Source of the DNA: Flavobacteriaceae bacterium
Lineage (GTDB): Bacteria > Bacteroidota > Bacteroidia > Flavobacteriales > Flavobacteriaceae
Direction: 5' to 3'
NCBI GenBank assembly: GCA_029252105.1
Contig: JAQXCA010000091.1
Location: forward strand, 1-52,822
Length of the DNA stretch: 52,822 nucleotides
Of this stretch, positions 1-52,822 are shown piece by piece. A program made the translations under genes and the position numbers. Numbering within the stretch: the stretch's first letter is position 1; each line of letters begins with the position of its first letter. The notes under the pieces were generated by a model, which was not told the origin of the DNA, searched no databases, and saw nothing but the letters and a program-made list of their open reading frames with translations.

Positions 1-19
1 AAAAAAAACAGATGTAATA

Positions 20-385
20 ATGGCCGCAAGACATAATTTTAGAAAATTAACTATTTGGAAAGACGGAATAGTTATAGTAAAAGAAACCTATGCTGTAACT
101 AAGAATTTTCCAAAATCTGAAATTTATGCTTTGTCAAGTCAAATGCAACGTTCTTCAGTATCGATTCCTTCCAATATAGCTGAAGGAACAAGTAAAGGTA
201 CTGATAAACATTTTTCTCAATATTTAGAAACAGCATTAGGATCTGCTTTTGAATGGGAAACACAATTAATTATTTCTTTTGAAGTAGGTTATATTTCTCA
301 AGATACTTTTAAACATTTAGAAACTAAAATTAAAATTTTTCAAGGTATGATTACACGTTTTATGGAAAATTTAAGCAAGTCTTAA
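20..385 (+). CDS. Four-helix bundle protein (23S rRNA IVS-type, TIGR02436 family)
   Basis: A 121-residue protein of the four-helix-bundle family first known from ORFs inside 23S rRNA intervening sequences. The family signature is visible: an N-terminal FRKLTIWKDGI segment, SSQMQRSSVSIPSNIAEG in the middle and a YLETALGSAFEWETQL stretch near residue 75. Length is typical (about 115-125). Biochemical function is unknown for the family. It sits 38 bp upstream of the thiolase gene, inside what looks like a fad gene cluster, and a degenerate run of TNNGTCA-like words follows its stop (386-415), resembling the simple arms that often flank such genes in Bacteroidota. The matching left arm would lie outside the window. 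A related but interrupted copy lies at 1643-2005. Confidence 0.88.
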   Translation: MAARHNFRKLTIWKDGIVIVKETYAVTKNFPKSEIYALSSQMQRSSVSIPSNIAEGTSKGTDKHFSQYLETALGSAFEWETQLIISFEVGYISQDTFKHLETKIKIFQGMITRFMENLSKS

Positions 386-423
386 GTCATACGTCAAATC
401 ATCATAAGTCAAAAACAAAAGAT

Positions 424-1617
424 ATGAATAAAACCGCATACATTGTAAAAGCATACAGAACAGCCGTTGGTAAAGCACCAAAAGGCGTATTTCGTTTTAA
501 ACGAACAGATGAATTAGCAGCAGAAACCATCAAACACATGATGAAAGAGCTGCCAGATTTAGATCCAAAACGTATTGACGATGTCATTGTTGGTAACGCT
601 ATGCCTGAAGGGTCTCAAGGATTAAATATGGCGCGTCTAATTTCATTAATGGGCTTAGATATTGTGGATGTCCCTGGAGTTACCGTCAACCGTTTTTGTT
701 CGTCGGGAATAGAGACCATCGGGATGGCCACGGCTAAAATCCAAGCGGGTATGGCGGATTGTATTATTGCTGGTGGCGCAGAGAGCATGAGTAGTGTTCC
801 AATGACTGGTTATAAACCTGAGCTTAATTATAATACCATTAAAGCGGGTCATGAAGATTATTATTGGGGTATGGGAAACACCGCTGAAGCGGTAGCTAAT
901 CAGTTTAAAGTTTCACGTGAAGACCAAGATGAATTTGCGTATAATTCTCATATGAAAGCGTTAAAAGCACAAGCAGAAAATCGTTTTCAAGATCAAATTG
1001 TTCCTATAGAAGTTGAAGAAAATTACATCGATAAAAATGGCAAAAAAGCAACTCGGTCCTATACAGTTACTAAAGATGAAGGTCCAAGAGCAGGCACAAG
1101 CAAGGAAGCGTTAGCAAAACTAAGAGCCGTATTTGCTGCAGGAGGTAGTGTCACCGCAGGGAATTCATCTCAAATGAGTGATGGTGCCGCGTTTGTTATG
1201 GTCATGAGTGAAGACATGGTCAAAGAATTAAACTTAGAACCAATTGCGCGATTAGTAAATTATGCTGCAGCTGGTGTTGAGCCTCGAATTATGGGAATCG
1301 GCCCTGTAAAAGCCATTCCAAAAGCCTTGAAACAAGCAGGGTTAAAGCAAGGCGATTTATCCTTAATTGAATTAAATGAAGCTTTTGCGTCGCAATCTTT
1401 GGCAGTAATCCGTGAATTGGATTTGAACCCAACACTTATCAATCCAAATGGCGGAGCAATTTCATTAGGCCACCCTCTTGGATGTACAGGAGCAAAACTA
1501 TCGGTCCAGTTATTTGATGAAATGCGTAAGCAAAACATGCAGGGGAAATATGGTGCCGTAACAATGTGTGTAGGAACAGGACAAGGCGCCTGTGGGATTT
1601 TTGAGTTTCTTAAATAG
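424..1617 (+). CDS. fadA: Acetyl-CoA C-acyltransferase (thiolase)
   Basis: A thiolase that cleaves 3-ketoacyl-CoA with CoA in the last step of beta-oxidation. All family marks are present: the acylation nucleophile Cys92 in NRFCSSG, the GHPLGCTGA loop with His350, and the second catalytic cysteine Cys382 in CVGTGQGACG. Length (397 residues) is normal. The ATG at 424 is followed directly by a typical thiolase N-terminus (AYIVKAYRTAVGK). The acyl-CoA dehydrogenase gene lies downstream on the same strand, separated only by a four-helix-bundle pseudogene, so the two probably formed one fad transcript. Assignment to degradation rather than biosynthesis (PhaA/AtoB type) rests on this context; the symbol is used in the broad sense. 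Confidence 0.93.
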   Translation: MNKTAYIVKAYRTAVGKAPKGVFRFKRTDELAAETIKHMMKELPDLDPKRIDDVIVGNAMPEGSQGLNMARLISLMGLDIVDVPGVTVNRFCSSGIETIGMATAKIQAGMADCIIAGGAESMSSVPMTGYKPELNYNTIKAGHEDYYWGMGNTAEAVANQFKVSREDQDEFAYNSHMKALKAQAENRFQDQIVPIEVEENYIDKNGKKATRSYTVTKDEGPRAGTSKEALAKLRAVFAAGGSVTAGNSSQMSDGAAFVMVMSEDMVKELNLEPIARLVNYAAAGVEPRIMGIGPVKAIPKALKQAGLKQGDLSLIELNEAFASQSLAVIRELDLNPTLINPNGGAISLGHPLGCTGAKLSVQLFDEMRKQNMQGKYGAVTMCVGTGQGACGIFEFLK

Positions 1618-2028
1618 ATAATAGAGTAGAGATAATAGACTAATGTGTGCTAAGCAAAAACATACTTATAAGAATTTAAAAATTTGGAAACTCGGATTAG
1701 AGATTACAAATGATATTTCAGATATTTTATTGGAATTTCCAAAATATGAAAGATTCGATTTAAGTTCTCAAATTAGTAGATGTTCAGTTTCAATGCCAAG
1801 TAATATTGCAGAAGGTTTTGCAAGAACAGATAAATCTTTTAGGCACTTTCTGGATATCTCTTTAGGGTCTTCTTTTGAATTGGGGACACAGCTTTTAGTA
1901 GCAAAACATAGAAATTATAAAAAACGATAAAAATTAAAATCATTAGAAGAAAAAATAGAGGAATTCCAAAGAATGACAATGGGGTTTCAAAATAGTCTCG
2001 ATTAAAGTCTATCCTCTCTTTTCTATCT
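1616..2028. mobile_element. IVS-like element: four-helix-bundle ORF between imperfect inverted repeats
   Basis: The second four-helix-bundle ORF is bracketed by complementary low-complexity arms. The left arm (1616-1640, from AGATAATAGAG to ATAATAGAC) pairs with the right arm (2007-2028, from GTCTATCC to TTTCTATCT) with a few mismatches and small gaps. ORFs of this family in 23S rRNA intervening sequences are also enclosed by a stem, so the arrangement suggests an IVS-like unit inserted between the thiolase and acyl-CoA dehydrogenase genes. The left arm begins inside the thiolase stop codon. No transposase is present, so mobility is inferred from architecture only. Confidence 0.45.
1643..2005 (+). 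pseudogene. Four-helix bundle protein, interrupted by an in-frame stop
   Basis: Codons 1-95 give a clear four-helix-bundle protein (YKNLKIWKLGLEI, SSQISRCSVSMPSNIAEGFA, FLDISLGSSFELGTQLL). Translation meets TAA at 1928-1930, but the same frame continues directly with 24 more sense codons (KLKSLEEKIEEFQRM ... SLD) that match the expected last helix and end at TAA 2003-2005. Total length with the stop read through is 120 codons, against 121 residues in the neighbouring copy at 20-385. This is what a single nonsense change (for example GAA to TAA) in a full-length gene would give; no frameshift is needed. A sequencing error or stop readthrough cannot be excluded from one sequence. Confidence 0.8.
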
Positions 2029-2049
2029 TCTTTTAATCTAAATTAAAAA

Positions 2050-3858
2050 ATGGAAACAAACGACAAACAACTTTTAAGAGGAGGACAATTCCTAGTTAAA
2101 GAAACAAATTGCGAAGACGTATTTACACCTGAGGATTTTTCTGAAGAGCAAACAATGATGAAAGAAGCGGTGATGGAGTTTAATGACCGTGAAATCATAC
2201 CTCACAAAACACGTTTTGAAGCTAAAGATTTTGCATTGACAGAGGATTGTATGCGTAAAGCAGGCGATCTTGGATTTTTAAGTGTTGCTGTTCCCGAAGC
2301 CTATGGCGGTATGGGAATGGGGTTTGTATCAACAGTACTAACGTGTGATTACATCTCAAGTGGTACAGGATCTTTTAGTACTGCTTTTGGCGCACATACA
2401 GGAATTGGAACGATGCCAATTACGTTATATGGTACGGATGAGCAGAAACAAAAATATGTTCCAAAATTAGCTTCTGGAGAATGGTTTGGCGCGTATTGCT
2501 TAACCGAGCCTGGTGCGGGATCAGATGCTAATTCTGGCAAAACAACTGCTGAGTTATCGGCAGATGGAAAGACCTACAAAATCAATGGTCAAAAAATGTG
2601 GATCTCAAATGCAGGATTTTGTAGTGTGATGATCGTTTTTGCACGTATTGAAAAAGATAAAAATATTACAGGCTTTATTGTAGAATATAATGGCGATACT
2701 CCAAACGGCATCACTTTAGGAGAAGAAGAACATAAACTAGGTATTCGTGCCTCATCTACGCGTCAAGTATTTTTTAATGACACTGTTGTGCCTGTAGAGA
2801 ATATGTTGGCCGGGCGTGAAGAAGGATTTAAAATCGCTATGAACTCCCTTAATGTTGGACGTATAAAATTAGCAGCGGCTTGTTTAGATTCTCAAAGACG
2901 TATTTTAAACATTGCAGTAAATTATGCTAAGGAGCGTAAACAATTTAAAACACCTATTGCAGATTTTGGAGCTATTAAAGTAAAATTAGCTGAGATGGCT
3001 GCCAGCGCTTATGCTGGTGAATCTGCAACCTACAGAGCTGCAAAAGATATTGAAGATCGTATCGCGTTGCGTGAAGCTGCAGGAAATACACATCAAGAAG
3101 CAGAACTGAAAGGCGTTGAAGAATATGCTATTGAATGTTCGATTTTAAAAGTGGCGGTTTCAGAGGATGTGCAAAATTGTGCGGATGAAGGGATTCAAAT
3201 TTTTGGCGGTATGGGATTCTCTGAGGAGACGCCTATGGAATCTGCTTGGAGAGATGCTAGAATTGCGCGGATTTACGAAGGTACTAACGAAATAAATAGG
3301 ATGCTTTCTGTGGGAATGTTAGTCAAAAAAGCCATGAAAGGCCATGTGGATTTGTTAGGGCCAGCTTCAAAAGTTCAAGAAGAACTTATGGGAATACCCT
3401 CTTTTGAAACTCCTGATTATTCTGAATTATTTTCAGAAGAAAAAGAAATGATTAAGAAGTTAAAAAAGACGTTTTTAATGGTTGCTGGTGGGGCAGTTCA
3501 AAAATATGGTCCTCAACTCGAAGAGCATCAACAATTATTAATTGCAGCTGCAGATATCTTAATTGAAATTTATATGGCAGAATCCGCAATTTTAAGAACT
3601 GAAAAAAATGTAAAACGAACGAGTAAAAAAGAGCAATCTGCACAAATTGCAATGGCAAAATTATATTTATATCACGCTGTTGATATTGTAGAAGAAAAAG
3701 GTAAAGAAAGTATTATTTCTTTTGCAGAAGGCGACGAACAACGCATGATGTTAATGGGACTTAAACGATTTACAAAATACACGAACTATCCTGATATCGT
3801 AGATTTACGTATTGAAATTGCTGAAAAAGTAAAAGAAGAAAACAGCTATTGTTTTTAA
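2050..3858 (+). CDS. Acyl-CoA dehydrogenase with C-terminal extension
   Basis: A flavoprotein of the acyl-CoA dehydrogenase family that makes the trans-2-enoyl-CoA in the first step of beta-oxidation. Visible motifs: the FAD/substrate-binding stretch YCLTEPGAGSDANS (about residue 155), the WISNAGF region, the RKQFKTPIADF segment near residue 300, and IYEGTNEINRML containing Glu410 at the catalytic-base position. At 602 residues it is longer than short/medium-chain enzymes; the last 150 residues form an extra helical domain as in very-long-chain type enzymes. The gene follows the thiolase on the same strand after the IVS-like element, and a hairpin terminator follows it, so it is probably the last gene of the fad transcript. 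Chain-length preference cannot be read from sequence. Confidence 0.93.
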   Translation: METNDKQLLRGGQFLVKETNCEDVFTPEDFSEEQTMMKEAVMEFNDREIIPHKTRFEAKDFALTEDCMRKAGDLGFLSVAVPEAYGGMGMGFVSTVLTCDYISSGTGSFSTAFGAHTGIGTMPITLYGTDEQKQKYVPKLASGEWFGAYCLTEPGAGSDANSGKTTAELSADGKTYKINGQKMWISNAGFCSVMIVFARIEKDKNITGFIVEYNGDTPNGITLGEEEHKLGIRASSTRQVFFNDTVVPVENMLAGREEGFKIAMNSLNVGRIKLAAACLDSQRRILNIAVNYAKERKQFKTPIADFGAIKVKLAEMAASAYAGESATYRAAKDIEDRIALREAAGNTHQEAELKGVEEYAIECSILKVAVSEDVQNCADEGIQIFGGMGFSEETPMESAWRDARIARIYEGTNEINRMLSVGMLVKKAMKGHVDLLGPASKVQEELMGIPSFETPDYSELFSEEKEMIKKLKKTFLMVAGGAVQKYGPQLEEHQQLLIAAADILIEIYMAESAILRTEKNVKRTSKKEQSAQIAMAKLYLYHAVDIVEEKGKESIISFAEGDEQRMMLMGLKRFTKYTNYPDIVDLRIEIAEKVKEENSYCF

Positions 3859-3882
3859 ATACCTCAATATATATTTAGTTAG

Positions 3883-3919
3883 AAAAAACGCCTCTATTAA
3901 TTTTGAGGTGTTTTTTTTG
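3883..3919 (+). terminator. Rho-independent terminator after the acyl-CoA dehydrogenase gene
   Basis: ACGCCTC (3888-3894) pairs with GAGGTGT (3905-3911), with one G-T pair, around a 10-nt loop and is followed by an uninterrupted T tract to 3918. It starts about 25 bp after the stop codon of the preceding gene. Confidence 0.75.
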
Positions 3920-4037
3920 CAAAAATCAGAGTCTTTGAGTCCTACATTTAAAAATTGTGTAACTTTAGAGAAAATTAAAATATAAAATATCCATATTTTA
4001 AACTTAAACCCTCTAGAAAATGATTAAATGGATGTAA

Positions 4038-4087
4038 CATACTTGCACTGGGCCTGCCTATCGGCAGACAGGCGCCGTCGAAGTATG
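4038..4087. repeat. 50-bp imperfect palindrome (REP-like) upstream of the M1 peptidase gene
   Basis: The outer arms CATACTT (4038-4044) and AAGTATG (4081-4087) are perfect complements, and so are the inner arms GCCTG (4052-4056) and CAGGC (4069-4073); both pairs share the same centre at 4062.5. Part of the 7-nt interior segment is also complementary. The element is much richer in G+C than its surroundings and lies between the fad terminator and the start codon chosen for the peptidase. It could be a repetitive extragenic palindrome or a regulatory hairpin in the leader; no second copy was found in this window. Confidence 0.55.
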
Positions 4088-4114
4088 ACCGCTAAAAAAA
4101 ATAAACACAAACAC

Positions 4115-5761
4115 ATGAGAACCAAATCTTTATTACTTATTCCTATTTTACTACTAAGTATTTCAATTCAGAGTCAAATTTCACATTCTAATTCAAAACA
4201 ATTTACACATCAAGACACGCTTAGAGGAAGTATTACGCCTGAACGCGCTTGGTGGGATTTGAACTATTATCATTTGGATATCTCTGTTGATCCAGAAACG
4301 AAATCCATTCAAGGAAAAAACACTATTCGTTATTCCGTACTTGAGCCCTATCAAACCCTACAAATTGATTTACAGGCACCTATGAAATTGACTAAAGCCG
4401 TTCAAGACGGGAAAGAGTTAACCGTTAGAAAAGACGGGAATGCGCACTTTATCACACTAAAAAAACTACAAACTATTAGTGAAAAACAAGAGGAAATAGA
4501 AATTTCTTATGAAGGTCAACCCCGAGTAGCGGTCAGGGCGCCTTGGGATGGTGGTATTTCTTGGAAAAAAGACGCCAATGGAAATGATTTTATTGCGTCC
4601 TCATGTCAAGGGTTAGGCGCTAGTGTTTGGTGGCCAAACAAAGACCATATGTATGATGAAGTGGACAGTATGAAAATAAGTGTTAATGTTCCAAAACAAT
4701 TGATGAATATTTCTAATGGTCGTTTAGAATCTATCGAAAAACAAGACAATGAAACTACGACTTACCATTGGGTGGTTACAAACCCCATAAATAATTATGG
4801 TGTGAATATTAATATTGGGGATTATGTGCATTTCTCAGAAGTGTATGAGGGCGAAAATGGACCTTTAGACATGGACTACTATGTTCTGAGAGACCACCTA
4901 GTAAAAGCTAAAGAACAATTTAAAGATGCACCAAAAATGATGAAAGCTTTTGAGCATTGGTTTGGACCCTACCCTTTTTATGAGGATAGTTTCAAATTAG
5001 TAGAAGTCCCTTATTTAGGGATGGAACACCAGAGCTCTGTGACCTATGGCAATCAATTTAAACAAGGCTATCTCGGAAGAGATTTATCAAGAACTGGTTG
5101 GGGGTTAAAATTCGATTTTATTATTATTCATGAATCAGGTCATGAATGGTTTGCAAATAATATTACTTACAAAGACGCTGCCGATATGTGGATTCATGAA
5201 GGTTTTACGGCGTATTCAGAAAATATATTTTTGGATTATCATTACGGAACTGAAGCTTCGGCAGACTATGTGATTGGTACAAGAAGGAATATTCAAAATG
5301 ACACCCCAATCATTGGTACCTATAATGTGAATTCGGAAGGGTCTTCGGACATGTATTACAAAGGCGCTAATATGCTACACACCCTACGTCAACTTATTAA
5401 GGACGATGAAAAATGGAGACAACTTTTAAGAGGATTGAATAAAACCTTTTACCACCAAACTGTCACAACAAAAGACATTGAAGACTATGTGAGTACATTT
5501 TCTGGTTTAAACTTAACAGCCTTTTTTAATCAATATCTTAGAGATATTCGAATTCCAACTTTAGAATATTCAATCCAGAAAAATAAATTGAGTTACCAGT
5601 GGACAAATGTGGTTGAGAGTTTTGAAATGCCTATTGAGATAGAAGTCAATGGTAAAACACAATGGCTGTACCCTACTACCGTTTTGCAAAAAACTAAAAT
5701 CGATGCGTCAGAAATCAGTATTGATAGAGATTATTATATTGGCTATAAACAACTAAATTAA
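4115..5761 (+). CDS. M1 family metallopeptidase (exported)
   Basis: A zinc aminopeptidase of family M1. The zinc site HESGHEW is at residues 339-343 (numbered from the start used here), with the third ligand in the following WIHEGFTAYSE segment, and the exopeptidase motif appears as GMEHQ shortly before. Length is 548 residues. The frame is open from 4028, but the upstream 29 codons run through a G+C-rich palindrome and encode an arginine-rich sequence; ATG 4115 gives a normal signal peptide (basic MRTK, hydrophobic LLLIPILLLSI, then Gln-rich exit), so I choose it. Likely periplasmic or cell-surface. The Asp-box protein gene follows after 11 bp, suggesting cotranscription. Confidence 0.9.
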   Translation: MRTKSLLLIPILLLSISIQSQISHSNSKQFTHQDTLRGSITPERAWWDLNYYHLDISVDPETKSIQGKNTIRYSVLEPYQTLQIDLQAPMKLTKAVQDGKELTVRKDGNAHFITLKKLQTISEKQEEIEISYEGQPRVAVRAPWDGGISWKKDANGNDFIASSCQGLGASVWWPNKDHMYDEVDSMKISVNVPKQLMNISNGRLESIEKQDNETTTYHWVVTNPINNYGVNINIGDYVHFSEVYEGENGPLDMDYYVLRDHLVKAKEQFKDAPKMMKAFEHWFGPYPFYEDSFKLVEVPYLGMEHQSSVTYGNQFKQGYLGRDLSRTGWGLKFDFIIIHESGHEWFANNITYKDAADMWIHEGFTAYSENIFLDYHYGTEASADYVIGTRRNIQNDTPIIGTYNVNSEGSSDMYYKGANMLHTLRQLIKDDEKWRQLLRGLNKTFYHQTVTTKDIEDYVSTFSGLNLTAFFNQYLRDIRIPTLEYSIQKNKLSYQWTNVVESFEMPIEIEVNGKTQWLYPTTVLQKTKIDASEISIDRDYYIGYKQLN

Positions 5762-5772
5762 AATCTAGTCTA

Positions 5773-8700
5773 ATGAAAAACATACTCCCGATCCTGCTTT
5801 TAATTGTTAGTTTTAGTGCTTCTGCGCAAGACTTTTCAATGGAACTTTTAAAAACTAAAACACCTAGAAACATCGGCCCTGGCGGAATGTCGGGACGCGT
5901 CACTTCAATAGATGTGGTGCATTCTAATCCCGATATCATGTATGCAGGAACAGCTTCAGGAGGTTTATGGAAGTCGACTTCAGGGGGAATCAAATGGGAT
6001 CCTATATTTGAAAATGAAGCAACCGCTTCTATTGGCGCCGTCGCTGTTCAACAATCTAACCCGAGTGTTATTTGGGTAGGTACTGGAGAAGGCAATCCTA
6101 GAAATAGTTTAAACGGAGGTTATGGAATTTATAAATCATTGGATGGTGGAAAGAACTGGATTTTGATGGGTTTAGAAAAAACGCGACATATCCATCGGGT
6201 AATTATTGATCCGACAAACCCAAATACTGTTTATGCTGCTGCCATTGGATCGCCTTGGGGAATACATCCAGAACGCGGCGTTTATAAAACTACAGATGGC
6301 GGAAAAACATGGGCTAAAATTTTATATACAAATCAAAAAAGTGGTGCGGCAGACTTGGTCATGGATCCTGAAAACCCAAATAAATTAATGGCTGCCATGT
6401 GGGAACACAAACGAGATCCTTGGTTTTTTAGTTCTGGTGGCGAAGGCTCTGGATTATACAGCACCTATGATGGCGGTGAAACTTGGAAAAAAATAACGTC
6501 TGATGATGGGTTTCCTGAAGGAAATTTAGGAAGAATTGGTGTCGCTATTGCGCCTAGTAAGCCTGACGTTATTTACGCCTTGGTAGAAGCCAAAAAAAAT
6601 GCACTTTACAAGAGTAGTGATGGTGGAGATTCATGGGAAATGGTCAGCGATAAATTGGATGAAATAGGAAATCGCCCATTTTATTATGCAGATATTTATG
6701 TAGATTCTCAAAACGAAAATCGATTGTTTTCAATTTTCACATACGTCAATGTAAGTGAAGATGGCGGGAACAGTTTCACACAACTCATGCCTGCGTACGG
6801 CGTTGATAATGGGGTTCATCCTGATCATCACGCTTGGTGGATACACCCTACAAATGGTGACTTTATGATTGATGGCAATGATGGCGGAATGAATATTACT
6901 AAAGATGGTGGAGCGTCGTGGCGATTTATAGGAAACTTACCTGTAGCACAATTTTATCATATTAACGTAGACAATGAATTTCCTTATAATGTCTATGGCG
7001 GCATGCAAGACAATGGCTCTTGGAGAGGCCCTGCTTATGTGTGGCGTGCGCAAGGGATTAGAAATTCATATTGGCAAGAAATAAGTTTTGGAGATGGATT
7101 TGATGTAATTCCTGACAAAGATGATGCACAATATGGATGGACTATGAGTCAAGAGGGCTATGTAAGTCGTTACGATTGGAAAACGGGTAATAACTACATC
7201 GTACGTCCTACACATCCAGATGCTGATGTTAGACTTCGATTTAATTGGAATGCGGCTATAAACATAGATCCAAACTCAAACAGTACGCTTTACTTTGGAA
7301 GTCAATTTGTACATAAATCTACGGACAAAGGGGATACATGGACAGTCATTTCACCAGATTTAACCACCAATGACCCAAATAAACTTAAACAGCACGAAAG
7401 TGGAGGACTAACAATGGATGCTACAGGAGCCGAAAACCACTGTACCATTTTGGTTATCGAACCTTCTGATGTTGAAGCAGATATGCTTTGGGTAAGTACC
7501 GACGACGGACGTGTACATTACACACAAAACGGAGGAACGCAATGGACAGAAGTTACTAAAAATATAAAAGGTCTTCCAAAAGGAAGTTGGATTCCACAAA
7601 TTAAAGCATCAAAAACTACTAAAGGTGAAGCGCTTTTAGTCGCTAACGATTACAGACGATTTAATTATACGCCTTATGTGTATCGCACTAAAAATTACGG
7701 TAAAACATGGCAGCGTATTGTGGAAGAAACTGATGTAAGCAGTTATGCTTTATCTATTGTAGAAGATGCTGAAGAACCAAATTTATTATTTTTAGGAACA
7801 GATAACGGTCTTTATATGTCTATCGATAAAGGCGAAAAATGGATCAAATGGACGGAAGGATTTCCAACTGTTTCTGTAAAGGATTTAATCATTCATCCAC
7901 GTGAACACGACTTAGTGATTGGAACATTTGGACGTGCCGCATGGGTGCTAGATGATATTCGTCCTTTAAGAGCGATTGCAAAAAATCAAAACTTACTACA
8001 AAAAAGTATTCATTTATTCGATCCTCCAACAGCATATCAAGCCGCATACCAGCAGCCTACGGGAAGTCGATTTGGAGGAGATGCGTTATTTAATGGTGAC
8101 AACAGAAATGGTGGCGCACAGTTTTCATATTATTTAAATGTTCAAGAAAAAGATACCATAACAAAAGATGACAATGAAACTGAAGAGGATGAAACTGAAG
8201 ATTCAACAGCTGTAAAATGGGATTCTTTACAGCTTCAATTGTTTAACGGCGATCGTCTAATTCGAACCCTTAAACAAAAAGCACCAAAAGAAAATGGTGT
8301 TCATAGTTGGCGTTGGTATATGGATGAAAAAGGTGTTGAGCGACCTTCTAAAAAATTAAACAAATCAACACGGGAACCGTCTGGAGTACAAGTGCTTCCT
8401 GGAACTTATCGTGCCGTGATGAGTTATGGCGATCAAAATTCGGAAACCACTATTGAAGTTCAAAGTGACCCACGAATTAATTATGATGGGAATTCAACCC
8501 AAGACGTTTATAAAACACTTAAAGATTTTGAAGGTTTACAAGAAATTACAGCAAATGCTGTTAAACAACTTGTCGAAAGTAAAAAAATAGCTTCTGAATT
8601 TTCTAGCAAACTAAAAGAGAACAATAAAAAATTAAATAAAGATGCCATTGAAAACTGTAAAGGAATTACAGAAAAAATAGATACTATTCTGGCGCTCTAT

Positions 8701-8976
8701 TTTGGAAAAGACGATAAACGTCAAGGCATCACTAGTGACCCAGAAGTTTCTGTATCAGAACGTATTGGATTGGCGGCCTACTACATTGGCACGCGTCAGA
8801 ACGGAATTTCAAAAACAGAACGCATACTTATTGAGCACGCAAACACAGCAGTCGATGAAGTCTTAAAAACGACTAACGCCTTTTTTGAGGATGAATGGTC
8901 AATATTCAAAACTGATATGGAGCGTACTGAATTGTCATCATTTAAAACTATAAAAACATTTAAACTAAAAAATTAA
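5773..8976 (+). CDS. Exported Asp-box (BNR/sortilin-like) beta-propeller protein
   Basis: A 1067-residue secreted protein beginning with a signal peptide (MKNILPILLLIVSFSASAQ). The first 700 residues carry about ten Asp-box motifs of the type S-x-D-x-G-x-T-W: SLDGGKNW, TTDGGKTW, TYDGGETW, SSDGGDSW, SEDGGNSF, TKDGGASW, STDKGDTW, TQNGGTQW and SIDKGEKW among them. This predicts one or two large propellers of the Vps10/sortilin or sialidase-like type. Residues 790-830 hold an acidic, low-complexity linker (DNETEEDETED), and the C-terminal 250 residues are helical. Proteins of this kind are often called glycosyl hydrolases on propeller similarity alone; I see no catalytic residues to support that. 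Substrate or ligand unknown. Confidence 0.85.
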   Translation: MKNILPILLLIVSFSASAQDFSMELLKTKTPRNIGPGGMSGRVTSIDVVHSNPDIMYAGTASGGLWKSTSGGIKWDPIFENEATASIGAVAVQQSNPSVIWVGTGEGNPRNSLNGGYGIYKSLDGGKNWILMGLEKTRHIHRVIIDPTNPNTVYAAAIGSPWGIHPERGVYKTTDGGKTWAKILYTNQKSGAADLVMDPENPNKLMAAMWEHKRDPWFFSSGGEGSGLYSTYDGGETWKKITSDDGFPEGNLGRIGVAIAPSKPDVIYALVEAKKNALYKSSDGGDSWEMVSDKLDEIGNRPFYYADIYVDSQNENRLFSIFTYVNVSEDGGNSFTQLMPAYGVDNGVHPDHHAWWIHPTNGDFMIDGNDGGMNITKDGGASWRFIGNLPVAQFYHINVDNEFPYNVYGGMQDNGSWRGPAYVWRAQGIRNSYWQEISFGDGFDVIPDKDDAQYGWTMSQEGYVSRYDWKTGNNYIVRPTHPDADVRLRFNWNAAINIDPNSNSTLYFGSQFVHKSTDKGDTWTVISPDLTTNDPNKLKQHESGGLTMDATGAENHCTILVIEPSDVEADMLWVSTDDGRVHYTQNGGTQWTEVTKNIKGLPKGSWIPQIKASKTTKGEALLVANDYRRFNYTPYVYRTKNYGKTWQRIVEETDVSSYALSIVEDAEEPNLLFLGTDNGLYMSIDKGEKWIKWTEGFPTVSVKDLIIHPREHDLVIGTFGRAAWVLDDIRPLRAIAKNQNLLQKSIHLFDPPTAYQAAYQQPTGSRFGGDALFNGDNRNGGAQFSYYLNVQEKDTITKDDNETEEDETEDSTAVKWDSLQLQLFNGDRLIRTLKQKAPKENGVHSWRWYMDEKGVERPSKKLNKSTREPSGVQVLPGTYRAVMSYGDQNSETTIEVQSDPRINYDGNSTQDVYKTLKDFEGLQEITANAVKQLVESKKIASEFSSKLKENNKKLNKDAIENCKGITEKIDTILALYFGKDDKRQGITSDPEVSVSERIGLAAYYIGTRQNGISKTERILIEHANTAVDEVLKTTNAFFEDEWSIFKTDMERTELSSFKTIKTFKLKN

Positions 8977-9038
8977 ACCTTGTTCTTAATTAGGTTGATA
9001 TTTTTTAACTAACTTTCGACTAACTAAATTTAAATAAA

Positions 9039-9617
9039 ATGAAAAACACAATCCTAGCTTCGCTTCTTATTTTCAGTGTATTAGCATGTAAAAAAGAGGT
9101 AAAAAAAACAGAAGTAAAACCAATAGATGCCTCAAACACAACACAAGAAATTGTTGAAAATACAGAGGCATTAACGATCATACTAAGTCCAAAAAGTAAA
9201 AGTAGTGTCACGGGTAAAGTTGAATTTGTAGAATCGAATGGTAGTATTCAAATGACTGCTGTGCTTAAAGGCCTATCTGAAGGCTCACATGCCATACACA
9301 TTCATGAAAAAAGTGACTGTTCATCAGATGATGGTAAATCGTCTGGTGGCCATTGGAATCCAACGGGACAGCCACATGGAAAATGGGGTGCTGAATCGGG
9401 TTATCACAAAGGAGATATAGGGAATTTTAGCGTTAAAAATGAAGGTGAAGAGACTGTTGTAGAATTTAATACAGACCAATGGTGTATTGGGTGTGGCGAT
9501 GAATCTAAGGACATATTAGGGAAAGGTATAATTGTGCATCAAGGCGTAGATGATTTCACGTCTCAACCGTCTGGGGCTGCAGGCAGCCGTGTGAGTTGTG
9601 GTGGAATTATTGAATAA
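9039..9617 (+). CDS. sodC: Superoxide dismutase [Cu-Zn] family lipoprotein
   Basis: A Cu/Zn superoxide dismutase that disproportionates superoxide outside the cytoplasm. The metal ligands are visible: HIH in the AIHIHEKSDC segment, GGHWNPTGQPHG with bridging and zinc histidines, the aspartate in YHKGDIGN, and the last copper histidine in IIVHQGVDD. The two cysteines of the structural disulfide are in SDCSSDDGK and RVSCGGI. The N-terminus is a lipoprotein signal with lipobox SVLAC at residues 13-17, so it should be membrane-anchored in the periplasm or exposed. It forms its own unit, closed by a strong terminator 25 bp downstream. Confidence 0.93.
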   Translation: MKNTILASLLIFSVLACKKEVKKTEVKPIDASNTTQEIVENTEALTIILSPKSKSSVTGKVEFVESNGSIQMTAVLKGLSEGSHAIHIHEKSDCSSDDGKSSGGHWNPTGQPHGKWGAESGYHKGDIGNFSVKNEGEETVVEFNTDQWCIGCGDESKDILGKGIIVHQGVDDFTSQPSGAAGSRVSCGGIIE

Positions 9618-9641
9618 TATAATTTCAAGCTTATATTTACA

Positions 9642-9668
9642 AAGCTACTTAGTATAAGTAGCTTTTTT
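9642..9668 (+). terminator. Rho-independent terminator after sodC
   Basis: A perfect 9-bp stem, AAGCTACTT (9642-9650) with AAGTAGCTT (9656-9664), a 5-nt loop and a T tract directly after the stem. Confidence 0.85.
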
Positions 9669-9739
9669 AATTAAAATCAAGTCATTATTAGGGATTTACT
9701 TTTGATGGCAATAGAACAAATGATTAACTTGTAAAATAC

Positions 9740-9747
9740 TACCTTTG
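9740..9747 (+). promoter_or_regulatory. TAnnTTTG -7 element just before the DUF1456 gene
   Basis: TACCTTTG matches the Bacteroidota -7 consensus TAnnTTTG exactly. It ends only 4 bp before the start codon at 9752, so if used the transcript would be nearly leaderless. No convincing TTTG -33 box lies at the normal distance, so this is a candidate only. Confidence 0.35.
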
Positions 9748-9751
9748 AAGC

Positions 9752-10015
9752 ATGGGATTAAATAACAACGATATTTTCAAAAAACTTAGAGTCGCTCATA
9801 AATTAAGAGATGACGATATTGTGAAAATTTGCGCTTTAAAGGATTTTAAAATTACTAAAAGTGAGCTGAACGCAATTTTTAGAAATGAAACTCACCCAAA
9901 ATATATGGAATGTGGAGATCAGTTTTTACGTAATTTTTTAGATGGATTAATCATTCACTTAAGAGGGCCAATGCCTCCAAAAGGAACAAAACTGAATACA
10001 GGTTCCAAATCTTGA
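9752..10015 (+). CDS. DUF1456 family protein (YehS-like)
   Basis: An 87-residue protein with one DUF1456 unit: NNDIFKKLRVAHKLRDDDIVKIC followed by FKITKSELNAIFRNETHPKY and FLDGLIIHLRG. Enterobacterial YehS carries two such units; single-unit versions are the shorter relatives. The family is soluble, probably cytoplasmic, with no established function. The following DUF1684 gene starts 5 bp after its stop (ATG 10021) or overlaps it if TTG 10012 is used, so the two are probably cotranscribed. Confidence 0.8.
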   Translation: MGLNNNDIFKKLRVAHKLRDDDIVKICALKDFKITKSELNAIFRNETHPKYMECGDQFLRNFLDGLIIHLRGPMPPKGTKLNTGSKS

Positions 10016-10020
10016 GTTTT

Positions 10021-10905
10021 ATGAAAAAGTACTTTCTAATAGGTGGTTTAATGGCTTTATTTTTTAATTGTAAAGAAGATAAAAACAGCCCTTTAATTGA
10101 TTTAGCATATACAAATACGCTTAGCCAGGCAATAAAAATGCGTTCTGAAGGACGTGTTAAATACCTTGAATTGACTGGGTTATTTAAGTTAGATTCTACG
10201 AGTAATACATTTGGCAGTGCTGCTTCAAATGATTTTATATTGACTATAGAAAATTTGACGCCCACAATTGGACGTATTAATTTATCAAAAGATGCACTTA
10301 CTTTTTATGCCGAAAAAGACGTAGAAATCACAACTGATAAAGATCAAAAAATAGAGTCGTTAGTCCTTAGTATAGATACGAACGGAAACTCGGTTATGCT
10401 TTATCACGAGCAAATAAAATGGCAAATCATTACGCGTTCTGGAGCACTCTATTTGAGAGTTTGGGACAAAAAAAATCCTGCGATCGAATCCTTCAAAGGG
10501 TTTAAAAGCTATGATGTTAATAGTGATTTTATTTTTGAAGCTGACTTTAAGTACTTTGAAACTGCGCGTTTAGAACCAGTTGATTCAAAGTTAGGGATAC
10601 CTGACGTTACCGATTTTATTGGTCAAGTTAGTTTTATGTATAATGGCGAAAAACACAGCCTAGATGTCGGTAGTGAAGGGTTTATTATGGTTGGAGATCA
10701 AACTTCTGGAGAAACGACTTATGGCGGTGGACGCTATTTGAATAGTGATATCTCTAAGGGGAATGGCAAGGTTACTATAGATTTTAATTACCTGTATAAT
10801 CCACCATGTGCATTTTCGGAATTTACGACTTGCTTATATCCTCCGCGACAAAATCAATTGGCTTTTGAAATTAAAGCTGGAGAACGTATTGAAAATAAAC
10901 GTTAA
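10021..10905 (+). CDS. DUF1684 domain-containing lipoprotein
   Basis: A DUF1684 protein recognisable by its C-terminal block: the TTYGGGRYL segment, then DFNYLYNPPCAFSEFTTC and a final QLAFEIKAGERI. The N-terminus MKKYFLIGGLMALFFNCKED is a lipoprotein signal with the lipidated cysteine at about residue 17. The frame is also open from TTG 10012, which overlaps the previous stop codon, but ATG 10021 gives the cleaner signal peptide. The domain occurs in many Bacteroidota and Actinobacteria without an assigned reaction. The gene sits between DUF1456 and a sigma-factor gene, all on the same strand with short gaps. Confidence 0.82.
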   Translation: MKKYFLIGGLMALFFNCKEDKNSPLIDLAYTNTLSQAIKMRSEGRVKYLELTGLFKLDSTSNTFGSAASNDFILTIENLTPTIGRINLSKDALTFYAEKDVEITTDKDQKIESLVLSIDTNGNSVMLYHEQIKWQIITRSGALYLRVWDKKNPAIESFKGFKSYDVNSDFIFEADFKYFETARLEPVDSKLGIPDVTDFIGQVSFMYNGEKHSLDVGSEGFIMVGDQTSGETTYGGGRYLNSDISKGNGKVTIDFNYLYNPPCAFSEFTTCLYPPRQNQLAFEIKAGERIENKR

Positions 10906-10922
10906 TAATTCAATTTATCAAT

Positions 10923-11417
10923 TTGAAATCAACATCTGAAAAAACATTCGTAGAACTCTTACAAAAGCACCAAAACATTGTGCACAAAATTTGTAGGCTC
11001 TATACGAATGATGTGGATGCGCATAACGATTTATTTCAAGAAATCTCTATTCAACTTTGGAAGGCTTATCCCAAATTTAGAGGCGAATCAAAATTTAGCA
11101 CTTGGATGTACCGGGTCGGCCTAAATACATCTATTACCCTATATCGAAAATCGTTACGACGAGTAGAAAGTCAGCGTATTGAATCTGTGGCCTACAAATT
11201 GTCATATGAAGACTATGATGATACCAAAGACGAACAATTAAAACTGATTTACGCAGCCGTACATAAATTAAATGATATCGAAAAAGGAATCATTTTCTTG
11301 TATTTGGAAAACAAAAATTATAGAGAAATTAGTGAAACACTTGGGATTAGTGAAGTCAATGCCCGCGTACGGATGACCCGTATCAAAACAAAACTAAAAA
11401 CCCAGTTAACTTCTTAA
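10923..11417 (+). CDS. ECF-type RNA polymerase sigma factor
   Basis: A 164-residue sigma-70 family protein with region 2 (HNDLFQEISIQLWKAYPKF then GESKFSTWMYRVGLNTSI) and region 4 (EKGIIFLYLENKNYREISE then LGISEVNARVRMTRIKTKL, the helix-turn-helix that reads the -35 equivalent). No other ATG lies before region 2, so TTG 10923 is taken as the start. It is separated by only 2 bp from the following four-TM membrane protein, a typical arrangement for an ECF factor and a membrane regulator. Target genes are unknown. Confidence 0.9.
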   Translation: MKSTSEKTFVELLQKHQNIVHKICRLYTNDVDAHNDLFQEISIQLWKAYPKFRGESKFSTWMYRVGLNTSITLYRKSLRRVESQRIESVAYKLSYEDYDDTKDEQLKLIYAAVHKLNDIEKGIIFLYLENKNYREISETLGISEVNARVRMTRIKTKLKTQLTS

Positions 11418-11419
11418 TT

Positions 11420-12073
11420 ATGGATGAACTAGAGCTATTAAAAAAAGACTGGGAGACGTCTTCTAAAAATTATCCAGAAATGAATAAAAAAACACTTTAC
11501 AAACTGATTAATAAACAGTCTTCATCAATTGTAAAATGGATTTTTATTATCAGTTTGTTGGAATTTGCATTATGGACATTGGTTTCTATAGTGTCGAATG
11601 ACGCTGAAAGTTTAGAAAAATTAAAAAGTTATAATGTAGAGTACATAATATATCCTCTTACTGTATTTGGCTATCTAGTTATAGGGTACTTCTTTTATGT
11701 GTTTTATAAAAACTATAAAAATATTTCAACAACTGAAGATACAAAAATGTTGATGGAACGCATACTTAAGACTCGTAAGACCGTAAAACATTATGTAATT
11801 TTTAATCTTGTTTTTGTGTGTATTTCCATTGTAATTGGCGTATATATTGAGATAACAAACAATCCAGAAGTTCAAACCTTAATTAATGGAATAGAAGCTG
11901 ATGGCGCAAAGAATGTTACTATATTTTACCTGATTGTTGTAGGAATAAGTATTCTAGCAATGGCGCTTATTACAGCGATTTTACTTGGGTTTTATTACTT
12001 GATATATGGTCTTTTATTAAAGCGTTTAAAAGCCAACTACAAAGATTTAAAAGAGCTGGTTACAGAGCAATAA
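11420..12073 (+). CDS. Four-TM membrane protein, possible partner of the ECF sigma factor
   Basis: A 217-residue protein with a roughly 40-residue cytoplasmic N-terminus (LELLKKDWETSSKNYPEMNK) and four hydrophobic segments: WIFIISLLEFALWTLV, IIYPLTVFGYLVIGYFF, VIFNLVFVCISIVIGVY and FYLIVVGISILAMALI. It begins 2 bp after the sigma-factor stop codon, so the two are translationally close and probably function together; an anti-sigma role is inferred from position only. The N-terminus does not show a recognisable zinc-binding anti-sigma (HxxxCxxC) motif. It ends 1 bp before the convergent plsC-like gene. Confidence 0.75.
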   Translation: MDELELLKKDWETSSKNYPEMNKKTLYKLINKQSSSIVKWIFIISLLEFALWTLVSIVSNDAESLEKLKSYNVEYIIYPLTVFGYLVIGYFFYVFYKNYKNISTTEDTKMLMERILKTRKTVKHYVIFNLVFVCISIVIGVYIEITNNPEVQTLINGIEADGAKNVTIFYLIVVGISILAMALITAILLGFYYLIYGLLLKRLKANYKDLKELVTEQ

Positions 12074-12074
12074 A

Positions 12075-12872
12075 TTACCAATTTCGTTTATTATTCAGAG
12101 CTTCTTTTTCTAGCAGTTCGTCTTGAGGAATAACCTTCATGAAAGACGGATGTTGTTCGATCGCATACTCAATTTTTTCAACGATTTGTGCAATAGATTC
12201 GTTTTCGTAATCAATTTCTAGAGGCGATTTGATTTCCATGGTTTGAAGAATGTTCTTTTTCCGCACTCGAATTCCTTTTTTATCAAAAGACCGTCTAAAA
12301 CCATCAATAACAATGGGTACTACTAGTGGTTTGTAATGCTTGATAATATGAGCTGTCCCTTTTCGAATGGGTTTAAATGGTGTCGTAGTGCCTTGTGGAA
12401 AGGTAATCACCCAACCATCATTTAAAGCATTATTAATATTTGAAATATCACTCATTTTAACTTGACGATTTACATTTTCACCAGAAGCGCGCCACGTACG
12501 TTCGATACTAATAGAACCCGCATAGGCAAATACTTTTGGAAGAAACCCTGACTTCATGGTTTCTTTAGCAGCTACAAAATATACATTAAGTTTAGGATGC
12601 CACAGATAGCCAACATTTTTGATGTTGTCATTTCGACCGCTGAGTGCTGCATTAAACACATGAAACATCGCCATCACATCCGCAAAATACGTTTGATGGT
12701 TGGAAATAAACAACACATTAGTTTCTGGAAGGTTACGTAGAATTTCGGAGCCTTCTATTTGTAACTCATTAAATCCTCTGTAGCGTCGGTGACTTAAAAC
12801 ACCTGCAATACGAATGATCCATTTTTTAAGGAACAAGTATTGGCCAAAAATATTTTTTTTAAATAAACCCAT
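12075..12872 (-). CDS. plsC: 1-acyl-sn-glycerol-3-phosphate acyltransferase (PlsC-like)
   Basis: A PlsC/LPLAT-family acyltransferase of phospholipid synthesis acting at the inner membrane. The catalytic HX4D motif appears as NHQTYFAD and the acceptor-binding motif as FPQGTTTPFKPI, with the TAHIIKHYKPLVVPIVIDG segment following. Length is 265 residues. The longer N-terminus, the Gln in FPQGT (usually FPEGT) and the gap to canonical PlsC leave open that it acylates another acceptor, such as an aminolipid. The gene is divergent from nothing nearby: it follows the Nudix gene on the minus strand with a 33-bp gap and is probably cotranscribed with it. Confidence 0.85.
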   Translation of the reverse strand: MGLFKKNIFGQYLFLKKWIIRIAGVLSHRRYRGFNELQIEGSEILRNLPETNVLFISNHQTYFADVMAMFHVFNAALSGRNDNIKNVGYLWHPKLNVYFVAAKETMKSGFLPKVFAYAGSISIERTWRASGENVNRQVKMSDISNINNALNDGWVITFPQGTTTPFKPIRKGTAHIIKHYKPLVVPIVIDGFRRSFDKKGIRVRKKNILQTMEIKSPLEIDYENESIAQIVEKIEYAIEQHPSFMKVIPQDELLEKEALNNKRNW

Positions 12873-12905
12873 TAAGATTTTAAAAATTTGTTGTGCAAAC
12901 CTAAG

Positions 12906-13553
12906 CTATTTTTTTAAAATTTGATTTATCATTGATTTAATTTCTATCAACATCATGGCAGTAGCCCCCCAAACAACATGTTTATTAAGCATAAATGCGG
13001 GCACTTTGTAAGTGACATCAGCTGCAGCAGTAATCTCAGATTCAACCTCAGATTCGTCATTTAAAAAATCTACTAAAGACACTTCAAGAACCGCTTCAAC
13101 TTCGGAGGCTTGTAGTGTAAAACTAAGAGGTTCTCTGGCGATGCCTAAAAAAGGTGAAACTAAAAAATTACTTGGTGGAATATAGGTGGGTGTGAGTTCT
13201 CGCAATACCGTGATTTTTTCAGAGCTTACACCAATTTCTTCCCAGGTCTCTCGTAAGGCTGTCGCTTCCATCGACGCATCTTCTAATTCTGGTTTACCAC
13301 CTGGAAACCCAACTTGAGCAGAATGTACCCCCTGATAGGATTTCCTTAGGATTAAAACCAAGAGTGTTTCACCTGTCTTACTAGGATAAAATAATGATAG
13401 AACGGCTGCAGGTTTTGCTGTTTTTCGTTTTTCTTTATACTGCTCAATTAGTTCTTCTCGAAATGGAGGCGCCATTTTTAATTGCGCCTCAACGCCTGGT
13501 AAACGCAGTGTATTTAGTTCTGAAATTGCTTTTTCAAATGCTTTAAATCTCAT
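12906..13553 (-). CDS. Nudix hydrolase, CoA pyrophosphatase type (NudL/YeaB-like)
   Basis: A 215-residue Nudix protein. The Nudix box reads GGKPELEDASMEATALRE then TWEEIGV, and the preceding VGFPGG plus the ATALRE spacing are characteristic of the CoA-diphosphatase (UPF0035) subgroup that cleaves CoA or acyl-CoA to 4'-phosphopantetheine and 3',5'-ADP. A LLVLILRKSYQG strand precedes the box. It is the first gene of a minus-strand pair with the PlsC-like acyltransferase, both dealing with acyl-CoA metabolism, and is divergent from the cyclophilin gene with only 30 bp between start codons. Confidence 0.88.
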   Translation of the reverse strand: MRFKAFEKAISELNTLRLPGVEAQLKMAPPFREELIEQYKEKRKTAKPAAVLSLFYPSKTGETLLVLILRKSYQGVHSAQVGFPGGKPELEDASMEATALRETWEEIGVSSEKITVLRELTPTYIPPSNFLVSPFLGIAREPLSFTLQASEVEAVLEVSLVDFLNDESEVESEITAAADVTYKVPAFMLNKHVVWGATAMMLIEIKSMINQILKK

Positions 13554-13583
13554 ATATTACGGTTAAATAAATCAATACTATCC

Positions 13584-14279
13584 ATGCGACTATTTATAGT
13601 GTTCATTTTAAGTTGTGTTTTGGCGAGCTGTCAAGATAAGAAAACTAAAAAGAATACACAGGCACCAAAGACAAGTGTTCATACGTCCACTACAAGCGAA
13701 CCTGTTTCAAAAAACAAGCCCTCATCTTTTTTATTGACGGATTCGAACGTTATGGAGTTTTTAGTGGATTATGATAAAACGCATACAGAAACTACCGTGA
13801 GAATTACTACTGATTTAGGCACTATTGACATTCTTCTGTTTGAAGCGACAAAGTTTCACCGAGCAAATTTCATTTATCTCACAAAAAAACACTACTTCGA
13901 TAATACTCAGTTTTATAGGGTGATTCAAAATTTTGTCATTCAAGGCGGGAATAGTGATGACCGAAAAACCTTAAGAAAACGGCAAAACATCGGGAAATAC
14001 TTACTTCCAAATGATTATGATAAAGGTTTTAAACATGACCGTGGAATGGTGAGTATGCCTAGTAAAAATGTAGACAACCCTTATAAAAAAGCATCCCCAT
14101 TTGAGTTTTTCATTGTGCAACAACGGGGTGGTGCACACCATTTAGATGGCGATTATAGTATTTTTGGGAAAGTGATTCACGGCATGGATGTCGTTGACAA
14201 CATTGCTGCGGTTCCAACCGATACATCCGATTGGCCGCTTCAAAATGTCTATATCAAAACCATTGAAGTTTTAAAATAA
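13584..14279 (+). CDS. Cyclophilin-type peptidyl-prolyl isomerase, lipoprotein
   Basis: A 231-residue protein with a lipoprotein signal (MRLFIVFILSCVLASCQDKK, lipobox LASC), a 50-residue Thr/Ser/Lys-rich linker and a C-terminal cyclophilin domain. The domain is marked by TTDLGTIDILLFE, NFIYLTKKHYFDNTQFYRVI, QNFVIQGGN and SPFEFFIVQQ, followed by DGDYSIFGKVIHGMDVVD. It should catalyse proline isomerisation during folding of envelope proteins from a lipid anchor. It is transcribed alone, divergent from the Nudix gene. Confidence 0.92.
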   Translation: MRLFIVFILSCVLASCQDKKTKKNTQAPKTSVHTSTTSEPVSKNKPSSFLLTDSNVMEFLVDYDKTHTETTVRITTDLGTIDILLFEATKFHRANFIYLTKKHYFDNTQFYRVIQNFVIQGGNSDDRKTLRKRQNIGKYLLPNDYDKGFKHDRGMVSMPSKNVDNPYKKASPFEFFIVQQRGGAHHLDGDYSIFGKVIHGMDVVDNIAAVPTDTSDWPLQNVYIKTIEVLK

Positions 14280-14356
14280 ATTAAAACACATTTTGGTTAT
14301 GCTTTATTTTAACTACATTGTGTGGCGTACATTTAAACCCTAAAAAACTATACCTT

Positions 14357-16495
14357 ATGAAATTTCCTGTATCTAATTCTTACATCATCGTTTTTTGTTT
14401 AGGATTAATCACTCTAGTTATGAGTTGTAAAAACGATGTGAACCCACAGTCCGAAAATATTTTATTACAAGAATGGCAAGGCCCTTACGGAGGCGTTCCT
14501 GCTTTTGATAAAATGGCCGTTACAGATATTCAAGAAGCTGTTGAAATCGGTATGAAACTCAATCTTGCTGATATCGACGCTATTGCAAATTCAACTGAGG
14601 GCGCCACTTTTGAAAATACAATCGCAGCAATGGAACGCTCCGGCGCAGAATTGGATCGTGTGTTCTCCTATTATGGCATTATGAGTAGCAATATGTCTTC
14701 TCCAGAGTTTAGAGAAATTCAATCGGAACTTGCCCCTAAGTTATCAGAATTCTCTTCAAGTATTAGTCAAAATAAAGCGCTTTTTAATCGCATAAAAACA
14801 GTCTATGAAGCGTCTCAAATCACGCCTTTAAAGGCCGACCAACAACGTGTTGTAGAACTGACCTACAACCGTTTTGCGATGCGTGGTGCGGAACTGAATC
14901 TAGAACAAAAGGCGCGTTACGCGGCTATTGACAAAGAATTATCGACCCTCTATAATACCTTTTCTGATAATGTATTACACGATGAAGAAAATTATATCAC
15001 CTATTTAAATGCCAGTCAATTGGGAGGACTTTCTGAAGGGTTTGTGAAATCTGCCGCCGCCATTGCCACAGAGAAAGAAAACGAAGGAAGTTACGCGATT
15101 ACCAATACGCGGTCATCAATGGCTCCATTTCTAACCTATTCAACGAATAGAGCTTTAAGAAAACAAGTCTGGACCAATTATTATTCTAGAGGGGATAATG
15201 GAGATGACTATGACAATAACACTATAATCGCTCAGATTTTAAAATTACGTCGGGAACGTGTTGAACTATTAGGCTATAAAAATTATGCGGAATGGCGTTT
15301 ACAGGACCGTATGGCTAAAACTCCAGAAAATGCACTCGCCTTAATGGAAGCGGTTTGGCCAGCATCTATTGCGCGAGTTCAAGAAGAGGTTACCGATATG
15401 CAAGCGGTTGCAAATGCTAGCGGCGATGCCATCACTATTGAGCCGTGGGATTACCGTTACTATGCTGAAAAAGTACGTGTAGCCAAATATGATTTAAATA
15501 GTGATGAAGTCAAACAATACCTTCAGCTTGATAAATTGACAGAAGCTATGTTTTACGTGGCAGGGCGCTTATTTAATTATAATTTCAGTCCCGTGCCTGA
15601 TGGCAGTGTTCCTGTATTTCAGGAGGATGTAAACGTTTGGGAAGTGACGGACAAAGATTCTGGAGCACACATTGGACTTTGGTATTTAGATCCGTATGCA
15701 CGTCAAGGGAAGCGTTCTGGGGCGTGGGCAACCACTTACCGCAGTCACACAACTTTTGACGGTAAAAAAACGGTACTGGCTTCAAACAACTCTAACTTTG
15801 TGAAACCTGCAAAAGGAGAAGCTTTACTAGTGTCATGGGATGATGCCACCACCTTTTTTCATGAATTTGGACATGCGTTACACTTCTTTTCCTCAAACGT
15901 AAAATACCCAACTTTAAATGGAGGCGTGAGAGATTATACGGAGTTTCAATCCCAACTATTGGAACGTTGGTTATCCACAGACGAAGTGATCAATCAATTT
16001 CTGGTGCATTATAAAACAGGTGCTGTAATTCCACAAAAATTAGTTACAAAAATTAAAAAAGCAGCGACCTTTAATCAAGGGTTTGGAACGACCGAATATT
16101 TAGCTTCTGCGTTGATGGATATGAAACTTCACCTTGCAGATCCCGAGAATATTGATATTGATGTGTTTGAACGCCAAACCTTAGCAGATCTTAAAATGCC
16201 GTCTGAACTTCCTATGCGTCACCGTACACCTCATTTTGGACATGTGTTTTCCGGGGAGGGCTATGCTACTGCTTACTATGGCTATATGTGGGCGGATGTC
16301 CTCACAGCGGATGCCTCTGAAGCATTCCAAGATGCTCCAGGTGGATTTTATGATAATGACCTTGCCAACCGATTGGTGAAGTATTTGTTTGAGCCTCGAA
16401 ATTCTATGGATCCTGCGGAGGCCTACAGACTATTTAGGGGTCGTGATGCCAAAATTGAAGCTTTGATGCGTGACCGTGGATTTACTGTGAACTAA
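14357..16495 (+). CDS. dcp: M3 family metallopeptidase (peptidyl-dipeptidase Dcp type), lipoprotein
   Basis: A zinc peptidase of family M3 that removes C-terminal dipeptides from oligopeptides. The zinc site HEFGHALH is at residues 502-509 from the start used here, and the Dcp-type C-terminus (PHFGHVFSGEGYATAYYGYMW) with the substrate-binding tyrosines is intact. Length is about 712 residues. The frame opens at 14318, but ATG 14357 gives a lipoprotein signal (MKFPVSNSYIIVFCLGLITL, then VMSC), so the upstream 13 codons are probably not translated. Unlike the cytoplasmic E. coli enzyme this one is predicted to be lipid-anchored. Confidence 0.92.
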   Translation: MKFPVSNSYIIVFCLGLITLVMSCKNDVNPQSENILLQEWQGPYGGVPAFDKMAVTDIQEAVEIGMKLNLADIDAIANSTEGATFENTIAAMERSGAELDRVFSYYGIMSSNMSSPEFREIQSELAPKLSEFSSSISQNKALFNRIKTVYEASQITPLKADQQRVVELTYNRFAMRGAELNLEQKARYAAIDKELSTLYNTFSDNVLHDEENYITYLNASQLGGLSEGFVKSAAAIATEKENEGSYAITNTRSSMAPFLTYSTNRALRKQVWTNYYSRGDNGDDYDNNTIIAQILKLRRERVELLGYKNYAEWRLQDRMAKTPENALALMEAVWPASIARVQEEVTDMQAVANASGDAITIEPWDYRYYAEKVRVAKYDLNSDEVKQYLQLDKLTEAMFYVAGRLFNYNFSPVPDGSVPVFQEDVNVWEVTDKDSGAHIGLWYLDPYARQGKRSGAWATTYRSHTTFDGKKTVLASNNSNFVKPAKGEALLVSWDDATTFFHEFGHALHFFSSNVKYPTLNGGVRDYTEFQSQLLERWLSTDEVINQFLVHYKTGAVIPQKLVTKIKKAATFNQGFGTTEYLASALMDMKLHLADPENIDIDVFERQTLADLKMPSELPMRHRTPHFGHVFSGEGYATAYYGYMWADVLTADASEAFQDAPGGFYDNDLANRLVKYLFEPRNSMDPAEAYRLFRGRDAKIEALMRDRGFTVN

Positions 16496-16513
16496 AAAAC
16501 AATACTATTTGAT

Positions 16514-16545
16514 AAAAGCCTTTCCTTATGGATGGGTTTTTTTTT
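16514..16545 (+). terminator. Probable terminator after the M3 peptidase gene
   Basis: An imperfect hairpin, AAAAGCCTTTCC (16514-16525) against GGATGGGTTTT (16530-16540) with mismatches, followed by a T tract to 16545. Weaker than the other terminators in the window. Confidence 0.5.
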
Positions 16546-16601
16546 GAACACTTTAACTGTTAAAATCTATTTAAAAAAACAGAATTAATAGTTTTTATTT
16601 A

Positions 16602-16609
16602 TAGCTTTG
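16602..16609 (+). promoter_or_regulatory. TAnnTTTG -7 element upstream of oxyR
   Basis: TAGCTTTG matches the Bacteroidota -7 consensus and lies 20 bp before the oxyR ATG. A clear TTTG -33 box at the usual spacing is missing. Confidence 0.45.
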
Positions 16610-16629
16610 TAATATTAACCTGAACAACT

Positions 16630-17568
16630 ATGACCATCACACAACTCAAATATGTTTTAGCAGTCGCCGAACATCAAAATTTCACCAAAGCAGCCGAAAA
16701 ATGTTTCGTCACCCAACCGACGCTTAGTATGCAAATTCAAAAGCTAGAAGATCAATTGAATGTTCAAATTTTTGATCGCAGTAAAAAACCAATTGAGCTC
16801 ACTGAAATTGGACGGAAAATTGTTATGCAGTCAAAAAACATTGTTAATGAAGCCGACCGTATCAACGATATTGTAGATCAACAAAAAGGGTTTATTGGCG
16901 GTGAATTTAAAATAGGAATCATTCCTACTGTGATGCCAACCTTATTACCGATGTTTTTAAAAACATTTATAAAGCGCTATCCAAAAATAAAACTAAAAAT
17001 AGAAGAACTCACTACTGAAGAAATTATTCAACGTATCAAGGACGGGCATTTAGATGCTGCCATAGCAGCGACACCACTAGAAAATGAGCATATCAAAGAG
17101 CGTGTTTTATTTTATGAGCCTTTTGTGGGCTATATTCCAGACAATCATCGGTTAACGTCAAAAGAGGTATTAGACGTTTCGGACTTAGATGTTAATGATC
17201 TACTTTTATTGGAAGATGGGCATTGTTTTAGAGATGGGGTTCTGAATTTGTGTAATGCAAAGAAAACCAAAGACCGTAATGAATTTCAGTTGCAAAGTGG
17301 GAGTTTCGAAATGTTAACCAAATTAGCCAATGAGGGCATGGGAATGACGCTTCTCCCCTATTTACATACTTTAGATTTGAAAGCGAATGAACAAAAGCAT
17401 CTACATTACTTTAGCGAGCCTTCGCCGGCTAGAGAAGTGAGTTTAATTTTTCATAAAAGTGAATTGAAAATTCAAATTATTAATGCACTTCACAAGATCA
17501 TTTCGGGAATCATTCGTGGGGCGATTACCTTTCAAAATGTAGATATAATCAGCCCAGTACCAAAATAA
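16630..17568 (+). CDS. oxyR: OxyR-type LysR family transcriptional regulator
   Basis: A 312-residue LysR-type regulator. The N-terminal winged helix is plain (TITQLKYVLAVAEHQNFTKA then AEKCFVTQPTLSMQIQKLED). It is assigned to OxyR because the segment LLLLEDGHCFRDGVLNLC carries two cysteines at residues 199 and 208, the same positions and spacing as the peroxide-sensing Cys199-Cys208 pair of E. coli OxyR. It should form a disulfide on exposure to hydrogen peroxide and activate antioxidant genes. No catalase or Dps gene adjoins it here; a strong terminator and a small convergent gene follow. sodC and bcp are elsewhere in the window, but regulation of them is not shown. Confidence 0.93.
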   Translation: MTITQLKYVLAVAEHQNFTKAAEKCFVTQPTLSMQIQKLEDQLNVQIFDRSKKPIELTEIGRKIVMQSKNIVNEADRINDIVDQQKGFIGGEFKIGIIPTVMPTLLPMFLKTFIKRYPKIKLKIEELTTEEIIQRIKDGHLDAAIAATPLENEHIKERVLFYEPFVGYIPDNHRLTSKEVLDVSDLDVNDLLLLEDGHCFRDGVLNLCNAKKTKDRNEFQLQSGSFEMLTKLANEGMGMTLLPYLHTLDLKANEQKHLHYFSEPSPAREVSLIFHKSELKIQIINALHKIISGIIRGAITFQNVDIISPVPK

Positions 17569-17569
17569 A

Positions 17570-17593
17570 AAAAGTGACCTCTCGGTCACTTTT
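17570..17593. terminator. Bidirectional terminator between oxyR and the small convergent gene
   Basis: A perfect 10-bp stem, AAAAGTGACC (17570-17579) with GGTCACTTTT (17584-17593), with a 4-nt loop. A- and T-rich arms on both sides suit both the oxyR transcript and the convergent small gene. Confidence 0.85.
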
Positions 17594-17616
17594 ACAGTTT
17601 AATTTTCTACAAACGA

Positions 17617-17811
17617 CTAATTCAAATAAACCATACATTGCTTCAAATCTGGATTATAAGAAATCAAGTTTTGAATGAATAATTTTAATTCTTCTATCTC
17701 GTATGGCAATAGGCGTTGAAGTGCTTTTTGGACTTCTTTGCAAAAAAGGTTGGTATCGAAACTCACCTTATTCAGCACCGTTTTGGTGTACTCGAACATT
17801 GCTCTTGACAT
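17617..17811 (-). CDS. Small conserved flavobacterial protein of unknown function
   Basis: A 64-residue soluble protein (MSRAMFEYTKTVLNKVSFDT at the start), helical, with no signal peptide and two cysteines. I recognise it as a type of small protein conserved in Flavobacteriia but know no function for it. It converges on oxyR across a bidirectional terminator. Its leader holds a 15-bp word (17836-17850) that recurs upstream of the ECF sigma gene at 38507, described separately. Confidence 0.75.
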   Translation of the reverse strand: MSRAMFEYTKTVLNKVSFDTNLFCKEVQKALQRLLPYEIEELKLFIQNLISYNPDLKQCMVYLN

Positions 17812-17835
17812 TTTTAGAAATTATTAAAATTAATT

Positions 17836-17860
17836 AAAAGTAATGTTATTGAATAGGCGT
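17836..17860 (-). promoter_or_regulatory. Leader/promoter motif shared with the sigma gene at 38.5 kb
   Basis: On the minus strand this reads ACGCCTATTCAATAACATTA then CTTTT. The region before the ECF sigma gene (38557-38581) has ACGCTTATAGAATAACATTA then CTTTT, differing at only three of 25 positions. The two genes are 20 kb apart. TACTTTTA inside the motif resembles a -7 element, but no TTTG -33 box is seen upstream in either copy, so a non-housekeeping promoter or a common operator is possible. Confidence 0.5.
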
Positions 17861-17938
17861 GATATTTTAAAGATTTTTATAAAATTAATGAAAAGTAAGG
17901 ACCTGTGGGAAACTTTAACACTAATTTCTGAATTATGT

Positions 17939-18391
17939 TTATTTCAATTTTAAACTCCACTCGAAGTCGAACGAAGAGACTTCATCTCCTGTCTGATCGA
18001 TCCCTTTAGCAGTTAAAACAACCGTTTGTCCCTTGCCAGAAGTTATAGCATTTTGTAGTGCTTCGTCTATGAGATGTCCTTGGTCACAAGTAAAAGTAAT
18101 GATGCCTTTTGCTTTTTTAGTGAAACGTGCATTATTTTGAATGACTAACATTGAAATCTTTTTTTGAGACTCTTGAATTTTCATCATGATCAATGCCCCT
18201 GTAGATAGTTCAGCTGCCATACCTTGAACGGCCCAAAACATAGATTTAAAAGGGTTTTGATTGATCCAACGGTGTTTTACAGTAACTACACATTTTATTG
18301 CATCTATAGATTTTGTTCTAACGCCTGTAAAATAGGCTGCTGGAAGATTAAATACAGTAAATAAATTAAGTTTTCTCGATGTAAATTTCAT
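17939..18391 (-). CDS. DUF4442 domain-containing protein (hotdog-fold, thioesterase-like)
   Basis: A 150-residue protein of the DUF4442 family, related in fold to PaaI-type thioesterases. Recognisable features are the NLPAAYFTGVRTKSIDAIKC start of the domain, the central helix NPFKSMFWAVQGMAAELSTG, and the NNARFTKKAKGIITFTCDQG strand pair. Whether it hydrolyses acyl-CoA is not known; no acidic catalytic residue can be assigned confidently. It is transcribed alone, divergent from padR. Confidence 0.8.
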   Translation of the reverse strand: MKFTSRKLNLFTVFNLPAAYFTGVRTKSIDAIKCVVTVKHRWINQNPFKSMFWAVQGMAAELSTGALIMMKIQESQKKISMLVIQNNARFTKKAKGIITFTCDQGHLIDEALQNAITSGKGQTVVLTAKGIDQTGDEVSSFDFEWSLKLK

Positions 18392-18470
18392 ACAATAAAT
18401 TAGCTAGGATGCTAAGATAACTATTTTAGAATACACTTATATTGTTAATTTAATGTTAAAATATAATACT

Positions 18471-18503
18471 ATGTTATACATAATACCTTTCTATGTAATA
18501 CAT
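18471..18503. promoter_or_regulatory. Paired dyads (candidate PadR operator) before padR
   Basis: Two nearly identical 11-bp dyads, ATGTTATACAT (18471-18481) and ATGTAATACAT (18493-18503), are centred 22 bp apart, two helical turns, just ahead of the padR start at 18523. A TACCTTTC sequence resembling a -7 element lies between them (18484-18491), so a bound repressor would cover the promoter. PadR proteins are known to recognise ATGT/ACAT half-sites, which fits autoregulation. Confidence 0.6.
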
Positions 18504-18522
18504 TTACCAAAAAATAATAACA

Positions 18523-18864
18523 ATGAAAATAGAAAACACAAAAGCGCAGATGCGAAAAGGTGTTTTAGAATTTTGCATTTTGTCTGTATTAAAAAATAAA
18601 GACGCCTATGTGGCCGAAATTTTAATAACCTTAAAAGAAGCAAAATTACTAGTTGTAGAAGGTACTATATACCCACTTCTAACACGACTCAAAAACTCTG
18701 GATTACTAAATTACCGTTGGGAAGAATCTACGACTGGTCCCCCAAGAAAATATTATACGCTTACAGAAAGTGGGCAATTATTTTTAGTAGAATTAACAAC
18801 CACATGGAATGAACTCCACAATGCAGTCACCTTAGTAACCCACCCAAAAACCACAAAAAAATGA
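18523..18864 (+). CDS. PadR family transcriptional regulator
   Basis: A 113-residue PadR-type winged-helix repressor: MRKGVLEFCILSVLKNKDAY with the first helices, LLVVEGTIYPLLTRLKNSGL as the recognition region, and the wing PPRKYYTLTESGQ. It heads an operon with PspC-domain, head-GIN and DUF2007 genes: its last codons overlap the next start by 4 nt (ATGA). Paired ATGT-ACAT dyads upstream suggest that it represses its own operon. The ligand or stress it senses is unknown. Confidence 0.92.
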   Translation: MKIENTKAQMRKGVLEFCILSVLKNKDAYVAEILITLKEAKLLVVEGTIYPLLTRLKNSGLLNYRWEESTTGPPRKYYTLTESGQLFLVELTTTWNELHNAVTLVTHPKTTKK

Positions 18865-20459
18865 ACAAAACTGTAAGTATAAATTTAGCTGGAATCTTTT
18901 TTCATATTGATGAAGATGCTTATCAAAATTTAAAAAATTATTTTAAAGCCATTAAAAAATCGCTTCAAAATAGCGAAGGAGAGTCTGAGATCATTGCAGA
19001 TATAGAAGGTCGTGTAGCAGAACTGTTTTCTGAACGTATTAAATCTAGCCAACACGTGATTTTAAACAAAGAAGTTGATGAAATTGTGTCCATTATGGGA
19101 CAACCCGAAGACTATAAAATAGATGAAGATCTTTTTGAGGAAGCTCAAGAAAAAGAGAAATCGGACAGTCAAAAAAGACGTTTATTTAGAGATCCTGACG
19201 CCGCATATGTTGGTGGTGTTTCTGCAGGATTAGGCCATTATTTTGGCATCGACCCTCTTCTCATAAGACTGGTATGGATTCTGTTGATTTTTGGCGCTGG
19301 CATGGGCCCCTTATTATATATTATTTTATGGATTTTAATTCCTGCTGCAAAAACAACTGCACAGAAATTGGCTATGATGGGAAAGCCCGTTACTATTTCT
19401 AATATAGAAAAAAAAGTAAAGGAAGAATTTGAAAATGTTAAGGAGAGTTTAGAACGCGTTAAAAATAGTGTTAACTCTGGGAAATTGAATGATTTAGGGT
19501 CAACAATTCAGTCCAGATCGCGGTCGTTTTTTGAAACATTTTGCGATATCGTTATTTTTATGTTTAAGCTGTTTATTAAAGCTATTGGATTGCTATTTAT
19601 AATCGTCAGTATTTTTACTCTAATTGGGTTTTTTGTAAGTCTTTTAACCGTTGGTATTGCAGATGTGGTACATTTTCCAGGGCTTGACTTTGCCGATTTA
19701 GTCAATTCCTCAACTTTACCACTTTGGTTAGTTTCAATTCTAGCCTTATTAATTGCTGGGATTCCTATCGTATTTTTATTACTCTTAGGATTACGAATGG
19801 TATCCAATCGTACACCTCAATTTAATCGGTATACAAAAATATCGCTGCTAGGCATTTGGGTCATTGTATTGATCACACTTATAACCTTTAGTTTAAAATT
19901 AGCCTCAGACTATAGAATAAATGCAAGTGTAACGGAACAATCCGAGTTGCCAGTAACTAGTCAGGACACCTTGTTTTTAGAAATGAAAGGAAATCCGCTT
20001 TACTCTAAATATTTATATCGTGATAATGATTTAGAAATCATTTATGACGCACAAAACACAAAACGAATCTATGGTTCAAATGTAAGACTCATTGTGCGGT
20101 CTACAAAAGATTCAGTCGGAAGCATTTCGGTTGAAAAAATTGCATTAGGATCTGATTATTTTAATGCGAAAAATCGAGCTGAAAAATTAGAATATGATTA
20201 TGTGTTTAAAAACAATACTTTATTTCTAAATGGCTTTTTTCTAACAGACATAGATAATAAATATAGAGGTCAAAACGTTGAAGTGATATTAACACTTCCT
20301 ATTGGCAGTGTTTTGTTTCCAGATGACAACACCTATTCGTATCACCGAAATACTTCAAAATACAATGACATCTTAGACAATGGAAATGAAGAGCATTACA
20401 TGAAAGTAAACCATAAATCCATGCGATGCTTGGATTGTTCAAACCTAAATAAAGACTAA
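18861..20459 (+). CDS. PspC domain-containing membrane protein
   Basis: A 532-residue membrane protein. Residues 1-100 form a soluble N-terminal part (INLAGIFFHIDEDAYQNLKN). The PspC domain follows at about 108-160: RRLFRDPDAAYVGGVSAGLG then the hydrophobic WILLIFGAGMGPLLYIILWI. Further TM segments lie near residues 235-265, 285-310 and 320-345, and the C-terminal 180 residues are predicted extracytoplasmic. PspC proteins take part in envelope-stress responses. Its start overlaps the padR stop and the head-GIN lipoprotein follows after 21 bp. Confidence 0.9.
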   Translation: MNKTVSINLAGIFFHIDEDAYQNLKNYFKAIKKSLQNSEGESEIIADIEGRVAELFSERIKSSQHVILNKEVDEIVSIMGQPEDYKIDEDLFEEAQEKEKSDSQKRRLFRDPDAAYVGGVSAGLGHYFGIDPLLIRLVWILLIFGAGMGPLLYIILWILIPAAKTTAQKLAMMGKPVTISNIEKKVKEEFENVKESLERVKNSVNSGKLNDLGSTIQSRSRSFFETFCDIVIFMFKLFIKAIGLLFIIVSIFTLIGFFVSLLTVGIADVVHFPGLDFADLVNSSTLPLWLVSILALLIAGIPIVFLLLLGLRMVSNRTPQFNRYTKISLLGIWVIVLITLITFSLKLASDYRINASVTEQSELPVTSQDTLFLEMKGNPLYSKYLYRDNDLEIIYDAQNTKRIYGSNVRLIVRSTKDSVGSISVEKIALGSDYFNAKNRAEKLEYDYVFKNNTLFLNGFFLTDIDNKYRGQNVEVILTLPIGSVLFPDDNTYSYHRNTSKYNDILDNGNEEHYMKVNHKSMRCLDCSNLNKD

Positions 20460-20480
20460 TCTCTAAAAACCCAAATTATT

Positions 20481-21215
20481 ATGATGAACCTAATCAAACT
20501 AATCAGCCTTGCCATTGTAAGCCTTGCTTTAAATGCGTGTCAATTTAACGCCTTTCCTTTTAATAAAGGAGTTCGTGGCAATGGTATTGTGATTTCCGAA
20601 CAACGCCCCCTAAATGAATCCTATAACGCTATTGAAGTTAGTAGAGGAATTGATGTCTTTTTAACACAAAGCAATGCACCAAGTATTACTGTTCAGGCGG
20701 ATGAAAATATCCAGGAATTAATCATTACAAAGATTGAAAATGGAACGCTTAAAATATATATTGATAAAAGCTCTCATCACGTTGCTTCAAAAAAAGTAAT
20801 GGTAAATTTTGATTCCGTAGAAAGCATTAGTGCCTCAAGTGGTAGTTATGTTATAAGTACCAACACTCTAAAAATTCCAAATATTGACATCAGCTCTTCT
20901 AGCGGAAGTCAAATGAAACTCACGGTTGACGCGCAACACATTAATAGTAGCAGTTCTAGTGGAAGTGATTTAACCCTTGATGGCAACAGCAAAAACTTTG
21001 TTGGCAATTCTTCTAGCGGGAGTAAATTAGATGCTTCAAAATTAATTTCAAAATATTGTGAAACAAAAGCGTCGAGCGGATCGGATTTATCCGTAACTTG
21101 CTTAGAAGCATTTAATGCGAACGCCTCAAGTGGTGCACATATTAAAAATCACGAATCTTCTATTAAAACGACTGTTAAATCTTCATCGGGCGGACATATA
21201 GACACTAAAAATTAA
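20481..21215 (+). CDS. Head GIN domain-containing protein (DUF2807), exported
   Basis: A 244-residue exported protein; the N-terminus (IKLISLAIVSLALNACQFNA) has a lipoprotein-like signal with lipobox LNAC. The rest is a DUF2807 'head GIN' beta-helix: repeated strands each carrying an SSGS-type turn (SASSGSY, SSSSGSQM, SSSSGSDL, NSSSGSKL, KASSGSDL, NASSGAH, KSSSGGH), giving at least seven rungs. Function is unknown; it is regularly encoded with PadR and PspC-domain genes and probably acts at the envelope with them. The DUF2007 gene starts 5 bp after its stop. Confidence 0.9.
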   Translation: MMNLIKLISLAIVSLALNACQFNAFPFNKGVRGNGIVISEQRPLNESYNAIEVSRGIDVFLTQSNAPSITVQADENIQELIITKIENGTLKIYIDKSSHHVASKKVMVNFDSVESISASSGSYVISTNTLKIPNIDISSSSGSQMKLTVDAQHINSSSSSGSDLTLDGNSKNFVGNSSSGSKLDASKLISKYCETKASSGSDLSVTCLEAFNANASSGAHIKNHESSIKTTVKSSSGGHIDTKN

Positions 21216-21220
21216 ACCCT

Positions 21221-21448
21221 ATGGAATCTGACTATTCAAAATTGTATGCTGGGAGCTTTATTGTCGTTCAATTAATTACTCAAAACCTTGAAAACGAAGG
21301 CATCACACCAATTATAAAAGACGAAACAGAATCGGCACGATTAGCAGGTTTTGGAACAGCTGCCTATGGATTTCAAGAGTTATTTGTTCACACTTCAGAA
21401 ACCTCAAAAGCAGAAGTGATCATTGCCAATACATTGGAAGGATTTTAA
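21221..21448 (+). CDS. DUF2007 domain-containing small protein
   Basis: A 75-residue protein of the DUF2007 ('putative signal transducing protein') family. The pattern is the usual one: LYAGSFIVVQLITQNLENEG, then TPIIKDE and FGTAAYGFQELFVHTSETSK, ending with EVIIANTLEGF. It is soluble and cytoplasmic. It is the fourth gene of the padR operon, 5 bp after the head-GIN gene. No reaction is known. Confidence 0.85.
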   Translation: MESDYSKLYAGSFIVVQLITQNLENEGITPIIKDETESARLAGFGTAAYGFQELFVHTSETSKAEVIIANTLEGF

Positions 21449-21479
21449 ATCAGTAATCTGTATGTATACATTTAGTTTT

Positions 21480-21487
21480 TAAGTTTG
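21480..21487 (+). promoter_or_regulatory. TAnnTTTG -7 element before the S10-like peptidase gene
   Basis: TAAGTTTG matches the Bacteroidota -7 consensus and lies 33 bp before the ATG at 21521. No good -33 TTTG is present at the normal distance. Confidence 0.4.
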
Positions 21488-21520
21488 TATTTTAGTGGAT
21501 CGTAATAAACAATTTATTCC

Positions 21521-23008
21521 ATGAAAACGCCTTTTTTATACCTCAGTTTAATCTCATTATTTATTGGCTCGAGTCAATCTATCGAAATCCCTGTTGATAC
21601 CATTGTTACGACCTCACATTCGACGATAATCAAAGGCGCGAGCATTAATTATACTGCTGAAACAGGAATGCAACCCGTTTGGGATGAAAACGGCACACCC
21701 ATTGCAAGTTTATTTTACACCTATTACAGACGAACAAACATAAAAAAAAGCAGCAAAAGGCCCTTAATTATCTCGTTTAATGGCGGCCCAGGTTCAGCTT
21801 CGGTTTGGATGCATGTTGCCTACACAGGGCCTCGCATTTTGAATGTAGATGCTGAAGGCTATCCTATTCAGCCTTATGGTTTTAAAAACAATCCAAATTC
21901 TATTTTAGATGATGCCGATATTGTGTTTGTAAACCCCGTAAACACGGCGTATTCTAGAATGATCCCCAACAAAGATGGCGAATTACCCGATCGAGAACAG
22001 TTTTTTGGAATTAATGAAGATATCAAATACTTAGCGGCATGGATCAACACATTTGTGAACAGAAAAAACAGATGGGAATCCCCAAAATATATTATTGGTG
22101 AAAGTTATGGGGGCACCCGCGTTATGGGATTAGCTTTAGAATTGCAACAAAACCAATGGATGTATCTGAACGGCGTTATCATGGTATCCCCTGCAGATTA
22201 TAAAGTATTACGTGTTGGTGGGCCTGTATCATCAGCATTAAACCTCCCCTATTACACTGCCACAGCTTGGCACCATAAAAAACTCCCTGAAGCGTTGCAA
22301 TCTAAAGATTTATTAGAAATTCTACCCGAGGCTGAAGATTTTACCATTAATACACTCATTCCGGCATTGGCCAAAGGGGGCTTTATTGATACAGCTGAAA
22401 AAATGATGGTCAGTGAAAAAATGGCGTATTATTCTGGATTAGGTCAAAAGGAGATTTTACAGCATAATTTAGATGTCCCTAATTCATTTTTTTGGAAAGA
22501 ATTACTTCGTGATGATTCGGGGCAAACTATCGGTCGCTTAGATTCTCGATATCTAGGAATTGATAAAAAAGAATCTGGAGACAGCCCAGACTATAGTGCG
22601 GAACTTACCTCTTGGTTGCATTCATTCACTCCAGCTATCAACCATTATATTAAAAGTGAATTAAACTTTGTGACCGACTTAAAATATAATATGTTTGGAC
22701 CAGTTCGTCCTTGGAATAATGACAATGACAACACGCGGGATAATCTAAGACTCGCTATGGCACAAAACCCTTACCTTAAAGTGTTAAACCAGTCTGGATA
22801 TTATGACGGAGCAACGACTTATTTTAATGCAAAATACACGTTGTGGCAAGTGGATCCTAGCGGAAAAATGAAGGATAGATTTACATTTAAAGGCTATCGA
22901 AGTGGACATATGATGTATTTGCGTAACGAAGATTTAATTCAGGCTAACGATGATTTGAGAGCGTTTCTCAAAGACTCATCGGCTAATGGCAAGGCGGCTA
23001 AATACTAA
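21521..23008 (+). CDS. S10 family serine carboxypeptidase-like protein
   Basis: A 495-residue exported protein (signal MKTPFLYLSLISLFIGSSQS). It carries the S10 marks: oxyanion-region ISFNGGPGSASVWMHVAY, the nucleophile Ser195 in GESYGGTR, and a C-terminal YRSGHMMYLRN with the catalytic histidine; a candidate catalytic aspartate lies in GYYDGATTYF. It probably trims peptides from the C-terminus outside the cytoplasm. The following glycosyltransferase ORF begins within its stop codon (TAATG), so the two are translationally coupled, although no functional link is obvious. Confidence 0.88.
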   Translation: MKTPFLYLSLISLFIGSSQSIEIPVDTIVTTSHSTIIKGASINYTAETGMQPVWDENGTPIASLFYTYYRRTNIKKSSKRPLIISFNGGPGSASVWMHVAYTGPRILNVDAEGYPIQPYGFKNNPNSILDDADIVFVNPVNTAYSRMIPNKDGELPDREQFFGINEDIKYLAAWINTFVNRKNRWESPKYIIGESYGGTRVMGLALELQQNQWMYLNGVIMVSPADYKVLRVGGPVSSALNLPYYTATAWHHKKLPEALQSKDLLEILPEAEDFTINTLIPALAKGGFIDTAEKMMVSEKMAYYSGLGQKEILQHNLDVPNSFFWKELLRDDSGQTIGRLDSRYLGIDKKESGDSPDYSAELTSWLHSFTPAINHYIKSELNFVTDLKYNMFGPVRPWNNDNDNTRDNLRLAMAQNPYLKVLNQSGYYDGATTYFNAKYTLWQVDPSGKMKDRFTFKGYRSGHMMYLRNEDLIQANDDLRAFLKDSSANGKAAKY

Positions 23009-24015
23009 TGCAGAGCGCACTCATAAGTATTCTTATTCCTTTTAAAAATACGGAACGTTTTCTGGATGAATGTTTACAGTCTATCCAAAAACAAACGTTT
23101 TCCAATTGGGAACTTCTTATTGTTGATGATGGCTCGACGGATACAAGCGCTAAAATTGTAAAACATTATGCTGATAACGACTCCAGAATACAACTTATTT
23201 CCAATCACGGAAACGGGATTATTGAAGCACTAAAAACAGGCTATAAACACGCTAAAGGCACTTTCATTACACGAATGGATAGTGATGACATCATGTCGAC
23301 AAATAAGCTAGAGCAAATGCAGCAGTCTTTACAGGTTCATGGCGTGGGTCATTTGGCATTGGGACAGGTGAAGTATTTTTCAAAATCAGGCATTGGAGAT
23401 GGCTACAAACGCTATGAAGCTTGGCTCAATACGTTAACATCAAAAGGTTCAAATTTTGAAGAAATTTATAAGGAATGTGTGATTCCTTCCCCCTGCTGGA
23501 TGGTTTATAAAACTGACTTTGATCGTTGCGACGGTTTCAACTCTGACATTTACCCTGAAGATTATGATTTAGCATTTCGATTTTATAAACAGGGTTTAAA
23601 ATGTATTTCTTCTAATGAAGTATTACACCACTGGCGTGACTATGCTGTACGTACTTCGAGAGTCGATGCCCATTATGCTGAAAATTCGTTTTTAGAATTA
23701 AAAGTCAACTTCTTTATAGAGTGCTCTAAAGTGAGTGAAAAAAAATTAATACTTTGGGGTGCTGGCGCTAAAGGTAAAAAAGTGGCACAATTGCTTATTG
23801 AAAGGGAAATCGCATTTGAATGGGTTTGTGACAATCCAAAGAAAATAGGGAAAGATATTTATGGACAAGTCTTAAAGTCTATCGAACATTTGACTATACT
23901 CCACAATTTTCAAAGTATTATTACCGTTGCAAATCATGAGGCACAAGTAGAGATTGAACAGTATTTCAAAACACGTGAAATGACTGCTATGAACGATTAT
24001 TTCTTCTTCTGTTAA
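23008..24015 (+). CDS. Family 2 glycosyltransferase with C-terminal Rossmann-like domain
   Basis: A 335-residue GT-A fold glycosyltransferase. The N-terminal GT2 domain shows ISILIPFKNTERFLDECLQS, the nucleotide-sugar aspartates in VDDGSTDTS and the metal-binding RMDSDD, followed by YPEDYDLAFRFYKQG. After about residue 245 comes KKLILWGAGAKGKKVAQLL, a glycine-rich nucleotide-binding strand-turn-helix as in short accessory domains of other GT2 proteins. Donor and acceptor are not predictable. Its ATG overlaps the stop of the upstream peptidase gene by 1 nt. Confidence 0.9.
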   Translation: MQSALISILIPFKNTERFLDECLQSIQKQTFSNWELLIVDDGSTDTSAKIVKHYADNDSRIQLISNHGNGIIEALKTGYKHAKGTFITRMDSDDIMSTNKLEQMQQSLQVHGVGHLALGQVKYFSKSGIGDGYKRYEAWLNTLTSKGSNFEEIYKECVIPSPCWMVYKTDFDRCDGFNSDIYPEDYDLAFRFYKQGLKCISSNEVLHHWRDYAVRTSRVDAHYAENSFLELKVNFFIECSKVSEKKLILWGAGAKGKKVAQLLIEREIAFEWVCDNPKKIGKDIYGQVLKSIEHLTILHNFQSIITVANHEAQVEIEQYFKTREMTAMNDYFFFC

Positions 24016-24036
24016 TCAAAACAAATTTTAGTTTTT

Positions 24037-24044
24037 TATATTTG
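24037..24044 (+). promoter_or_regulatory. TAnnTTTG -7 element before the BatA-like operon
   Basis: TATATTTG fits the Bacteroidota -7 consensus and ends 16 bp before the ATG at 24061. It would drive the four-gene operon that follows; the -33 box is not clear. Confidence 0.45.
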
Positions 24045-24060
24045 ACCTATAAACCATTAA

Positions 24061-25986
24061 ATGCAGTTTTTACACCCAGAATTTTTTTATGCACTTCCCG
24101 CACTGCTGATACCTGTATTTATTCATTTATTTCAGCTGAGACGCTTTAAAGTTCAAGCGTTTACTAATGTTGCTTTATTACAAAAAATTCGTTTTCAAAC
24201 CCGAAAGAGTTCACAGCTCAAAAAATGGTTGATTTTACTTCTAAGATTACTTACGGTTGCATGTATTATTTTTGCGTTTAGCCAGCCCTTTATTTCGAAT
24301 CAAATAGCTCATAAAAACACCTTCGAAACGGTAATTTATTTAGACAATTCATTTAGCATGCAAGCGGTTGGCCCCAAAGGCACACTTCTTAATCGAGCGG
24401 TTCAGGACATCATTACGGGGCTTGATGAATCCGAAAAAATTAGTGTATTTACCAACGATAAAAACTATAAGTCAACATCCATCAAAGACTTGAAAACGGA
24501 ATTATTAGCGCTTGAATACAGCCAAAACCAACTGGACTTAAATACATTAATTCTAAAAGGTAAATCGCTGTTTTCAGAGTCTAAAACGAGTACAAAAACA
24601 TTAATTTTAATCTCTGATTTTCAAAATCATAACGACAATCTTGTATTCCAAAAAGACACAACAATACGACTACTAGCAGTACCTTTAAAGCCTATTCATA
24701 CAGCGAATAGTTTTATAGAAAACGTATCCTTAGAGCCAACTTTAAGCGCCAATTACAGTTTAAATGTTAGTGGTAAAACCACCCTTGAAACTACAGACAG
24801 CATCCCTGTAACCTTATACCAAGACCAACAGATTGTGGGGAAATCTATTCTAGAAAAATCTAAAAACTACAAAACCACATTTAAGCTTTCTAATACATTA
24901 GAATTTAAGGGAAAACTGTCCATAGATGATTCTCAAATTCCTTATGATGATGTGTTTTACTTTAATATTCCAAAAGCAGAAAAAATTGCAGTTTTAGCGA
25001 TTAATGAGCAATCCAACTCTGCTTTTTTAAAGAAATTATATTCTGCTAATGAATTTCTATTTCAAAGTCAAAATTTCAAGACTTTAGATTACAGTCAAAT
25101 TAAAAACCAAAACCTAATTGTTTTAAATGGGTTAAGTTCGATTTCAACAGCATTGAAAAACAGTCTTAAAACATTTATGAAAAGTGGAGGCGTCGTTGTA
25201 TTGATTCCAAATAAAAAGGGAGATTTAAACGCCTATAATTCGTTATTAGCTACACAAACAAAACACAAACTTGAACCTCTAAAAAGTCAAGGCAAACGTG
25301 TTACAAATATCACATTTAAACATCCTATTTTAAAAGAGGTATTTGAGGAAACAATTACTAATTTTCAATACCCAACAGTAGACTTTTACTATCCTCTTAA
25401 CACTACCGCAAATACGGTTTTAGCGTTTGAAGATGAGCAGCCTTTTTTAGTGCAATTTAAGGCATTGTTTGTGTTTACTTCGGCTGTAGATGCTCCAGAA
25501 TCTAACTTTGTGAGCTCACCTTTAATCGTTCCAATAGTTTACAACATTGGAAGGTCGAGTTTAAAAATTCCAACACTACACTATTGGATTGGCGCAGAGA
25601 ACACCTTTGATCTAAAAGTAAGTTTACAAAAAGACCGTATATTAAAATTAGGATATCAGGGAACTCAGCGTATTCCGTTACAAACAAATTACAACACCAA
25701 AGTAAGTATCACAACACAAGAAACGCCGAATAAACCTGGGCATTATGCAATCTTAAAAGAAATGGACACATTGACTCATGTGAGTTATAACTATAACCGA
25801 AATGAAAGTCAGCTTCGCTATCAAGACCTTTCAAAACTAAAAGGGGTTTCGATTGAAGCGACTGTTGATTCTACACTAAAAAAAATAAAAATAGAGGCAA
25901 ATGTGAGTTGGTTATGGAAATGGTTTGTTATTTTTGCACTAATATTATTAGCTTTTGAAATGCTCATCTTAAAATATTTTAAATGA
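24061..25986 (+). CDS. BatA domain-containing membrane protein (VWA-like)
   Basis: A 641-residue membrane protein with the BatA N-terminal double-TM domain: FFYALPALLIPVFIHLFQLR then FTNVALLQKIRF and WLILLLRLLTVACIIFAFSQ. A von Willebrand A-like region follows with a MIDAS-type VIYLDNSFSMQA at about residue 95, an extracytoplasmic central part, and a last TM segment (WFVIFALILLAFEMLILKYF). It is probably a Bacteroides-aerotolerance-type envelope protein; the role is not defined. The dihydroorotase-like gene overlaps its stop by 4 nt (ATGA), placing it in an operon with that gene, a small membrane protein and an esterase. Confidence 0.88.
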   Translation: MQFLHPEFFYALPALLIPVFIHLFQLRRFKVQAFTNVALLQKIRFQTRKSSQLKKWLILLLRLLTVACIIFAFSQPFISNQIAHKNTFETVIYLDNSFSMQAVGPKGTLLNRAVQDIITGLDESEKISVFTNDKNYKSTSIKDLKTELLALEYSQNQLDLNTLILKGKSLFSESKTSTKTLILISDFQNHNDNLVFQKDTTIRLLAVPLKPIHTANSFIENVSLEPTLSANYSLNVSGKTTLETTDSIPVTLYQDQQIVGKSILEKSKNYKTTFKLSNTLEFKGKLSIDDSQIPYDDVFYFNIPKAEKIAVLAINEQSNSAFLKKLYSANEFLFQSQNFKTLDYSQIKNQNLIVLNGLSSISTALKNSLKTFMKSGGVVVLIPNKKGDLNAYNSLLATQTKHKLEPLKSQGKRVTNITFKHPILKEVFEETITNFQYPTVDFYYPLNTTANTVLAFEDEQPFLVQFKALFVFTSAVDAPESNFVSSPLIVPIVYNIGRSSLKIPTLHYWIGAENTFDLKVSLQKDRILKLGYQGTQRIPLQTNYNTKVSITTQETPNKPGHYAILKEMDTLTHVSYNYNRNESQLRYQDLSKLKGVSIEATVDSTLKKIKIEANVSWLWKWFVIFALILLAFEMLILKYFK

Positions 25987-27239
25987 ACGTACTTATAAAA
26001 TCAGCTACAATTCTTGATGAAAAAAGTGATTTCCACAATCAAACTCAAGACATTTTAGTTGAAAACGGTTTCATTACTCAAATTGCTAAATCGCTTAAAA
26101 ATTCGCATAAATATCCTGAAATTGCCTTTGAAAATCTCCATGTTTCTAGTGGTTGGTTCGACAGCAGTGTGTCTTTTGGAGAGCCTGGCTATGAAGAACG
26201 TGAAACAATTGCCAATGGATTACATGTTGCGGGGACTTCTGGATTTACAGACATTGCACTAAATGCCAATACAAACCCAGTAATTGACTCGCATTCAGAT
26301 GTGTCTTTTGTAATTTCTAAAGCTGTAAATTCTGCGACGAATCTACATCCAATTGGCGCACTTACTAAAGACAGTAAAGGCGAAGATCTTGCAGAATTAT
26401 ATGACATGAAATCAGCTGGAAGTATTGCTTTTGGCGATTATAAAAAACCAATAGAAAATCCTAATTTAATCAAAATAGCATTGCAATATGCTTCAAGTTT
26501 TGAAGGCTTAGTCCAGTCCTATCCACACGAATCTAGGGTAGCGGCTAGTGGGGTTATGAATGAAAATATAATGAGTACGCAGCTTGGACTCAAAGGATTG
26601 CCCGCATTGGCTGAAGAACTTCAAATTGCGCGAGATCTATTTATTTTAGAATATACAGAAGGGAAATTACATATTCCAACAATTTCTACAGCTAAATCCG
26701 TGGCGTTAATTCGTGAAGCTAAAGCCAAAAAACTAGACGTTAGTTGTAGTGTAGCCATACACAACTTAAAGTATAAAGACGAGTGCTTGACGGACTTTGA
26801 TACAAATTTTAAAGTTAATCCTCCTTTACGAACAGCATCGGATATTGAGGCGCTTATTCAAGGGGTTAAAGACGGGACAATTGATATGGTTACATCTGAT
26901 CACAACCCGATTGATATTGAGTATAAAAAAATAGAATTTGACTACGCCAAAAATGGCACTATTGGTTTAGAAAGTGCTTTTGGGGCGTTGAATACATTAT
27001 TTACCACAAAAAAAGCAGTACAACTTCTTACAAAAGGGAAATCTCGTTTTGGTCTAGATACGACTAGCATCAAAATTGGCAGCAAAGCAGATTTAAGCCT
27101 ATTTAATCCTTCAGAAACCTATGTTTTTGAAGACAAACACATCCGCTCAAAATCAAAAAATTCTCTTTTTAAAGGATCAAAGCTAAAAGGAACCGTTTAT
27201 GGAATCATCGCTAATAACACCACTTCAATAGCCCTTTAA
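25983..27239 (+). CDS. Dihydroorotase homologue lacking metal-binding histidines (PyrX-like)
   Basis: A 418-residue amidohydrolase-fold protein closest in pattern to type I dihydroorotase: GEPGYEERETIANGLHVAGT, ANTNPVID, VNPPLRTASDIEALIQGVKDG and TSDHNPIDIEYK match that family. The metal ligands are mostly gone: the usual HVH of PGxIDxHVHLREPG reads SSVSF, and the histidine of the HIAHVSTAES-type segment is replaced (LHIPTISTAKS). It should therefore be inactive as a dihydroorotase and may be a structural or regulatory subunit like PyrX, which supports aspartate carbamoyltransferase assembly in pseudomonads. It sits in an operon unrelated to pyrimidine synthesis. Confidence 0.85.
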   Translation: MNVLIKSATILDEKSDFHNQTQDILVENGFITQIAKSLKNSHKYPEIAFENLHVSSGWFDSSVSFGEPGYEERETIANGLHVAGTSGFTDIALNANTNPVIDSHSDVSFVISKAVNSATNLHPIGALTKDSKGEDLAELYDMKSAGSIAFGDYKKPIENPNLIKIALQYASSFEGLVQSYPHESRVAASGVMNENIMSTQLGLKGLPALAEELQIARDLFILEYTEGKLHIPTISTAKSVALIREAKAKKLDVSCSVAIHNLKYKDECLTDFDTNFKVNPPLRTASDIEALIQGVKDGTIDMVTSDHNPIDIEYKKIEFDYAKNGTIGLESAFGALNTLFTTKKAVQLLTKGKSRFGLDTTSIKIGSKADLSLFNPSETYVFEDKHIRSKSKNSLFKGSKLKGTVYGIIANNTTSIAL

Positions 27240-27571
27240 TGATTGAAAATCATGACATCAAATCTGGAAAAACCAGTGCGCTTATAAGTTACTTTTGGTT
27301 GATGGGAGTACTGATCGCCTACCTTACAAACACAGATAAAAAAAGTCAATTCGCCTATTTTCATATTCGTCAATCCTTAGGTTTATGGCTTAGTTGTATT
27401 GCTCTTGGCTATCCTATCGGGCATTTTGACAATTGGCAAATAACCATTTCATTTTGGATCGCTTTTGGAACTCTATTTATCTATGGATTTTCAACGGCAT
27501 TATCAGGGAAGATGACACCAATTCCTTTGGTTGGAAAATTCTACCAAACTGCATTTAAAAAAATACAATAA
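27239..27571 (+). CDS. Small polytopic membrane protein (DUF4870/Tic20-like)
   Basis: A 110-residue protein with about three TM segments (LISYFWLMGVLIAYLTN, LGLWLSCIALGYPIG, FWIAFGTLFIYGFSTALSG) and the FAYFHIRQSLGLWL block typical of DUF4870/Tic20-like proteins, where the sequence F-x-x-x-R-Q-S/A precedes a TM segment. Function unknown. Its ATG overlaps the stop codon of the dihydroorotase-like gene (TAATG), and the esterase gene begins 1 bp after its own stop. Confidence 0.75.
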   Translation: MIENHDIKSGKTSALISYFWLMGVLIAYLTNTDKKSQFAYFHIRQSLGLWLSCIALGYPIGHFDNWQITISFWIAFGTLFIYGFSTALSGKMTPIPLVGKFYQTAFKKIQ

Positions 27572-27572
27572 A

Positions 27573-28226
27573 ATGAGTATCAATCTCCCTTTAACTCATG
27601 TTTCTAGACCGTCAACACTAAAAGAAAACGCACCTTTACTAGTGATGCTTCATGGCTATGGTAGTGACGAAAATGACTTGTTTTCGTTTGCATCTGAGCT
27701 TCCCGAAGAATTATTCATTATTTCCATCAGAGCGCCTTACCCTCTACAACCTAGTGGGAACGCTTGGTATGCGATAAATTTTGATGCTGAACAAAATAAA
27801 TGGAATGACAATGAACAAGCAAAATCATCAATGTCAATTTTAATTGATTGTATAAACCAAGCTTGTGATTTTTATCCCGTTGATAAAAACAACGTATCCG
27901 TATTAGGGTTCAGTCAAGGGACTATTTTAGGAATGGCAACGGCCTTAAATCATCCGAAAAAAATTAAAAATATTATTGGATTAAGTGGTTATGTGAATCA
28001 TGATATTCTGCCAGAAAATTTAGAAGAACTGGACTATTCTAAGCTTAGTATTTACTGTTCTCATGGTACCGTTGATCAAGTAATCCCGATTGATTGGGCA
28101 CGGCAAACACCGGTGTTTTTAAAGTCTCTAAACATCGACCACACCTATAGTGAATTCCCTGTTGGTCATGGTGTTGCCCCACAAAATTTCTATGAATTAA
28201 GAGATTGGATTTCCTCTAAAATTTAA
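27573..28226 (+). CDS. Alpha/beta-hydrolase, phospholipase/carboxylesterase family
   Basis: A 217-residue esterase of the YpfH/acyl-protein thioesterase type. The start LLVMLHGYGSDENDLFSFA holds the oxyanion HGYGxD motif, the nucleophile is in VSVLGFSQGT, and the aspartate and histidine are in CSHGTVDQVIP and FPVGHGVAPQ. The frame is open from TTG 27531 inside the previous gene, but ATG 27573 gives the normal N-terminus (MSINLPLTH) immediately after the preceding stop codon. Cytoplasmic; the natural ester or thioester is not known. Last gene of the operon beginning at 24061. Confidence 0.88.
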   Translation: MSINLPLTHVSRPSTLKENAPLLVMLHGYGSDENDLFSFASELPEELFIISIRAPYPLQPSGNAWYAINFDAEQNKWNDNEQAKSSMSILIDCINQACDFYPVDKNNVSVLGFSQGTILGMATALNHPKKIKNIIGLSGYVNHDILPENLEELDYSKLSIYCSHGTVDQVIPIDWARQTPVFLKSLNIDHTYSEFPVGHGVAPQNFYELRDWISSKI

Positions 28227-28254
28227 GACGTATAAGAAACGTTTTTGCAGTAAA

Positions 28255-28446
28255 TTAGTCTGCGACATCGTTTTCAACCTTTAAAAGCGATGTTTCTGTA
28301 TTTTTAGTTTCTAAAACTTCAATTTTAGCTTTGAACTTTTTGATGTCTTTTTCATACTTATCAATAATTCCTTTTGAATTTACGTACTGAAAAACATTGA
28401 CTAAGAGAGAAAATACAAGTAAGTATAGGTAAATATTTTTTTTCAT
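28255..28446 (-). CDS. Small membrane-anchored coiled-coil protein
   Basis: A 63-residue protein with one N-terminal hydrophobic segment (KKNIYLYLLVFSLLVNVFQY) followed by a charged, heptad-like helix (KYEKDIKKFKAKIEVLETKN). It is placed 1 bp after the MBL hydrolase stop codon on the same strand, which supports real expression. No known family recognised. It may form an anchored coiled coil. Confidence 0.6.
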   Translation of the reverse strand: MKKNIYLYLLVFSLLVNVFQYVNSKGIIDKYEKDIKKFKAKIEVLETKNTETSLLKVENDVAD

Positions 28447-28447
28447 T

Positions 28448-29230
28448 TTAAATGGATATTTGTAGTTGATCGTAGGCTAGTTTGACATGAGATGGAAGGC
28501 TTTTTTCTACCGCTTCATGAAAGCCTAAATGATGGCTAAGATGAGTTAAAAATGCTTTTTTCGGGTTTACTCGTTCGATAAACGCCAACGCTTCTTCAAG
28601 GTTGAAATGAGATACATGAGGTTCGATTCTCAGAGCATTAACAACCAAAACATCTAAACCTTGTAGTTTTTTAACTTCCGCATCAGAAACCGTTTTTGCA
28701 TCGGTTATATAGGCAAATTTATTGATACGATAGCCCAAAATTGGAAGCGTATTATGGAGGACATTAATGGGGTGTACTTCGTTGGTTCCTATAGAAAAAG
28801 GGATGTCTGTTATTTGATGGTCATTTAATGTAAGAACGCCAGGGTATTTATTTTCTTTTACAAAAATATAATCAAAACGTTTATAAAGGGATTTTAAAAC
28901 ACGTTCCTGCGCATAAATATCTAGGGCGCCTTGTCTGTAGAAAAAAGGTCTCAAATCGTCTAAACCTGCAGTGTGATCACTGTGTTCATGTGTAAAAAGA
29001 ACAGCATCGATTTTGGTACAATCTGTGCGTAATACTTGCTGCCTGAAATCTGGACCGCAATCAATTAAAACAGAGAAATCGTCCCACTGAACTAATACCG
29101 AAACTCTAAGTCGTTTGTCTTTAGGGTCTTCACTTAGGCAGACAGGGTGGGTGCTTCCAATGATTGGAATACCTTGTGAAGTTCCAGTACCTAAAAATGT
29201 AATTTTCAAATCGGTTATTAGTTTTAACAA
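28448..29230 (-). CDS. MBL-fold metallo-hydrolase (PhnP-like)
   Basis: A 260-residue metallo-beta-lactamase-fold hydrolase similar to PhnP and related cyclic phosphodiesterases: ITFLGTGTSQGIPIIG at the start, the metal motif FTHEHSDHTAGLDD, a further ligand region YITDAKTV with the bridging aspartate, and the late histidine in KAFLTHLSHHLG. Genes of this type in Bacteroidota are usually annotated as MBL hydrolases of undefined substrate. ATG 29230 adds eight residues before the conserved KITFLGT; TTG 29206 is an equally plausible start. The small anchored gene follows directly. Confidence 0.88.
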   Translation of the reverse strand: MLKLITDLKITFLGTGTSQGIPIIGSTHPVCLSEDPKDKRLRVSVLVQWDDFSVLIDCGPDFRQQVLRTDCTKIDAVLFTHEHSDHTAGLDDLRPFFYRQGALDIYAQERVLKSLYKRFDYIFVKENKYPGVLTLNDHQITDIPFSIGTNEVHPINVLHNTLPILGYRINKFAYITDAKTVSDAEVKKLQGLDVLVVNALRIEPHVSHFNLEEALAFIERVNPKKAFLTHLSHHLGFHEAVEKSLPSHVKLAYDQLQISI

Positions 29231-29267
29231 AAATAGGCTATTTTTTTTTTAAGCTTATCTAAAATGG

Positions 29268-29275
29268 TACCTTTG
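29268..29275 (+). promoter_or_regulatory. TAnnTTTG -7 element before the gene at 29305
   Basis: TACCTTTG is an exact -7 consensus match ending 29 bp before the ATG, in the 74-bp gap between divergent genes. Confidence 0.5.
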
Positions 29276-29304
29276 TGTAGATTGTAACCTCTTTAATCAA
29301 CAAG

Positions 29305-30744
29305 ATGGAAATAACACTTAAAGGGGATGCTAAGATTGAAAGCATCCCATCATTAAAAGACAAGGCTTTAAGAATAAATTTGAACGAAAACATTTACGGA
29401 ACTTTTGCCGAAATTGGTGCCGGACAAGAAACGGTACGCCAGTTTTTTAGGGCCGGGGGTGCTTCAGGAACTATTGCAAAAGCCATGTCTGCTTATGACA
29501 AATCTTTTAGTGATGCCATCTACGGAACCGAAAAAGAAAACCGGTATGTGACCGAAGATCGCTTGAAAAAAATGCTTTCGCATGAGGTTATGTTGATTGA
29601 AAACCGCCTCTCTCGTGATGAGTGTCCCAATAAAATGTTTTTTAGCTATGCAAATACGGTTGCCACGATTGATTTCGCGAAACGTTTCAAAGGTCATGGT
29701 TGGGTAGGCATTCGCTATCAAATTGATGCCGAACAACAAGTGTATAATGAAATCACACTCCACATCCGTTTTAAAGAAACCGATGCACGTTTACAACAGG
29801 AAACTCTTGGGAAACTAGGGACTAACTTAATTTATGGTGCTTATTATAAGTACAATCAGCCAAAAAAACTCTTAAGATATTTATACGATCACATTGATAA
29901 AGATCAGTTAGAAATTGATACCATTAATTTTTCTGGGCCTGAATTTAAAGATGTGGATAATCGACTCATGAGCTTACAGCTCTTGAAAAATGGGATGACG
30001 GATGCTGTTATGTTTTCGCCAGACGGCAACAATGTGCTGCCTGCACGCGTTTTGTATAAGAAAAATATCCTTGCCTTTAGAGGGAGTTTTAGACCTGTTA
30101 CAAAAGTAAATATGGACATGTATGAAAAATCATACAATATGTTTTTACAAGAAAATAAAGTTAAAAAAGAAAAGACACAGGTTATTTTTGAAATCACACT
30201 ATCGAACCTCAGGGCTTCTGGTGGTGAAATCGATGAACAAGATTTTATGGACCGCGCGCGCTTGTTATGCTCGCTCGGACAAACAGTGCTCATCTCTAAT
30301 TTTCAAGAATATTATAAACTTGTAGAGTACTTTAATTTATATACCAAGAACCGCATGGGACTGTCCATGGGAATCAATAACCTCATTGATATTTTTGATG
30401 AGAAATATTACCGCCATTTAAGCGGAGGAATTTTGGAAGCCTTTGGAAAACTCTTTAATAAAGATCTTAAAATCTATTTATATCCAATGTTGACTGAAAA
30501 CCAGACGATGACCACTAGTGAAGATTTGAAGGTACATCCACGTATGAAAGAACTTTATAAGTATTTCAAATTCAATGGAAAGCTTATTGACATTAAAGAT
30601 TATGATCCTGAAATACTGAATATTTTCTCAAGAAAAGTCTTGAAAATGATTTCTAATGCAGAACCGGGTTGGGAAGAGATGCTTCCTGAAGGGGTTTCAG
30701 ACATCATCAAAGCACAAAATCTTTTTGGATACGAAGCGCAATAA
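29305..30744 (+). CDS. Conserved protein of unknown function
   Basis: A 479-residue soluble protein with no signal peptide or TM segments. Its N-terminus has a striking block, YGTFAEIGAGQETVRQFFRA then GGASGTIAKAMSAYDKSFSD, that I recognise as a widely conserved uncharacterised family in Bacteroidota and some other phyla. Database names for relatives (adenylyltransferase, TonB receptor) are not supported by anything in the sequence: there is no beta-barrel and no nucleotidyltransferase HxGH motif. It stands alone between divergent and convergent neighbours, with its own -7 element and a strong terminator. Confidence 0.8.
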   Translation: MEITLKGDAKIESIPSLKDKALRINLNENIYGTFAEIGAGQETVRQFFRAGGASGTIAKAMSAYDKSFSDAIYGTEKENRYVTEDRLKKMLSHEVMLIENRLSRDECPNKMFFSYANTVATIDFAKRFKGHGWVGIRYQIDAEQQVYNEITLHIRFKETDARLQQETLGKLGTNLIYGAYYKYNQPKKLLRYLYDHIDKDQLEIDTINFSGPEFKDVDNRLMSLQLLKNGMTDAVMFSPDGNNVLPARVLYKKNILAFRGSFRPVTKVNMDMYEKSYNMFLQENKVKKEKTQVIFEITLSNLRASGGEIDEQDFMDRARLLCSLGQTVLISNFQEYYKLVEYFNLYTKNRMGLSMGINNLIDIFDEKYYRHLSGGILEAFGKLFNKDLKIYLYPMLTENQTMTTSEDLKVHPRMKELYKYFKFNGKLIDIKDYDPEILNIFSRKVLKMISNAEPGWEEMLPEGVSDIIKAQNLFGYEAQ

Positions 30745-30762
30745 GTGCTAATAATTTATAAA

Positions 30763-30793
30763 AAAAAAAGCGACCATTTGGTCGCATTTTTTT
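30763..30793. terminator. Bidirectional terminator between the unknown gene and bcp
   Basis: GCGACC (30770-30775) pairs with GGTCGC (30780-30785) across a 4-nt loop, extended by an A tract before and a T tract after, which suits both convergent transcripts. Confidence 0.85.
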
Positions 30794-31244
30794 ATTTTAA
30801 AATTTGAGCAGTATGTTCTTTAGTTTTGACTTTTAGAATAATGTCTTCAATAATACCAGCTTGGTCAATGACAAAAGTAGTTCTGTGAATTCCATCGTAT
30901 TCCTTGCCCATAAATTTCTTAGGCCCCCAAACGCCAAAGGCTTTGATTACCGATTTATCTTCATCTGCCAATAACGGGTACCGAAAACCATACTTTTCTT
31001 TAAAATTAGTTTGTCGTTTAGCGCTATCGGCACTCACGCCAAGAACGTCATAACCTTGAGCTGTAAAACGACTGTAGTTATCGCTTAAATTACAAGCTTC
31101 AACAGTACAGCCTGGAGTACTGGCTTTTGGATAGAAGAACAATACGAGTTTTTTTCCTTTATAATCTGCTAAAGAAATTGAGTTTCCACTTTCGTCTAAG
31201 GCTTTAAAATCTGGAGCAGCATCGCCTATTTGTAATGTAATCAT
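30792..31244 (-). CDS. bcp: Thioredoxin-dependent peroxiredoxin (Bcp/PrxQ)
   Basis: A 150-residue BCP-type peroxiredoxin that reduces hydrogen peroxide and organic peroxides with thioredoxin. The peroxidatic Cys46 and resolving Cys51 are in STPGCTVEACNL, five residues apart as in the alpha-BCP subgroup; FFYPKAS and the catalytic Arg in HRTTFVID are also present. Cytoplasmic. It is divergent from nth with 37 bp between start codons and has its own -7 element (31269-31276, minus strand). Confidence 0.95.
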   Translation of the reverse strand: MITLQIGDAAPDFKALDESGNSISLADYKGKKLVLFFYPKASTPGCTVEACNLSDNYSRFTAQGYDVLGVSADSAKRQTNFKEKYGFRYPLLADEDKSVIKAFGVWGPKKFMGKEYDGIHRTTFVIDQAGIIEDIILKVKTKEHTAQILK

Positions 31245-31258
31245 AATTAGTATCTTTG
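31229..31258 (+). promoter_or_regulatory. Promoter of nth
   Basis: TTTG (31229-31232), an 18-bp spacer and TATCTTTG (31251-31258) form a good Bacteroidota promoter ending 23 bp before the nth ATG. Its -33 box overlaps the first codons of bcp, which is transcribed the other way. Confidence 0.65.
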
Positions 31259-31268
31259 GTTAGTTCAA

Positions 31269-31276
31269 CAAATATA
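31269..31276 (-). promoter_or_regulatory. -7 element for bcp
   Basis: On the minus strand this reads TATATTTG, an exact TAnnTTTG match 24 bp upstream of the bcp start. It overlaps the nth leader, so the two divergent promoters share the 37-bp gap. Confidence 0.45.
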
Positions 31277-31281
31277 AAGGA

Positions 31282-31929
31282 ATGACTAAAACTGAGAAGG
31301 TAAATTTTGTTATAAAAACCTTAAAAGATTTTTATCCCGAAATCCCTATCCCCTTAGATCATAAGGATCCATACACACTTTTGATTGCCGTATTGCTATC
31401 TGCACAATGCACGGATGTGCGTGTGAATAAAATTACACCGCTCCTGTTTGCCAAAGCCGACAATCCTTATGATATGGTAAAACTAACGGAGGAAGAGATC
31501 AAAGCCATAATACGGCCTTGTGGATTATCGCCCATGAAAAGTAAAGGCATTTATGGCTTATCAAAAATTCTTATAGAGTCCCACAACGGCGAGGTTCCGC
31601 AGAGTTTTAGCGCTTTGGAGGCTTTGCCTGCTGTAGGGCATAAAACCGCAAGTGTGGTAATGGCACAGGCGTTTGGTGTGCCTGCATTTCCTGTGGACAC
31701 GCACATTCATCGCTTGATGTACCGCTGGAACCTGACGAATGGTAAAAATGTGGTGCAAACAGAAAAAGATGCGAAACGATTGTTCCCAGAAAATTTATGG
31801 AACGATTTGCACTTGCAAATCATTTGGTATGGCCGTGAGTACTCCCCTGCTCGTGGGTGGGATTTAGAGAAAGATATCATTACCAAAACTATTGGTCGAA
31901 AATCGGTTATTGACCAATATTACAAATAA
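31282..31929 (+). CDS. nth: Endonuclease III (HhH-GPD) without the Fe-S cluster cysteines
   Basis: A 215-residue DNA glycosylase/AP-lyase of base-excision repair. The helix-hairpin-helix is LEALPAVGHKTASVVMA with catalytic Lys121, and the catalytic Asp139 is in PVDTHIHRL. E. coli Nth ends with a C-x6-C-x2-C-x5-C iron-sulfur loop; here that part reads REYSPARGWDLEKDIITKTI and contains no cysteine, so no [4Fe-4S] cluster can form. Length is close to normal, so this is replacement, not truncation. The last 31 nt of the gene belong to a 380-bp direct repeat whose second copy lies at 36642-37018. Confidence 0.93.
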   Translation: MTKTEKVNFVIKTLKDFYPEIPIPLDHKDPYTLLIAVLLSAQCTDVRVNKITPLLFAKADNPYDMVKLTEEEIKAIIRPCGLSPMKSKGIYGLSKILIESHNGEVPQSFSALEALPAVGHKTASVVMAQAFGVPAFPVDTHIHRLMYRWNLTNGKNVVQTEKDAKRLFPENLWNDLHLQIIWYGREYSPARGWDLEKDIITKTIGRKSVIDQYYK

Positions 31930-32285
31930 ACTCAGATTTCTTTTTTTTGGTAGAACGAATTTTAAAGTTTCTACTCTTTAAAAGACCCTCTATGGCATTC
32001 ATTTGTCGCCATATTATTTATTTGTTTTATAATTCAAGTAATACATTATCAGTTGTTTACGTTATTTTTTTAGTGCCTATTTTTTGGTAGTTTAAAAAAA
32101 AAATTATAACTTTGAGTGATTGTTTAAGATCCCAAATCTAAATCTTCATAAGCAGCTTAACCGAAGTTGACGCATTTTTGTTTACATAGTACAGATGACA
32201 TTTGGGAAACTAGAGTGGCACAATACATGCCAATAAGGGATATATTGAAGCACTCCAGACAAAATACAAAGAAAATATAAACCAC
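31899..32285 (+). repeat. Direct repeat copy A: nth 3' end, promoter and leader
   Basis: Starts in nth (aaaatcggttattgacc) and continues about 380 bp. The second copy is at 36642-37018. The first 50 bp differ at one position, a synonymous CAA/CAG change in the nth frame; after that mismatches and small indels increase, but blocks such as the one around 32128-32153 and that around 32208-32234 remain nearly identical. It holds the strongest promoter-like sequence of the window and no credible ORF. The two copies enclose the two T9SS-protein genes. Confidence 0.85.
32084..32114 (+). promoter_or_regulatory. Consensus promoter in repeat copy A
   Basis: TTG (32084-32086, within TTTTTGG), a 20-bp spacer and TAACTTTG (32107-32114) match the Bacteroidota promoter layout. 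The same elements with the same spacing occur in copy B. Transcription would start near 32120 and run through a leader of roughly 540 nt to the subtilase gene at 32656. Confidence 0.7.
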
Positions 32286-32299
32286 TAGAGGTTTATATA

Positions 32300-32460
32300 C
32301 ACTAGATGATGCACAATTCATCTAAAGGTGAACCCAAATTGCTACGTGCTTCGCACTCCCGCCTTTTGGGATTGTGCATTATCGCCGCGATCTACCGGAT
32401 AGCGTTAGACGTAGGTATTAGGAGGATAGCTATCTACCACCTTGAGGTGGTATCGAACAA
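32300..32460. repeat. G+C-rich hairpin cluster in the leader of the subtilase gene
   Basis: The stretch is richer in G+C than its surroundings and full of dyads: ATGATGCACAAT (32306-32317) pairs with ATTGTGCATTAT (32371-32382) with one mismatch; inside it CCCAAA (32333-32338) pairs with TTTGGG (32365-32370) and GTGC-TTC-GCAC forms a small hairpin at 32346-32356. Further on, GATAGCTATC (32425-32434) is a perfect palindrome and TACCACC-TTGA-GGTGGTA (32435-32452) a perfect 7-bp hairpin. This block is absent after copy B. The remaining 32461-32655 is A+T-rich and shows nothing recognisable. An open frame crosses the block but is not protein-like. Confidence 0.6.
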
Positions 32461-32655
32461 AACAGTGCATATCAAGTCGCTATACCGCAATTTGATAACG
32501 TTCTTTTTGTTTTTTGAATTTAGCGCATCAAAAATGCATCAATTAAAAACCCAGAACAGGAGATTTTTATTACGGAATTGTAGTAGAAAAGTCATTATGA
32601 CAAGTACTTAACACTCCTAAAAGAGTTAAGTTTTAAATTCTTCAATTACCAAGCA

Positions 32656-35454
32656 ATGAAAAAAATTATTTTAACATCCATTTTATTTGTCTTTATTTTG
32701 AGTGTTTACTCTCAAAGTAAACAAGATTATTATGTTGTCGTAAAACTAAATAAGACCATTGAACCAATAACAAAAACAGTAAATTCAGATAACACTTTAT
32801 CATTAACTTTTAATGATAACGATTTAGAAACCTTTTTTAATAGTAAAATTGTCTATAAATACAAAAAAGCATTTCCGACCGCTATCACACCGCAATTACA
32901 AAGAACATATCTAGTTACTTTACAAGAAAGTTCTTCTGTAAAAGATTTATTAAATTTTGATGAAATTGAAAGTATTGGATTAATAAGTGATGAAGGGGGA
33001 GTTTTATACGAGCCAAATGATTACTCAGAGGGAAACGGAGAAGCAAATAGAGCATTAGAATTAGTTCATGCTTCTGAAGCATTTGACTTAACAAAAGGAA
33101 ATCCCAATATATTAGTTGGCATAGTTGATACTGGTTTTGAAACTACACATGATGAATTGATTAATAAAATCACACAAAATTTTGATGACAGTATTGGTAA
33201 TTTATCTCACGGAACTGCAGTCGCAGGATATGCAGCAGGAGATACAGATAATGGTATTGGTATTTCAAGTATAGGATTTAATACTCGGCTAGTAACTTCT
33301 GGTAATTTTAGTAGTGCTGCAGTGAGAAATGAAGAAATGTTTAGGATTTCACAATTACCTAACGTAAGGGTAATTAATGGTAGTTGGTATAATCGTTGTA
33401 GTCCAGACACAGCAACAGACACAGAACAATTATTATATAAAGAGATTTGGGAGAGCGGTGTCGTAGTAGTATTTGCCGCTGGAAATGGGGACACATGTGG
33501 AGGACCAACAAATTATTTATATCCACAATCTTATGGCCATGTAATCCAAGTTTCATCTGTAGGTACATCTTTCCCATATGGCACAACTCATCCAACTTTG
33601 GGTCAAATTGAATGGAAAGATTCTCATGTAAATGTAATTGGCAACCCAAATAGCACACATCATCATCATGATAAAGTAGATTTAGTTGCACCAGGATATG
33701 CTGTACCTGGAAAAGTAGCTCTAAATAATAGTTATGGTAAAGGTACAGGTACTTCATTTGCATCACCACAAGTAGCAGGTGCTTGTGCTTTAATTTTAGA
33801 TGCAAATCCAAATTTAACTCCTGATGGGGTTAGAAATATTTTACTTTCCACAACAGATGATATTTATCATTTACCCATAAACCAACAATTTATGGGGCAA
33901 CTTGGCACAGGAAGATTAAATGTTTACAGAGCCGTAAAAACTGCAAAATGCTTATTTGATAATGATTCAAATCCACAGTTGGATTTGTATATGAGAAACT
34001 CATCATCTGATTTAGGAGTAGAACCTGATGAAGAAACAGGTAATGTTGTGTGGCAAAGTAAAGATATTTGGGTTAGGAATCAACCAGACGGCAAGTATGT
34101 AAAAGAACACCAAAACCCTGAATACGATCCAAACAATCCAAATTATGTTTATGTAAGAGTTCGAAATACAAGTTGTGTAACTTCATCAGGTAATGATGAA
34201 TTAAAACTATATTGGGCGAAAGCAAGCACATCTTTGGCGTGGCCACAACATTGGGATGGCTCACTATTTATTGATGGTATTTCTATGGGTAACGAAGTAG
34301 CAACGTTAAATATTCCTGTTTTAAAACCTGGCCAAGAAACTATAATACAATACGAATGGAATGTGCCAAAACCTGATGATTATACAAATATTAATCCCGA
34401 TCCATGGCATTTCTGCTTATTATCAAGAATAATATCTAATGATGACCCTATGACTTCTACCGAAGTTTCAAGTATTTGGTCTAATGTTAAAAACAATAAT
34501 AATATTGCATGGAAAAACACAACAGTTGTTGATATACTTCCAAATAGAACAAGTCCTGTTGGTGGAGTAGTAGCAATTGGTAATCCATTCAATGAAACAA
34601 GAACATTTAGATTAGAATTGGTAAGAGAACAAAATGAATTAGGAAAAGCTATATATGACGAAGCAGAAATAGGTCTTAAAATGGACGATGTTCTTTTTGA
34701 CGCTTGGGAAAGAGGTGGCAAAAACAGTTTAAAACTTAAAGCATCCAACAAAGTGCAAAAAAAGACTGTTACCGATAATAATGTAATAATTGATAACATT
34801 CAATTTGAACCTAATGAAATTGGAACTTTATACTTAACCTTTAATTTTCTTACTAAAGAGTTAACCCGTAAAGATAAATTTACTTATCACGTAATTCAAA
34901 GAGATGCAACTACCAACGAAATTATAGGTGGAGAAACCTATGAAATAAGAAAAAAATCAAGAGAAGTATTTAGTGCAGATGCAGGGAATGATAAAGAAAT
35001 TGACAAAAATGAAGTTGTAACCATAAGTGCCGAAGAAATTAATGAAGCCGCTATTTATAATTGGTACGATGAAGATGGTAATTTAATTTACACAGGTAAA
35101 GATTTAACCGTTTCGCCTGCTGTAACTAAAAAGTACAAATTAGAAATAATTACAGACAAAGATGGGTATAAAGATTTTGACGAAATAGAAGTTAAGGTTA
35201 ATCCATACTCTATACAAAGTTTGTCGCCAAATCCTGCTTCAAATCAAGTGAATGTTAATTATAAAGCACAAGGTTCATCCTCTGCTTATATAATGATTAC
35301 AAACATAACAATTGGGACTTCCAATAACTATATTTTAAACCCAAATGAGTTAGAAACAAGTATAGATATTTCAAATTATCCAAAAGGTATATATGGTGTT
35401 GCTTTAGTTTGTGATGGCATAATAGTAGATGCGAAAAATTTAATAATTCAATAG
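32656..35454 (+). CDS. T9SS-secreted subtilisin-like serine peptidase (S8)
   Basis: A 932-residue secreted protease. Signal peptide MKKIILTSILFVFILSVYSQ, an N-terminal prodomain-like part to about residue 120, then a subtilase domain with catalytic Asp158 (GIVDTGFETTHD), His185 (NLSHGTAVAGYAAG) and Ser367 (GTGTSFASPQVAG); the oxyanion asparagine is in FAAGNGDTC. Middle domains resemble beta-sandwich modules, followed near residue 770 by a PKD/Ig-like segment (SADAGNDKEIDKNE) and a type A T9SS sorting domain (SLSPNPASNQVNVNY ... YPKGIYGVALV) over the last 75 residues, so it is exported by type IX secretion. It lies between the direct repeats with the next T9SS gene 56 bp downstream. Confidence 0.92.
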   Translation: MKKIILTSILFVFILSVYSQSKQDYYVVVKLNKTIEPITKTVNSDNTLSLTFNDNDLETFFNSKIVYKYKKAFPTAITPQLQRTYLVTLQESSSVKDLLNFDEIESIGLISDEGGVLYEPNDYSEGNGEANRALELVHASEAFDLTKGNPNILVGIVDTGFETTHDELINKITQNFDDSIGNLSHGTAVAGYAAGDTDNGIGISSIGFNTRLVTSGNFSSAAVRNEEMFRISQLPNVRVINGSWYNRCSPDTATDTEQLLYKEIWESGVVVVFAAGNGDTCGGPTNYLYPQSYGHVIQVSSVGTSFPYGTTHPTLGQIEWKDSHVNVIGNPNSTHHHHDKVDLVAPGYAVPGKVALNNSYGKGTGTSFASPQVAGACALILDANPNLTPDGVRNILLSTTDDIYHLPINQQFMGQLGTGRLNVYRAVKTAKCLFDNDSNPQLDLYMRNSSSDLGVEPDEETGNVVWQSKDIWVRNQPDGKYVKEHQNPEYDPNNPNYVYVRVRNTSCVTSSGNDELKLYWAKASTSLAWPQHWDGSLFIDGISMGNEVATLNIPVLKPGQETIIQYEWNVPKPDDYTNINPDPWHFCLLSRIISNDDPMTSTEVSSIWSNVKNNNNIAWKNTTVVDILPNRTSPVGGVVAIGNPFNETRTFRLELVREQNELGKAIYDEAEIGLKMDDVLFDAWERGGKNSLKLKASNKVQKKTVTDNNVIIDNIQFEPNEIGTLYLTFNFLTKELTRKDKFTYHVIQRDATTNEIIGGETYEIRKKSREVFSADAGNDKEIDKNEVVTISAEEINEAAIYNWYDEDGNLIYTGKDLTVSPAVTKKYKLEIITDKDGYKDFDEIEVKVNPYSIQSLSPNPASNQVNVNYKAQGSSSAYIMITNITIGTSNNYILNPNELETSIDISNYPKGIYGVALVCDGIIVDAKNLIIQ

Positions 35455-35510
35455 ATAACGAAAAAACAGGGAGAAACTAATCTGCCTGTTTTCTATAAAA
35501 GCAAGAAATT

Positions 35511-36656
35511 ATGAAAAAAACACTAATCTTAATATTATTAGTTTCAGCATTTAAAGTATTTGCACAACATCCTGATTTGCGTCAAGTATGGTATGCTCAA
35601 AGTGTAACAATAAATAGTGTAACAACGGAAATTCCAAATGACCCAATTGAATTACCTTATGTTTATTTACATTTTTTTAATAGTACAAGTGGTCTATTGG
35701 GTTCAGGTAATACAAAAAGTTATTATGCAACTAATTGCGACATTGGTTTTGTTGGTCATGCTAATTATATGGGAACAGATATTTTTGAATTTATTGATTT
35801 TACAATATCGCAAGATATTACAAACTGTAGTACAGAATTCATCAATTTTATGAACATATATGTAAATTTTTTTAGCGACACAATTACAGAACAATTTACG
35901 TATAACATTACAACAGAAGCAGATAATAGTAAAACAATGTTGGTAACTAATAATAATGGTGACAACGTTATTTATACAAATACTTTTTTTAATTCAGCCC
36001 CGCAAGATATGACAAATAATAATTGGTATTTACATAACTTAATTATTGAAGGTGTTGATAATAATATTCCATCAAATAATACAGAATTATCAGAAATAAC
36101 TTTAAATTTTAATGACAGTGGTAATAGTTTATCAACTAATTCTTGCAGTTTTTTAATTGCGCCTCATTTTTTTGATTTTACACTATCTCAATTTTATTTA
36201 TACGAACCAGGTGCAAGTTTATCTGCCTGTGGTATTCCTTCTAATAATGTCTTTGATAATTTATACACTAACGAGTTCTATTTAGGTAATTTACCTGGTC
36301 CTTTTAGTTATGAACATATAATTAATGGCAGTACGGAAACGCTTACAGTTACAAATGCTGTAGGTAACCAAGCAGTTTATCGCAATTTTAGTTTATTAGT
36401 ATTATCTACTCAAGAATTTACAAATTCAATATTTTCTATTTATCCAAACCCTGTAAGTGAATTTTTAAATATAGAAGTACCAAATAATGAAAAAATACTT
36501 CAAGTATCTGTTTATAATTTATTAGGCAAAAAGATACTAACTACAACAGAAAATAGTATTAATCTATCTAAATACGAAAATGGTATTTACCTTGTAAAGG
36601 TATTAACAAAAAATGGAGGCAGTACAACAAAAAAAATAATCAAAATCGGTTATTGA
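35511..36656 (+). CDS. T9SS-secreted protein with two tandem lipocalin-like repeats
   Basis: A 381-residue protein with signal peptide (MKKTLILILLVSAFKVFAQ) and a C-terminal type A sorting domain (FSIYPNPVSEFLNIEVP, VSVYNLLGKKILTT, LSKYENGIYLVKVL). Between them are two related units of about 130 residues: each starts with W-Y-x, has a conserved cysteine pair, and ends in (L/V)TN--G-(N)-x-(V)-x-Y-x-N-F, giving an internal duplication. No catalytic motif seen. The coding sequence is very A+T-rich. The last codons (IKIGY and stop) are formed by the first bases of repeat copy B, i.e. by the duplicated nth tail read in another frame, so the gene end coincides with the repeat junction. Confidence 0.85.
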   Translation: MKKTLILILLVSAFKVFAQHPDLRQVWYAQSVTINSVTTEIPNDPIELPYVYLHFFNSTSGLLGSGNTKSYYATNCDIGFVGHANYMGTDIFEFIDFTISQDITNCSTEFINFMNIYVNFFSDTITEQFTYNITTEADNSKTMLVTNNNGDNVIYTNTFFNSAPQDMTNNNWYLHNLIIEGVDNNIPSNNTELSEITLNFNDSGNSLSTNSCSFLIAPHFFDFTLSQFYLYEPGASLSACGIPSNNVFDNLYTNEFYLGNLPGPFSYEHIINGSTETLTVTNAVGNQAVYRNFSLLVLSTQEFTNSIFSIYPNPVSEFLNIEVPNNEKILQVSVYNLLGKKILTTTENSINLSKYENGIYLVKVLTKNGGSTTKKIIKIGY

Positions 36657-37018
36657 CCAGTATTACAAATAAACTCAGATTTCTTTTTTTTGTAGAACGA
36701 ACCTTAAAGTTTCTACGATTTAAAACACCCTCTATAGCATTCATTTGACTCCATATTGTTTTTTTTGTTTTAAATCATAAGTAATACAATATCAGTTATT
36801 TACGTTATTTTCTTAGTGCCTATTTCTTGGCAGTTTAAAAAATATATTATAAATTTGAGTGATTGATTAAGACCCCAGATCTAAATCTTTGTAAGCAGCT
36901 TGACCAAAATTGAAGCAACTATTTTATTTAAAATTATTTAACACTTAGGGAACTAGAGTGACACAATACACGCCAATTTGGTATGTATTGTTGAATAAAA
37001 TATAAACGAAATAAACAC
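36642..37018 (+). repeat. Direct repeat copy B: nth 3' end, promoter and leader
   Basis: Second copy of the repeat at 31899-32285, colinear over its whole length. It retains the final codons of nth as a non-coding fragment after an unrelated gene, which shows that the sequence was duplicated or imported as a unit. The 429-bp gap between the T9SS gene and the membrane-protein gene at 37087 consists almost entirely of this repeat; the last 70 bp contain AGTTGGCAACT, a short palindrome. Confidence 0.85.
36827..36857 (+). promoter_or_regulatory. Consensus promoter in repeat copy B
   Basis: TTG (36827-36829), a 20-bp spacer and TAAATTTG (36850-36857): same geometry as in copy A, although the spacer and the nn positions have diverged. 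It would start a transcript with a leader of about 225 nt ahead of the gene at 37087. Confidence 0.7.
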
Positions 37019-37086
37019 ACCTAAAAAAGTACACACACAGTAGTTGGCAACTATTACCAATCGCACTCTGAAAAATGAATTAACTT

Positions 37087-37509
37087 ATGAATAATATAGA
37101 AAAACGACAAGCACTTTTTGAGAAAGGAATTGCTATCCAAACCGAAGCTACAAATAAGCTTCTTACTCAAACTATAAACCATATTATTCTTTTAGCATCT
37201 TCATTAGTTGTAATTCTTTCGACTTTATCTGCTCCAAATAATCACAACATTTATATTTATCGTTATTTACTTTGTATTCTTCTACTATCCATCTTTTGTG
37301 GAATAATTTGTAATTCCATAATAACAATTGATTATTACAATCTTGGCAAGAAAGTTCAAAAACAGGCAAAAGCACCAGACCACGAGGATGATAAACAAAA
37401 ATTGATAAGAACTGGGAAACTTTATTACTATTTGATTTTAGGTACTTTTTTAGGATGTTTAATCTCTTTTTTAACATCATTAATATTACTTGTTAATTAT
37501 GCTTGGTAA
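37087..37509 (+). CDS. Small membrane protein of unknown function, three TM segments
   Basis: A 140-residue protein: a polar helix of about 25 residues (NIEKRQALFEKGIAIQTEAT), then three hydrophobic segments (IILLASSLVVILSTLSA, LLCILLLSIFCGIICNSIIT, LILGTFLGCLISFLTSLILL) separated by a short periplasmic loop and a charged cytoplasmic loop (KAPDHEDDKQKLIRTGK). No family recognised. It follows repeat copy B with its promoter and precedes a hairpin cluster, so it belongs to the accessory insertion between nth and the sigma gene. Low G+C and simple composition are similar to the T9SS genes. Confidence 0.7.
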   Translation: MNNIEKRQALFEKGIAIQTEATNKLLTQTINHIILLASSLVVILSTLSAPNNHNIYIYRYLLCILLLSIFCGIICNSIITIDYYNLGKKVQKQAKAPDHEDDKQKLIRTGKLYYYLILGTFLGCLISFLTSLILLVNYAW

Positions 37510-37520
37510 TTAATACTGAT

Positions 37521-37671
37521 AAACCCCACGCTCCCGCACGAATCATTTCGTGTGGTTAGTTAAAGCAAAGAACTATTATTAATAAAAATAAAAAAAACCG
37601 CTAGCGCGCATATTTTGCTCGTGACAGTCGGTTAACTGCACAAGCGAAACACTTGCGCTAGCAGTGCAGTA
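37521..37671. repeat. Hairpin cluster with mutually exclusive stems (REP-like)
   Basis: First unit: CCGCACGAA (37534-37542) pairs with TTCGTGTGG (37547-37555), one G-T pair, loop TCAT. Second unit: AACCG (37596-37600) with CGGTT (37629-37633); GCTAGCGC (37600-37607) with GCGCTAGC (37655-37662); ACTGCAC (37635-37641) with GTGCAGT (37664-37670). The last two stems cross each other, so they form a pseudoknot or alternative folds. The second unit is G+C-rich within a very A+T-rich gap. No ORF uses it. Confidence 0.55.
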
Positions 37672-37675
37672 AAAA

Positions 37676-37699
37676 AAATCCCAACAATTGTTGGGATTT
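37676..37699 (-). terminator. Terminator of the sigma-factor/47-residue gene transcript
   Basis: A perfect 10-bp stem, AAATCCCAAC (37676-37685) with GTTGGGATTT (37690-37699), loop AATT. On the minus strand it is followed by a T tract (A run 37671-37678 on the plus strand), 13 bp after the stop codon of the small minus-strand gene. Confidence 0.8.
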
Positions 37700-37712
37700 G
37701 TGAAGTTACATC

Positions 37713-37856
37713 CTAATTTATTAAAGATTCAAAATTTAAGCCCTTATAAACAGCAACTTTCAATGCTTTTGAATAGTTTAGAAGGAAATTTATGGTTTCT
37801 GGTTTAGGATTAAATGTATTAGAATTAAGGGGTTTTTCAGTGTAAAGTTTTGCCAT
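37713..37856 (-). CDS. 47-residue conserved-looking protein after the sigma gene
   Basis: A short open frame below the usual length cut-off: it starts MAKLYTEKPLNSNTFNPKPE and ends YKGLNFESLIN. It has a Lys/Pro-rich start and an amphipathic helix (TINFLLNYSKALKVAVYKGL), and I recognise this pattern from very small soluble proteins of flavobacteria, though no function is known. Support for it being real: it lies 66 bp downstream of the ECF sigma gene on the same strand and is followed at once by a strong terminator, so the transcript appears to end after it. Confidence 0.7.
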   Translation of the reverse strand: MAKLYTEKPLNSNTFNPKPETINFLLNYSKALKVAVYKGLNFESLIN

Positions 37857-37922
37857 TAGCCTGTCATTGTTAGTTAGTTAATACCTCTAACGCCAAGAAC
37901 ATGGATTTATTTTATGGATCCT

Positions 37923-38507
37923 TTAATTTGTTAAAACAATATTGTGAGTTTCAATTAATTTGCGCAAATTAATTAGTGCATAACGCATACGCCCTAAAGC
38001 AGTATTTATACTCACCCCCGTATTTTCAGAAATTTCCTTAAAGCTCATATCGTTATACATGCGCATAATAAGAACCGTTTTTTGTTCTTCAGGTAATTCT
38101 TCAACCAAGGCACGGACATCTTCAACAATTTGAGATTGCACGAGTTCCGCTTCAGCATTTAAAGCGCCATCACTCAGTACCGAAAATATATCAAAATCCC
38201 CGCTATTGTTAAATTTCGGCATGCGATTATTTTTTCTAAAATGATCGATCACTAAGTTATGTGCAATACGCATCACCCACGGTAAAAACTTTCCTTCTTC
38301 ATTATACTTACCACGCTTAAGGGTACGAATGACTTTTATAAAGGTATCTTGAAAAACATCTTCGGTGACATCGCGGTCAAAAACCTTAGAATAAATAAAA
38401 CTGTAGAGTCGTTGTTGGTGGCGATTAATGAGAACAGACAAGGACTGTTCATTGCCTTTAACATAATCACTGACGAGGATGGCATCACTTATTGAATTTG
38501 AGTTCAT
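37923..38507 (-). CDS. RNA polymerase sigma factor (ECF/sigma-70 family)
   Basis: A 194-residue sigma factor with region 2 (QQRLYSFIYSKVFDRDVTED, then VFQDTFIKVIRTLKRG and FLPWVMRIAHNLVIDHFRKN) and region 4 (LPEEQKTVLIMRMYNDMSFK then EISENTGVSINTALGRMRYA). The complete regions and its place next to uvrA suggest a backbone factor, not a mobile one. A 14-bp perfect inverted repeat spans its leader and start codon (38506-38570), and the promoter region shares a 25-bp motif with the small gene next to oxyR. The 47-residue gene follows in the same transcript. Targets unknown. Confidence 0.92.
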   Translation of the reverse strand: MNSNSISDAILVSDYVKGNEQSLSVLINRHQQRLYSFIYSKVFDRDVTEDVFQDTFIKVIRTLKRGKYNEEGKFLPWVMRIAHNLVIDHFRKNNRMPKFNNSGDFDIFSVLSDGALNAEAELVQSQIVEDVRALVEELPEEQKTVLIMRMYNDMSFKEISENTGVSINTALGRMRYALINLRKLIETHNIVLTN

Positions 38508-38581
38508 AACATTACTTTTAATAGTACAAAAATGATGTACTGGGTTAAAAAATATAAAAAGTAATGTTATTCTATAAGCGT
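38506..38581 (-). promoter_or_regulatory. Start-codon hairpin and shared promoter motif of the sigma gene
   Basis: ATAACATTACTTTT (38506-38519) and AAAAGTAATGTTAT (38557-38570) are perfect 14-bp complements separated by 37 bp that include a GTAC...GTAC inner pair. The proximal arm includes part of the start codon (ATG at 38507-38505 on the minus strand), so a transcript starting upstream of the distal arm would hide the start in a stem. The distal arm extends into a 25-bp motif shared with 17836-17860. The duplex could act on RNA or as a pair of protein-binding sites. Confidence 0.55.
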
Positions 38582-38726
38582 TTGTTTTAGGTGATAAAAA
38601 TCAAATATAACAACAATCTGTGGTATATAACAAATTTTTTTTTAATTTTTAACGCTAAGAACCCCTAATACAGCTGTACTATTTTTTATAATAATGGTAT
38701 CTTTACATCCAAATTTGATACCATAA

Positions 38727-41516
38727 ATGCCATTAGACCTTTCAAAACTAAGTCCAAAAGAACACATTCTAATTAAAGGTGCAAAATTGCACAACCTAAA
38801 GAATATAGATGTTGCGATTCCACGGCACAAACTGGTAGTCATTACAGGGCTTTCAGGTTCTGGAAAATCAAGTTTAGCTTTTGACACCTTGTATGCTGAA
38901 GGACAGCGGCGTTATGTGGAAAGTTTATCTAGTTATGCGCGACAGTTTTTGGGTCGCCTCCACAAACCCAACGTCGAATATATCAAAGGTATTGCGCCAG
39001 CTATTGCGATTGAGCAAAAAGTAAACTCTACCAATCCACGATCAACTGTAGGTACTAGTACAGAAATTTATGATTATTTAAAATTAGTTTTCGCACGAAT
39101 AGGAAAAACGTACTCCCCTATTTCAAATGCTGTGGTCAAGAAAGACACGACTAGTGATGTCATCAATCATATTAAAACATTAAAGATAGGCGAGAAACTT
39201 CTGCTTTTGGCACCTATTCATTTAGAAGAGGGACGAACGATGGAGAATAAATTACAAGCACTCCAACATCAAGGTTTCGCACGAATCAAAGTAAAGGATC
39301 GTGTTGAGCGCATAGAACACATTGAAGATTTTAAAAAACTTCCAAAAACAACCAGTCTTGTTGTGGATCGGATCATTGTAAAAGACGAAGAGGATTTTTA
39401 CAACCGCTTAGCAGATGCCGTTGAAATGGCCTTTTTTGAAGGGAAAGGACGTTGTCAAATTGAAAAAATTGACGGTTCTGAAACTCGTGAATTCAGCAAT
39501 TCATTTGAACTTGATGGTCAAAAGTTTTTAGAACCCAATACCCATTTATTTAGTTTTAACAACCCTTATGGCGCTTGTCCAAAGTGTGAAGGCTATGGCG
39601 ATGTTATCGGAATTGATGAAAGTCTAGTGATTCCAAACACTTCGCTTTCAATTTTTGAAAATGCAGTATTTCCATGGCGTGGAGACAGCATGAAATATTA
39701 TCGAGATCAATTGGTAAATAATTGCCATAAATTTGACTTTCCAATTCATAAGCCTTATTTTGAATTAGGCCCCAAACACCAGCAATTACTTTGGACGGGG
39801 AATACACATTTTATGGGCTTAAATGACTTTTTTGCAGAGTTAGAATCCAAAGCTTATAAAGTTCAAAATCGGGTAATGTTGTCGCGCTATCGAGGAAAAA
39901 CAAAATGTAGCAGTTGCCACGGAAAACGTTTACGAACCGAAGCCAATTATGTAAAAGTGGGAGGCGCTTCTATAACTGATTTGGTAGAATTATCACTTAA
40001 AAATTTAATAGCGTTTTTTAAGACCCTCAAATTAGACACTAACGATAAAGAGATTGCGAAACGACTTCTAAAAGAGATTCATAATCGCTTAGGGTTTTTA
40101 TCGAATGTAGGTCTGGATTATTTAACGCTCAATAGAAAATCAAACACCTTATCTGGAGGAGAAAGTCAACGTATTAATTTGGCGACTTCTTTGGGCAGTA
40201 GTCTTGTGGGCTCGATGTATATTTTGGACGAACCGAGTATCGGACTCCATTCTAAAGACACGGAACGCCTTATCAATGTACTAAATGCCTTACGAGATTT
40301 AGGCAATACTGTTATAGTTGTAGAACATGACGAGGCTATTATGGCCGCCGCAGATCATGTCATTGATATTGGCCCTGAAGCAGGCTCCTTTGGGGGAGAA
40401 GTCATGGCAAATGGGAGTTATAAAGCCCTTCTAAAAAGTGATACCCTAACGGCACAATACCTCAATGGAACTCTTGAAATTGAAGTTCCTAAAAAACGGA
40501 GAACCTCTAAATACAGTGTAATTGTAAAAGGTGCACGAGAACATAATTTAAAGAATATTGATGTTACATTTCCACTAAACATGCTTACCGTTGTTACAGG
40601 CGTTTCTGGAAGTGGAAAAAGTACACTTGTCAAACAAATTTTATATCCAGCCTTACTCAAATCAATTGGAGGTTATGGCGAAAAAGCTGGAGAGTTTACA
40701 AGTATCGATGGTAAGTTTAGTACTATTAAATTTATTGAATTTGTAGATCAAAATCCGATAGGTCGCTCATCACGTTCCAATCCTGTAACCTATATCAAAG
40801 CATACGATGATATTCGTGCCTTATTTTCAAAACAAAAATTAAGTGTTTTAAGAAATTATCAACCTAAACATTTCTCGTTTAATGTGGACGGTGGACGTTG
40901 TGACACTTGTAAAGGCGAAGGAGCAGTAACGATCGAAATGCAGTTTATGGCTGATGTCCAACTCCTTTGTGACGACTGTAATGGAAAACGCTTCAAAAAA
41001 CAAGTGTTAGAAATTAAATTTAATGAAAAGACAATTGATGATGTTCTTACCATGACCATCGATGATGCAATTGCATTTTTTGACACTCACAAGGAGACAA
41101 AAATAAAAACAAAACTACAACCGCTTCAAGATGTAGGACTTGGTTATGTAACCCTTGGACAAAGCTCTTCGACACTGTCTGGCGGTGAAGCGCAACGTAT
41201 CAAATTAGCGTCCTTTTTAGGAAAAGGGTCTAAAGCAGAAACAGGCTTATTTATTTTTGATGAGCCCACGACTGGACTTCATTTTCATGATATTAAAAAA
41301 CTCCTAAAATCCTTTAACGCCTTGATTGACAAAGGCCATTCTATACTGGTGATTGAGCATAATTTGGATCTTATTAAATGTGCCGATCATGTGATTGATT
41401 TAGGCCCCGAAGGTGGTGCTAATGGTGGGTATCTATTAGCAGAAGGCACCCCAGAAGCGGTAGCAGAATCTAAGAATTCTTCAACTGGTTCTTTTCTGAA
41501 AAGTAAATTGAACTAA
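38727..41516 (+). CDS. uvrA: Excinuclease ABC subunit UvrA
   Basis: A 929-residue UvrA, the damage-sensing ATPase of nucleotide-excision repair. Two ABC modules are complete: Walker [21 protein letters not shown] (residues 41-60) and [19 protein letters not shown], signature [12 protein letters not shown] and [12 protein letters not shown], Walker B with [10 protein letters not shown]. The C-terminal zinc module (CDTCKGEG ... CDDCNGKRF) is intact. The first zinc finger keeps only its second cysteine pair (ACPKCEGYG): where most UvrA have FACPxCG there is [13 protein letters not shown]. Length is otherwise normal. Transcribed alone, divergent from the sigma gene. Confidence 0.96.
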
Positions 41517-41584
41517 TTTTATTTCAGAATTTAATATGCTGATTTATAGGTAATTATATATTATCTGTGATTTTTGGCATGCTG

Positions 41585-41614
41585 TTTGGTAATACAAGGT
41601 TGAGATTAACTTTT
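41585..41614 (+). promoter_or_regulatory. Promoter before the exported basic protein gene
   Basis: TTTG (41585-41588), an 18-bp spacer and TAACTTTT (41607-41614), one base from the TAnnTTTG consensus, 13 bp ahead of the ATG at 41628. Confidence 0.5.
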
Positions 41615-41627
41615 AAAACTTTGTATT

Positions 41628-42524
41628 ATGAGAAATTTATTTTTAACGCTTTTTAGTATCGTCTTACTCGGAACTGTTTCTGCACATACAGATTCTAGTC
41701 ATTATAATAATGGTAATTCATTTGTATTTAATGAACAAGGCATTGAATTTGCTGTTTTTAAGGATGGTCAATTTGATTTTAATGTGCTTCGCTACCGTCA
41801 AGCTTCTGCTCGTTTTTCAAACCAAAGCGGTATAAATATAAGTTTCAATACAGGATACGATTATGGAGCATATATTCAATATGATTCATATGGAGCAGTA
41901 GTTCAAATTGAAAATACTCCAATATATTATGATTATTATGGTCGTATCAGTCGGGCAGGAAATGTACATGTAAATTATGACTATAGTGGTCGGGTCTCTT
42001 GGATTGGAGGGATGCACATAAGTTATGACCATTACAACAATGTGCGCAGAAATGGGTATGTGAATCGTCAGCACCGCTACTATACGCCTAGTGTATGGCA
42101 TCCTTATTATAGAGTACCAAATATTAAATTTTGTGTGCTATTTAATACGCCTTACAGAAGACATTATATTCCTGTTAGATACCACTATCAAAGTCCATAC
42201 AGAAACAATCGACGTCCCAGTGTATATAGAAATCAATCGACTCAAAATAGAGTTGCCAATCGTCGATCTACTCAAAGAGATCGTTACTCTGTAAACCAAG
42301 GCTCGAAAAGGTCTGTAAATAACACAACGCGCGCTGTAAACCGTAATACGACAAAAGCAACAAATAGATCAAATCGTCGTCTAACAACTACAAATTCAGG
42401 ATCACGCGTACAGACATCAAAGCAAGTAAAACGTACGAAGCCAGTCATAAAAAATTCTAGAGTTGTTGCACAAAGAACACCTAGAACACGTTCTAGTAAT
42501 TCTGTAACACATCGAAGAAAATAA
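41628..42524 (+). CDS. Exported Tyr/Arg-rich protein of unknown function
   Basis: A 298-residue exported protein (signal MRNLFLTLFSIVLLGTVSAH). Residues 30-150 contain short repeats built on YDYYGR/YDYSGR/YDHYNN, suggesting beta-hairpin repeats; residues 185-298 are extremely basic and low-complexity (NRRSTQRDR, KRSVNNTTRAV, RTPRTRSSN), with almost no acidic residues. Proteins of this layout occur in flavobacteria next to uvrA, without function. The basic tail may bind nucleic acid or polyanionic surface material; that is speculation. A hairpin terminator follows. Confidence 0.78.
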   Translation: MRNLFLTLFSIVLLGTVSAHTDSSHYNNGNSFVFNEQGIEFAVFKDGQFDFNVLRYRQASARFSNQSGINISFNTGYDYGAYIQYDSYGAVVQIENTPIYYDYYGRISRAGNVHVNYDYSGRVSWIGGMHISYDHYNNVRRNGYVNRQHRYYTPSVWHPYYRVPNIKFCVLFNTPYRRHYIPVRYHYQSPYRNNRRPSVYRNQSTQNRVANRRSTQRDRYSVNQGSKRSVNNTTRAVNRNTTKATNRSNRRLTTTNSGSRVQTSKQVKRTKPVIKNSRVVAQRTPRTRSSNSVTHRRK

Positions 42525-42544
42525 TAATTTAAGTTAGTTAGTAG

Positions 42545-42588
42545 AAAACTCCGTAGATGAATATCCCACTTCACTTCGGAGTTTTTTT
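42545..42588. terminator. Bidirectional terminator
   Basis: ACTCCG (42548-42553) pairs with CGGAGT (42577-42582); A-rich before, T tract 42582-42588 after. The 23-nt loop is large. It separates the basic-protein gene from the convergent glycosyltransferase gene, whose stop codon abuts it. Confidence 0.65.
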
Positions 42589-43873
42589 ATGTTGAACTTA
42601 AAAGTTTCTGTGCCAATTGTTGGGTTAATGTTTTGCGACTATACATGTCTAATCCTATTGAATCTACAAACAAACGCTTAGTTTTATAAGCTTCAAAATG
42701 TTGCGCTAGTTGTGCACGGAGAGGTGTAGCTTCATCATATCTAAAATAGGTTCCCGACCTTGTTTGGTTTATGATTTTCTCAATATCAGAAACCTCTGGT
42801 CCAATGGCAATTATTGGACGTTTAGAGGCCATATATTCAAATAATTTCCCTGGGATAATGTATTCCGTTTCTTTTGAATCTTCTTCAATTAGTAATAATA
42901 GCTGCGTTTTTTTCTGATACTCTAAAAGGGTGTTATGAGGGACATAGCCTCTATTACAAATGTAATTTTCCAATCCAAAACGTTTTAATGTGTCCATCAC
43001 CTCTGCGCTAATATTTCCAATTAAATTTAGCTGAAATGCTGTAGCAAAGGCTTCGGATTCTACTAATAATTCTGATAAAACGCGCCATAACACTGAAGGA
43101 TTTCGTCCTTCGTGTAAAGATCCAATATGCGATAATGTAAACTTAGAATCTAATGTACTATCGGAAGTAACTTCAAAATCAAACCCATTGGTGAGCACCT
43201 GTATTGGAGTGGTAGTTAATTCTAAAAATAGTGTTTTTGTTTTTAGACTAGTCACCACTAATTGATCTGCCGTTTGTAGCACAGCAGCTTCTAATTTTTT
43301 ATGTTTTTTTTGAGCAAATGAACTTAGCTTTAATTTCTTATGATAGCCTATTTGCGACCACGGATCTCTAAAATCAGCTACCCATTTTAGAGCATGTTTC
43401 TGTTTTAATTGTAATCCGATAAGGTGTAAACTATGAGGTGGCCCTGTGGTAATAATCGTATCAATTTGATGTGCAGTGATATAATCAGATAAAAACGAAA
43501 CCGAAGGACGCACCCATGAGACTCGTGCATCTGGAATGAAAAAATTCCCTCTAACAAAAAGAAGTAGTTTTTCTAAAACTGATTGTTTTTTAGTATTCGA
43601 AATAAGCCCTTTAGACAGGTTTTCAGTTTTGGATTTAGAGAACAATTGCGCCCATTTATAAGGTTCACTAATAGGTGTTTTTAGAACTGTTAAATCTGAA
43701 TTTATATCTTCCGATAACGACGGGTCTGTTATGGGATAATTAGGGTTTTCAGGACAATAGACAATGGGTTCTATGCGAAAATCGGGTAAATATTTGACAA
43801 ACTTCAACCAACGTTGAACACCAGGCCCACCGGCAGGCGGCCAATAGTACGTTATGACAAGTACCTTTTTCAC
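42587..43873 (-). CDS. Glycosyltransferase (GT-B fold, GT4-like)
   Basis: A 428-residue GT-B glycosyltransferase. N-terminal motif VLVITYYWPPAGGPGVQRWL is typical of flavobacterial GT4-like enzymes; the C-terminal nucleotide-sugar site shows LFEYMASKRPIIAIGPE with the retaining-enzyme E-x7-E-like pattern. Substrates cannot be deduced. Its start overlaps the YfhO gene stop by 4 nt, so the two are translationally coupled and probably work on the same envelope glycan or lipid-linked sugar. Confidence 0.9.
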   Translation of the reverse strand: MKKVLVITYYWPPAGGPGVQRWLKFVKYLPDFRIEPIVYCPENPNYPITDPSLSEDINSDLTVLKTPISEPYKWAQLFSKSKTENLSKGLISNTKKQSVLEKLLLFVRGNFFIPDARVSWVRPSVSFLSDYITAHQIDTIITTGPPHSLHLIGLQLKQKHALKWVADFRDPWSQIGYHKKLKLSSFAQKKHKKLEAAVLQTADQLVVTSLKTKTLFLELTTTPIQVLTNGFDFEVTSDSTLDSKFTLSHIGSLHEGRNPSVLWRVLSELLVESEAFATAFQLNLIGNISAEVMDTLKRFGLENYICNRGYVPHNTLLEYQKKTQLLLLIEEDSKETEYIIPGKLFEYMASKRPIIAIGPEVSDIEKIINQTRSGTYFRYDEATPLRAQLAQHFEAYKTKRLFVDSIGLDMYSRKTLTQQLAQKLLSST

Positions 43874-46278
43874 GATCGTTTTCTATAAATTAGAAGCCCT
43901 TGCCCAAGAATCAACAGTAGCAATAAAATAGTACTCCCTAAGGCAATATTAGAACCTACTCTTACAACTCTAGGATTAAACGTAAACTCTACTGTATGTG
44001 ATCCCTTTGGTATTTCTAAACCACGAAGCACATAATTAACATTATAATGTTCAACATCTTTACCATCAATAGTTACGTTCCAACCGTTTTTGTAATACAC
44101 TTCAGAAAATACAGCAAAGCCATCTTCGGCAGTTTTGGTTTTATATACAAGGTTATTGAGTTTATAATCTACTAGTTTGATGGTGGCAGTTGAATCTTTC
44201 ACAAAACGTTTGGCTTTCAGTTCTGAGGCATTGGCCGTCGCTGTTATTTTTGTATCGATTTTATCGAGAGCCAAAATTTCATCATTTGCAGATTCAAAGG
44301 TTTCAATGGCGTTTATAAACCAAGCATTACCGTTCGCTTTTTCATTTTCAAAAAACTGTAGCTTACCTTCTTTGTCTTGATAAATCACATATTTGGTGTT
44401 CAACATATTAAGAACTTCAAAATTAGTTTTATCAATATGGAAATCTTGTAGTTCTTTAAATCGTTGCAATTTAGCGGCATGATACCCTCCTACTGCGTTG
44501 TGAAAATAGGATGTTTTAGTTGAATTATCAGACATATCAAAAACTCTAAAATTCGTAGTGTCTTTTAATATTTCTTTGTTAATCACACTTGCTTGATACG
44601 GACGATCCACCTTAATGGCAGATACAAAATTATCATTATTCACATAGCGACGGTCTACGCCTACGAGATCAAAAACTAGGGCTATACCCAAAATAATAAT
44701 GGTGGTGTTTTGAGTTAATTTTTGTTTAAGGTAAGCGAAAATCAAACTGCCTACCGCTAAGACAAACAGCAAGGTTCGTAATGCATCCGCAGAGAAAATT
44801 TTGCGGCGATCCATTCGTAAAGCGTCTACAAAAGACGCTCCATAATACTGATTAAATTGGCCATCACTCATGCCTACAAAATCAAATAAACTGTTTTTGA
44901 AAATCAAAAATAGTAGTGTTAATCCGGCTACAATACCTAACGATTTTTTTAAGGCCTCAAGCTTAGTTGAAACGCTAATATCTTTATTAAATATTTGTGA
45001 CAATCCTAGGGTTGCTAAAATTGGAATACAGAGTTCTAAGATGACTTGTATGGAACTTACCGCTCTAAATTTATTATAAAGTGGAATATAATCTATAAAA
45101 AAGTCGGTTAGTAATGCTAAATTTTTTCCGTAGGACAACAGCAAAGACATCAACACGCCTGCAATCAACCACCATTTGAAGCGACCATGATATAAAAATA
45201 AGGCCAATACAAAAAGAAAAATCACCACGGCGCCTATGTAAGCAGGAGCTTCCACAATAGGTTGATCGCCCCAATACATAGGAGCTTGTTTGGATTCTTG
45301 TAGGGCTTGTAAAGGCGTTGCTCCCAAAGCTCTAAATGCTTTGTAGGTTTCAGAATCTTTACCAAGGTCTTCTCTGTTTCCACCACCCATAAATCGAGGA
45401 ATCAATAGATTAAACGTTTCTAATTTTCCATAACTGTATTGCGTAATGTAAGCTTTATCCAGTCCTGTAGTTTGTGCTTTGGTACTGCCATCAGAATTGA
45501 TGGTTAGCTCACTCTGTCCACGGGTACTTTCTTTGGCATATTCACTGGTGGCCATTAAACTGGTAGCATTCATCCCAAAGGCTAAAACAGCAGCTACTAA
45601 AAGTGTTGTTGATGCTTTAAAAAATGCTGGAAGTTCTTTTGTTTTAACAGCTTGAATAAGAAAAGATAACCATAAAATTATAATTAAAAACCCTAAGTAG
45701 TAGGTCATTTGTGGATGGTTGGTAACCAGTTCCAATCCGGAAGCTACAGCTGTTAATATAAATCCAAAAAAGTACCGCATTTGAAAAGTCAAAATAATAC
45801 CTGATACTACTAGCGGCATATAGGCAATAGCATGGGCTTTGGCGTTATGTCCAACGCCTAAAATAATAATCAAATAGGTGGAAAACCCAAATGCGAGGGC
45901 TCCCAAAACAGCGATTTTATACTCTATTTTTAAAACTAATAACAAGATGTAAAACCCCAATAAATATAAAAAGAGGTAATCCGCTGGACGGGGTAAAAAC
46001 CGAAGCGCTAAATCTAGTTGCTTAATATAGTTGTGAGGATATTTAGCCCCGAGCTGATACGTTGGCATGCCTCCAAAAGCACTGTTTGTCCAATAGGATT
46101 CTTGATTGTAAGTGTCTCTGAAATCGATTTGCTGTTTGGCCATCCCAGTGTATTGAACAATATCACTTTGAAGGATTTTTTGACCTTTCAAAACGGGATT
46201 AAAATATAGAATTGAAACAAGGATAAACCCAAAAATCACTAAAAAGTGTGTGCCAAATTGTTTTAAGCTAAGGTTCAT
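43870..46278 (-). CDS. YfhO family membrane protein
   Basis: An 802-residue protein with a dozen or more TM segments and a large C-terminal extracytoplasmic domain, as in YfhO/GT-C-type membrane enzymes. The first extracytoplasmic loop holds the acidic pair typical of GT-C enzymes near QSDIVQYTGMAKQQIDF. Gram-positive YfhO proteins glycosylate lipoteichoic acid; the role in Bacteroidota is undefined. It is the middle gene of a minus-strand set DUF4834-YfhO-glycosyltransferase, with gaps of 12 bp and a 4-nt overlap. Confidence 0.88.
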   Translation of the reverse strand: MNLSLKQFGTHFLVIFGFILVSILYFNPVLKGQKILQSDIVQYTGMAKQQIDFRDTYNQESYWTNSAFGGMPTYQLGAKYPHNYIKQLDLALRFLPRPADYLFLYLLGFYILLLVLKIEYKIAVLGALAFGFSTYLIIILGVGHNAKAHAIAYMPLVVSGIILTFQMRYFFGFILTAVASGLELVTNHPQMTYYLGFLIIILWLSFLIQAVKTKELPAFFKASTTLLVAAVLAFGMNATSLMATSEYAKESTRGQSELTINSDGSTKAQTTGLDKAYITQYSYGKLETFNLLIPRFMGGGNREDLGKDSETYKAFRALGATPLQALQESKQAPMYWGDQPIVEAPAYIGAVVIFLFVLALFLYHGRFKWWLIAGVLMSLLLSYGKNLALLTDFFIDYIPLYNKFRAVSSIQVILELCIPILATLGLSQIFNKDISVSTKLEALKKSLGIVAGLTLLFLIFKNSLFDFVGMSDGQFNQYYGASFVDALRMDRRKIFSADALRTLLFVLAVGSLIFAYLKQKLTQNTTIIILGIALVFDLVGVDRRYVNNDNFVSAIKVDRPYQASVINKEILKDTTNFRVFDMSDNSTKTSYFHNAVGGYHAAKLQRFKELQDFHIDKTNFEVLNMLNTKYVIYQDKEGKLQFFENEKANGNAWFINAIETFESANDEILALDKIDTKITATANASELKAKRFVKDSTATIKLVDYKLNNLVYKTKTAEDGFAVFSEVYYKNGWNVTIDGKDVEHYNVNYVLRGLEIPKGSHTVEFTFNPRVVRVGSNIALGSTILLLLLILGQGLLIYRKRS

Positions 46279-46290
46279 CGTATTTAATAT

Positions 46291-46557
46291 TTATTCAACG
46301 TCTTCATAGTCCACATACTCACCAACAGTGTTGTTTGAAGCTTTAGAGTTTGGCATTTTATCAATGCTTATCTCTCCTTCCTTTTGGGTCGGTTGTTTTG
46401 GAGCGGATTGATTTCTAAAATGGGCTTCTGCTTTTTTTGCAATAGACTTTACTATAAGAGGCGCAAATAAGCGCATCAAATACTTGATAATAGTATAGAC
46501 CAAGATAAAAATTAGGAGCGTTTTCAGCAATCCAATAATAGACGCAGTTTGTAACAT
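46291..46557 (-). CDS. DUF4834 family small membrane protein
   Basis: An 88-residue protein with one N-terminal hydrophobic segment (LLKTLLIFILVYTIIKYLMR) and a charged tail ending in the acidic EYVDYEDVE motif that I associate with DUF4834. First gene of the minus-strand group with YfhO and the glycosyltransferase. Function unknown. Confidence 0.8.
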   Translation of the reverse strand: MLQTASIIGLLKTLLIFILVYTIIKYLMRLFAPLIVKSIAKKAEAHFRNQSAPKQPTQKEGEISIDKMPNSKASNNTVGEYVDYEDVE

Positions 46558-46695
46558 CGATAGATTATTTTTTCAAAAATACAATTCTTATTTTTATTAC
46601 ATAAATTATTGTAAAAAATCATTCACTCTCAAGACAAAAGAGATCAAAAAATCAAGAAATCATTTCTTATTAATTAATAATATAAAAAAAATATG

Positions 46696-46703
46696 TAGGT
46701 TTG
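46696..46703 (+). promoter_or_regulatory. -7 element before the outer-membrane protein gene
   Basis: TAGGTTTG, an exact TAnnTTTG match, 16 bp before the ATG at 46720; the -33 box is not evident. Confidence 0.5.
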
Positions 46704-46719
46704 AGGAAAGTCTTTATAA

Positions 46720-47706
46720 ATGAAAAATCTATCTACCCCCCTTGCCTTTATAACTCTTTTGTGTATGTGTAACTTTACGCAAGCACAGTATACTGATGTC
46801 ATAAACTCCAATCGACCTGGAGCATCTCAAAGTGCGTTTTCTGTTGGAACCAAAGTCTTACAGTTTGAAGTTGGCCCTTATTTTATTAAAGAGAAAAGAA
46901 CTGTTTTTCCTAGCTATGAAGTTTCAGGGTTTGGAATTGATTTTGCTGCACATTATGGATTTTGGAAAGAAGCTTTAGAATTTAATATTCAAGGAACTTA
47001 TCAAAATGATACCCAAACATTTTCATCACTTACTGCTATTGAAAACAAGCGGTCGAATTTTAAAAACCTCAACGTTGGAGCGAAATATCTAGTGTACGAT
47101 CCTTATAAAAATAAAGACGACAAACCAAATTTGTATAGTTACCATGCCAATAGGGGCTTCAAATGGAGCAGTTTGATCCCTGCTGTTTCTGTGGCAGCTG
47201 GCGTAAATTATGATACTCCTGACAACCCATACACAGCTGCAACGGTTGAAGGACTTAGTTATAGAGGAGTCGTAATTACTCAGAATAATTTCAATGGTGG
47301 ATGGGTTTTTATTACAAATTTCATGTTAGACCGCATCGGAAGTGACCAAACTGATTTTCAATATATTCTTACTCTTACGCATTCATTTAATCCTAAATGG
47401 GTGGTTTTCGGAGAAACACAAGGCATAAAAAGTGATTTCTATGCTGATAATTTATTTCGACTAGGAGGTGGATATTTGATAAACAAAGACGTACAATTAG
47501 ATACTGCTATTACTTTAAATACTAAAAATACTCCGTCGGTTTTAAGTCTAAATTTTGGAGCGTCCTATAGATTGGATCGCCATAAGGACAAAGAACAGCC
47601 AAATAATGGCACCTCTGCAAAAGCACTAGATAAGCGAAATTCGAGTTCAAAGAAAAGCAGAAAGAAAAGCAGAAAGAAAAAGAATACTAATTTTGATGAT
47701 GATTAA
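46720..47706 (+). CDS. Outer-membrane beta-barrel protein (transporter-like)
   Basis: A 328-residue protein with signal peptide (MKNLSTPLAFITLLCMCNFT then QAQ) and alternating aromatic strands of a beta-barrel, starting with the INSNRPGASQSAFSVGTKVL motif shared by flavobacterial proteins annotated as putative transporters (phenol-degradation 'meta-pathway' family). The C-terminus after residue 285 is an unusual basic tail (SSKKSRKKSRKKK) ending in acidic DDD; the underlying DNA is a short tandem repeat of AGCAGAAAGAAA-like units near 47650-47690, which could vary in length. The GNAT-like gene follows after 6 bp. Confidence 0.8.
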   Translation: MKNLSTPLAFITLLCMCNFTQAQYTDVINSNRPGASQSAFSVGTKVLQFEVGPYFIKEKRTVFPSYEVSGFGIDFAAHYGFWKEALEFNIQGTYQNDTQTFSSLTAIENKRSNFKNLNVGAKYLVYDPYKNKDDKPNLYSYHANRGFKWSSLIPAVSVAAGVNYDTPDNPYTAATVEGLSYRGVVITQNNFNGGWVFITNFMLDRIGSDQTDFQYILTLTHSFNPKWVVFGETQGIKSDFYADNLFRLGGGYLINKDVQLDTAITLNTKNTPSVLSLNFGASYRLDRHKDKEQPNNGTSAKALDKRNSSSKKSRKKSRKKKNTNFDDD

Positions 47707-47712
47707 AGGACT

Positions 47713-48828
47713 ATGATAAGCATTCAAGAAGCACTTTCCAAAACAGAAGTTAAACAATTTGTTAAGTTTCCGTTTTCACTCTACAAAAACTCAAAATACT
47801 GGGTACCTCCAATTATCAATGAGGAAGCTAAGGTATTTAATAAAAATACCAATCCCGTTCTTCAAGATGCAGATGCTAGACTCTTTCTTGCTTACAAAGA
47901 TGGCGTGATTGTGGGACGTATTGCGGCCATAATTAATTGGTTGGAAGTCAAAGGTCAAGGGGTTCGTAAGATGCGATTTGGATGGATGGACATGATTGAT
48001 GACATTGAAGTCACCAAAGCATTAATAGATACCGTTAAATTTATTGGAAAGGCTCAAAACCTAGACTATATGGAAGGGCCTATTGGATTTTCTAACCTAG
48101 ATAAGGTTGGTGTTTTGACTTATGGATATGACGAAATTGGCACCATGGTGTCTTGGTATAATCATCCCTATTATGTAGAGCACTTAAATAAATTAAATTT
48201 TAATGTTGAAAAAGAATATCTAGAACATAAACATCAGTTTAGTGATATTCTAATTGCCGACTCTAAACGTCTCGAAAGCGTAATCAAAAAGCGTTACAAC
48301 TTACACGCATTAAGTTTTAATAAAACTAAAGACTTGATGCCGTATGCAGATAAAATGTTTGACTTATTTAATCAAAGTTATGCATCGCTATCGTCTTTTG
48401 TCAAAATCACTGATATTCAAAAAGATTTTTTAAAGAAAAAGTTTTTAAATTTTATTAACCCGGAGTACATTAAATTCGTTGTTGACGAGGCCGATGAACT
48501 GGTTGCCTTTGGCATTGTAATGCCTTCTTTTTCGGAAGCATTGCAAAAAACAAATGGTAAATTGTTTCCTTTTGGGATATATCACATTTTAAAAGCTAAG
48601 CAGTCAAAAAAATTGAATTTCTATTTAATAGGCGTTCACCCTGAATTCCAGAAAAAAGGTGTGCACTCCATTATTTTTAGCGAGTTTCATAGAACATTCG
48701 AAAAGAAAGGAATTTTAGAATGCCGTAGAACTCCTGAATTAGCAGACAATTTAGCAATTCAAAAATTATGGCGAGATTTTAATCCTGTACTCATCAAAAA
48801 ACGCTGTACATTTAGAAAAGAACTGTGA
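47713..48828 (+). CDS. GNAT-like N-acetyltransferase family protein
   Basis: A 371-residue soluble protein with an N-terminal region (VKFPFSLYKNSKYWVPPIIN, FLAYKDGVIVGRIAAIIN) and a C-terminal acyl-CoA-binding motif HPEFQKKGVHSIIFSEF, matching the RxxGxG/A loop of GNAT enzymes in position. Relatives are sometimes called GTP cyclohydrolase, for which I see no support. Substrate unknown. It begins 6 bp after the barrel-protein stop and ends 2 bp before the stop of the convergent alpha-oxoamine synthase gene. Confidence 0.75.
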   Translation: MISIQEALSKTEVKQFVKFPFSLYKNSKYWVPPIINEEAKVFNKNTNPVLQDADARLFLAYKDGVIVGRIAAIINWLEVKGQGVRKMRFGWMDMIDDIEVTKALIDTVKFIGKAQNLDYMEGPIGFSNLDKVGVLTYGYDEIGTMVSWYNHPYYVEHLNKLNFNVEKEYLEHKHQFSDILIADSKRLESVIKKRYNLHALSFNKTKDLMPYADKMFDLFNQSYASLSSFVKITDIQKDFLKKKFLNFINPEYIKFVVDEADELVAFGIVMPSFSEALQKTNGKLFPFGIYHILKAKQSKKLNFYLIGVHPEFQKKGVHSIIFSEFHRTFEKKGILECRRTPELADNLAIQKLWRDFNPVLIKKRCTFRKEL

Positions 48829-48830
48829 AA

Positions 48831-50093
48831 CTACTCACCCATTGCTGCAGCTACAGAGGCAGAAAGACGCTTATAAATTCCTTTTTCTAAGCGTTCTCGT
48901 ATCACAGAAAATGCTTTTAGTGTTTCATCGACATCTTCCAAAGTGTGCATAGATGTTGGAATCAATCTTAGTAAGATAAGACCTTTAGGAATCACTGGAT
49001 ATACAACGATTGAACAAAAAACGCCATAATTTTCACGAAGGTCTTTTACTAAGGCCATCGCTTCAGGAATACTTCCTTTTAAATACACTGGCGTTACACA
49101 ACTTTGAGTAGTTCCTAGATCGAAACCACGCTCACGTAAACCAGATTGTAAGGCATTTACAATTTTCCAAAGATTTTCTTTGAGTTCGGGCATGGTTCGA
49201 AGCATGTCTAAACGCTTTAAAGCCCCTTTTACCAATTGCATTTGCAAGGATTTTGCAAACATCTGTGATCGTAAATTATATTTTAAATAGTCTATAATTT
49301 CTTTGTCAGCGGCGATAAACGCACCTGTACTTGCCATTGACTTTGCAAATGTTGCAAAGTATACATCTATATCGTCTTGAACACCTTGTTCTTCTCCTGC
49401 ACCTGCTCCTGTTTTACCAAGAGTTCCAAAGCCGTGAGCATCATCTACTAAAAATCTGAAATTGAATTTTTCTTTAAGTGCCGCAATTTCTTTTAACTTT
49501 CCTTGTTCGCCACGCATTCCAAAAACACCTTCTGAAATTACCAAAATTCCGCCTCCTGTTTGTTCCGCCATTTTGGTAGCACGCTCCAAGTTTTTTTCTA
49601 AGCTTTCAATATCATTGTGTTTGTATGTAAAGCGTTTACCCATATGTAAACGAACACCGTCAATAATACAGGCATGAGAATCAACATCATATACGATTAT
49701 ATCATCTTTTGCTACCAAAGCGTCTATTGTTGACATGATTCCTTGGTAACCAAAATTTAAAAGGTAAGTAGATTCTTTACTAACAAATTCCGCTAATTCA
49801 TTTTGAAGTTGTTCATGAAGAGACGTATGTCCAGACATCATTCGCGCTCCCATTGGATAGGCAGAACCAAAGTCATTAGCAGCTTCAGCATCTACTTTTC
49901 TCACCTCAGGATGATTTGCGAGTCCTAAATAATCATTTATACTCCAAGTTATTACATCTTTGCCTTGAAATTTCATACGATTAGAAATCTGTCCTTCTAA
50001 TTTTGGAAATACAAAATAGCCTTCAGCTAAACTTGCCCATTTCCCTAATGGGCCTTTATCTTTATAGATTTTATCAAATAAATCTCTCGTCAT
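48831..50093 (-). CDS. Alpha-oxoamine synthase; candidate cysteate/serine fatty acyltransferase
   Basis: A 420-residue PLP enzyme of the alpha-oxoamine synthase family, which condenses an amino acid with an acyl-CoA with loss of CO2. Visible: substrate loop AYPMGARMMSGHTSLHEQLQ, ring-stacking histidine in VDSHACIIDG, VDDAHGFGTLG, and the PLP lysine Lys251 in FAKSMAST. In Bacteroidota enzymes of this type are either serine palmitoyltransferase (sphingolipids) or cysteate fatty acyltransferase (sulfonolipids). The neighbouring cysteine-synthase-like gene on the same strand, 101 bp upstream, favours the cysteate route, since cysteate can be made by such an enzyme. Glycine C-acetyltransferase is a less likely alternative. 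Confidence 0.88.
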   Translation of the reverse strand: MTRDLFDKIYKDKGPLGKWASLAEGYFVFPKLEGQISNRMKFQGKDVITWSINDYLGLANHPEVRKVDAEAANDFGSAYPMGARMMSGHTSLHEQLQNELAEFVSKESTYLLNFGYQGIMSTIDALVAKDDIIVYDVDSHACIIDGVRLHMGKRFTYKHNDIESLEKNLERATKMAEQTGGGILVISEGVFGMRGEQGKLKEIAALKEKFNFRFLVDDAHGFGTLGKTGAGAGEEQGVQDDIDVYFATFAKSMASTGAFIAADKEIIDYLKYNLRSQMFAKSLQMQLVKGALKRLDMLRTMPELKENLWKIVNALQSGLRERGFDLGTTQSCVTPVYLKGSIPEAMALVKDLRENYGVFCSIVVYPVIPKGLILLRLIPTSMHTLEDVDETLKAFSVIRERLEKGIYKRLSASVAAAMGE

Positions 50094-50194
50094 AATTCAG
50101 TGTTAGTTTGCATTACAAAATTATACAATAATATTATGAATACATAATATTTAAGACACTTATGAAAAAGTCTTGAATGTGATACAAAAATAAA

Positions 50195-51238
50195 TTATTT
50201 AATAAATTCGATGCTTTTGGCAGATGATTGATTTTGCGCATCAAAAAATCCTTGATCTTCCATCCATTGATCATTATAAATCTTACTCATATAGCGCGAG
50301 CCATGATCTGGAAAAACAAGAACTACTAAGTCTGTAGATTTAAATTCGTTCGTCTCTTGAAGTTGTTTAACGGCTTGTACAACGGCACCTGAAGTATACC
50401 CAACAAACATACCCTCTGTTTTAGATATTTCTCTAGCGGTATGTGCGCTGTCCTCGTCATTCACCTTTACAAATTTATCAATAAGATCGAAGTCTGTAGC
50501 GGAAGGAATTAAATTTTTACCAAGCCCTTCAATACGGTAAGGATAGATTTCATTAGGGTCTAACTCACGGGTTTCGTGGTATTTTTTTAGAACAGAGCCA
50601 TAAGCATCCACGCCTATTATTTTGATGTTTGGGTTTTGTTCTTTTAAATATTTTGCAGTTCCAGAAATTGTACCTCCAGTTCCACTACAGGCTACCAAAT
50701 GCGTGATTTTACCTTCGGTCTTGTTCCATATCTCTGGGCCAGTACTTTTATAATGCGCCTCCAAATTTAGGCTATTAAAATATTGATTAATATAAATAGA
50801 ACCTTCGGTTTCTTTGTGCAAGCGTTTGGCAACTTCATAATAGGATCTTGGATCATCAACACTGACGTTAGCAGGGCAAACATATACTTTTGCACCCATA
50901 CTTTTTAGCATATCGATCTTGTCTAATGAAGACTTAGAGCTCACCGCTAACACACATTTATACCCTTTGATAATACTGACCATAGCAATGCTAAACCCTG
51001 TATTACCAGAAGTTGTTTCAATGATGGTATCTCCAGGTTTGAGTATCCCTTTTCTTTCTGCTTCTTCAATGATATAAAGAGCAATACGGTCTTTAGAAGA
51101 ATGTCCAGGATTAAAAGAATCTAGCTTGGCAATATAGCTACCAGGAAACCCAGAAGTCACTACATTTAACTTTACTAGTGGAGTATCACCCACTAATTCC
51201 AATACATTATTAAATATTAATTTTTCTTTTTTTACCAA
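50195..51238 (-). CDS. PLP-dependent cysteine synthase family protein; candidate cysteate synthase
   Basis: A 347-residue fold-type II PLP enzyme of the cysteine synthase/cystathionine beta-synthase group. It shows the PLP lysine Lys49 in [13 protein letters not shown] (GSVKDR in most CysK), the substrate loop [13 protein letters not shown], and the phosphate-binding [14 protein letters not shown]. The HSS instead of GGSV before the lysine and the 30-residue C-terminal extension differ from housekeeping CysK. The enzyme lies upstream of the alpha-oxoamine synthase in the same direction, so a role in making cysteate (from phosphoserine and sulfite) for sulfonolipid synthesis is a reasonable hypothesis. 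O-acetylserine sulfhydrylase or cystathionine synthase remain possible. Confidence 0.85.
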
Positions 51239-51289
51239 ACCTAGTTTTCAAATTAAAGTCGTTTACAAAACTACAATTTTATTTCTAAT

Positions 51290-52822
51290 CTATTTTGAAA
51301 TTGATTCTAGATCTAATAAAAATGCATACTCAGCTGCCACTTCTTTTAAGGCTTCAAAACGCCCAGAGGCACCACCATGACCGGCTTCCATATTCGTCTG
51401 AAGATAGAGTTGAGCCGTGTTATTATTTTGAGCTCTTAAACGCGCAACCCACTTAGCTGGCTCCCAATACTGAACTTGAGAATCATGCAATCCTGTGGTC
51501 ACGAGCATATTTGGATATAATTTATTTGTGACATTGTCATAGGGTGAATATGATTTCATATAGTCATAAGACTCTTTTTCGTTTGGATTCCCCCACTCGT
51601 CATACTCTCCAGTTGTAAGTGGAATACTATCGTCCAACATCGTTGTAACAACATCTACAAATGGTACTTGAGCTACGACACCGTTGTACAATTCTGGGGC
51701 TAAATTTATAATTGCGCCCATCAGAAGTCCGCCTGCACTCCCGCCCATCGCATAATGGTGTTGAGTAGAAGTGTAGTTTTCACTGATTAAATATTTTGAA
51801 CAGTCTACAAAATCTGAAAAGGTGTTTTTCTTTTTAAGTAATTTTCCGTCTTCATACCATTGACGTCCCAAATACTCTCCTCCTCTAATATGTGCTATTG
51901 CAAAGATGAATCCACGATCTAAAAGACTCATTCTAACCGTAGAAAAATAAGGATCAATTGTACTACCATAAGACCCATAAGCATATAGTAACAAAGGCGT
52001 TTCGGGTGATTTTTTTGTATCCACACGGCGAATTAAAGAGATTGGTATTTTTGTCCCATCTGCAGCTGTGGCCCATAACCGTTCCGATGTATAATTTTCT
52101 TTTTTAAATTTTCCACCTAAAACTTCTTGCTCCTTTTTAATGGTTTTTGATTTGGTCTCCATATCAAAATCGATGACAGAAGATGGTGTGGTTAGGGACT
52201 GATAGCCATACCTTAAAATAGTCGTATCAAAATCAATATTAGTGGACGTATAGGCTGTGTAAGTTTCACTTTCGAAAGGAAGATAGTAGTTATCTTTACC
52301 ATCCCAACGTTTAATATGAATCTGATTTAGACCGTTTTCACGTTCTGACACAACCAAAAAGTCTTTAAAAATTTCTATATCTTCTAGTAAAACGTTTTCT
52401 CGGTGTGGAATCACGTCCTTCCAAAATGTTTTTTCAGTTTGTGTTTCCGAGGTTTTTGAAAGTTTAAAATTTTGAGCTCCATCAGCATTTGATACAATAT
52501 AAAACGAATCTTCGAAATGCGAAATTCCATACTCTAATCCGCGTGTTCTTGGTTGAAACACTTTAAAATCTCCATCTGGAGTGTCGGCATTTAAAATTTG
52601 AAACTCCGAAGTTAATGTGCTATAACTCCCAATTACTAAATATGCATTTGATTTTGTTTTGTAAACACTCACTCCAAAAGTATCATCAGTTTCCTCAAAA
52701 ACTAGTGTATCTAGTTTTGGGTCTGTATTTAATTTATGTTTATAAATCGCTTCTGATCGCAGTGTTGTTTCGTCTTTGAGCGTATAAAATAAGGTGGTAT
52801 TGTCATTGGCCCACGTACTGCC
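51290..52822 (-). CDS. ptrB: S9 family peptidase, oligopeptidase B type (5' end outside window)
   Basis: The C-terminal 510 residues of a prolyl-oligopeptidase family enzyme; the reading frame is open to the right edge, so the N-terminus lies beyond 52822. The edge-proximal part (STWANDNTTLFYTLKDETTL) is a blade of the N-terminal propeller. The catalytic triad is present: Ser in MGGSAGGLLMG, Asp in GLHDSQVQYWEP and His in EAGHGGASGR. The LHDSQVQYWEPAKWVARLR pattern is typical of oligopeptidase B, which cleaves peptides after basic residues. No signal peptide can be judged. It lies 51 bp upstream of the cysteine-synthase-like gene on the same strand. Confidence 0.9.
   Translation of the reverse strand, partial: GSTWANDNTTLFYTLKDETTLRSEAIYKHKLNTDPKLDTLVFEETDDTFGVSVYKTKSNAYLVIGSYSTLTSEFQILNADTPDGDFKVFQPRTRGLEYGISHFEDSFYIVSNADGAQNFKLSKTSETQTEKTFWKDVIPHRENVLLEDIEIFKDFLVVSERENGLNQIHIKRWDGKDNYYLPFESETYTAYTSTNIDFDTTILRYGYQSLTTPSSVIDFDMETKSKTIKKEQEVLGGKFKKENYTSERLWATAADGTKIPISLIRRVDTKKSPETPLLLYAYGSYGSTIDPYFSTVRMSLLDRGFIFAIAHIRGGEYLGRQWYEDGKLLKKKNTFSDFVDCSKYLISENYTSTQHHYAMGGSAGGLLMGAIINLAPELYNGVVAQVPFVDVVTTMLDDSIPLTTGEYDEWGNPNEKESYDYMKSYSPYDNVTNKLYPNMLVTTGLHDSQVQYWEPAKWVARLRAQNNNTAQLYLQTNMEAGHGGASGRFEALKEVAAEYAFLLDLESISK

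Follow-up and report, generated by a model that had tools for sequence, protein, structure and literature searches.

The two copies of a direct repeat that bracket a subtilase gene and a gene for a T9SS-secreted protein in a Flavobacteriaceae bacterium appear to be alleles of an integron platform that has no integrase of its own, copy B being the resident allele and copy A an import that arrived with a foreign operon. We give this reading, which is drawn from sequence comparisons, a probability of roughly three in four. These comparisons brought out the anatomy of the platform, a broken integrase gene between its two halves, the matching of R' and R'' boxes, attC-like cassette ends, and chromosomal sites that are common to several genomes and carry different genes. 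The stretch analyzed (52,822 nucleotides, hereafter the window) is a complete contig (C101) from a genome of 1.58 Mb and 73% completeness; the genus sample comprised 18 genomes, the window's own included.

The direct repeat between nth and the sigma factor gene

The first-pass annotation had described a colinear direct repeat, with the final nth codons present in the second copy and a lone synonymous change near the start, and had found no integrase. All of these observations were borne out. Copy A spans 31899–32307 and copy B 36642–37045, a model search having extended the homology slightly further than first noted, to 32307 and 37045. Ungapped in-register blocks were found at 31899–31949/36642–36692 (98% identity), 31942–32033/36684–36775 (84%), and 32017–32174/36760–36917 (85%), and a gapped BLAST alignment covered 353 nt at 84%. 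The first 51 nt differ only by CAA/CAG in the nth frame. Copy A opens with the final 31 nt of nth, continues through ~84 nt of flanking sequence on the nth side, and closes with an element of ~290 nt; copy B is the same series placed 3' of the T9SS gene. Its nth tail is joined directly to the end of the T9SS gene, the TGA stop codon of which lies within this detached tail, out of the nth frame. Only the first ~115 bp of the repeat are specific to the nth site, as from ~32014 onward pieces of it occur at four other places in the same genome. No integrase is encoded in the segment: an integron-integrase profile detected only one XerC/D-like gene (308 aa) on another contig, and the recombinase family described below had no match at E ≤ 1e-55 in this 73%-complete genome. 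The features of the segment are as follows:

31282–31929, + strand: intact nth (endonuclease III), the final 31 nt of which start copy A
31930–32013, + strand: flanking sequence on the nth side of copy A, including an inverted repeat (31950–31974); within the inserted segment and absent at the empty site of G004
32014–32307, + strand: platform A, a putative, dispersed integrase-less integron platform of ~290 bp; 103 bits with model R1 at 32205–32307 (this copy is in the seed)
32107–32114, + strand: promoter-like TAACTTTG, which matches TAnnTTTG; the conserved leader core then runs to ~32170
32213–32255, + strand: hairpin GAGTGG...CACTC, with weak covariation
32276–32305, + strand: attI-like dyad plus crossover box, the latter degenerate (G^AT in place of the expected G^TT)
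32306–32655, + strand: largely non-coding stretch 3' of attI A, probably a decayed cassette
32656–35454, + strand: subtilase, GC3 0.17; Pfam PF00082, with the T9SS sorting domain PF18962 sub-threshold (25.3 bits, cut-off 27)
35511–36656, + strand: T9SS-secreted protein, GC3 0.14; PF18962, 54 bits
36642–36672, + strand: detached last 31 nt of nth; start of copy B and right junction of the insert
36757–37045, + strand: platform B, with an attI-like box and the cassette start GTTGGCAAC at 37043; 60.9 bits (this copy is in the seed)
37087–37509, + strand: 140-aa ORF, the probable first cassette of platform B
37676–37699, no strand assigned: palindrome resembling a terminator, at the right border of the insertion; it sits at the nth stop in G004
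37923–38507, - strand: RNA polymerase sigma factor, conserved right neighbor
38727–41516, + strand: uvrA, conserved right neighbor

The first ~50 nt of the stretch behind attI A are 92% alike in the nth locus of G008, and the cassette end expected for platform A has a one-mismatch match at 32535. The 140-aa ORF had no match in a Pfam search, and the cassette end that would match its start at platform B was sought and not found. Indeed, an intact cassette end was detected behind neither platform of the window, and both crossover regions look decayed; from the lack of such an end at either platform, this copy may by now be inactive.

A platform dispersed across the genus

Pieces of the ~290-bp element were detected in 16 of the 18 genus genomes, the window's own among them. 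The dispersed copies begin near 32011–32017 in window coordinates, at a common left boundary, and typically end in ...TATATACACTA directly before GTTRNN, beyond which the sequences differ. A model of the 3' part, built from 21 seed sequences, gave 52 matches in 12 of the 18 genomes, some of them weak and three of them lying opposite another match, on the other strand; both window copies were in the seed, so their matches come by construction. The parts of the platform are a promoter-like site, a leader, a hairpin, a dyad, and an attI-like crossover box. The site that precedes the leader resembles TAnnTTTG, which we take to be the Bacteroidetes -7 consensus, and its role as a promoter is predicted from sequence. 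The hairpin, located 5' of the dyad and also found 3' of the integrase remnant in L132, shows some covariation at pairs 16–50, 17–49, and 18–48. Cells changed on both sides numbered 18 versus 9.8 in shuffled alignments, above all 500 shuffles; the number of covarying pairs was not above the shuffles, being reached in 232 of 500, and 11 of the 21 sequences are unpaired at two of these three pairs.

A total of 32 platform sites were mapped, including two with integrase remnants and five at nth; one genome, G003, is 8% contaminated and adds double sites to this map. Eight of the sites away from nth are common to two to four genomes, the flanking gene families being conserved and the ORFs between them different. 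At two of these eight, one member (G012 contig C3 and G001 contig C12, respectively) has no ORF of at least 80 aa in between. The window genome itself carries another platform on C15, followed by a cassette that runs from GTTGGCAAA to TTTGCCAAC, with matching start and end; its end is attC-like, and the R' box reads GTA. Among the ORFs located behind platforms, five of nine had Pfam matches over cut-off (ParD, ParE, AbiEii, DUF6088, and a short-chain dehydrogenase).

The genus keeps the gene order nth–sigma–uvrA, as do the family members examined, and a full-length nth (92–97% amino-acid identity) was present in 13 of the 17 other genus genomes. The comparison of the nth-to-uvrA interval that the first-pass annotation had proposed was made across 13 loci. 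The nth–sigma interval is empty (~250 bp) in five (G004, G011, G014, G015, and G017), holds a platform in six (G012, G007, G003, G010, G008, and G009), retains only the attI end in G002, and contains 3.4 kb of other genes, with no platform match, in G001. In G004, the terminator palindrome directly follows the nth stop; elsewhere it marks the right border. Five of the six platform-bearing intervals were seen with one copy per locus (the G008 contig ends inside the interval), and the G009 site has two platforms with differing left-half types, between which lie genes for 735-aa and 984-aa proteins. The attI end is decayed at the nth platforms of G003, G008, G010, and G012. A two-copy arrangement common to all close relatives, which had been named as the sign of an old local duplication, was therefore not seen among these 13 genomes.

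A recombinase family related to IntI

In three relatives (L127, L132, and L133), the left half of the element is separated from the right half by a broken or fragmentary tyrosine-recombinase gene, and on this basis the window copies may be read as integron platforms whose integrase was deleted. The intact family integrase genes inspected in the genus, those of G012 (L128) and G010 (L131), are at loci that have no left half of the element. An intact integrase between two platform halves was seen in no genome examined; as the left half is absent at the intact-gene loci, we infer the parent form from the broken copies. In G012, the gene for the 376-aa integrase is followed by a dyad and then by four cassettes with matching ends (as judged by eye). 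A relative 70% identical to this integrase is encoded at L186, in Candidatus Arcticimaribacter, which is presumably the genus of the window as well.

Of 296 Flavobacteriales genomes, 101 have family matches at E ≤ 1e-55, and about 70 exceed 290 bits; the weakest matches (about 190–200 bits) are Xer-like. Named relatives of the integrase, for which 80 loci were retained from over 594 candidate stretches, include Draconibacterium, Maribellus, Marinifilum, Labilibaculum, and Salegentibacter. Canonical IntI scored above the TIGR02249 cut-off in 105 of 395 phylum genomes. With E ≤ 1e-50, this model matched 108 genomes, 107 at the level of the same phylum, one of the same class, and none in the window's order; at E ≤ 0.001 it is unspecific, with matches in all 14 control genomes and none over cut-off.

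Family integrases match PF00589 with 133–144 bits. For four of them, the best NCBIfam model was XerA NF040815 (210–237 bits, over cut-off in three of the four), followed by the IntI model TIGR02249 (206–219 bits, under its cut-off of 265) and, third, by XerC/D. The spacing from GKG.K to HxLRH is 59–61 residues in 43 of 106 family sequences (in the others, one of the two motifs is missing as written), compared with 102 in nine canonical IntI and 68 in 12 XerC/D. When the family profile was aligned with IntI4 (2A3V), residues 182–238, presumably the stretch that contains helix I2, were left unaligned. The predicted integrase structure (mean pLDDT 84, pTM 0.54) likewise has no added helix at the I2 position; at its N terminus it carries an additional domain of about 75 residues. 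Its nearest solved folds, tested mainly with residues 84–345, are XerA, an archaeal Xer, and IntI 2A3V. In a 46-row tree from which XerA and other outgroups were left out, the genus XerC/D sequences separate from the family plus IntI (100/99). IntI stands on a long branch beside two family members labeled Fidelibacterota and Delongbacteria (91/98; inner branch 81/34), and we raise the origin of IntI from this family as a suggestion only. By these comparisons, the family integrase appears to be a tyrosine recombinase related to IntI that does not carry the IntI-specific insert.

Cassettes and attC-like ends

In an integron array, each cassette begins with bases (R') complementary to the box at its own end (R''). 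Each GTT plus six nucleotides in the 180 nt after the integrase stop was therefore taken, and its reverse complement was sought downstream. A cassette starting with GTT-plus-6 and ending with the reverse complement was found at 16 of 28 integrase loci (34 loci, minus six with under 600 nt), and mismatched pairs gave a mean of 1.6 and a maximum of 4. Across Bacteroidia, 25 of 48 named loci (80, minus 32 with under 700 nt) had a 9-nt match between start and end (mismatched mean 3.1, maximum 7). At least three loci (L087/L184, L162/L208, and L164/L245) occur in both sets. Among 24 attI boxes located by a pattern search, 12 matched at 9 nt (mismatched mean 1.4) and 14 at 8 nt (mean 2.0), with a maximum of 4; one of these 24 boxes has an integrase end upstream (and matches), and one match lies outside the genus. 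Among the integrase-less platforms of the genus, 11 of 22 matched at 9 nt. No 9-nt match was present in the stretch searched at 12/28, 12/24, and 23/48 loci, and chance appears to account for at least two of the 16 integrase-locus matches (L144 and L173) and for a few of the 25.

The ends so obtained were picked regardless of hairpins, chance matches being kept, and 53 of 55 could be scored (two had no GTT). Seven or eight of the eight L-box pairs were present in 64% of these 53 ends versus 5% of 1005 other AAC positions (p = 3.5e-19), with spacers mostly of 2–3 and 5–6 nt. By sequence, many loci have a dyad and a GTT box no more than 180 nt from the integrase stop. Two generic attC finders were dropped for the R'/R'' test since they were not discriminating; one gave 121 matches, over both strands, when run on 504,522 nt of shuffled DNA.

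History of the two copies

In a tree of ~400 nt, copy A groups with the single copy of G012, with B outside (92/92); the paths are 0.27 for A–G012, 0.29 for A–B, and 0.34 for B–G012. Exchange between dispersed platforms could mimic such a grouping. Fourfold-site divergence from G012 is lowest for nth (0.226) among 24 window genes, the next values being 0.268 and 0.298 and the median 0.455; it is also low for some genes at 16.6–18.9 kb. As nth is the second least diverged gene versus G007 too, its rate may contribute to this low value. The right flank of B matches that of G012, and B keeps the CAG found in G012.

The cargo has a patchy distribution. Homologs of the subtilase were found in five other genomes of the 149 family genomes searched, all from other genera (46–54%), and none in G010, the sole other genus member among the 149. 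A homolog of the T9SS protein follows the subtilase in five of the six foreign loci, and these five alignments stop at residue 378 of 381; the last residues therefore probably derive from the nth junction. The GC3 values of the cargo pair, 0.17 and 0.14, compare with 0.28–0.42 in nth, sigma, and uvrA. Taken from these patterns, B looks like the resident copy, and A looks imported together with nth sequence and the foreign subtilase–T9SS operon. On the left side, A would have come with these by homologous recombination in or near nth; on the right side, an illegitimate join would have linked the end of the T9SS gene to the nth tail of the resident copy.

The first-pass annotation had offered two histories: import of the segment with nth-flanking DNA from a relative, or use of the nth 3' end as an attachment region. 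The former appears to be the better one and is moderately supported, by the A–G012 grouping, the low divergence of nth, the match between the right flanks of B and G012, and the patchy cargo. The latter was not supported: the nth tail is simply where the platform is located, and the crossover box lies about 380 bp further on, so that the attachment region would be the platform and not nth.

An old tandem duplication at the nth 3' end in this lineage, with cargo inserted or retained between the copies later, would explain the colinearity of the copies and the presence of the nth tail in each. We consider it unlikely, since A is as near to G012 as to B and groups with the former, and since the nth tail in B keeps the CAG of G012 and is otherwise unchanged from A, whereas the rest of the repeat differs by about 15–23%. 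In addition, the T9SS gene seems to have its own end fused to nth. The repeat could instead represent a structured RNA, a promoter cassette, or a MITE unrelated to integrons, the downstream genes being incidental; the promoter-like motif, the partly covarying hairpin, and the dispersal would suit such an element. This is nonetheless improbable given the boundary at GTT, the cassette-specific R'/R'' matches, the attC-like ends, and the integrase remnants between halves, and no Rfam family was found in 31000–39000 at gathering thresholds.

That the repeat ends are the attL and attR of an ordinary integrative element or genomic island is suggested by the 98% identity of the 51-nt block and by copy A restoring the nth 3' end, as islands at gene ends do. 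However, the segment has no integrase, its cargo is a two-gene unit, and 290 bp of the repeat are a dispersed platform that is present away from nth too. Relatives have single platforms with other cargo at nth, and an integrase-bearing element with exact 51-bp nth att sites was absent among the 13 nth loci, so we regard this origin as highly improbable.

Under the preferred reading, in which both copies are platform alleles, the chromosomes of the genus have such platforms at a number of conserved positions, the nth–sigma interval beside uvrA among them. Those lacking an integrase would be served in trans; catalysis by the family integrase and expression from the platform promoter would be part of this scheme.

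Discussion

The system resembles the integrons of Vibrio cholerae and class 1 in having an IntI-related tyrosine recombinase with an adjoining attI-like site, a G^TT boundary, small ORFs with attC-like ends, and toxin–antitoxin genes in the cargo. It differs from them in that the recombinase has an extra N-terminal domain and not the IntI-specific insert, the integrase gene is co-directional with the cassettes, and integrase-less platforms occupy many fixed chromosomal sites. The orientation is shared with the Treponema chromosomal integron, in which intI is transcribed towards attI, in the cassette direction; in the retrieved text of PMC3607928, that integron is described with intI and without dispersed platforms. 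As in CALIN, cassettes are found here away from any integrase, but the sites keep an attI-like platform and a promoter-like motif and are orthologous between genomes; the two or more attC sites without integrase that define a CALIN were not found behind A or B. The family is like Xer (XerA and XerC/D) in having no IntI insert and in its best model (NF040815) and best folds (XerA and an archaeal Xer). Unlike Xer, it is linked to attI-like sites and cassettes, and it is apart from the genus XerC/D in the tree, which did not contain XerA.

The retrieved text of PMC9024848 states that only In0 elements had earlier been known in Bacteroidetes and adds a complete integron in Salinibacter, and that of PMC8618304 counts Bacteroidota among the phyla with integrons. 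Among the matches listed from the open-licence PubMed Central literature, none was found to describe dispersed attI platforms, or a Bacteroidia integron whose integrase lacks I2.

We tentatively propose, with the odds close to even, that Bacteroidia possess a second kind of integron, in which cassettes are captured without I2, by means of the extra N-terminal domain or another reading of attC. It may descend from a state that preceded the gain of I2 by IntI, and in Candidatus Arcticimaribacter the system would be distributed, with one recombinase for many platforms. Canonical IntI holds the insert that is reported as required for cassette capture, whereas the family described here does not. 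Linked as it is to attC-like cassettes, this I2-less family makes the role of I2 in cassette capture directly testable. A class-wide I2-less system would mean a large unseen pool of mobile cassettes, and many platforms served by one recombinase would constitute a new integron layout.

Platform variants and nth loci in the genus

The genus has a second variant of the left half of the platform, GTGATTTTTTTTATACGTTTA..., seen at L133, where a broken integrase separates the two platform halves, and at L135, the nth locus of genome G009. At the latter locus (L135:700-8100), two platforms are paired at one site, as in the window; those of G009 differ in left-half type, and between them lie a gene of 735 aa, glycosidase-like by eye, and a gene of 984 aa. 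Downstream of the nth platform of genome G003 is an ORF (L040:10512-10817, minus strand) whose start, judged by eye, we take to resemble the RuvC-I region of Cas9, the remainder being other sequence. The nth-side flank, between the nth tail and the platform, carries an inverted repeat in the window, and related sequence is present at the nth loci of relatives:

31950-31974, inverted repeat GTAGAAC..GTTTCTAC, nth-side flank of copy A
36692-36716, the same inverted repeat, nth-side flank of copy B

The contig of L184 is publicly titled Rhodobacteraceae yet matches genome G012 of this flavobacterial genus, and the title is probably a wrong label.

Integrase relatives and canonical IntI

At some integrase loci (L197, L223, L225, and L238), a hairpin with an ATTTGGG-like loop lies 3' of the integrase stop codon and, by eye, resembles the platform hairpin of the window. 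Relatives of the integrase (41-45%) are borne by plasmids of Chryseobacterium, Parabacteroides, and Phocaeicola; Acinetobacter plasmids encode a tyrosine recombinase 49% identical to the integrase query across 63% of its length. Canonical IntI, which has the IntI-specific insert, scored over the cut-off in 105/395 genomes of the phylum Bacteroidota, a frequency higher than the literature consulted suggests.
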